From Bacteroidales bacterium (lineage in GTDB: Bacteria > Bacteroidota > Bacteroidia > Bacteroidales > JAIOZK01), in NCBI GenBank assembly GCA_021740625.1, contig JAIOZK010000037.1:1-34281 (forward strand): a stretch of 34,281 nucleotides of DNA. Reading direction: 5' to 3'. Positions 1 through 34,281 of the stretch are shown here, in pieces. The position numbers and the translations under genes are program-made. Position 1 is the stretch's first letter; every line of letters begins with the position of its first letter. The notes under the pieces were generated by a model. That model had not been told where the DNA came from and searched no databases. It worked only from the letters and a program-made list of their open reading frames with translations.

Positions 1-832
1 TATGCATTCGCAATGCTGCTTCATGATTCTCTAAAGTCAGGTAAATATTTCCCAGCAACTCATAGGAATTCCAAGTATTAGCTGTGGACCTGGCTTTTTC
101 ATAATATGCTAAAGCTTCGTAGATGTGATTTAGGGCCGCCTTATGCTTGGCCAGATGGAACTTCGTCAACCCCATATGATAACTAATATTAGCTTTTCTT
201 TCTTCACTACCTGTATGTTTTACATACTTTTGGGCTGAGTCAAAACAATTTACCGCAGCATGATAATTGTTTTTCAAATAATACATTAAGCCCATCATAT
301 CATATACTTGGGCAACTTTTGCCTGGTTATCAAAGGCAGAAAACAGTTTTAAAGCTTCACGATAATAATTCATCGCGGAATCTTTCTCTCTTTTAATCAT
401 GAATGTCCTTCCCCGGAAAATATAAGCATCGCCAAGCATCTCAATTTCAGGGGTTGATTCGAGGTAATTGATTTCGAGCGTGGAATAATACAAGGAGGAA
501 TCCAGTTTATAGGTTCGTGGATATTGATAAAACCACTGATAATTTCTGTATGCCTCTGAAATACCTTTCGGATATTTAAGCTTTCTAGCCAGTTTTATCG
601 CTCTATTTGCATAATAATGAAACTCTTTTTGATCTCTAGTCAAGCGATGAGCCAACTGGTTCAAAGCATCTACTTTAATTTTACCCGTATTATTTTGTAC
701 GACATACTTTAAGCTATCCTTTGTATTGTCAATGCCCGCATTTAATGATAAAATTGCACTGCTAAATATCAGGTTAATCAGAAAAATAATTCGGAATGTG
801 ATGATTGACTCAGGCTTTGCAAGGGTCCTCAT
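1..832 (-). CDS. TPR-repeat exported or membrane protein, 5' part only (runs off the window)
   Basis: An open frame starts at an ATG at 832 and stays open to base 1, giving about 277 residues with the C-terminus missing. Residues 12-32 are hydrophobic and look like a signal peptide or signal anchor. The rest is alpha-helical with tetratricopeptide-like units, for example around residues 150-185 (AMNYYREALKLFSAF) and 195-215, rich in Y/A/L helix pairs. In Bacteroidota, this N-terminal TPR arrangement commonly precedes a transmembrane helix and a histidine kinase or a LuxR/HTH output domain; that part would lie outside the window, so the output is unknown. The next gene on this strand ends at 997 and is separated by a terminator, so this is a separate transcription unit. 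Confidence is high for a gene and for TPR repeats, low for function. Confidence 0.8.
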   Translation of the reverse strand, partial: MRTLAKPESIITFRIIFLINLIFSSAILSLNAGIDNTKDSLKYVVQNNTGKIKVDALNQLAHRLTRDQKEFHYYANRAIKLARKLKYPKGISEAYRNYQWFYQYPRTYKLDSSLYYSTLEINYLESTPEIEMLGDAYIFRGRTFMIKREKDSAMNYYREALKLFSAFDNQAKVAQVYDMMGLMYYLKNNYHAAVNCFDSAQKYVKHTGSEERKANISYHMGLTKFHLAKHKAALNHIYEALAYYEKARSTANTWNSYELLGNIYLTLENHEAALRMH

Positions 833-930
833 GGAGTTTACTTTATTAAATCGTGCTATTCATAAATACAATTTAGCAGCTAAAATTAATAATAATTAAG
901 ACTAAACAACAATTCTTGCAATTGGATAAG

Positions 931-962
931 AAAAAAGCCAGGTGTTGCCAACCTGGCTTTTT
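931..962 (-). terminator. Rho-independent terminator after the first LruC gene
   Basis: GCCAGGT (937-943) and ACCTGGC (951-957) form a perfect 7-bp stem with a 7-nt loop. On the minus strand the stem is followed by six T (936-931). It begins 34 nt after the stop codon of the LruC gene. The other side also has a T-run, so it may terminate in both directions. Confidence 0.85.
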
Positions 963-996
963 CATTTACTGTATTTTTTTATTCAACAACCCATTT

Positions 997-2895
997 TTAC
1001 GGATTATAAATCAAACTCTCATTCCTGTATCCCGGAGTATCTTCATACCAGTCGTTATAACTTGCGCCCCCGCTTTCAGCCCATTCAATAAAATGATGGT
1101 AAACCATGCTGATCTCTACTTTTTCAATGGGCCAGTCGAAACCCGAAACTATATTGATTGCCCAGGGCAGGTTGTTCGCTGTTTTGTAATAACGTCCTGC
1201 TGCCGGATTGCTACTATCTTCCCAGGTTCCGAGCAGTCCTGCATCCATGAGATCGGTCGGGGCGTGATCAGGCAGATGCACTTCGTGGCTTCTCATATGA
1301 TCCACAAAAATAAATGGATTCCATGTTTCCAGTGAGAAATCACTCGCAAGCCATGTGTCTGCAGTGGGCGTCAGGGTGAGGATCATGGTTTCATAAGGAA
1401 CAAAAGGTGCCGTTTCTTCGGTATTGACACCCAGTCCGACACCCGGATGTTCCAGGATGTTGAAAACATCATCAAACAGGATAATCGTTGGGTGTCCCTG
1501 GCCTGCTTCTGTTCCGTTGGAATTGAGTGTAATGATGCCTTCCTGCAGATCGTATCCGCTTACGTTCAGATCCATGACCAGGCCGTCATCCGCATCCGGG
1601 AGATTAAACCCAAAGCCATTCCTCAGGTATGCACCACTTGCTTTTACTTCAAAGGTCCCGGTGATATAATAAACTTTATTGCTGGCATTGGTAATGATCG
1701 CAAAGCGATAATCGATCACAATATCATTAAAATCGTAATCTCCTTTTCCGGGCCAGAGATCCTCATATGCCAGACTGCCCACGCCTGCGGCCGGAAAATA
1801 ATTAAGGAAGGCGGCATTGGGATCATCCGGGAAATCGTCATCCTCATCGGGCACTCCATCTCCGTCAGAATCGGTTGGCGCCATGGTAGGCAACTCATAA
1901 CATCCGATATCCACCACGCCATCGATCTTGCGATTGTTCCCGTCAAGGTCATACGTCCCGGTCATCCAGCTCATATTGTAGCCTGCATCCCGCATGGGAG
2001 ATGTAGTTTGCAAATGATAATCATCACTTCCGGCATCTGCAAAAAGTGGATCGCTGGTAGTGCAATTGCTGCTGTACCCAGACCCAAGAGCCGGTGTTGT
2101 TGCACAATGATAATAATGGTATCCACTTCCGCTGACTTCCCAGTTATCTCCATTGTTAAAATAAATAATACAATTTTTGATCAGGCTGTTGTTTCTTGTT
2201 CTGATACCGGCACCATTTGGAGCAGTATTATCAACGATGGTAGAATTGAATACTTTCCCGGCATTCCATATATTGACACCACCTCCATATTTCTCAGATT
2301 CATTGCCATAGATCAGGCAATTTCTGACCTCTCCCCCATTCAGCAAACGCACACCTCCTCCATATCCATTTGAAGAATTATTATCAGCATGATTGTTCCT
2401 CAGGATGCTGTTCAGTAAATAGCCATCATTGTCAATGGCTACGCCTCCCCCATCGCGGGCCTGGCAATTCTCAATGATACAATGCTGCACCGTACCGCCA
2501 TCCTGAATATTTACACCTCCGCCAAAACCACTGGGATTGTATGCATTTCGGATGGTAAATCCGTCCAGTACGGCATCATCATGGTTTATCTCTACACATT
2601 TCGTAGTATACATTCCATCAATGGTCACAACAGCATTCCCATTAATGCTTCTTACGGTAATGCCTTTTGTTATCAGGATTTTCACACCCAGATAATAGAA
2701 TCCATCATCCACAAGCACCAGGTCGTTATCAGAAGCAGCATTGATGGCTGTTTGAATATTATTTGCTGCAGTAGCCAGTGTGCTGTAAGGCGGGGTATTG
2801 CTGCCCGTCAGGGAAACATAAAACGTATTTGTGGCATATGTTAATAGACTGCCTGTTATCAACAAGATGCACATTATGATTATTTTCTTTTTCAT
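997..2895 (-). CDS. LruC-domain protein with N-terminal right-handed beta-helix
   Basis: This is a 632-residue exported protein with an N-terminal signal peptide (residues 1-21). Residues about 25-330 have right-handed parallel beta-helix turns (GGGVNI, GGGVAI, GGGVRL) and end in a choice-of-anchor-Q-like segment (SDPLFADAG...DIGCYE). A short Asp-rich calcium-type linker (DSDGDGVPDEDDD) at about 342-354 leads into a C-terminal LruC domain (about 365-632) with the hallmark LAYEDLWPGKGDYDFND. LruC domains are named from a Leptospira outer-membrane lipoprotein and are common in Bacteroidota surface proteins; their biochemical role is not established. It starts 11 nt after the small lipoprotein gene ending at 2907, so the two are probably co-transcribed. 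A paralogous pair lies at 26410-29096, with a similar C-terminus but a different N-terminal module. Likely surface-exposed; the ligand is unknown. Confidence 0.88.
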   Translation of the reverse strand: MKKKIIIMCILLITGSLLTYATNTFYVSLTGSNTPPYSTLATAANNIQTAINAASDNDLVLVDDGFYYLGVKILITKGITVRSINGNAVVTIDGMYTTKCVEINHDDAVLDGFTIRNAYNPSGFGGGVNIQDGGTVQHCIIENCQARDGGGVAIDNDGYLLNSILRNNHADNNSSNGYGGGVRLLNGGEVRNCLIYGNESEKYGGGVNIWNAGKVFNSTIVDNTAPNGAGIRTRNNSLIKNCIIYFNNGDNWEVSGSGYHYYHCATTPALGSGYSSNCTTSDPLFADAGSDDYHLQTTSPMRDAGYNMSWMTGTYDLDGNNRKIDGVVDIGCYELPTMAPTDSDGDGVPDEDDDFPDDPNAAFLNYFPAAGVGSLAYEDLWPGKGDYDFNDIVIDYRFAIITNASNKVYYITGTFEVKASGAYLRNGFGFNLPDADDGLVMDLNVSGYDLQEGIITLNSNGTEAGQGHPTIILFDDVFNILEHPGVGLGVNTEETAPFVPYETMILTLTPTADTWLASDFSLETWNPFIFVDHMRSHEVHLPDHAPTDLMDAGLLGTWEDSSNPAAGRYYKTANNLPWAINIVSGFDWPIEKVEISMVYHHFIEWAESGGASYNDWYEDTPGYRNESLIYNP

Positions 2896-2906
2896 AAGGC
2901 CAGGAA

Positions 2907-3281
2907 TTAATCGTTAAGTGAAAATTTAATCGTAGCGGACGTTATTGCCACTTCCTGCTTTCCAATACGGATTTTATCCATCGAGGCCGGCAGGTTGAGG
3001 GTAACCTGCATTTCCTTATCCTGTCCGGGATGTCGTGCATGGAAGTAACGTGTATTTCCATCAGCAGAACGTATATAAAAATCCTTTGTTTCTGAAGAAG
3101 TCAGTGTCAGGAATACATTGCGTGAAGTTTCCCAATTGAAGTTGGATGAGAACTGGATATCCTCAAGCAATTTATCTTCTTTGTCTGTTCCTGGAATTTC
3201 CTTTTCCTGGAAATCCTTCTGGCAGGAAATGATGATGAAAATGCTGATCATGATCATCATCAGGGGAGCTAAGTTTTTCAT
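2907..3281 (-). CDS. small lipoprotein paired with LruC protein
   Basis: This lipoprotein of about 124 residues has a lipobox ending IIISC followed by QKDF. An upstream in-frame TTG at 3302 exists, but the ATG at 3281 places the hydrophobic signal directly at the N-terminus and is preferred. After an acidic linker comes FNWETSRNV, then a beta-rich domain of about 75 residues. The paralogue at 28731-29096 has the matching CQKDF and FDWKTTKNV, so this is a real family. From memory, single-chain LruC proteins of Bacteroides carry a similar Cys-QKDF...F-W-T-T block at their N-terminus, suggesting this gene is the detached first domain of that architecture. Function is unknown; it is probably outer-membrane anchored and works with the LruC protein 11 nt downstream. 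Confidence 0.8.
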   Translation of the reverse strand: MKNLAPLMMIMISIFIIISCQKDFQEKEIPGTDKEDKLLEDIQFSSNFNWETSRNVFLTLTSSETKDFYIRSADGNTRYFHARHPGQDKEMQVTLNLPASMDKIRIGKQEVAITSATIKFSLND

Positions 3282-3311
3282 TTTCAGTAAACTTTGATTC
3301 AACTAGCTGTA

Positions 3312-3902
3312 TCAAAGCACGTTCCAAGTTAAAATAAGGAATAAAACACTGACATACAGCACCTTAAAAATACTAGCTAAATCACAGATTCCACTATTGG
3401 GAAATTTTTTCCCGGAATGAAACCGCACAAATCTCTTATCGGAAACTGTCTGATCAACCTCATTGCCTTCTTCATCAAGCCAGCCAGTTTTTATGTTATA
3501 AGCCGCATTGAATTTTGGCACATAGGGTTTGATATCCAGCAGGGGCGTTCCATCCAGCATATCCACGTTTTCAATTTCAAGGATATTATCTTTCATTCTG
3601 ATGAGTTTGACCACAGAAAGTCCAATCTGATTGGGCCTCCGGGGAGCACGGGTTGCAAACAAGCCACGTTTGACCCTGTCCAGGAATGGAATTACCTGCA
3701 TCTCATATCCCCTGGATTTGTGAAACAGATATATGAGGATGATGTGCGAAAACCCATCCAGATCTTTCAGGGCAGGAATGTACTTATTTTTCATGATGAT
3801 GCTGCCCTTCGTCCCATTAGAAGCAGCCGGCTGTATGGGAATTCCATTTCTGGTTTTGAAAGGCGTGCGAATGATCCCAATGGATCTCAATATTCTGAAC
3901 AT
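3312..3902 (-). CDS. trmO: tRNA (N6-threonylcarbamoyladenosine37-N6)-methyltransferase TrmO
   Basis: TrmO (TsaA/YaeB family) methylates the t6A37 base of ANN-decoding tRNAs using S-adenosylmethionine. The family signature is clear: GLFATRAPRRPNQIGLSVV in the middle, followed by DMLDGTPLLDIKPYVP, and IGIIRTPF at the N-terminus. The frame is open from a TTG at 3911, but the ATG at 3902 (MFRILRSIG) is the better start and lies 17 nt after the stop of the HAD phosphatase gene, suggesting one operon. The catalytic core ends near residue 165. A hydrophobic tail of about 30 residues (VLYVSVLFLILTWNVL) follows and is not typical of the short TrmO proteins; it may be a stop-loss extension. The lipoprotein/LruC pair follows closely. 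Confidence 0.9.
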   Translation of the reverse strand: MFRILRSIGIIRTPFKTRNGIPIQPAASNGTKGSIIMKNKYIPALKDLDGFSHIILIYLFHKSRGYEMQVIPFLDRVKRGLFATRAPRRPNQIGLSVVKLIRMKDNILEIENVDMLDGTPLLDIKPYVPKFNAAYNIKTGWLDEEGNEVDQTVSDKRFVRFHSGKKFPNSGICDLASIFKVLYVSVLFLILTWNVL

Positions 3903-3919
3903 ATTCTTCAATTAAGGCC

Positions 3920-4606
3920 TCAGTGGCTGTTTTTCAACAAATCAAGCGGATGTTTCAACAAAATGTCGGCTCCATGCTCAACCAGCTCCTCCTTGGTTCG
4001 AAAACCCCACAAAGCACCAATAGCAATCATTCCAGCATTCTTAGCTGTTTGCATATCCGTGCTTGTATCACCAACATAAGCAATATTTTCGGGTTTTATC
4101 TTCCACTGCCGGCTGATGAACATGGCCCCCTGGGGATCGGGTTTGCGCGGAATCTCCTGGTTCAATCCCATCACCATCTCAAAGGTGCTTTCTTCAAGTA
4201 GTTCCACCACCACCTTGCGGGTCATTTCCTCCAATTTGTTTGAAAGCACAGCAAGCTTGATATCCTTTTCTTTTAATCGACTGACCAGGCTTTCAATCCC
4301 ATCATATGCTTTTGTTTTGTTGATGTAATTGTTTCCATAATCCTTGTTCATCAAGCGATAACATTCGTCAATTATATGATCTTGTCTGTGCGCTTCCGGA
4401 ACAGCATTGATGATGAGTTCACGCAAGCCTTTCCCCACGAAATACCGGTAATCAGCGTAAGTATGTGTCGGAAAATTCATATGCAGCATCACCCGGTTCA
4501 TGGAATCGCCAATATCTGCTATGGAATCTACCAGCGTCCCATCCAGGTCAAAAATCACTCCTTCAATCTTTCTTCCTTGTATCTCTATGTAAGCCATATC
4601 GTTCAT
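3920..4606 (-). CDS. HAD-family phosphatase, phosphoglycolate phosphatase-like
   Basis: A cytosolic HAD hydrolase of about 229 residues. Motif I is VIFDLDGTLVDS (catalytic D20, D22), motif II VLSNK, motif III lysine in RKPDP, and motif IV YVGDTSTDMQTAKNAG. The helical cap between motifs I and II fits the Gph/PpaX subgroup, which acts on small phosphate esters such as 2-phosphoglycolate or pyrophosphate; the substrate cannot be read from sequence. The frame is open to 4705, but this would overlap the glycosyltransferase gene by more than 140 nt. The ATG at 4606 (or 4597) gives the usual family length and an overlap of about 44 nt with the gene ending at 4563. This overlap and the short gap to trmO indicate translational coupling in one operon. 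Confidence 0.88.
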   Translation of the reverse strand: MNDMAYIEIQGRKIEGVIFDLDGTLVDSIADIGDSMNRVMLHMNFPTHTYADYRYFVGKGLRELIINAVPEAHRQDHIIDECYRLMNKDYGNNYINKTKAYDGIESLVSRLKEKDIKLAVLSNKLEEMTRKVVVELLEESTFEMVMGLNQEIPRKPDPQGAMFISRQWKIKPENIAYVGDTSTDMQTAKNAGMIAIGALWGFRTKEELVEHGADILLKHPLDLLKNSH

Positions 4607-6137
4607 CAGTTTTATTAATTTTTTCCTGATAATCCAATTGTATTCTTTCGGTGGGGTGCTTCCCCAGGACAATTTTCGTTCCGCTTTCCCTGAAATATTC
4701 CTCATCCACCACAGCAGCTACGCTATATTCCTGAAACCACTGTTTCAGGGTAGAATCCATATCACTATCCCTGAATGAGTAATAAAATACAGCAATCATT
4801 AAATCCACACTCAAACTGTCAGGAGCCCACAAAGCAAAGCTGCCGTTAAAGCATATAGGTTCCGGCAGATTATGTTCTTTTCCATAAAACATTAACGCGC
4901 CGGCCTGACCATAATGTTCGGTGTAAATAGCAACATTTTCTTTTTTCTCTGATGTTAAGCCTTTGTATATTTTTATCACTTCCTTTGCAATTTCTTCCCA
5001 TCCCATCATATCTGCCATATCCTGTGGTATTGAATAATTCCTGCCATCCTCCCAACGAAAACTTTCCTCCCTGTCTATTTGTTCTGGCTTCATAAACGGA
5101 ATGCCATCCAGTCGCATGGAGTAAATTAGTGATCCAGTCATGATTATTACCAACAGGGATGCCACTGCACAAAGATACTTTCTATTGGTGTATTTTTCGA
5201 TAAAACAGGCTCCAAAAGCAAACATTACAGGATATATGCCCAGGGTGTAATAGGATTTTCCGCTACCGAAAAGCAACAATAAAATGATCAGGGTAAAGAT
5301 CAGACCGAATATTCGATATTCCTTTCCCTTCCTGTAAAATAACAAAATCATCCATGCAGGAAACCAGATAAAAAATGCATGGGCATTCATCAAAAACTGG
5401 TCGAACAAAAAGCCGGAAGTACTGACATGCACAAGTTGGGAATTCCGCAGTTCTTCCATATGATGCATTACCGGCCAGTTGTGGTTGTATTGCCATATTA
5501 TATTGGGCAGGATGATCAGCAAACCAACCCCTGCTCCGGCAAGGAAGTATTTTGAAAGATATAATCTCCAATGCTTAGATATTAACAGTGCAATGGAAAA
5601 GGCAGCATAAAAAAACACGATAGAATATTTATTCAGAAATGCCAGTCCAAAGACAAGCCCGATCCACAACCACATCTTTGTGTTTTTTCTCCGCACCATC
5701 AGCAGAATCAGGTATGCGGAAAGTATCCAGTAAAAATGGTTGAAACTGACCGGTTGGAAAAGTGTGTTCCCGTGCAAGTATGCTGGCCCCAGCAGGTAGG
5801 CAAGGGAAGCAAGGCTGATGGCAATCTTCTTTCCACCCATTTCCTTAACCATAAGCCCAACAAGGATCATGCTCAGTGCACCGATTATAGCAGGGACAAC
5901 CCGCAGAGCAAAAACAGTATTTCCGAATAATCCGGTAAATACATTGGAAAACAAAGCTATGGAAGGAGGCACCGCAACAAATCCCCATTGTAAGTGCTCG
6001 CCCAGTGCGTAATATAAATAAGCATCCCGGTGCAGGCCATAATTATCGAAAGTGAATAAATGGACCAGAAGCTTTGCCAGGGCAAAGGCAAGAATCAAAA
6101 TCAAGGTGGAAGAAGTGCTTGATTTCAATTTATTCAT
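4563..6137 (-). CDS. GT39-type (PMT_2/ArnT-like) membrane glycosyltransferase
   Basis: A 524-residue polytopic membrane protein with about 11 hydrophobic segments in the first 360 residues, then a soluble C-terminal domain of about 165 residues. The first periplasmic loop carries the acidic motif YGLHRDAYLYYALGEHL, matching the catalytic-Asp loop of GT39/GT83 enzymes, and GSGKSYYTLGIYP lies near the eighth helix. Such enzymes use polyprenyl-phosphate sugar donors to glycosylate lipids or proteins on the outer face of the inner membrane; donor and acceptor are not predictable here. Its start codon shares one base with the stop codon of the T9SS cargo upstream (TGATG), and its 3' end overlaps the HAD gene. 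So it is embedded in a compact operon. The GT39-like assignment is sound; the substrate is unknown. Confidence 0.88.
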   Translation of the reverse strand: MNKLKSSTSSTLILILAFALAKLLVHLFTFDNYGLHRDAYLYYALGEHLQWGFVAVPPSIALFSNVFTGLFGNTVFALRVVPAIIGALSMILVGLMVKEMGGKKIAISLASLAYLLGPAYLHGNTLFQPVSFNHFYWILSAYLILLMVRRKNTKMWLWIGLVFGLAFLNKYSIVFFYAAFSIALLISKHWRLYLSKYFLAGAGVGLLIILPNIIWQYNHNWPVMHHMEELRNSQLVHVSTSGFLFDQFLMNAHAFFIWFPAWMILLFYRKGKEYRIFGLIFTLIILLLLFGSGKSYYTLGIYPVMFAFGACFIEKYTNRKYLCAVASLLVIIMTGSLIYSMRLDGIPFMKPEQIDREESFRWEDGRNYSIPQDMADMMGWEEIAKEVIKIYKGLTSEKKENVAIYTEHYGQAGALMFYGKEHNLPEPICFNGSFALWAPDSLSVDLMIAVFYYSFRDSDMDSTLKQWFQEYSVAAVVDEEYFRESGTKIVLGKHPTERIQLDYQEKINKTDERYGLHRDTRKKD

Positions 6138-6997
6138 CAGTATATCAAAAATTTAAGTGGATAGTATTCCTGATCTTCAAATTGAATAAAATATACTCCG
6201 ACCGGGAAATTGCTTACCTTAATAATCGTTTGCTTTCTTTTTATAACGCCCTTTTCAAGAACAACTCCATTGATATTGACTATCTGAAAACTTTTTCCAA
6301 TTAAATCTCCTCCTGAATGAATGTTAATACGATTGTATGCCGGATTTGGAAAAACATAAATAGCTTTTGTTTTTACAATTTCTTTTATTCCCACAGACGT
6401 CTGAAAGCATTCATCCTCATTTTCCCTCATGTACATTAGTTCATCGTTTTCATAGTAGCACAACAGATCATAACCGATATCGAATACACAATCTGCATAA
6501 AATGAATGGATCAAACCGGATTGACTGCCGATGCCTTCTATCCAGAATTCATAATCCGAATTAAAATGCCACCTCACACGTTCGGCACCAAAATAAGTCT
6601 CTGTATCTATAGATTCAACAATCTTTTCAGTGGGATCCGAACACCATAAGCTGATTATTTCAACGGTATCTCCCACTTCAAGGCTGAAATCGTACAAAAG
6701 CCCTTCGTTTCCAACCAGGGGTCTGTAAAACACCTTTTGATCCTGCTCTCGCAAAAACCCCTGCAGGTACTTGTTTTCTATCAAAGAATCCATGGAATAC
6801 CAGAGTTTCTTATAACTTGTTTTATCTATTGCAGTATCTCCCTTTAACCAGTATATCTCTGTTTTGATATCTCCCCAGAAATAATTTCTGACATTCCATT
6901 GTTTATCTTCGGAAAGAAAATTCTGACCGAAAACCGGGAATGCTATTTTTACAATGACGAAGAAAATGAAAAGTCTTTTCATAGGAGTAGTTTTCAT
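6137..6997 (-). CDS. small T9SS-sorted secreted protein of unknown function
   Basis: A 286-residue protein with a signal peptide (residues about 1-24, ending FPVFGQ), a beta-rich central region without a recognised domain, and a C-terminal T9SS type A sorting domain from about residue 213: YVFPNPAYNRINIHSGG..., ending GVYFIQFEDQEYYPLKFLIY. Such C-terminal domains direct proteins through the type IX secretion system to the surface. ATG at 6997 is used; an in-frame ATG at 6982 is also possible. The stop overlaps the start of the glycosyltransferase gene by one base, an unusually tight link between a surface cargo and a glycosyltransferase. A Bacteroidota-type promoter lies just upstream. The function of the central domain is unknown. 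Confidence 0.82.
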   Translation of the reverse strand: MKTTPMKRLFIFFVIVKIAFPVFGQNFLSEDKQWNVRNYFWGDIKTEIYWLKGDTAIDKTSYKKLWYSMDSLIENKYLQGFLREQDQKVFYRPLVGNEGLLYDFSLEVGDTVEIISLWCSDPTEKIVESIDTETYFGAERVRWHFNSDYEFWIEGIGSQSGLIHSFYADCVFDIGYDLLCYYENDELMYMRENEDECFQTSVGIKEIVKTKAIYVFPNPAYNRINIHSGGDLIGKSFQIVNINGVVLEKGVIKRKQTIIKVSNFPVGVYFIQFEDQEYYPLKFLIY

Positions 6998-7007
6998 TTA
7001 TTCTTTT

Positions 7008-7039
7008 CAAATTTAACAAGTTTTCAATTGATAAATAAA
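7008..7039 (-). promoter_or_regulatory. putative Bacteroidota promoter for the T9SS/GT39 operon
   Basis: On the minus strand, TTTA (7039-7036), a 20-nt spacer and TAAATTTG (7015-7008) fit the Bacteroidota TTTG-N19/20-TAnnTTTG pattern with one mismatch in the -33 box. The predicted start site would leave a very short leader before the ATG at 6997. The match is to motif only, with no expression evidence. Confidence 0.45.
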
Positions 7040-7042
7040 AAA

Positions 7043-7194
7043 GAGGCTGTCCAAAAAGTGCCCCGCAGCTATCCGGGTCATATCGAGCGCAGCCGAAATA
7101 CACTGATAATCTATGACTTTAGGCCTCGACTCCCTGCCTAGCCGGCAGGCAAGACACACAACCTGACGAAATATTGCACTTTTTGGACAGCCTC
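7043..7194. mobile_element. MITE-like non-coding element with perfect 19-bp inverted termini
   Basis: GAGGCTGTCCAAAAAGTGC at 7043-7061 is exactly repeated in inverse orientation at 7176-7194. The 152-bp element has no coding potential. Inside it has a small hairpin, CCTGCC/GGCAGG near 7133-7149. The GAGGCTGTCC termini resemble ends of DDE-transposase insertion sequences from memory; no transposase is present. No clear target-site duplication is visible in the flanks. It sits between two genes that are both read on the minus strand and could also act as a transcription stop hairpin. Confidence 0.7.
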
Positions 7195-7227
7195 ATTCTG
7201 AGTTGTCAGCAAGCTATATGATGTTTG

Positions 7228-10200
7228 CTAATGTTTCACCAGTAGTTTTTTTAGGAAGCGGGATCCGTCTTCGAATTCAAAGTCCATGTAATAAATACCA
7301 TTGTCGAAACCGCTGAGATCAATTTCAATTGTATTTGCGCCTTTAAGCAAGTTAATATCTCTTTCCTTTATACGTTGTCCCCTTGGATCATATACCAGAA
7401 ATCTTATCGATGCTGACTCCTTCAGGGAAATTTTTAATGTAGCCAGATCACCGGCCGGGTTGGGATAAAGATTATGAACATACTCAACAAGCCCTGGCAG
7501 GTTATCATCAATTCCCAGGTAAATCTGGTTCTCATCCACTACCATATTCATGCTTGATTCAATGGGATTCGACTCATTCAAAGTAATGCTTGTGGGATCC
7601 ATTGCCTTTCCGGTAATTTCAACAAGCAAGCTGTATTCTCCATAAGGAAGTGCATTGAAGCTGAACATTCCCTCACTGGTTGTATAATTAAGTCCGACGG
7701 TGGCACCTGATGCATTCATCAGCATCACCAGTACGTTTTCCAAAGGATTTTCCCTGCCGGGAACCTGTTCGAATACATAGCCACTAATTTCCCCATCACC
7801 TCCGCCAAGCATTTCGATTTCGAGCAAGCTCACATCATTGTTGTAACTGTTATTACTGATGTGGCTTGTGATCGCATCTTCCCAGTGTAATTGCCCCCCT
7901 TTATAGGTTGGAGCATACTGATTATAATATTGTGAAGTTTGATGCGGACTGGCATGGATCATGTAATCGCCTTCTTGCATCTCCGGAAGGAAATAATAAC
8001 CCAGTTCATTCACCTGTGCAGTATAGCTTTCAATTATTTCATCTCCTTCAAACATATAAATATTCACTTCACCTGCATCCAGTTTGTTGGAATTGGCAAA
8101 AATATTGCCCCCCAGGATAAAGCCATTGTCTTCAATCGTTACTTCAACAGGACCTTCTTTTTCGGATTCACAGAGCACGACGCCCAATGAATCCACATAA
8201 ACAGCGGTAACTTCAAAATTATAGGTTCCGGCACCCGGATCGGGGACCAGGTAGAAAGTATCTTCAACAATGGAGCTGTTGTGCAGTGCATCATCCATAT
8301 ACACATTATATCCATCCAGGAAATAATTAAACTCGGCATCTCCCAGTTCAAGTCCAAAAAGCACTTCATTTTGAATGACTCCGCCTATGGTAACGGTACC
8401 CGGAATGATGTTGGGCTGGGTAAACAATCCTCCGGCAATTCCGTTTCCTGTGGTAGAAAGCATGGAAACATCCACAATATACCCTGTTTCATTTCCGGAT
8501 GGCAGTTGCATTTGTACCAGGGTAGCACCTCCTGATGATCCGTCCTGGCTGAAACCCCACAAATAGGGACTTCCATCTGACCATTTATCATAGGCAAATC
8601 CGTAATAAGAGCTATATGATCCACATGAAAAACTGCTGATCAAACTCCCGGTCGTCCTGTCAACAAGCATAATATCTGTCGACCAGTTGTTAAAATAGAA
8701 TCCATCCTGATCATCATCGTAAGCCAGGCCCCTGGCAGCACCAGGAAGTTGTAAAAGACCCAGCAAGATTTCATTTTGCAGATCAAGTATGTACAACTGG
8801 TTCGTTGCATTGCTGGCATAGGTATAACCAGTTGATTCAACATATGCCATATCCCTGATACTGTTTACTCCTGATATTATAATGGTATCCAGGAAATTAC
8901 CATCCAGATCGTATCTGTAGATGTGGTCACCGTTCCATTTGGAAGTATAAAAATAACTCCCATCGCATTCAGCACCGGCTTCGCCCCACGGGTTTGCGAG
9001 TGCATACTCAAATTGCACATCCCATGCATCTCTCGAGAATGCTTCAGGCTGAACAAACTTTTTCCCGGGCGCAAGCTCTGAAGCGGGATCAGTATTCCTG
9101 TTATCGAAATTCCCAAACTGTGGTGAATTCCAGTTCAATTCGATATCATTATTGTTCAATACATCAGCCGTAAGGTTTTGTGGTGGATCGCATGGTAAAG
9201 GAGGTGGTGGCGGATCTGCATACGGAATGAAAATATTAATATTATCGGAACTTGATGCACAGTTGCTGTAAACCGTTTTTATAAAATAATAATGTGTCCC
9301 GCCCGGAACTTCAACATCCATGAATGTGGTATCAGTCAGCAAACCGGAATGCATCTTAATGCCATCACGATAAACTTCATAACCCAGGACATTCAAACTA
9401 ATATTGTCCTCATAAACCCATACATTGTCAATGGCCCAGCCCGAACCAGCGCTGCCATTGTCGTCACCGTGAAAAGCAATTCTGACAGCCTGTGTAGAAT
9501 CCACAACAGGAATGCTTGAAAGATCAATGTATTGCCGGGTCCATGCTGTTTCGGGTGTTAGGGTTTTCAGCAATTGCCAGGTTAAACCACTATCAAGTGT
9601 ATACTTAACATATGCACTCTGGTTATCTGTTCCGTTATAATAGCTTTCAAATGACAGGGTGTAATCGTGGTCATCCTTGAAAAACAGGGATGGAGAAACC
9701 AGGAAATCGCAGCAGCCGTTTGTGAGCGTATCATCCTCAGCAGTAACGGCAAAATCAGAATCCCAGTCCGGGACCTGGAAGCTCATATCGGGTGGTAAAT
9801 CTCCATGCCAGCCCCATCCGTTGGGATCGCTGGTAGCTTCCCATTCATAAGGGGGGAACTGCATATTTTCAAAACCTTCGTTCAGTATATTAAATTTTGC
9901 GGGAGACCAGCTCAATGCAACATCGGTGCTATCAATCACCTGTCCATGCAAGTAACTTGCTGCAAAGCATGAATCGGGACCTGAGAAGCCCGGACCCAGT
10001 TCAAGGCCAAAAAGGGCATCATTTTGCAAAATTCCCCCGATAATCACATTGTCACGCGGGGCACCTTCATAGGTAAACAGCCCACCTGCAAGTCCGGAAC
10101 CACCAAAACTCAGATAACTCAGGTTCAATACAAAGCCCGTTTCTATCCCTTCAGGAAGCTTGATCTGTACAAGCGTTGCATTATTATCCTGGCTGAAACC

Positions 10201-10824
10201 CCAGAGGAAAGGTCCGTCTTCAGACCAGTTATCATAGGCAAAACCATAGTAGCTTTCATAGTCGCCCGTTTCAAATGAGTCGACGGTATTACCATTCCTG
10301 TCGACCAGCTTGATATCATCCGACCAGTTATTTACGTAAAACATATCCAGGTCATGATCATATGCAATTGCACGTATTTGCGGGGTTTGGGTTTGTATGG
10401 TATCCACACAAATCTGGTTTTCAAAATCCATAACGTATATGCATCCATCCGTGCTACTCGGATCCCCCCCGTAAAAATATTGCCCATCATAAGCAAGGTC
10501 TCTGATGTAGCCTGCACCCTGAATGGTAAACTTCTCAATGAAATTCCCCTGCATATCGAATTTGGCAAAGAAAATTGAATTCCAGGATGAGGTATAAAAA
10601 TAGTCTCCGTCTGTTTCAACACCAGCTGTAACTAACGAATCCCCCGGAGGCATCTGATAATTGAAGACCACATCCCAGGCTTCACGAGAATTGCCTTGCG
10701 GATCTATGTTTATATTTTGGTCAGGAGAAACATCCTGGTACCCGGGACTGGTTGTTGTTTGGGAAAACAACAGTTGTATACCCAGCACCATTGCAATAAG
10801 TAAAATTAATTTTTTCATTGTCAT
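7228..10824 (-). CDS. large T9SS-sorted surface protein with duplicated propeller-like half and choice-of-anchor-J domain
   Basis: A 1198-residue exported protein; signal peptide 1-21 (LLFSQ). Residues about 48-275 and 598-825 are two copies of the same module, each with a D-G-x-YFYTS-x-WN opening, a SYYGFAYD-x-WS-x-GPFLWGFSQD core and an xFGLELG end; the pattern suggests a beta-propeller-like fold. Between them (about 318-480) is a MAM-like choice-of-anchor-J/cleaved-adhesin domain (WAIDNVWVYED), then fibronectin III-like segments. Residues about 895-985 and 1010-1075 look like carboxypeptidase-regulatory-type beta sandwiches. The last ~85 residues are a T9SS type A sorting domain (LYPNPAGDLA...KKLLVKH). 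It lies 68 nt downstream of the sigma factor/barrel gene pair on the same strand and is probably in their operon or regulon. The ligand is unknown; a surface adhesin or sensor is plausible. Confidence 0.87.
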   Translation of the reverse strand: MTMKKLILLIAMVLGIQLLFSQTTTSPGYQDVSPDQNINIDPQGNSREAWDVVFNYQMPPGDSLVTAGVETDGDYFYTSSWNSIFFAKFDMQGNFIEKFTIQGAGYIRDLAYDGQYFYGGDPSSTDGCIYVMDFENQICVDTIQTQTPQIRAIAYDHDLDMFYVNNWSDDIKLVDRNGNTVDSFETGDYESYYGFAYDNWSEDGPFLWGFSQDNNATLVQIKLPEGIETGFVLNLSYLSFGGSGLAGGLFTYEGAPRDNVIIGGILQNDALFGLELGPGFSGPDSCFAASYLHGQVIDSTDVALSWSPAKFNILNEGFENMQFPPYEWEATSDPNGWGWHGDLPPDMSFQVPDWDSDFAVTAEDDTLTNGCCDFLVSPSLFFKDDHDYTLSFESYYNGTDNQSAYVKYTLDSGLTWQLLKTLTPETAWTRQYIDLSSIPVVDSTQAVRIAFHGDDNGSAGSGWAIDNVWVYEDNISLNVLGYEVYRDGIKMHSGLLTDTTFMDVEVPGGTHYYFIKTVYSNCASSSDNINIFIPYADPPPPPLPCDPPQNLTADVLNNNDIELNWNSPQFGNFDNRNTDPASELAPGKKFVQPEAFSRDAWDVQFEYALANPWGEAGAECDGSYFYTSKWNGDHIYRYDLDGNFLDTIIISGVNSIRDMAYVESTGYTYASNATNQLYILDLQNEILLGLLQLPGAARGLAYDDDQDGFYFNNWSTDIMLVDRTTGSLISSFSCGSYSSYYGFAYDKWSDGSPYLWGFSQDGSSGGATLVQMQLPSGNETGYIVDVSMLSTTGNGIAGGLFTQPNIIPGTVTIGGVIQNEVLFGLELGDAEFNYFLDGYNVYMDDALHNSSIVEDTFYLVPDPGAGTYNFEVTAVYVDSLGVVLCESEKEGPVEVTIEDNGFILGGNIFANSNKLDAGEVNIYMFEGDEIIESYTAQVNELGYYFLPEMQEGDYMIHASPHQTSQYYNQYAPTYKGGQLHWEDAITSHISNNSYNNDVSLLEIEMLGGGDGEISGYVFEQVPGRENPLENVLVMLMNASGATVGLNYTTSEGMFSFNALPYGEYSLLVEITGKAMDPTSITLNESNPIESSMNMVVDENQIYLGIDDNLPGLVEYVHNLYPNPAGDLATLKISLKESASIRFLVYDPRGQRIKERDINLLKGANTIEIDLSGFDNGIYYMDFEFEDGSRFLKKLLVKH

Positions 10825-10892
10825 TGATTTAATTTCACATTCAATATTTTGTGTTTTCCATTAGGTCTGTTGGTCACCTGAATGGTTGTATT

Positions 10893-12185
10893 TTATCTAA
10901 ACTGAACACCAAGCCCGATTCCAAAAGTTAACGGCAAATTACCACCAGCCTGTTGATAAATGTGATCGAAATAATAATTCACAGAAGGAAAAACATGAAA
11001 GTGTAATTTTCGGTTTGCTTTCCAGGTAAAGTTTAAACCGGCTGCAAGATTGAAATTATGTTCCAAACGTTTTGTCCGGTGAAAATAAACCTTTGTTACC
11101 CTTGAGCCGGGCTCATAAGGTTCAAACTTTAGCTCCCTTGCCCCAACGAGCATGTTATACACCAGCCCTCCCTGTATACCCAACGCAAAATCCCTGGAAT
11201 CATAGATTTGATAACCAGCTACAACCGGAAGCCGGAAATAATACTGCTTTTTATAGGATGTTTCCCGGGCATTGTGGCTGATCGAATCATAAACCTCCAC
11301 AATTGAAGTATAATAATAAGTTTCACCTGTTTGGGGATTATAATAAACAGAATCGACATAAATGTACGAATCGACCAGTTCCTTTCTCAGGTATTCATAT
11401 TCCCATTGTATTTTATCCCTTGAAAAGGTGGCACCCACACCGGTTTGCACATAGAATTTGTTGATTTGGAACCTGGTATCAAAATTCAAGGATTGCCAGT
11501 AACTCAGATCAGAATTCATGTAAGAAGCTTCTTGGTTGAAAAACTGGTAATCGTATGAAAGCCCGATTCCAAAACGCTGATCTGACTCAAAAGGGCTGCA
11601 GTCAACAGGATCGTTTCCCTGTTTAAGGCTTAGACAATTTCCAGGCATTTGTAAATAGGATTGCCTGCTTTCCACGCTGAATATTGGTGCCGTAGCCATT
11701 TGTCTTCTTATATTCCATACTGCCTTGTTCCTTGGTTGAATATTTGACATCAAATTCAGCCTTTCTTCTTCCTGGATGGATAGATGATGAGGTTTCATTC
11801 CCGCAAATAAATTTATTATTTCCTTTTCATTCCTGTTTTCAAACAAAGAATTTGTGGTAGCATTTTTACTGCTCTCAAGGTGAATATTTTCATTCTGAAT
11901 GCTGTGGATATTCTCATCCCGGTCCAGAAGATAATAAGCAGGGATTCCCAGGGCCAGCAGGATTAACAATGCCAGGGCTATCCTTTTAAAATGCCCGAAA
12001 ACAAATTGCTTTCTTTTGCTTCTCTCGATCCTTTTCCAGAGTGAAGCTGGCGGGTAATGTTCCGGCAGTATGCTATGATCGATGCTGAACATACTGGCCT
12101 GAAGGCGCTCCCAGACATGTCCCGGGGCATTGTGTACCGGCAAATTATCAAGTTCATCCAAATATGTATCACGCTTTTCACCCAT
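10893..12185 (-). CDS. single-TM protein with anti-sigma-like N-terminus and C-terminal outer-membrane beta-barrel domain
   Basis: A 430-residue protein. Residues 1-65 are soluble and basic and carry two W-x-R-I/L motifs (VWERLQASM, LWKRIERSK). A transmembrane helix follows at about 66-87 (RIALALLILLALGIPAYYLL). Residues about 90-200 are a polar linker, and about 205-430 alternate amphipathic strands like an OMP_b-brl/PorT barrel, ending in GIGLGVQFR. The start codon overlaps the end of the ECF sigma factor gene by 8 nt, the usual position of an anti-sigma factor, so the N-terminus may bind that sigma factor; this is inference. If the topology is right, one chain would link the cytoplasm, inner membrane and possibly outer membrane. 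Such fusions exist in Bacteroidota genomes but are little characterised. No signal peptide other than the internal helix. Confidence 0.78.
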   Translation of the reverse strand: MGEKRDTYLDELDNLPVHNAPGHVWERLQASMFSIDHSILPEHYPPASLWKRIERSKRKQFVFGHFKRIALALLILLALGIPAYYLLDRDENIHSIQNENIHLESSKNATTNSLFENRNEKEIINLFAGMKPHHLSIQEEERLNLMSNIQPRNKAVWNIRRQMATAPIFSVESRQSYLQMPGNCLSLKQGNDPVDCSPFESDQRFGIGLSYDYQFFNQEASYMNSDLSYWQSLNFDTRFQINKFYVQTGVGATFSRDKIQWEYEYLRKELVDSYIYVDSVYYNPQTGETYYYTSIVEVYDSISHNARETSYKKQYYFRLPVVAGYQIYDSRDFALGIQGGLVYNMLVGARELKFEPYEPGSRVTKVYFHRTKRLEHNFNLAAGLNFTWKANRKLHFHVFPSVNYYFDHIYQQAGGNLPLTFGIGLGVQFR

Positions 12186-12744
12186 ATGCTTTCAACATTT
12201 TGCGCAAAGCTTTCTTGGCATAAAATAATTGCGATTTTGAAGTGCCCACGGATATACCGAGCATTTTGGCAACTTCCTGATGTTTATACCCCTCCACTTC
12301 TATCAGTAAAAATACAACACGATATCCTTCAGGCAGTTTTAATATTGCTTTTTCAAGCTGTTCTCCATTCATGGGATCATATTCAGCCTGCAGAATATGC
12401 TCCGGGATTTCATCTGTATAATGTATTCTCCTGTTACGCTTCAGGGTTTTCAGGGAAGTATTAACGACGATGCTTTTAATCCAGGACCGCAAGGCATCAT
12501 AGTTTTTGAGATTTTTAATATCCCTGAAAATCAGCAAAAATGCGTCATGCAACACATCGGCTGCCAGGTGTTCTTCCTTCAGTATGCGAAAAGCTGTTGT
12601 GTACATCTCATCAGAATAGCTATAATAGAGATGCTTCTGGGATTCCGCATCCTTCCTAATACAACCTTTAATGATCTCCTCTTTGGTATGGTAGCTGATA
12701 TCAACCGTCAATTTAAAACCCGGATTTTTAATAAAAATACACAA
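12178..12744 (-). CDS. ECF-family RNA polymerase sigma factor
   Basis: About 188 residues with both core domains of an extracytoplasmic-function sigma factor: region 2 (LYYSYSDEMYTTAFRIL...AADVLHDAFLLIF...LRSWIKSIVVN) and region 4 (LPEGYRVVFLLIEVEGYKHQEVAKMLGISVGTSKSQLFYAKKAL with its helix-turn-helix). The longest frame begins at a TTG (12744); another TTG at 12711 would give a more family-like N-terminus, and no ATG is available upstream of region 2. The true start is therefore uncertain. Its stop overlaps the start of the membrane/barrel protein gene, an arrangement that predicts co-expression and regulation by that protein. Likely targets are this operon, including the large T9SS cargo. 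Confidence 0.92.
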   Translation of the reverse strand: MCIFIKNPGFKLTVDISYHTKEEIIKGCIRKDAESQKHLYYSYSDEMYTTAFRILKEEHLAADVLHDAFLLIFRDIKNLKNYDALRSWIKSIVVNTSLKTLKRNRRIHYTDEIPEHILQAEYDPMNGEQLEKAILKLPEGYRVVFLLIEVEGYKHQEVAKMLGISVGTSKSQLFYAKKALRKMLKAYG

Positions 12745-12798
12745 AGTATGTAGCTTGGGTCGATAATATTAAGAAAAGGTTGTATGGGGAAAAAAATC

Positions 12799-12832
12799 GG
12801 CTACGGCGAATATAGCCACGAATACACGAATA
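12799..12832. repeat. short dispersed-type repeat
   Basis: The segment reads ...GGCTACGGCGAATATAGCC and then ACGAATACACGAAT. It contains an imperfect GGCTA/TAGCC inverted repeat and a direct ACGAAT repeat. Its GCCACGAATACACGAAT core resembles a sequence I have seen dispersed in Bacteroidota intergenic DNA; this could not be checked. No gene is seen in 12745-12895. Confidence 0.3.
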
Positions 12833-12895
12833 GACTGTTTGTCAATGCACTTTGTTCAATACCCTTCTTACTTTTTAAATGATCTTTCTTACTTT

Positions 12896-12960
12896 CCCCA
12901 TGCTTCAGCATGGGGGGAGAAAAAAGCCAGATCACCTGTTCTAACGGGCTTCAGCCCGTT
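12896..12960. repeat. pair of REP-like hairpins with identical TTCA loops
   Basis: CCCCATGC-TTCA-GCATGGGG (12896-12915) and AACGGGC-TTCA-GCCCGTT (12943-12960) are perfect stems of 8 and 7 bp sharing the same tetraloop, 27 nt apart. Paired hairpins of this sort resemble REP/BIME elements mobilised by REP-associated tyrosine transposases. The second stem is followed by a T-run and may terminate transcription on the plus strand. No transposase is present in the window. Confidence 0.6.
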
Positions 12961-13108
12961 TTTATCAATTAGTGTTTATATGGGTAGCAAGCAGGCATGG
13001 TCAGTACATGTTTCACCAGCCCCAGTATTGATTTTTGGGGAGGATAACAGCAGGATATTACCGGTTTATTATTGATAGCCTCCGGTACCCCCTCCCCCAA
13101 CAACAAAC

Positions 13109-13165
13109 AGAATGTCATTCCGACTGGAGCAGACGAGCGATAGCGAGGCTGTGAAAGGAGGAATC
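13109..13165. repeat. dispersed-type repeat interrupting a broken gene
   Basis: The segment GAATGTCATTCCGACTGGAG ... GGAGGAATCTCC has the layout of a common Bacteroidota intergenic repeat (GTCATTCCGAC...GGAATCT). A related piece, AATGACAGG...GAGGAATCTC, lies at about 15961-15990 in the other intergenic gap. It coincides with the point where the recognisable part of the adjacent gene remnant ends. Confidence 0.4.
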
Positions 13166-13411
13166 TCCTGGCATATAGCAGCCCCTCTATTTGAACTTCT
13201 GGTGTATATATTACGGATGTGTTCACTCAAGACCTGTTCCAATACTCCATCGGGGAAACCAAGAAAAACAACCTCCTTATCCAATATTTTAAAGAACTTT
13301 TTCTTCACATTATATTGCCTGATATTTTTAACAAAGACAAAAGCCGAATACTCGTAAGCACGCCAGAATATTCCCTCTTTGTGAAGATAAATACGGCTGG
13401 TAAATTGTCAA
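13160..13411 (-). pseudogene. truncated, frame-disrupted small ORF resembling a DGR accessory gene
   Basis: Immediately after the stop codon of the FISUMP gene (13412), one frame reads RIYLHKEGIFWRAYEYSAF, then a basic stretch, then DKEVVFLGFPDGVLEQVL. This looks like a real conserved small protein. The start is broken: TTG ACA ATT TAC at 13411-13400 is in a different frame, and deleting one C of the CC at about 13399-13400 would join it to the rest. The similarity-like part stops near 13195, and the open frame then runs through the dispersed repeat at 13109-13165. I recall short proteins with a RAYE-x-SA ... F-x-GFP pattern beside variable FISUMP genes in Bacteroidota DGR loci, but cannot verify this. 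Treated as a gene remnant. Confidence 0.5.
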
Positions 13412-13588
13412 TCAGTCCTTGAGGCAGCGCACGGAAAAGCCGGCGTCCTTATTGTCGATGCCCCGGTCCACGTCGTCGCTACCGTAGCCCATGTACCGGC
13501 TCCACGCGTTCGAACTGCTACCCTCCGTGGACGTCCACCAGTCGCCATAGCAGCCCAGGCTGGTGACCAAACCATTGGCGCTGCGGTA
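13412..13588 (-). other. candidate DGR variable region (VR) at the 3' end of the FISUMP gene
   Basis: From TAC-CGC at 13588 to the stop, most residues that vary in FISUMP targets use NNC codons: AGC, GCC, GTC, ACC, TGC, GGC, GAC, TAC, ATC. All are one or two changes from AAC. This is the expected outcome of adenine-specific mutagenesis of a template rich in AAC codons. The segment is visibly more GC-rich than the surrounding DNA, and its invariant end (GGCTTTTCCGTGCGCTGC) would suit an initiation-of-homing site. No template repeat was found in the window. Confidence 0.55.
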
Positions 13589-14209
13589 CCCACCCGGCAG
13601 GGCAGTGAAGCCACTGCTATTGGTTGCTCCAGTATTGGGTGAATTCCAATGAGCGGTTCCGGCTTCTTTCATTTTTCCTCCTGCAACACCTGAACCACCG
13701 AGATAACCAATTACTATGTCACTCATCATCACTCGGTAAATGCCACCCGGTAGGACAAGCGCCCAGCGCAGTTGACCAATCATACAATCTACCGTAGGTA
13801 TCGCAATTGGAAGAATTGTTATTGTAGCACCAGCTATTGCCGGTTTCGTAGTTGAGGTTTTCGGTTTTGTCGTAATCCCAGCCGGTATCCCAGCTTCCGT
13901 TGCCATCAAAATCCCATCGTACCTGTAATTGGCTTGTTGGGTCTTCGTTGTCGTAGCTGTCTGAGCCGTCAAACTCAAAAGTTGTAGAGGTAGAGCCGAA
14001 GGTTCATCTTCATCATCACTGCAAGCAGAAGCATCAAATTCAAATTGGGTTGATGTTGTTCCTATTGAAGGTGTAATGGTGAATGAGGCTTTGGGTGCTG
14101 TGTTTTGCGTATCATTGCTATCCTCATCTTTTTTACATGAGTTAACTGTTAAGACTGTTGCCGTGGCCAGCAGAACAGCCAATAATGAAAATAAAATCCT
14201 GGATTTCAT
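13412..14209 (-). CDS. FISUMP-domain lipoprotein with PKD-like repeats; DGR-type variable protein; middle section out of frame
   Basis: The frame encodes 265 residues. The N-terminus is a lipoprotein signal with a cysteine at residue 25 (TVNSC-KKDED), followed by the start of a PKD-like unit (ASFTITPSIGTTSTQFEFDA). The C-terminus is a FISUMP (Fibrobacter succinogenes major paralogue) domain: AHWNSPNTGATNSSGFTALP, then WWTSTEGSSSNAWSRYMGYG, ending GFSVRCLKD. Between about 14002 and 13720 the meaningful reading lies in another frame (FEFDGSDSYDNEDPTSQLQV, WCYNNNSSNCDTYGRLYDWS, CPTGWHLPSDDE). That frame hits a stop at a spot where one missing G would restore the continuation. So two disruptions cancel and the frame stays open by chance. 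The protein is probably non-functional in the middle, unless these are sequencing errors. FISUMP domains are frequent targets of diversity-generating retroelements. Confidence 0.72.
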   Translation of the reverse strand: MKSRILFSLLAVLLATATVLTVNSCKKDEDSNDTQNTAPKASFTITPSIGTTSTQFEFDASACSDDEDEPSALPLQLLSLTAQTATTTKTQQANYRYDGILMATEAGIPAGITTKPKTSTTKPAIAGATITILPIAIPTVDCMIGQLRWALVLPGGIYRVMMSDIVIGYLGGSGVAGGKMKEAGTAHWNSPNTGATNSSGFTALPGGYRSANGLVTSLGCYGDWWTSTEGSSSNAWSRYMGYGSDDVDRGIDNKDAGFSVRCLKD

Positions 14210-14317
14210 AATTATTTTGGCTTTTGGTTATTCTACATTTTGAAAAAGCTTTGTATCTGAATGAAATGAAGAAAAAGTAAAAAAATTTGGGAAATGCTTA
14301 TCAATCGCAAGGCTGCA

Positions 14318-15517
14318 TTAGTCCAAAAATTCATTAACTGTAATCACCTTACATTTTATACCAGGGTAAAGGGATTCAATTGAATTAAATGATCGTGGTA
14401 CTTTTGTATCGCTCCATTTCACTTCAATAGCTTCCAAATCATCCTGTCCCTGAACAATAAAATCAATTTCTGTTTTGTTTATGGTCCTCCAAAAGTTGAT
14501 CTTATTTATCGAATAATAATCATTTGATAAAATTTCTGTTAAAACAAAATTCTCAAACAGGCTGCCTTTATCCGACCTGACATTCAAACTATTAAAATTA
14601 TTTAGAATAAAGTTTCGCAAACCCAGGTCCAAAAAGTAAATCTTTGGTGTTTTGGTAATCTCCTTTTTGTAGTTTTTATGGAATGGATAAATTCTTGTAC
14701 AAATAAAAGTTTGTTCAAGAATGCTTAAATATTCTTCTACGGTTTTTCTTGTTGTTTTCAAGGATTTTGCAATAGATTCGATACTTAAGAGATCCCCTGT
14801 TTGCATCGCTATGCGAATCAATAATTTGTTATATACATCTACATCTTTCAAGGCTAAAAAATCAACCAGGTCCTTTTGAACATATGCCTGATAAATATCT
14901 TTAATCCTAAGCTGTTTATCAACAATATTGTTTTCTTTTGCGACAGCAGGGTATGAGCCATATAACAAAATATTTTCAAGCACTTCATTTCTTGTAATTG
15001 GAGCAGCAAAATCAATGTATTCATCAAATGTCAACCGGTTTATTGTAAAAATACGTGTCCGGCCAACCAAATGCTCTTTGGTTTTTGCTTTTATCTCCAA
15101 TTGAGATGAACCACTGTAAATTACTTTAATATTTCGCTTTAGATCATATACCTCCTTCAGAAATAAGCCAGGAGATTCAAGCCTTTGTATTTCATCTACG
15201 AAAACATACTTTCTTTCTTCACTTTTACCTAAAAATTCAATAAACCGGGGTAAGTTGTTGAACAATGAATGTAATTTCAGGTCATCCAGGTTGAAATAAA
15301 AAATATCGCTTGAGGAAATCCCAGTTTGCAAAAGATGCTTAATTAACAACATCAGCAAAGAGCTTTTTCCAACTTGCCTGCTCCCCAATAATCCTAAAAA
15401 AAGATCGTTTTCCAAATTCTTTTTAAGAATATCAAGTATTTCCCTTTTTTTAAGATTGAAATCGAAATCAGGTTTTTCCCTCCAGGGATTTTGCAGAAAA
15501 AATATCTCTCGTATCAT
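14318..15517 (-). CDS. AAA ATPase of the DUF4143 family
   Basis: About 399 residues. The N-terminal AAA_14-type P-loop ATPase has Walker A GSRQVGKSS and Walker B KYVFVDEIQ, and a sensor-like YSGSSQLEI. The central winged-helix-like part (SIESIAKSLKTTRKTVEEYL) and the C-terminal DUF4143 domain with a PD-(D/E)XK-like EIDFIV...EAIEVKW complete the family architecture. Such proteins are common accessory genes in Bacteroidota; no role is firmly known, and toxin-antitoxin, defence and regulatory roles have been suggested. The frame is open from a TTG at 15541, but ATG 15517 is preferred. Two similar 14-bp palindromes lie just upstream, hinting at autoregulation. The neighbourhood is repeat-rich, in line with horizontal mobility. 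Confidence 0.88.
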   Translation of the reverse strand: MIREIFFLQNPWREKPDFDFNLKKREILDILKKNLENDLFLGLLGSRQVGKSSLLMLLIKHLLQTGISSSDIFYFNLDDLKLHSLFNNLPRFIEFLGKSEERKYVFVDEIQRLESPGLFLKEVYDLKRNIKVIYSGSSQLEIKAKTKEHLVGRTRIFTINRLTFDEYIDFAAPITRNEVLENILLYGSYPAVAKENNIVDKQLRIKDIYQAYVQKDLVDFLALKDVDVYNKLLIRIAMQTGDLLSIESIAKSLKTTRKTVEEYLSILEQTFICTRIYPFHKNYKKEITKTPKIYFLDLGLRNFILNNFNSLNVRSDKGSLFENFVLTEILSNDYYSINKINFWRTINKTEIDFIVQGQDDLEAIEVKWSDTKVPRSFNSIESLYPGIKCKVITVNEFLD

Positions 15518-15564
15518 TTTATCCAGATAAATTTTAATCAAATATACAAAATTATCTAGATAAT
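15518..15564 (-). promoter_or_regulatory. twin palindromes and TAnnTTTG boxes upstream of the DUF4143 ATPase
   Basis: ATTATCTAGATAAT (15551-15564) is a perfect 14-bp palindrome, and TTTATCCAGATAAA (15518-15531, plus strand) is a near copy. Their centres are 33 bp apart, about three helical turns. On the minus strand TAATTTTG (15554-15547) and TATATTTG (15546-15539) lie between them and fit the Bacteroidota -7 box. The proximal palindrome abuts the ATG. This suggests an operator, possibly for a dimeric repressor, which could be the ATPase itself. Confidence 0.4.
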
Positions 15565-15761
15565 CTTGTTTCCTAACACAAATATTATTTACTTAAACAA
15601 TGTCAATCTTTAAGCAGTGAATGATAGTGCTGCATTCAGCAACGAGATTCCTCAACCTCCCGATGCAAAAGTCTTATTCACTGATCAAAAATTGCAGGAT
15701 CGGGTACTAATGACAAGTATGGTATATCTGCAAATCTATAAGTTAAAAAAATATCAAAAAT

Positions 15762-15897
15762 CAAGCACCAAATATCAATACTTGTCCGCCATCCGGCGGA
15801 TAAATACCAAATTCGATCCCGAAAGCTTTCGGGACAATAACCAAAACATCCTTGGCTAAGTGCGGTTTGTAATTTCTATATTGGTATTTGGTTCTTG
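15762..15897. repeat. MITE-like intergenic hairpin with nested palindromes
   Basis: CAAGCACCAAATATCAATA (15762-15780) and TATTGGTATTTGGTTCTTG (15879-15897) are inverted copies with 2 mismatches over 19 bp. Inside are TCCGCC-atcc-GGCGGA (15785-15800) and the perfect palindrome CCCGAAAGCTTTCGGG (15818-15833). Nothing codes here; a plus-strand open frame over 15617-15859 has no family features. The gap 15542-15997 is otherwise without genes. Confidence 0.5.
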
Positions 15898-15997
15898 TTT
15901 GCTATTTGGAATTTGTGATTTGTGATTTTGTCATTAAAACAAATTTTTTTGTTGAATTCAGAATGACAGGATGATTTAGAGAGGAATCTCATGGCCT

Positions 15998-17188
15998 TTA
16001 TTCCAGCACCTCTCCGACCAGTTTGGCGGCATCCTGCAGCTTGATGGCCGAATGCACTTTCAGCCCTGAATCGTCGATCAGTTTTTTACCCTCTTCTGCA
16101 TTGGTCCCCTGCAGGCGAACCACAATGGGTACCGGAATATTTCCTATATTTTTGTATGCATCCACCACACCCTGGGCTACCCTGTCGCAACGAACGATAC
16201 CACCAAAAATATTAATGAGGATGGCTTTAACTTCCGGATCCTTGAGGATGATGCGCATGGCCTCCTCCACCCTTTTTGCATCGGCTGTACCACCAACATC
16301 GAGGAAGTTGGCCGGTTCACCCCCCGAGAGCTTGATGATGTCCATGGTTGCCATGGCCAGACCGGCACCATTTACCATGCATCCTACATTACCATCCATT
16401 TTAACATAACTCAGGTCAAATTCGCTGGCTTCCACTTCGATGGGATCTTCTTCATCGGTATCACGCATTTCGGCAATATCGGGATGACGCAGCAGGGCGT
16501 TGTTGTCGATGGTCACTTTGCAGTCGACTGCAAATATTTTGTTATCGGATGATTTGATCACGGGATTGATCTCGAAAAGGGAAGCATCAGAACCTTCATA
16601 AGCTGCATATAATCTGCTCACGAATTTTACCATTTCCTTGAAGGCGTTCCCACTGAGCCCAAGATTGAAGGCCAGCTTGCGGGCCTGGAATCCTTGCAAG
16701 CCAACGGAAGGATCTATCTCCTCCTTGAATATCAGATGCGGCGTTTGTTCAGCCACCTCTTCAATCGACATACCGCCCTGGGGGGAATACATGATCATAT
16801 TCCTTCCGGTGGCCCTGTTCAGCAATACACCAACATAGTATTCCTCCACTTCCGATTCTCCGGGGTAAAACATATCCCGCTGGATCAATACCTTTCTCAC
16901 AAGTATGCCATCCTTGCCGGTTTGCGGAGTAACCAGTGTCATGCCCAGGATCTTTTCCGACAATTCCCGGACCTCCCGCATGGATTTTGCCAGTTTCACA
17001 CCACCACCTTTTCCGCGGCCGCCGGCATGGATCTGAGCTTTCACTACCCAATATTGTGTCCCGGTTTCATTTTTCAGTTTCTCTGCAGCTTCAATGGCTT
17101 CATCTACCGAAGATGCGGCATAACCTTCTGCCACTGCTACTCCATATTTTGCTAAAATTGATTTTCCCTGATATTCGTGAAGATTCAT
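15998..17188 (-). CDS. sucC: succinyl-CoA synthetase (ADP-forming), beta subunit
   Basis: 396 residues, full length for SucC. The protein begins MNLHEYQGK and has an ATP-grasp domain with [14 protein letters not shown], metal and nucleotide-binding residues in FEINPVI and the C-terminal CoA-ligase fold with [31 protein letters not shown] and [10 protein letters not shown]. It joins the alpha subunit (SucD) to interconvert succinyl-CoA and succinate in the TCA cycle with ATP formation. sucD is not adjacent, which is common in Bacteroidota, where the two genes are often apart. A TAAATTTG box lies upstream, and the gene is divergent from the ABC ATPase gene. Confidence 0.97.
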
Positions 17189-17216
17189 TTTGAATGTTTT
17201 ATTGCATGTTGAGTTG

Positions 17217-17224
17217 CAAATTTA
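17217..17224 (-). promoter_or_regulatory. putative -7 box for sucC
   Basis: TAAATTTG on the minus strand (17224-17217) matches TAnnTTTG about 29 nt before the sucC ATG. No good -33 TTTG partner is visible, so support is modest. Confidence 0.35.
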
Positions 17225-17290
17225 TTATAATAATTTAAAAGGGAGCCTGCCATTCTGTATATTATTTCCGGGAAGCATATCAGAAAGTAT

Positions 17291-17298
17291 TATCTTTG
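17291..17298 (+). promoter_or_regulatory. putative -7 box for the ABC ATPase operon
   Basis: TATCTTTG matches TAnnTTTG 11 nt before the preferred ATG at 17310, giving an almost leaderless message. This supports 17310 as the start over the upstream frame opening at 17190. A TTTC 22 nt upstream could be a weak -33 box. Confidence 0.4.
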
Positions 17299-17309
17299 CT
17301 TTTTCCGAA

Positions 17310-17969
17310 ATGATCAGCGTTAAGGATATACATAAGTCTTACGGAAACCTGGAAGTGTTGAAGGGGATCAACCTGGAAATACAGCAGGGAGAAATTGTTT
17401 CAGTGGTGGGTGCCTCCGGTGCCGGCAAATCAACATTGTTGCACATTATTGGCACCCTCGATAAACCGGATCGCGGCAAAGTTTATTTTGGCTCCAGGTC
17501 TGTCATCGATCTGAATGAAAAGAAACTTTCGGCTTTCAGGAATAAAAACATAGGGTTTGTTTTCCAGTTCCATCACCTGCTGCCCGAATTCACAGCAATC
17601 GAGAACATCTGTCTTCCAGCATTTATTGCCGGCAAAAGCCAGAAGGCAGCCCGGCAAAAAGCAATGGAATTGCTTGCATTGCTCAGATTGACAGACAGAA
17701 AAGAGCATAAGCCATCGGAGCTCTCGGGTGGTGAGCAACAAAGGCTTGCAGTGGCCAGGGCCCTGATCAATGAACCTGATGTTTTGCTGGCAGATGAGCC
17801 CTCGGGCAACCTGGACTCAAAATCATCCGGCGAACTTCACAAGCTTTTCTTTGACCTGCGGGAGAAACTGAACCAGACCTTTGTAATTGTCACCCACAAC
17901 CAGGAACTGGCCGATATGGCCGATAGAAAACTAAAAATCAAAGATGGGGTGATCATCAACGGATTTTAA
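17310..17969 (+). CDS. ABC transporter ATP-binding protein, LolD/MacB-like
   Basis: About 219 residues. Walker A is GASGAGKST, the Q-loop [13 protein letters not shown], the ABC signature [15 protein letters not shown], Walker [14 protein letters not shown] and the H-loop VIVTHN. The [12 protein letters not shown]-x-EN segment is typical of LolD, which powers lipoprotein release from the inner membrane with LolC/E. No FtsX/LolC-like permease is adjacent, as is common for scattered Bacteroidota lolD genes. The frame opens earlier at 17190, but those 40 residues are not family-like and 17310 ([12 protein letters not shown]) is the natural start. The 14-repeat exported protein starts 30 nt after the stop, so the two are likely co-transcribed. 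The LolD role is likely but not proven. Confidence 0.9.
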
Positions 17970-17999
17970 CAATATTCAATTTGTCGAAACGTTGATTTC

Positions 18000-20861
18000 A
18001 TGATTCAAATGCAATATACTTTAATCAGCAAAACAATGAGATACAGCCTGCTTTTCTTCCTTTTCATGAGTTTTTTGATCACAACCCACAAAACGCGGGC
18101 ACAGGAACAAAAGGAAGATTATAATTCTGTAGTTGCCATGGCCAATGATTATTTTGATGATAAGGATTACATCAATGCCAAGGCCGCCTATCAGTATGCC
18201 TCCCGCTTGAACCCGGAGGCTGAATTTGCCAAAGCCAGGTTAAACCAAACCATTGAATTGCTCCGCCAGCAGCTTGCAAAAAGCGGAACCTATACCGAGT
18301 ATGTTTCACAGGCCGACGAATACATGGCACAACAGGAGTATGATAAAGCCATTGAAGCATTCAAAAAAGCCCAGGAGATCATTCCCGATATCAAGTATCC
18401 TGCTGAAAAGATCAGAGACATTAAAAAACTTCAGGTTGAATTTAAAGAACGAACTGCTGAATACAACAGAACCCTCGCCAAAGCAAATAAACTGATGGAA
18501 GAGAAGAATTTTGCCGAAGCCAGGACAGCATTTGAGGAAGCAGCAGAAATATTTCCATCCAAAAGCTATCCACAGGAAAAGATAGAAGAGATCGATAACA
18601 TAATGTATCAGCTCGAACAGGCTGAAAATGGCTATAACATGGCCATGTCGAATGCCCGCTTTTTTATGAAGAAAGGCAAGCTCAGGGAAGCCCTGGAAGA
18701 ATATAAAAATGCCAATTCTTTCAAACCCGGTGAAAAAGAACCCGTAGAAAAAATTGCGGGACTGCAAGATAAAATCGCTGAGTCAGAACAGTTCAGCGCC
18801 CATGTTGAAGAGGCCGACCGCCTTTACATCGTTAAAGATTACAGGGGTGCCAGAGAACAATATGCCCAGGCACAGAAGATCAAGCCCAATGATAACTATC
18901 TGAAGGAAATGATGCTGAAGATCGAACGTGCACTTGAAGACAAAAACACAAGCATCGAACAGGATTATACAAATGCCATTACCCGTGGTGATGAATTTCT
19001 TAACAACAAGGATTTGAAGCTTGCCAAAACCCAGTTTGAATATGCCGCCCGCCTGAAACCAGGCGAAAGCCTGCCAAATCAAAAACTGGAAGAGGTAAAC
19101 AGCTTGCTTGCCGAGTATCAAAACAAAATTGAAACAGCAGACCAGAAGCTGGAAAACGGAGATTTTGAAGAAGCCAAAAGCAATTATATGTCAGCTTTGC
19201 AAATTTTACCGGCCGAGAGCTATCCGAAAGAACAACTTGAAGAAGTAAATATATACCTTGCCCGTGAATCCCGGAAAGATGAAATTGATTCGGCTTATGC
19301 CGAGATCATTGCCATGGCCGACCAGATGTTCGTAAACAATCGCTTTGCTGAGGCAAAGATAAAATACAAAGAAGCCCTGGATGTGAAGCCGGGAGAAACG
19401 TATCCCAAAGCAAAGATCGATGAAGTGGAAGAAACCATGGCCAGCCTCTACCAGGAAAAAGCAGCCCGTGAGAATTACAGCAACCTGATCAGCATGGCGG
19501 ATCAGTTATTTGAAAATGAGGAATTTGAATCCGCGCAACAGAAATATGAAGAGGCTGCCAAGGTATTGCCTGAAGAAGAATATCCCGGACACAGGATTGA
19601 AGAGATTGAGCAGATCACTGCTGATATGGCAGCCTATAAAAACAAACGGAAAAAATATAAATCTTATGTTGAAACGGCAGATGAATTGTTCGAAACAGAA
19701 GAGCTGAAACAATCAAAAATAAATTACCAGGAAGCTCTGGGTCTTTTCCCGGGTGAGTCTTATCCCCAATCCAGGATAGCCGAGATAGATACGATATTTG
19801 CAGAAATCCAGCGGCAGAAAGAAATCGACTCCACCTACCATGATGCACTGGCAAAGGGAGATCAATTCATGGAGGAGGAAAAATACAAAGCAGCTAAGCA
19901 AGCCTTCCTGGAAGCCAAACAACTGAAGCCCGATGCTGATGCACCATCGGAAAAACTAAAAAAGGTTGAAGCTGTCTTGCTTGAAATTGAACAGCAGCGG
20001 CAACTTGAAGCAAAATATGAAGCACTGGTACAAAAAGGCGACAGCCTGATCGAGGCCAACGAATACCCGACTGCCAAAGTCGCATTCGAAGAAGCACTGG
20101 CCATAAAGACAGAAGCCGAATACCCCAGGCAACAATTGATCGAAGTTGAAAGAGAACTGAAAAAGATAGAAGAAGAAAGGCAGCAGGCTTATGACCGTGC
20201 CATATCAAAAGGGGACAATGCTTTCCAGCAGGAAGATTATTACCAGGCCAAAGAAGCTTACCAGGCTGCCAGTAAATTGTACCCGAAGAATGAATATCCC
20301 ATCAACCAGATTGATAAGTGCAACTCTTACATCGCTGAGATTGAAAAAGCGACCGAAAGGGAATACAATCAATCCATTGCCAATGGGGATAAGTTTTACA
20401 ATTCAAAAATATACGACAGGGCACTGGATGCATTCTACAGGGCTTCTGAACTCAGGCCAAAAGCAACTTACCCCAGCGAAATGATCGATAAGATCACCAA
20501 CATCCTCAGCAAGAACATCCTGGTTGAGATTGATTCCGCCGCGGATACCATCCTGAGCAACAAAATGAAAAAATACAAATTTGAGCCTATTGGCGTGCAG
20601 GACAGAAAAGACAACTATGTGATCATCACAGCCAAAAATCTGAGCCAGGAAGAATTCAAAGTGATCATGAGCTATGGATCAAAAGGAGCAAAGAACGGAG
20701 GCATGCTGGTGCGGGTACCGGCTTCTGAAACAGAAAAAGAACTGATCATCCGCTTTGGCACCCAGTACAAATGGTTCAGCGAAGACAATGATTGGATCAG
20801 CATCGTGCCTGAAGGCGGAAAGTTGCAGGTTTCCAATATCAAAATTGTAAAGGCTGAATAA
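18000..20861 (+). CDS. exported protein with about 14 TPR-like repeats of ~58 residues and a C-terminal beta domain
   Basis: A 953-residue protein. The start at 18000 gives a signal peptide after a short polar head (about residues 13-35, RYSLLFFLFMSFLITT); ATG 18036 is an alternative. From residue about 40 to 845 there are 14 consecutive repeats of 55-62 residues. Each has the pattern Y-x4-AD/GD-x-F-x4-Y-x2-AK-x2-Y-x2-A-x4-P-x3-YP-x3-I-x-EI, with two TPR-like helices and a third coiled helix. The last ~100 residues lack repeats and contain beta-rich text (NYVIITAKNLSQEEFKVIMS...SNIKIVKAE). No lipobox or T9SS signal is seen, so a periplasmic location is likely. It follows the LolD-like ATPase by 30 nt. 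The family is not recognised by name; a long periplasmic scaffold is a reasonable inference. Confidence 0.85.
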   Translation: MIQMQYTLISKTMRYSLLFFLFMSFLITTHKTRAQEQKEDYNSVVAMANDYFDDKDYINAKAAYQYASRLNPEAEFAKARLNQTIELLRQQLAKSGTYTEYVSQADEYMAQQEYDKAIEAFKKAQEIIPDIKYPAEKIRDIKKLQVEFKERTAEYNRTLAKANKLMEEKNFAEARTAFEEAAEIFPSKSYPQEKIEEIDNIMYQLEQAENGYNMAMSNARFFMKKGKLREALEEYKNANSFKPGEKEPVEKIAGLQDKIAESEQFSAHVEEADRLYIVKDYRGAREQYAQAQKIKPNDNYLKEMMLKIERALEDKNTSIEQDYTNAITRGDEFLNNKDLKLAKTQFEYAARLKPGESLPNQKLEEVNSLLAEYQNKIETADQKLENGDFEEAKSNYMSALQILPAESYPKEQLEEVNIYLARESRKDEIDSAYAEIIAMADQMFVNNRFAEAKIKYKEALDVKPGETYPKAKIDEVEETMASLYQEKAARENYSNLISMADQLFENEEFESAQQKYEEAAKVLPEEEYPGHRIEEIEQITADMAAYKNKRKKYKSYVETADELFETEELKQSKINYQEALGLFPGESYPQSRIAEIDTIFAEIQRQKEIDSTYHDALAKGDQFMEEEKYKAAKQAFLEAKQLKPDADAPSEKLKKVEAVLLEIEQQRQLEAKYEALVQKGDSLIEANEYPTAKVAFEEALAIKTEAEYPRQQLIEVERELKKIEEERQQAYDRAISKGDNAFQQEDYYQAKEAYQAASKLYPKNEYPINQIDKCNSYIAEIEKATEREYNQSIANGDKFYNSKIYDRALDAFYRASELRPKATYPSEMIDKITNILSKNILVEIDSAADTILSNKMKKYKFEPIGVQDRKDNYVIITAKNLSQEEFKVIMSYGSKGAKNGGMLVRVPASETEKELIIRFGTQYKWFSEDNDWISIVPEGGKLQVSNIKIVKAE

Positions 20862-20952
20862 ACAAGCTTTTAATCCACCCTCATAAGACCGAGCTATACG
20901 GCTAATATTAAAATACTTAACATTACCATCAACTCTACAACATATCCAGCAT

Positions 20953-20983
20953 TCTGCATGGATCGTATTTATTTTTAATTTTG
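20953..20983 (+). promoter_or_regulatory. putative promoter for the PLP-enzyme gene
   Basis: TCTG (20953-20956), a 19-nt spacer and TAATTTTG (20976-20983) fit the Bacteroidota consensus with one -33 mismatch. The leader to the ATG at 21120 would be about 130 nt. The rest of the 20862-21119 gap shows no gene. Confidence 0.4.
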
Positions 20984-21119
20984 CCTGAAAAGATGGAAAT
21001 AAAGTGAATTACTTTATCAAACTACATTTCCACTTTACCATTTGGAATTTACCTTTACCGGGTCAATATCAAAGGGGAAATTCTGAGCGAAATAATTGTA
21101 ATATTATAACTGAAAGAGG

Positions 21120-22583
21120 ATGAAAGCCTATTTTGAAAAGTTCAGAAACAACATCATTGGTCAGGATCAGGAATTTACCGGACCCTATGGTAAAAAGAGA
21201 ATCCTTTATGCTGACTGGATTGCCAGCGGACGCTTATACAAACCCATAGAAGATAAGATCGTGAATACCTTCGGTCCTTTTATTGGGAACACCCACACCG
21301 AAACAAGTGAAACCGGTACGCTGATGACCAAGTCGTACCAGTATGCCCAGCGTCTGATCAAGAAACATGTGAATGCCAGTCCGAACGATGTGATCATAAC
21401 AACCGGTTTCGGCATGACCGCTGCCGTTGTTAAATTCCAGCGCATTTTGGGAATGAAGACCTGCGGCAAGCTCACCAAAAAGGAATGCCTTTCAGAAGTA
21501 GAAAAACCCGTGGTTTTCGTAACCCACATGGAACATCACTCCAATCATACCTCATGGTATGAGACCATGGCTGATGTTGTGCAGCTTCAGCCCAACAAAA
21601 ACATGCTAGTCGACCTGGACGACCTGAGAACCCAACTTGAAAAGTACAAATACCGCAAGGTGAAAATTGGAAGTTTTACAGCATGTTCTAATGTAACCGG
21701 TATAGAAACGCCTTATCATAAAATGGCTGCCATCATGCACGAATACGGGGGGATGGCATTTGTAGATTTTGCAGCCTCTGCCCCTTATGTTGATATCAAC
21801 ATGCACCCAAAAAACCCGATTGAAAAACTGGATGCTATTTTCTTTTCTCCCCATAAGTTTTTGGGGGGACCCGGAAGTTCGGGTGTACTGATCTTCGATT
21901 CCGGGCTTTACAACAGCCATTCTCCTGATCTGCCCGGAGGAGGAACCGTCGACTGGACCAATCCCTGGGGTGAATACAAATTCATCGATAATATCGAAGC
22001 AAGGGAGGACGGCGGTACTCCGGGCTTCCTGCAAGCGATACGAACGGCCTTATCCATCAAACTAAAGGAACAAATCGGTACCGACAGGATCGAGCAACGG
22101 GAAAAAGAACTTGTAAGGATTGCATTCCAGGAGTTTCGGAAAATCCCGGGTTTGAACATCCTGGCCGATAAAATTGAAGACCGCTTTGGCATCTTTTCTT
22201 TCTATCTTGAAAATGTGCACTTCAACCTTGTTGTCAAACTGCTGAACGACAGGTTTGGCATTCAGACACGAGGAGGATGCGCCTGTGCCGGTACTTATGG
22301 ACATTACCTGCTTAACGTAAGTTATGAGGATTCTCACTCCATCACCAATCTTATCAATTCCGGCGATCTTTCCAAAAAACCCGGCTGGATCAGGGTTTCC
22401 CTGCACCCAACAATGACAGATGAAGAACTGTTGTTCATTGCGGATGCCATAAAGCAGATCCGGAAAAATGCCGGCGAATGGGCAAAAGATTACATTTACA
22501 ACAAACACAACAATGAGTTCCGGCATAAGGATGAACCGGAAGACAAGACCATGCTGATCAGGGATTGGTTTGAATTCGATTGA
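21120..22583 (+). CDS. class V aminotransferase-fold PLP enzyme, cysteine desulfurase-like
   Basis: 487 residues, fold type I PLP enzyme of the NifS/Csd group. The PLP-binding Lys is K246 in FFSPHKFLGGPGSSG, D216 (VDFAASAP) should pair with the pyridine nitrogen, and H139/H140 (THMEHHSNHTSW) stacks on the ring. The segment RGGCACAGTYGHYL (C387, C389) sits where SufS-type enzymes carry the loop cysteine. Members of this subfamily are larger than IscS/SufS (about 400 residues) and their substrates are mostly unproven. No suf or isc genes are adjacent, so a housekeeping Fe-S role is not supported by context. The gene probably has its own promoter at 20953-20983 and is convergent with the metallophosphoesterase gene. 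Confidence 0.88.
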   Translation: MKAYFEKFRNNIIGQDQEFTGPYGKKRILYADWIASGRLYKPIEDKIVNTFGPFIGNTHTETSETGTLMTKSYQYAQRLIKKHVNASPNDVIITTGFGMTAAVVKFQRILGMKTCGKLTKKECLSEVEKPVVFVTHMEHHSNHTSWYETMADVVQLQPNKNMLVDLDDLRTQLEKYKYRKVKIGSFTACSNVTGIETPYHKMAAIMHEYGGMAFVDFAASAPYVDINMHPKNPIEKLDAIFFSPHKFLGGPGSSGVLIFDSGLYNSHSPDLPGGGTVDWTNPWGEYKFIDNIEAREDGGTPGFLQAIRTALSIKLKEQIGTDRIEQREKELVRIAFQEFRKIPGLNILADKIEDRFGIFSFYLENVHFNLVVKLLNDRFGIQTRGGCACAGTYGHYLLNVSYEDSHSITNLINSGDLSKKPGWIRVSLHPTMTDEELLFIADAIKQIRKNAGEWAKDYIYNKHNNEFRHKDEPEDKTMLIRDWFEFD

Positions 22584-22679
22584 TCAAATACGGAAATAAA
22601 GCAGCATACAACCCCACTATCCCACTCCCGGATTGGGCAAAGTATATAGGCAAAAACGCTGCCTGAAAGGAAAAAGAAA

Positions 22680-24017
22680 TCAGGATTTCAAAGTTATTTC
22701 GGTTATTTCGGGAAGGATGCCGATTCGGCCGGGATAACCGATAAACCCTGTACCTCGGTTGACATAGACATATTGCTCCTGATCATTGTTCTGATACAAT
22801 CCTGCCCATTGCTTATACATGTACTGAGCAGGGCTCCATTTAAAGTTGCTGGTTTCGATGCCGAATTGAAATCCATGCGTATGTCCTGACAATGTGAGGG
22901 CAATCTCAGGATACTTCCTCCTGATCACATTTTCCCAGTGAGAAGGATCATGAGAAAGCAGGATCTTCAGCGGTATGTCGCCGGTTCCGTATATTGCTTT
23001 TTCCAGGTCGCCATATTTGGGAAAACGTTCATGGGCGCCCCAGTTTTCAACGCCTATGATGGCCAGTTTTTGTCCGTCAATATCCAGTATGTCATTTTCA
23101 TTGAGCAACAGCTTCCAGCCCAGGCGGCGATACAGGGAATACATCTCTTCCAAATTCTCCTGCTTTTCTGCCGCACTGCTCCAGTTTACATAATCACCAT
23201 AATCATGGTTTCCCAGTATAGCATAAACACCATATTTTGCATGTATGTCTTTGAGGGTGCTTTCGAAATCAAAAGCTTCCCGGGTAGCAAAATTAACCAG
23301 GTCGCCCGTAAAGAAGACCAGGTCGGGATTTTCATCGTTGATAATGTTCACTACATTCTTTAAGGGATCGGCAGATGCCCAGCTTCCCAGATGCAGATCG
23401 GATATTTGTATAATTTTCAAACCATTGAAACGATCAGGCAGTTTGGACAAACGGAGGTCGACATATCTGAGTTTAAAGTCATAAACCCATTTCAGCATAC
23501 CGGCTAGGAAACCACTGAAAACAACACCGCCACTAATCAACCCCATGTTGACCAGGAATTTACTACGGGTAATTTTTGCCCCTTCATATTCGGGGGTTCT
23601 TTTTTTCTTCTGGGTTGCATAGCGATATACGTATCCCAGCAACCTGATAATATCAGCGAGGAAAAGAAACAGAACTGCAAACAACTTGGAGGCATAGGTA
23701 ATAAACACAATGCCAAACATATAGGTTCTGATACCTGCATCCCAGAACATAACGGGTTTGATGGCTGATACAATAAAGAGTACCAATATCAGGACCAGCG
23801 GCAACCAGTAAAGGAAAGTGGCAAGTATCCTTATGAATTTCCCTTGCCGAAGGATTTTTTTCTTGACAGAATTCCAGAGATAGACATCAAGTAAAAGAAG
23901 GACAACAAAGAAAGGATAACGGCTGACATCCTTTGGAAATGCTGTTTTAACAGCAAAAAATCCCAGGACAATCACCACCAGAAATAAAATTACCTGTAAT
24001 ATTTTCTTCATCTTCAA
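22680..24017 (-). CDS. membrane-bound metallophosphoesterase (YkuE/YaeI-like)
   Basis: 445 residues. The N-terminus has about four transmembrane segments (residues about 5-25, 35-50, 65-90 and 95-125). A further hydrophobic stretch near 155-175 then tethers a calcineurin-like phosphoesterase domain from about 200 to 445. All five metal-site motifs are present: IIQISDLHLGS, FFTGDLVN, AILGNHDYG, LLSHDPSHW and LTLSGHTHGFQ. Relatives hydrolyse phosphoesters at the membrane, in some cases lipid A precursors or glycerophosphodiesters; the substrate is not predictable here. The gene is monocistronic, convergent with the PLP enzyme gene and divergent from the histidine kinase gene. ATG 24017 is used; ATG 24011 is equally possible. 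Confidence 0.9.
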   Translation of the reverse strand: MKMKKILQVILFLVVIVLGFFAVKTAFPKDVSRYPFFVVLLLLDVYLWNSVKKKILRQGKFIRILATFLYWLPLVLILVLFIVSAIKPVMFWDAGIRTYMFGIVFITYASKLFAVLFLFLADIIRLLGYVYRYATQKKKRTPEYEGAKITRSKFLVNMGLISGGVVFSGFLAGMLKWVYDFKLRYVDLRLSKLPDRFNGLKIIQISDLHLGSWASADPLKNVVNIINDENPDLVFFTGDLVNFATREAFDFESTLKDIHAKYGVYAILGNHDYGDYVNWSSAAEKQENLEEMYSLYRRLGWKLLLNENDILDIDGQKLAIIGVENWGAHERFPKYGDLEKAIYGTGDIPLKILLSHDPSHWENVIRRKYPEIALTLSGHTHGFQFGIETSNFKWSPAQYMYKQWAGLYQNNDQEQYVYVNRGTGFIGYPGRIGILPEITEITLKS

Positions 24018-24331
24018 CGCTGGTACTTACAATCGCAAGCTCAATACAAATAAATGAATCCGGTTTTAAGAATATGTTGCAATCACATTAAAATTTATAT
24101 TCTTTTCACCGGATTATCAGGCATAAACGATTTGATCATAGAATTATTTTACACTGCCATTCAAAATACTTATCTTTATATAAAAATCCGAAAGCAGATT
24201 TTTTTCGTCAAAAATTGCTTACCAAAAGGTGGCATGAGGAATTGATGTATATCCGGTTTCCCGGTTAGAATATCCAGCTCCGGGAACTCTATTTACCAAC
24301 AAACAATAAAAATAAGCAGGAGAAGAATATT
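24018..24331. other. divergent intergenic region with a small leader hairpin
   Basis: This gap separates the metallophosphoesterase and histidine kinase genes. TTCCCGG (24258-24264) and CCGGGAA (24280-24286) form a 7-bp stem about 45 nt before the kinase ATG. GCAGGAG at about 24317-24323 is a good ribosome binding site. TATCTTTA near 24171 is one base off a TAnnTTTG box. No small gene is seen. Confidence 0.4.
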
Positions 24332-25879
24332 ATGCAGATCAAGAAGAAAGGTACAATTTGTTTCATCGATGCAGACCGGAAAAATGATGTGCTTATCAGG
24401 GATTTGCAGTTGCATGGGTCTTTTGAGATCATTCAGTATAATAATATACATAATATACATTTTTCAGATCAATTGAAGAAAACAGATTTGATCATTATCA
24501 ATTGCGCGATCCCGGATAATCAAATATGGGACTTTTGTCGGAAAGCCAGAAAATCAACTTCTGGCAAAAACACATCCATACTGTTGCTTGCTGATAAAAA
24601 AAACACCGAAGAAATAAGCAATGCCTTCGATGCAGGAATCACTGATTTTATTCAAAAGCCGTTTGATAAGCAGGAAATAATAAAGAAAATTGAATTGCTG
24701 ATTGATTATTCCGGCACCAGGCGTGAGCTAAAAGCAAGCAAAAAAGCCAATACAATTTTCCTGTCGAACCTCTCGCATGAGATCAGAACCCCAATGAATG
24801 GAATTATTGGGATGGTGGATATTTTAAAGCAAACAGAACTGGGTCCTGAGCAAATGGAATATTTGGACATCATTGAAGGCTCGGGCGAAAATCTCCTGAA
24901 TATTATCAACGACATTCTTGACTTCACCAATATTATTGCCGGGCACATCAGGTTTGAAAGGGTGGATTTTAACCTGCGCAAAAAAATTGATGAACTGAAC
25001 AGGCTGATGCGTTTTAAAGCAAGGGAAAGAGGCATCAGTTTTAAAGTATCTGTTTCGAAAGAGGTCCCAGAAATGCTAAGAGGTGATCCCATTCGACTGA
25101 AACAGATCCTCACCAATCTTTGCAACAACGCCATTAAGTTCACACCCAGGGGGCATGTTTCTGTCAGGGTTAAAGCCGTTGAAACTTCCGCTAAAAACAA
25201 AATAAAACTGAAGTTTGAAGTGAAAGATACCGGCATTGGTATTTCCCCGGAAGATGCCAACAAATTGCTGACATCTTTTGCGCAAATCGACTCGGGCAGT
25301 ATAAGAAAATACGGAGGCACCGGTCTTGGACTGGCCATTGCCAATCATCTCACCCAGCTTCTTGGTGGTGAATTCAGCTTTACAAGTGAGCCGGGTAAAG
25401 GATCTACCTTTTGGTTTAGCATTGCATTCGACAGCATTGCGACATCCCCGGGACAATTGTTTGATGAGGAGGATGTAGAACCCATGGTTAGTGGCCTCAA
25501 CATACTTGTTGCAGAGGATAATGCAATCAATCAGATTGTTGCAAAGATCAATTTTGAGAAATTGGGCCATAAGGTATTCATTGCAGACAATGGCAGAGAA
25601 GCAATTCAGAATTTCAGGAATAACAAAGTGGATTTTGTATTCATGGATGCAAGTATGCCAGAACTGGACGGTATTGAGGCAAGCAAGAAAATACGTGAAT
25701 ATGAAAGAGCAAAGCAGCAAGCCAGGGAAACGCCCATCATACTCATGGTCAACTCATTACAATCAAAACCTGAAAATTTTTCCGACCTGGGGATTAGCGA
25801 CTGTATCAACAAACCATTTAAAATTGTTCAACTTATTAAAATTCTGAATAAATTTGCAGCAGAAAGTGCAGCAACTTAA
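24332..25879 (+). CDS. hybrid histidine kinase: pseudo-receiver, HisKA, HATPase, receiver
   Basis: 515 residues, soluble. Residues about 7-125 are receiver-like: IDAD (acidic pair) and IQKPF (lysine) are kept, but the phospho-acceptor position reads IIIN57CAIP, with Asn where Asp is expected. HisKA follows with the phospho-accepting H149 (FLSNLSHEIRTPMNG), then HATPase with N box (RLKQILTNLCNNAIKFT), G1 (DTGIGIS), F box and G2 (GTGLGLAI). The C-terminal receiver (about 389-510) has E395/D396, acceptor D439 (VFMDASMPELDG) and K494, though the usual Thr/Ser is Val473. No transmembrane helix or sensor domain is seen, so input probably comes through the pseudo-receiver or a partner. The receiver gene 11 nt downstream is the likely phosphotransfer partner. 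Confidence 0.9.
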   Translation: MQIKKKGTICFIDADRKNDVLIRDLQLHGSFEIIQYNNIHNIHFSDQLKKTDLIIINCAIPDNQIWDFCRKARKSTSGKNTSILLLADKKNTEEISNAFDAGITDFIQKPFDKQEIIKKIELLIDYSGTRRELKASKKANTIFLSNLSHEIRTPMNGIIGMVDILKQTELGPEQMEYLDIIEGSGENLLNIINDILDFTNIIAGHIRFERVDFNLRKKIDELNRLMRFKARERGISFKVSVSKEVPEMLRGDPIRLKQILTNLCNNAIKFTPRGHVSVRVKAVETSAKNKIKLKFEVKDTGIGISPEDANKLLTSFAQIDSGSIRKYGGTGLGLAIANHLTQLLGGEFSFTSEPGKGSTFWFSIAFDSIATSPGQLFDEEDVEPMVSGLNILVAEDNAINQIVAKINFEKLGHKVFIADNGREAIQNFRNNKVDFVFMDASMPELDGIEASKKIREYERAKQQARETPIILMVNSLQSKPENFSDLGISDCINKPFKIVQLIKILNKFAAESAAT

Positions 25880-25890
25880 TAATTTAACAA

Positions 25891-26289
25891 ATGGCCAACA
25901 ACAAAAAACCAAATTATAACTGGCAGGATAAAACCATTCTTGTGGTAGAGGATACCGAAACCAGTACAAGGTATTTCGAAGCTGCTTTGATCAAAACCAA
26001 AGCCAGGCTTTTCTGGGCTTACAATGGTAAAGATGCTATCAAGATCATCCAGAGCGAAAAAAACATTGACCTGATCCTGATGGATATTCATATGCCCCTG
26101 ATGAATGGTTTTGAAGCGACAAAAGAGATCAAGAAACTGCGCGGTGATATCCCTGTTATCGTGCAAACCGCATATGTTCTTTCGGGGGAAGAGGAAAAAA
26201 GTTTTGAAGCGGGAGCCGATGCTTTCCTGAGCAAACCGATTAAATACCAGACGCTGCTGGAAACCATTGATAAGTTTCTATCCGATTAG
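25891..26289 (+). CDS. single-domain CheY-like response regulator
   Basis: 132 residues, receiver domain only. All active-site residues are present: E20/D21 (VVEDTE), acceptor D65 (LILMDIHMP), T93 (VIVQTAYV) and K115 (FLSKPIKY). No output domain, so it probably acts by protein contact or as a phosphotransfer intermediate. The start is 11 nt after the stop of the hybrid kinase, in the same operon; its 3' end is convergent with the second LruC gene and is followed by a hairpin at 26355-26384. Confidence 0.93.
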   Translation: MANNKKPNYNWQDKTILVVEDTETSTRYFEAALIKTKARLFWAYNGKDAIKIIQSEKNIDLILMDIHMPLMNGFEATKEIKKLRGDIPVIVQTAYVLSGEEEKSFEAGADAFLSKPIKYQTLLETIDKFLSD

Positions 26290-26354
26290 ATTATTTATGC
26301 TTTTGGTTTTCTTTCGCAGTATGCATCAGATTATCCTGAATAAATTTTTGCATA

Positions 26355-26384
26355 TAAAAAAGCCTGTCGCGATGCAACAGGCTT
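26355..26384 (-). terminator. Rho-independent terminator after the second LruC gene
   Basis: AAGCCTGT (26360-26367) and ACAGGCTT (26377-26384) form a perfect 8-bp stem with a 9-nt loop. On the minus strand the stem is followed by TTTT and ATATG. It starts 26 nt after the LruC stop codon. It may also limit read-through from the response regulator gene. Confidence 0.8.
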
Positions 26385-26409
26385 AAAACCATACTTGTTT
26401 TTGTATTTG

Positions 26410-28719
26410 TTAAGGAACCTGATATATGTTCGAATTGTTTCTGTATCCCGGGTTATCCTGATACCAGTCCTGGTAGGTTGTACCATTGCTTTCGGCCCAG
26501 TTCTGGAAAAAGTTGTAGGCCGAAATGACCTGTACTTTTTCTTTCGGATAATCAAAACTCTCATAGATATTGATCGCCCAGGGTAAGTTGTTTACAGTTT
26601 TGTAATATTTACCGGTATTGAGATCAGTGTCATCCTCATATGTACCGAAATAGCTGTTGTCAACCAGATCGGTCGGCGGGTAATCAGGCAAATGTACTTC
26701 TCTTCCTCTTGTCAGGTCGACGAAAATGAAAGGATTGAAATTTGGGATATCCACCTCGGAATAAGTGTATTTGTTATCCACAACATCAATATAGATATTC
26801 AATGTTTCGGGATCAACATAGGTAGCTCCGGGTGAAGTATTCACTCCGATACCGGAACCAGGATACTCCATGATATTGTATGCATTGTCATACACAATTA
26901 CAGTTGGCTTTGACTGACCATCCTCAAGCCCGCTGGCATTCAGGGTAATAATACCTTCCTGCAGATCATATCCCGTAACGGTCATATCAGCCTGGTCTAT
27001 ATTGTCATTCGGAAACTGGAAACCAAATCCATTCTCAAGGGCAGCACCGAAAGCTTTAACGGTAAATGTTCCAAAGATTTCTACTACTTTATTGTTGCTG
27101 TTAGTCACCGTTTTAAAGCGATAATCCATTACAAGGTCATTGAAATCATAATCTCCCTTACCTGGCCAGAGATCCTCGTAAGCAAGCGTACCATCACCTG
27201 ATGCCGGATAATAAATATCAAAACATCTGTCGGGATCGTTCGGGTAATCATCCACATCGTCCGTACATCCGTCTCCGTCAGTATCCGTACCACCGCCACC
27301 GTTAATCGTAATGGTAATGGTCGCAATATCGCAAAGGCTGTTCAAATCACATACCTCATAATCAATGGTGGATGTACCTGTATAATCCGCTGCTGGTGTA
27401 AAAGTTACCAGACCTGTGGTAGCGTTTACAGTAAAAACACCCTCACTGGCCGGTGGTTCCGTTCCACTGACAAAACTCACTGTTGTGGGATCCAGGGCTC
27501 CGTCGCCTGCAACATCATTGTCGAGAACATCAACGTCTACCGCTGTATTTATGGGTGTTGTTTCGCTGTCATCATTTGCTGTCGGGCCGTTTAAACTGCC
27601 GGTAATCGTTACTGTAATCGTGGCGATATCGCACATGCTATTCACATCACACATTTCATAGTCAATGGTAGAAGTTCCTGTGTAATTAGTGGCCGGAGTA
27701 AAAGTAACCAGTCCTGTTGTTCCGTTCACCGCAAAAACACCTTCGCTTGCAGGAGGTTCTGTCCCGCTGACAAAGGAAACACTAGTTGGGTCAAGCGCTC
27801 CGTCACCTGCAACATCATTGTCAAGTACGTCGATATCGACAGGCGTGTTGATGTTTGTTGTTTCACTATCATCATTTGCATTGGGACCTGCCAGGATGGT
27901 GATGGTCACGGTAGCCTCGTCGCATTCCGAAGGGGTACCATCATCACATATTTCGTAATCAAAGGAGTCTGTTCCGGTAAAACCATTATCCGGTGTATAC
28001 GTAAAAGTTCCGTCTGAATTCAATATAACAGATCCATTGGAAGGACCGGAAACCGGTGTGGTTGTGACTGTCAGGTCATCATTATCAGGATCGGAATCAT
28101 TTGTGGACACATCCCCTGAAACCGGTGTATTCATGGGTGTTGAATACGAATCATCAACTGCCACCGGGGGATCATTTGAGGATCCCTGGCAATTCATGAC
28201 CTGGGTAAACTCCGATTCGGTGAAACTGGCAATATTATTATAGTTGCCTCCTGCTTTGGCCAGTGTTTGTTGATTCTGCAAATATGTGAGGGTATATGTA
28301 ACCGTAAACACACCTGCATCTCCACCTCCAATTCCACTTATACCATCTACCTTAAAACCATCAAATGGATAAGATGGAGGACCAATATTGGGTCCATAAT
28401 CAATGGTACCATAGGTCATTCCCCCTGAAACAACATTAACACTGATATCAGAATAGGTGCCAGCATCTCCCTCAATTGAATAATGTGAAAGTTCCTTACA
28501 AGCAGGACCTGAACACCCATTATGTTCAACTGTCAACACTATCTCGTAGGTCCCATCACCATTGTCTGTAACTGACGTAATGGTGGTTGTGTAGCCCATA
28601 CCATTTGATTCTGTTATTTCACAGTTTTGTGCAAACAAAGCGCTGCTAAACCCTAACAAAAATATCAGGCTTATCAGGCTTTTAAAAATAATTCCGTTTG
28701 TTTTGATTAAGTTTTTCAT
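26410..28719 (-). CDS. LruC-domain protein with tandem cadherin-like/Ig-like repeats
   Basis: 769 residues with a signal peptide (about 1-30, SSALFAQ). Residues about 31-180 form an unrecognised beta-rich domain. Then come three cadherin-like VCBS-type repeats starting near residues 185, 278 and 381. The last two have a period of exactly 100 residues and are nearly identical. An Asp-rich calcium-type linker (DTDGDGCTDDVDDYP) at about 478-500 leads to the LruC domain (about 505-769) with the same LAYEDLWPGKGDYDFND signature as the protein at 997-2895. The gene starts 11 nt after the paired lipoprotein, the same spacing as in the first cassette. Likely a calcium-stabilised surface protein; its ligand is unknown. 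Frame starts at ATG 28719. Confidence 0.88.
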   Translation of the reverse strand: MKNLIKTNGIIFKSLISLIFLLGFSSALFAQNCEITESNGMGYTTTITSVTDNGDGTYEIVLTVEHNGCSGPACKELSHYSIEGDAGTYSDISVNVVSGGMTYGTIDYGPNIGPPSYPFDGFKVDGISGIGGGDAGVFTVTYTLTYLQNQQTLAKAGGNYNNIASFTESEFTQVMNCQGSSNDPPVAVDDSYSTPMNTPVSGDVSTNDSDPDNDDLTVTTTPVSGPSNGSVILNSDGTFTYTPDNGFTGTDSFDYEICDDGTPSECDEATVTITILAGPNANDDSETTNINTPVDIDVLDNDVAGDGALDPTSVSFVSGTEPPASEGVFAVNGTTGLVTFTPATNYTGTSTIDYEMCDVNSMCDIATITVTITGSLNGPTANDDSETTPINTAVDVDVLDNDVAGDGALDPTTVSFVSGTEPPASEGVFTVNATTGLVTFTPAADYTGTSTIDYEVCDLNSLCDIATITITINGGGGTDTDGDGCTDDVDDYPNDPDRCFDIYYPASGDGTLAYEDLWPGKGDYDFNDLVMDYRFKTVTNSNNKVVEIFGTFTVKAFGAALENGFGFQFPNDNIDQADMTVTGYDLQEGIITLNASGLEDGQSKPTVIVYDNAYNIMEYPGSGIGVNTSPGATYVDPETLNIYIDVVDNKYTYSEVDIPNFNPFIFVDLTRGREVHLPDYPPTDLVDNSYFGTYEDDTDLNTGKYYKTVNNLPWAINIYESFDYPKEKVQVISAYNFFQNWAESNGTTYQDWYQDNPGYRNNSNIYQVP

Positions 28720-28730
28720 AAGCCCGATTT

Positions 28731-29096
28731 TTAGTTAAAGTTAAAACTAATTTTATTATCTACGATTGGAACATTCCTGGTGAGACCATTGTAGGTTAAT
28801 ACAACTTCGTCTGTATAGGATGGAATCGTCAGCCTGGATGAAAATTTGTTTTCATTCATCATTGCCTTAATATAGGTGTCTCCCTGAAGGGATTTGACCT
28901 GGATTACATTCCTTTTTGTTCCCTGCACTTCAATTGCCACATTTTTCGTGGTTTTCCAATCAAAGTTTTCACCCACTTTCAGATCGTCCATTGTTGCCTG
29001 GTTTTCTTCCTCAGGACTTTCAATGGGATCAAAATCCTTCTGGCAGGCTGTTAAACCGAATGCCAGAATTGCGAGTATTAAAACTAATTTTTTCAT
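28731..29096 (-). CDS. small lipoprotein paired with LruC protein (second copy)
   Basis: 121 residues; lipobox LTAC followed by QKDF at about residue 18. After an acidic linker the FDWKTTKNV motif (compare FNWETSRNV in the first copy) leads a beta-rich domain of about 75 residues. The pairing with a LruC gene, the gene order, the 11-nt gap and the motifs all mirror 2907-3281, so the pair is a duplicated two-gene cassette. The ribosome binding site AAAGGA (29110-29105) lies inside a 10-bp inverted repeat with upstream DNA, so translation may be regulated. Function unknown; probably an outer-membrane lipoprotein acting with the LruC protein. Confidence 0.82.
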   Translation of the reverse strand: MKKLVLILAILAFGLTACQKDFDPIESPEEENQATMDDLKVGENFDWKTTKNVAIEVQGTKRNVIQVKSLQGDTYIKAMMNENKFSSRLTIPSYTDEVVLTYNGLTRNVPIVDNKISFNFN

Positions 29097-29100
29097 ATCT

Positions 29101-29182
29101 AGGTTCCTTTCTTTTCTTTTTAAGTATGTCGATTAAAATCCTACTCATCCATACCAAAAAACAATCCAACACAAAGGAACCT
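29101..29182 (-). promoter_or_regulatory. inverted repeat that would mask the ribosome binding site of the lipoprotein/LruC operon
   Basis: AGGTTCCTTT (29101-29110) and AAAGGAACCT (29173-29182) are perfect 10-bp inverted repeats 62 nt apart. In the minus-strand leader the downstream arm is the Shine-Dalgarno region AAAGGA, 8 nt before the ATG. If transcription begins upstream of 29182, pairing would hide the site. No clear promoter box was found, and the remainder of 29097-29440 shows no gene. Confidence 0.45.
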
Positions 29183-29427
29183 ATATACAACCCTGATAAA
29201 GTGTCACTTAGATATTAATTAGATATAACAATATTTCCAATTTTGGGAATTTTTATCTATTTGGTGGATTGGGGAATTCTGAATCAAAATGAATACATCC
29301 AAAAAGCCTGAAAAAATTCCCAGGAATATTTATATGAGCTAAGAAGCGGCAAGCTTGCATGGTATTATTCAATTAAAATTCACTTCAATGGGCAGAAAAC
29401 CTGAACGTCATGCAAGTATATTAATCC

Positions 29428-29454
29428 AAGCAGGCCTGGCTTATTGGCCTGCTT
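29428..29454 (-). terminator. hairpin overlapping the 3' end of the TPR lipoprotein gene
   Basis: AAGCAGGCC (29428-29436) and GGCCTGCTT (29446-29454) form a perfect 9-bp stem with a 9-nt loop that contains the stop codon (29443-29441). The minus-strand tail is only weakly T-rich, so termination is uncertain. Confidence 0.4.
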
Positions 29455-30328
29455 TTTCCCGGTAATAGGCAGCCCTTTTCTCATCATCGAAGCGTGCGTA
29501 AATATTGGCCAGGTATTGTGCATAGCTTTCCCGTGGGTTCTGGTTGTAAAGCTTTTTAAAATATTGCAGGGCTACCTTGAAATTTGCATTCACATCTTCC
29601 AGGGCTTTTAAAAGTCTGGCATATTGTGCATGTGTCTTGTTTTTTTCATATGCCTGCATCTCCCTTTTATACAAATCATTGGCGGTGTTGTAATAATATT
29701 TTGCCAGGTATTCCAACACATCTGCACGGTCATCATCCTTTTTAATGATCTTGCGGGCAAGTTCCATGGCTTCCTGGTGATTGTCGAGACCTTTATTAAT
29801 CTGAAAATATCCGGTCAGGAATTTGTCGTTTTCTTTTAATGAATCAGGCAGCATTGGCCAGAGATCATACCCCAATTGCCAGTTTTCACTTTCAACATAA
29901 GTTTTGAACAAACAGATCCGCATGTTGTCAATTTTCTGTGCCTCCGGAAATTGATTTACATATGACTCCAGCGAAATGATTTCTTTAGAAAGGTTGTCTA
30001 TTTGTTTATAAGCTTTTGCCAGATATTCAAAGATTTCAGGATCATTAAATTCGGAATATCTTGCCTGATCTAACATGCTAATGGCCTCGTCCATGTTACC
30101 AATTTCATAATAAGCTTTTCCCGCACCCAGGTATATCTCTCCCGGAATTTCCTCTCCCCTGCTATCGTAATAAGCGATCAGCTTGTTCCAGTGCGTTAAA
30201 GATGCTTGATAATCTCCTGCATTAAAAAAGTCCTTTCCCTGTTGTTTCTGCTGCACCACATTTATTTTGGGTGAACAGGCACTCAGGAACAAAACAATCA
30301 TGAATATAGCTATTCCGTATCTACTCAT
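29441..30328 (-). CDS. TPR-repeat lipoprotein
   Basis: About 295 residues from ATG 30328, the start directly before the lipoprotein signal (MSRYGIAIFMIVLFLSAC), with AAGGAAAAG about 10 nt upstream; the frame continues up to 30376 without better support. After Cys18 the protein is alpha-helical with tetratricopeptide units (GDYQASLTHWNKLIAYY, GEIYLGAGKAYYEIGNMDEA, IFEYLAKAYKQID, YAQYLANIYARFDDEKRA). TPR lipoproteins in Bacteroidota commonly act as scaffolds at the outer membrane, for example in gliding or secretion assemblies; none of those specific families could be recognised. A promoter lies at 30356-30387 and a hairpin overlaps the 3' end. Confidence 0.85.
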   Translation of the reverse strand: MSRYGIAIFMIVLFLSACSPKINVVQQKQQGKDFFNAGDYQASLTHWNKLIAYYDSRGEEIPGEIYLGAGKAYYEIGNMDEAISMLDQARYSEFNDPEIFEYLAKAYKQIDNLSKEIISLESYVNQFPEAQKIDNMRICLFKTYVESENWQLGYDLWPMLPDSLKENDKFLTGYFQINKGLDNHQEAMELARKIIKKDDDRADVLEYLAKYYYNTANDLYKREMQAYEKNKTHAQYARLLKALEDVNANFKVALQYFKKLYNQNPRESYAQYLANIYARFDDEKRAAYYREKAGQ

Positions 30329-30355
30329 TTGCTTTCTTTTCCTTAAATTTTTTTG

Positions 30356-30387
30356 CAAATGTATAAAAGAAGACAAAGCAATGTAAA
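30356..30387 (-). promoter_or_regulatory. putative promoter for the TPR lipoprotein
   Basis: On the minus strand TTTA (30387-30384), a 20-nt spacer and TACATTTG (30363-30356) fit the Bacteroidota consensus with one -33 mismatch, about 28 nt before the ATG. Confidence 0.5.
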
Positions 30388-30473
30388 AACTTCTGGTTTT
30401 CTATCGGTACAAAGCAGCAAGCAATCCCGGCACATTGACTTGTGCCAAGAAGAACAGTGTGAAAGTTAAAAAA

Positions 30474-32927
30474 TCAATAGACAAGGAGTTTTTTAATGTA
30501 TATCTGATCATCTAGGCTAACCTCAAGGAAAAATACACCTTTCAGTTTATTGTCAAATAATACTTTGTTGTGCCTGCTGATCAATGATCCGGGCTGTCTG
30601 ACTTCCCTGCCGCCAACATCCAACAATCTGTAGCTCGCAGTTTTATAATCCCTTTTGATATTCAAATGGATATATCCGTTACAGGGATTGGGAAAAACGC
30701 ATATATTCTCATCAAAAATCGTTTCCAGAATACCAAATGGTTCGGCATTAATTTCGCTAATCACCGAAACACCGTTTATGGCGTACTTCCCATCGGCATT
30801 ATAAAATTGCTGGTTGTATTCAACATCCAGTTGAAATTCTTTGTTATTATCTTCCTGGAAAAGTCTGAAGTACATTTCATCGCCCGGGGCAAAGCCTTCA
30901 ATTTCCCCTTCGGACAAATCATCATCTGCAAATGCAGTGATAACGGTAAAGCTCTTCGAAGTATCATACATGCTAATTCCAACACAAAGGTCATCCGGAG
31001 TAAAAGCCCCGATGGGATCCCCATTTACAATCCCTTCGACGCTTTCCAGGTCGCTGTTTTTGAAGGCGATCAAATGGGAAAAGCCTGTTCTTATTACATC
31101 ATTCCAGGGATATTCGAAGTTGGTTTCCGGAACCTGCACATTTTTCTCAGTTATATAATTATAATCCCAGAAGGTAAAACTGCAGGCTTCGTTGACGTTG
31201 ATAAAATAAGTTGTATTCTTTTTCAACAGGTATAAATTCCCTGCACCGATACTTTCCCAGTAAAGATTGTCTCCGCCGATTTCCTTGATGATATTAAAAT
31301 TTTCTCCCAGAGAATCCGTAAGATACACCCTGTAAAAATCATTTGTACTCAGCACAGGAAGCAAATTCCAGCCGTTATGATCCATATCGAAATGAACAGT
31401 TTTGTTTCTAACCTCCAGTCCATAAAACTCAACTGAATCAGCTTCAGACATCCGGGCGATATACCCTGAATAGGTATCCCAATCGCCTATTGTATTAAAA
31501 CCGGTACTGGGAATATAAAACTGATCAAAATTCCTGACACCTACCAGCTTATCCTCAAGACCTTCAAACAGCAGGTTAACTGCAGGATAATCAGGAATGT
31601 TATAGCTTGCTATCCCACTAAATCCTGCCGGCAAATCCACATACACAGAAGTGGGCATGATAGGATCATCCCTGTATATTTTGACTGAATCAATGTATTC
31701 CGTATCCCCTACATTAACTTTCGCAACAATTGTATTTTCATTGTCAGGCAAATAAACATCCTGAGCAACAAAGCTATTGTTGGATACCGGGTAGGTTTTA
31801 CCATTAATGATAACTTCCTTGACTTTATCATTCATACAAAAGCCTTTCACTACTATCATGTGTAATGGTGTATGTGTATTATTGGGTGGATTCGCAATCA
31901 AGAGGTTTTTTGAATTTGCTTCTCTATTGGTAACCAGTGGGATTTTTTGAAGCGCGCCACCCGGAATGCAATATCCTTCATGTGGCATGCACCAATCCAT
32001 CAAAGGATAGAGTGTATTTTCCGGCTTGGGAAATGACCCAAAATTTTCATAAGAAGGCAGCGGGTTTATGCAATAGGCTGGATCAAAATACAACCATCGA
32101 TTGTGAATAAATGCCAGGCTTGTAAAATACTGAGATTCTCGCAATCGCGGCCTGTGTTTCGCGAGCAACAACCTGTTCAAGGGAAATCCGCTTCTGTACA
32201 AAAGCGTAGTCAGGATTTGCGGACGGGAAATTCCCGTACTCCACGGCACACAATCAAACCTGAAGAATGTGCTTGCAATCCTCTGCAAAGAAGGATAACC
32301 GGACGCTGTTAAATACTCATTTGCTTTGATCCAACTGGGATCATCCGGATCGTACCAGTGGTTGTCCAGCAACCAGTTCCAAACAATACCAATCTTTTCA
32401 TAAAGCACAGAATCGTCGGTGGTCGTGCTTGTCCCGGCACCAATTTCATCCAGCAACATATTAATGGTATCAGATTGCTGATTGATATCCGGAAAAAGAT
32501 CATCTCCCTGCATTATATCACCGTCGTTCCTGTAATTATAAATGTTGTTGAACATGTAATAGACCATTCCCATGTTATGACTCATAACAAGGTAATAAGG
32601 ATTGTACATCAGAGCAAAGTTATTTGCTGCATAGGGTGTCTGCATGCTAACCATTTTGGATTCGAATTCAGGGGCAACCACAAGAATTGTATAGTCGCTG
32701 TATACAGGAACTTCAATGGAATACATTCCACCGACATCAGTAGTATCCACATAAACGGTACCTTGTGGAAGCATATCCCCATTGCCTGCGTAAACAACTG
32801 CACCCGGAATATTTTCACCCGTAACGAAATCGTAAACGGTTCCCGCAAAATAATCAGACTGTGAAGAACATATTTGAATACTGAAAAAAAACAGAATAAA
32901 CGAAAATGTAAAAACCCTGGTTTTCAT
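30474..32927 (-). CDS. T9SS-sorted surface protein with CarboxypepD_reg and transglutaminase-like segments
   Basis: 817 residues, signal peptide 1-22. Residues about 25-90 resemble a carboxypeptidase-regulatory beta sandwich (GTVYDFVTGENIPGAVVYAG). Residues about 165-290 read like a transglutaminase-like fold: a cysteine (C226) before a helix with SRPQILTTLLYRSGFPLNRL, then FIHNRWLYFDPAYC with D282. The position where the catalytic His should lie, about 11 residues before W278, appears to be Gln/Tyr (Q266/Y267), so catalytic activity is doubtful. The remaining region is beta-rich and carries no recognised enzyme motif. The last ~85 residues are a T9SS type A sorting domain (VFPNPCNGYIHLNIKRD...IYIKKLLVY). 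The gene has its own promoter and is separated by 145 nt from the TPR gene downstream. Confidence 0.83.
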   Translation of the reverse strand: MKTRVFTFSFILFFFSIQICSSQSDYFAGTVYDFVTGENIPGAVVYAGNGDMLPQGTVYVDTTDVGGMYSIEVPVYSDYTILVVAPEFESKMVSMQTPYAANNFALMYNPYYLVMSHNMGMVYYMFNNIYNYRNDGDIMQGDDLFPDINQQSDTINMLLDEIGAGTSTTTDDSVLYEKIGIVWNWLLDNHWYDPDDPSWIKANEYLTASGYPSLQRIASTFFRFDCVPWSTGISRPQILTTLLYRSGFPLNRLLLAKHRPRLRESQYFTSLAFIHNRWLYFDPAYCINPLPSYENFGSFPKPENTLYPLMDWCMPHEGYCIPGGALQKIPLVTNREANSKNLLIANPPNNTHTPLHMIVVKGFCMNDKVKEVIINGKTYPVSNNSFVAQDVYLPDNENTIVAKVNVGDTEYIDSVKIYRDDPIMPTSVYVDLPAGFSGIASYNIPDYPAVNLLFEGLEDKLVGVRNFDQFYIPSTGFNTIGDWDTYSGYIARMSEADSVEFYGLEVRNKTVHFDMDHNGWNLLPVLSTNDFYRVYLTDSLGENFNIIKEIGGDNLYWESIGAGNLYLLKKNTTYFINVNEACSFTFWDYNYITEKNVQVPETNFEYPWNDVIRTGFSHLIAFKNSDLESVEGIVNGDPIGAFTPDDLCVGISMYDTSKSFTVITAFADDDLSEGEIEGFAPGDEMYFRLFQEDNNKEFQLDVEYNQQFYNADGKYAINGVSVISEINAEPFGILETIFDENICVFPNPCNGYIHLNIKRDYKTASYRLLDVGGREVRQPGSLISRHNKVLFDNKLKGVFFLEVSLDDQIYIKKLLVY

Positions 32928-32961
32928 TTTGATTTGGTTTGGTTAATAAACATTTAACATA

Positions 32962-32992
32962 CAAATATATACAATTTTTAAGTATGTGTAAA
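32962..32992 (-). promoter_or_regulatory. putative promoter for the transglutaminase-like T9SS cargo
   Basis: TTTA (32992-32989), exactly 19 nt, then TATATTTG (32969-32962) on the minus strand; ATG follows about 35 nt downstream. This is the best match to the Bacteroidota consensus in the window. Confidence 0.55.
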
Positions 32993-33110
32993 GGAAATCA
33001 GGCATTTATCTTCATGAATCTATCTTTTCGCCAGAATTGAACTTTTCCGGGACATGCCTGGGGGGTATGAAGGCTGGAAAAATAGAACCACTCAAACTTG
33101 CTTATGATTT

Positions 33111-33491
33111 TCATTTATCTTTCCTTGTATAGCATTTCCTGAAAAAGTTCATATACACGGAAACAAGCAAAGCTGCGAAAAAGCAAACCACAGTAAGGGT
33201 ATTGGCTGCATCAGCCGAAATTTTTATATCCAATAATCGCCTGGATAAATAATGAACATAGGAATAAGTGCCGGGATGCCTGCCCAGCTGATCCAGCACT
33301 TCAAAATGCCAGTCGGTTAAGGGACAATAACCCATGCCGTAAAATAATCCGAGTAAAAACCATGAGCCGCCTGTAAGCAGAAGTATTATCAAATTGAGCT
33401 TTCTTGTCTTTTTGAATATCCAGCCGAACAGGTTGAAAATGATCAGGGCAGAATGAAAAATGAGGAAGAATATGTCGAGGAAATTCAGCAT
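33111..33491 (-). CDS. DUF2784-family integral membrane protein
   Basis: 126 residues with four hydrophobic segments (about 3-25, 35-52, 95-115 and a shorter one). The family signature GYCPLTDWHFEVLDQLG is clear. DUF2784 proteins are conserved membrane proteins without known function. ATG 33491 is used; TAACTTTG upstream (33530-33523) may be a -7 box. The neighbouring tRNA genes are on the same strand, separated by a hairpin at 33655-33689. Confidence 0.88.
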   Translation of the reverse strand: MLNFLDIFFLIFHSALIIFNLFGWIFKKTRKLNLIILLLTGGSWFLLGLFYGMGYCPLTDWHFEVLDQLGRHPGTYSYVHYLSRRLLDIKISADAANTLTVVCFFAALLVSVYMNFFRKCYTRKDK

Positions 33492-33522
33492 TTATTCAGT
33501 TTTTGCATTTTGCCATTCAGAA

Positions 33523-33530
33523 CAAAGTTA
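33523..33530 (-). promoter_or_regulatory. putative -7 box for the DUF2784 gene
   Basis: TAACTTTG on the minus strand matches TAnnTTTG 32 nt before the ATG. No convincing -33 element was found. Confidence 0.35.
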
Positions 33531-33654
33531 CAGAAAGGGAAATCGCTTATGAATTAAACTTAATATAAGACAATCCAATTAATCTGAATACTTGCATAAA
33601 AATTGTTTCAACTATGTTTAAACCAAAGCTTATTGAAACCGTAGGCTCATAAAT

Positions 33655-33689
33655 ACAAAAGCCTTGCAAACTATCATATACAAGGCTTT
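33655..33689 (-). terminator. terminator after tRNA-Pro
   Basis: AAAGCCTTG (33658-33666) and CAAGGCTTT (33681-33689) form a perfect 9-bp stem, loop of 14 nt, 9 nt after the tRNA 3' end. The minus-strand tail is TTTTGTATTT. Confidence 0.7.
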
Positions 33690-33697
33690 ACATTTTG

Positions 33698-33772
33698 TCG
33701 GGGTAGCAGGATTTGAACCTGCGACCTCCTGCTCCCAAAGCAGGCGCGCTGACCGGACTACGCTATACCCCG
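33698..33772 (-). tRNA. tRNA-Pro (anticodon TGG)
   Basis: The minus strand has a complete cloverleaf: 7-bp acceptor stem CGGGGTA/TACCCCG, discriminator A, anticodon loop with TGG, and T-loop GGTTCAAATCC. The 3' CCA is not encoded. Confidence 0.95.
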
Positions 33773-33938
33773 GATAAGATTTTCGATTGTCGATTGTCGA
33801 TTTTTCGAAATTGAATCAATCATTAAAAGCGAAAAGCTCTAAAAGAAAAAGAACCAATTTCGTCTTCAATCATTGGGTCATATCCATCAATAAAACCGCC
33901 TTTGTCTCAATTACTATTGGGACTACAGCGGTTGAGAG

Positions 33939-34027
33939 CGGAGAGGGGGGGATTCGAACCCCCGATACCCTTTGACAGGCATGCCGGTTTAGCAAACCGG
34001 TGGTTTCAGCCACTCACCCACCTCTCC
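33939..34027 (-). tRNA. tRNA-Ser (anticodon GCT)
   Basis: Acceptor stem GGAGAGG/CCTCTCC with discriminator G, anticodon stem CCGGT/ACCGG with loop TTGCTAA (GCT), long variable arm and GGTTCGAATCC T-loop. It reads Ser codons AGC/AGT. CCA is not encoded. The 33773-33938 gap between the tRNAs contains only a short run of CGATTGT direct repeats. Confidence 0.95.
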
Positions 34028-34035
34028 AGGTGTTG

Positions 34036-34281
34036 TTTAAGAACTAATTTAGGAGTGCATGACGTGTTTGCATCCGCCGGCTGGCGGATCAGCCATGAAC
34101 CCAACTCTACAAGTATTGTTAAGAACTATGTTAAGAGTACATGACGTGTTTGCATCCGCCGGCTGGCGGATCAGCCACGAACCCAACTCTACAAGTATTG
34201 TTAAGAACTATGTTAAGAGTGCATGACCTGTTTGCATCCGCCGGCTGGCGGATCAGCCACGAACCCAACTCTACAAGTATT
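34036..34281. repeat. 82-bp tandem repeat, three copies, running off the window
   Basis: Copies at 34036-34117, 34118-34199 and 34200-34281 share an 82-bp period. Copies 2 and 3 differ at 2 positions; copy 1 differs from copy 2 at about 6. Each contains the hairpin ATCCGCC-ggct-GGCGGAT, related to the one at 15785-15800. The window ends exactly at a unit boundary, so more copies probably follow. Confidence 0.9.

Follow-up and report, generated by a model that had tools for sequence, protein, structure and literature searches.

A probable orphaned variable region of a diversity-generating retroelement in an apparently broken FISUMP gene of a Bacteroidales bacterium

Introduction

Target genes of diversity-generating retroelements (DGRs) can persist in genomes that lack the element itself. 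In the available part of a study of Treponema denticola, isolates without core DGRs are described as keeping left-over target genes (PMC4891356). One domain known as a DGR target is Fib_succ_major, which the accessible text of a report on human microbiomes places at the end of predicted lipoproteins, with nine such proteins in its Table 2 (PMC4159848). We refer to this domain as FISUMP; searches pairing "diversity-generating retroelement" with "FISUMP" returned no paper, the domain being present in the literature as Fib_succ_major. A further report states, in the portion available, that its own approach would not detect remote targets (PMC8144416). A GC-rich hairpin shortly 3′ of the variable region (VR) is known from phage DGRs, according to the excerpted text of PMC3240598.

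Here we analyze the 3′ end of a FISUMP gene in a window of 34,281 nucleotides (JAIOZK010000037.1, assembly GCA_021740625.1), which is the entire contig C14 of a Bacteroidales genome assembled to 4.0 Mb in 52 contigs, with an estimated completeness of 95%. The gene appears to be a broken DGR target, and its tail is very probably a variable region that has been orphaned. Contigs of this genome are given below by number alone, and those of other genomes with the genome (G) number; G001 is the only genome of the same genus that was found.

Table 1. Features of the FISUMP gene, in window coordinates
Feature	Position	Strand	Basis or remark
Invariant GC-rich tail	13412..13441	-	sequence
Stretch with 22 template-type codons	13442..13588	-	22/22 end in C/T
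Variable region (VR)	13412..13609	-	full-length alignment with template repeats of G001, G047, G375, G081 and others
FISUMP C-terminal half 5′ of the VR	13610..13720	-	FISUMP subtype differs from preceding piece
PKD-like domain (named by eye) and FISUMP N-terminal half	13722..13997	-	tblastn pieces 13997-13848, 13865-13722
5′ end with lipoprotein-like signal (read by eye)	14132..14227	-	90% identity with contig C82 of G001
Mosaic FISUMP open reading frame, probably a pseudogene	13412..14209	-	265 aa

Results

Codon structure of the tail

An initial annotation of the window had proposed a DGR variable region here on account of NNC-type codons at variable positions, with 13588, now seen to be the first template-type codon, as its upper limit. 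To keep the window out of the definition, we took the template columns from related genomes: across 11 of their FISUMP template repeats (TRs), 22 of 66 alignment columns hold AAC or AAT in at least 70% of the repeats. Six of these TRs (G001, G047, G209, G375, G081, and G732) have a reverse transcriptase (RT) gene nearby on the same contig, and the other five were assigned from their Asn-rich translation alone. In the window, the codons at these columns are TAC, AGC, GCC, AAT, ACC, AGC, TGC, TAT, GAC, GGT, AAC, AGC, TAC, GGC, GGT, AGC, GAC, GGC, ATC, GAC, AAT, and GCC. Asn is replaced at 19 of the 22, and every codon ends in C or T (17 NNC and 5 NNT), as against 23 of 43 codons elsewhere in the tail (Fisher p = 3.4e-5), which bears out the proposed codon pattern.

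An ordinary FISUMP paralogue might show the same endings through amino-acid choice (Asn, Asp, Tyr, Ser, and Gly) combined with GC-rich loop codons, and indeed several of the residues permit only NNC or NNT and the tail is GC-rich throughout. Among amino acids whose codons are free to end in a purine, however, the C/T ending is found in 12 of 12 template codons and in 15 of 28 others (p = 0.003), and G is a frequent ending among the conserved codons of this tail. Seven ordinary FISUMP tails of the genome (the FISUMP gene of C13 left out) have C or T at only 8–17 of 20–22 of the same columns, none of the seven significantly, with the highest count, 17/22, on C51. Such an origin for the tail is therefore very improbable.

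The C/T excess reaches p < 0.05 in 18 of 20 other DGR-matched or DGR-like tails, the exceptions being those of G001 C81 (16/22, p = 0.37) and G084 (18/22, p = 0.23); the former fits the TR of G001 well despite its nonsignificant excess. When third positions of the template codons are compared in a 21-column alignment, purine/pyrimidine differences between the window and ten related tails number 0–4 of 21, and those in ten pairs of ordinary paralogues of the genome 6–13 of 21.

The stretch had also been described as more GC-rich than its surroundings. This part stands, with a GC content of 0.64–0.65 in 120-base windows at 13440–13619 compared with 0.27–0.53 in windows that do not overlap 13380–13679. 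The high GC does not come from the randomized codons, since in the 21-column alignment the variable codons have a GC content of 0.59 and the other codons 0.67.

Variation among relatives and templates of other genomes

Over nontemplate codons, four gene copies in G048 come nearest to the window tail (76–77% identity). At template codons, polymorphism among these copies affects 12, 10, and 1 of the 22 first, second, and third positions, compared with 0, 2, and 3 of 43 elsewhere; over first and second positions together, the counts are 22/44 and 2/86 (p = 9e-11). The excess variation anticipated at these codons in homologues is thus seen among these four copies. The only RT in G048 is a 122-aa fragment of a DGR RT (locus L204, on C507) beside ORFs that look transposase-like by eye. 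A decaying DGR RT is also found on G047 C101 (L076), without the LPIGNLTSQ block and with the catalytic middle missing.

Compared with its three nearest TRs, none of them cognate, the window tail differs at 35/64 adenines and 35/134 other bases (G375), 42/73 and 33/125 (G081), and 40/70 and 34/128 (G047), that is, at 54.7–57.5% of adenines and 26% of other bases (p from 1e-5 to 9e-5). The local VR of G001 gives similar values against noncognate TRs, with 52–58% of adenines and 25–26% of other bases changed relative to those of G375 and G081. That VR belongs to a complete DGR (C25, locus L061), which holds in a row a FISUMP target, bAvd (PF22296), TR, and RT (PF00078), and it is changed relative to its own TR at 31/69 adenines and 1/126 other bases.

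Three further tails of the window's own genome can be matched to known templates. The tail on C47 differs from the TR of G001 at 34/69 adenines and 9/126 other bases, and for two tails on C19 (C19a and C19b) the comparison is with the TR of G047, a genome of another family, and gives 32/70 adenines and 17/128 others and 37/70 and 19/125, respectively. Together with the DGR of G001, these differences, concentrated at adenines, show that DGRs have written FISUMP tails in this lineage. Among ordinary tails of the genome, the one on C18 has a weak adenine bias (p = 0.009) and three others tested have none. The two C19 genes lie in tandem (C19:6608–9425, L074) and are 75–76% identical over ≈1.2 kb to a DGR-local target of G047. 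We considered this pair as a decayed cassette and rejected the idea, as there is no Avd or RT in C19:1–15000; at the sequence level, a C19 FISUMP piece had no match among solved structures.

The template columns of other genomes, the three sister tails, the G001 DGR, and the variation in G048 all agree with the proposal of a DGR variable region, and we strongly infer that a DGR wrote the window tail. The tail lies at the 3′ end of its gene and, judged from sequence, would belong to a family with a ligand-binding fold that is known as a DGR target, a role of FISUMP domains put forward in the initial annotation and corroborated by G001, by other genomes, and by the available text of PMC4159848.

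The end of the variable region

The invariant segment at the very end of the VR sits where an initiation-of-mutagenic-homing site would be expected. The 80 nt 3′ of the window VR contain no GC-rich hairpin. Such a hairpin follows 4 of 19 other target tails, among them the local VR of G001 (7-bp stem, GGTA loop), and is missing from the local targets of G047 and G375, whose loci look complete, so its absence is weak evidence. An Omnitrophica MAG, of another phylum (MHGQ01000023.1, L133), also has a FISUMP tail in which NNC codons are numerous; this tail shares with the end of the window VR more than 30 identical bases around the stop codon.

Mosaic structure of the gene

The initial annotation called this a FISUMP lipoprotein gene; the present analysis indicates that it is not an intact one. 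The PF09603 match in the ORF covers residues 173–264 and, in frame, only profile positions 100–187; a whole FISUMP domain in one frame is not present in it, as the N-terminal half is in another frame. That half, together with the PKD-like piece, encodes a protein 94% identical to the DGR target of G001, in a frame that differs from those of the gene start and the tail. At the nucleotide level, 13848–14002 is 88% identical to G001 C81 and 13720–13864 is 91% identical to the DGR target of G001. Matches to G001 C25, G001 C74, C47, and G014 all end at 13720, and those to G084, G048, and G074 continue across it at about 69–70%. The gene thus has two out-of-frame joints. The ORF stays open throughout the out-of-frame piece, and translation could yield a protein whose middle is scrambled; as read from the sequence, however, the gene is probably broken and likely a pseudogene.

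These joints could instead reflect misassembly of two FISUMP genes, with the tail being a good VR of an intact gene. FISUMP is multicopy, with 12 loci in this genome, and the joint falls within a conserved stretch. Against this, the joint is out of frame, and one made at an exact shared repeat would, we reason, usually keep the frame; moreover, of the loci compared, the genome's closest other copy of the upstream piece shows only 83% identity. We consider misassembly unlikely.

The FISUMP gene adjoins an AAA_14/DUF4143 gene (14318–15541). A copy of the latter on G001 C9 is 86% identical, and the 10 kb around that copy contain no match to the window FISUMP gene; a second DUF4143 gene, 30% identical, adjoins the DGR of G001. 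On the other side, at 13078–13184, lies a dispersed repeat of ≈100 bp, of which G001 has at least a dozen copies. Its DGR locus contains four of them, including one that separates TR from RT and one just after the RT, and further copies occur near FISUMP genes on G001 C81 and C74. The window also encodes two DUF4842 proteins (PF16130; 997–2895 and 26410–28719), the second with Big_9/cadherin-like repeats.

Searches for a template and a reverse transcriptase

As a query for the cognate template, we used a predicted one, made from the window VR by setting template-type codons to AAC, with a few neighboring codons guessed. With two candidates scored per genome, no cognate TR was found in the order (25 of 393 genomes matched), in the class (5 of 395), or among relatives of G048 (24 of 392, mostly genomes of the order search). 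Phage and plasmid records gave no match to the predicted template, and an ungapped scan of the collected loci yielded no cognate TR, its best place having 14 mismatches at 63 non-A positions. DNA patterns of the tail produced 0 and 1 matches in viral contigs, the one not FISUMP, and 28 in genome contigs, where the FISUMP-like matches are without an A-rich, TR-like form; a TR pattern produced one match in viral contigs, again not FISUMP. In the window's own genome, 23 places resemble the TR pattern. The two closest were read and neither is FISUMP, and the other 21 have three mismatches; in its exact form, this pattern recovers 7 of 10 known TR loci. The expectation of a template matching the tail except at adenines was therefore not borne out in anything searched.

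A viral origin was also considered and rejected: 25 viral contigs have FISUMP relatives, and the stretches of them examined contain no Avd or RT. From 235 viral RT relatives, 80 were retained, and one of these (L278) carries, judged by motif, a TR of the FISUMP type.

The window itself has no RT, Avd, or FISUMP TR, in agreement with the initial annotation. In the assembly, RVT_1 had no match at E ≤ 0.001, nor did a 7-row DGR RT model at E ≤ 1, searches in which G001 was positive both times; no Avd was found in the window or in ten other loci of the genome, and all 104 contig ends lack any piece of RT or Avd. Neither an RT nor an A-biased near-repeat was thus found in the 95%-complete assembly, an outcome that had been named in advance as speaking against a DGR target.

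The same incompleteness could mean that the tail is a live remote target, with its DGR and cognate TR in DNA missing from the assembly and its frame lesions being assembly errors or tolerated. Homologues of the two genes left of the G001 DGR (MOSC/MoaB-like, 84.5%, and HD, 82%) lie on C30 and stop 186 bp before its right end, with an ORF that starts at 19329 being cut off there by the contig end. The ancestral DGR site may therefore fall in an assembly gap, and the absence of the DGR may be only apparent. C47 also fits the TR of G001 about as closely as the remote targets of G001 do. On the right side, however, synteny is lost: PfkA and its neighbor, which lie right of the G001 DGR, are found near the end of C24 and are not followed by PriA. 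The lack of any RT piece, at contig ends or elsewhere, and to a small degree that of the hairpin, also count against a live target. Finally, the TR of G001 differs from the window tail at 34/126 non-A bases, and thus a G001-type DGR in an assembly gap would not serve this tail. On balance, we judge a live target to be distinctly unlikely.

Of the two fates offered by the initial annotation, a remote or an abandoned target, the second fits better, given the broken gene and the lack of a cognate TR and of an RT in the assembly. The orphan state follows from these absences and from the rebuilding of the gene with two out-of-frame joints, and the VR would now be inactive.

Discussion

Our data suggest the following history for an orphaned variable region. 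The error-prone RT of a DGR would have copied a TR rich in AAC and AAT codons, placing random bases at template adenines, and the mutated copy would have replaced the end of the gene (its last 198 bp) by mutagenic retrohoming. The expected outcome is a ligand-binding domain whose surface-loop positions carry NNC and NNT codons. Later, the template would have been lost and FISUMP genes may have recombined to give the present mosaic.

More speculatively, FISUMP tails might be exchangeable cassettes: several unrelated DGRs would pass through these bacteria, each with its own template, and leave written tails behind, and recombination in the conserved FISUMP core would join heads to tails, the window gene being one such joint. 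In this scheme, the VR-like tails of the genome would trace to at least three template lineages. We think it improbable that the scheme holds as a whole. That VR-like tails of three template lineages occur in a genome where no DGR is seen suggests that bacteria of this group often gain and lose DGRs. The window tail also illustrates that a DGR-written tail can be recognized from codon structure alone, using template columns from relatives, without its own template or RT. Surveys that start from the RT miss such orphan genes, as the available text of PMC8144416 implies.

The DGR of G001 has in common with the window gene a FISUMP target, a C-terminal VR, and the template columns. It differs in having an intact target and in the presence of bAvd, TR, and RT, and its TR is not the template of the window tail. 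The targets in the accessible text of PMC4159848 share the Fib_succ_major domain with the window gene; they were reported alongside DGR systems, whereas the window tail is an orphan.

An orphaned VR in a broken target is of a kind already described for T. denticola, to judge from the available part of that study (PMC4891356). There, as in the window's genome, VR-bearing genes occur where no RT or TR is found, most differences between their VRs and other genomes' TRs fall at adenines, and many targets are lipoproteins, as the N terminus read by eye suggests here. A remote VR of one T. denticola isolate fits the TR type of another isolate better than its own, and a similar situation is seen here. 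The differences lie in the FISUMP domain and in the mosaic gene with its frame lesions, both particular to the present case as far as that text goes. In T. denticola, sister isolates within a single species supply the cognate TR, whereas here a matching TR from other genomes is known for C47, C19a, and C19b and not for the window tail.
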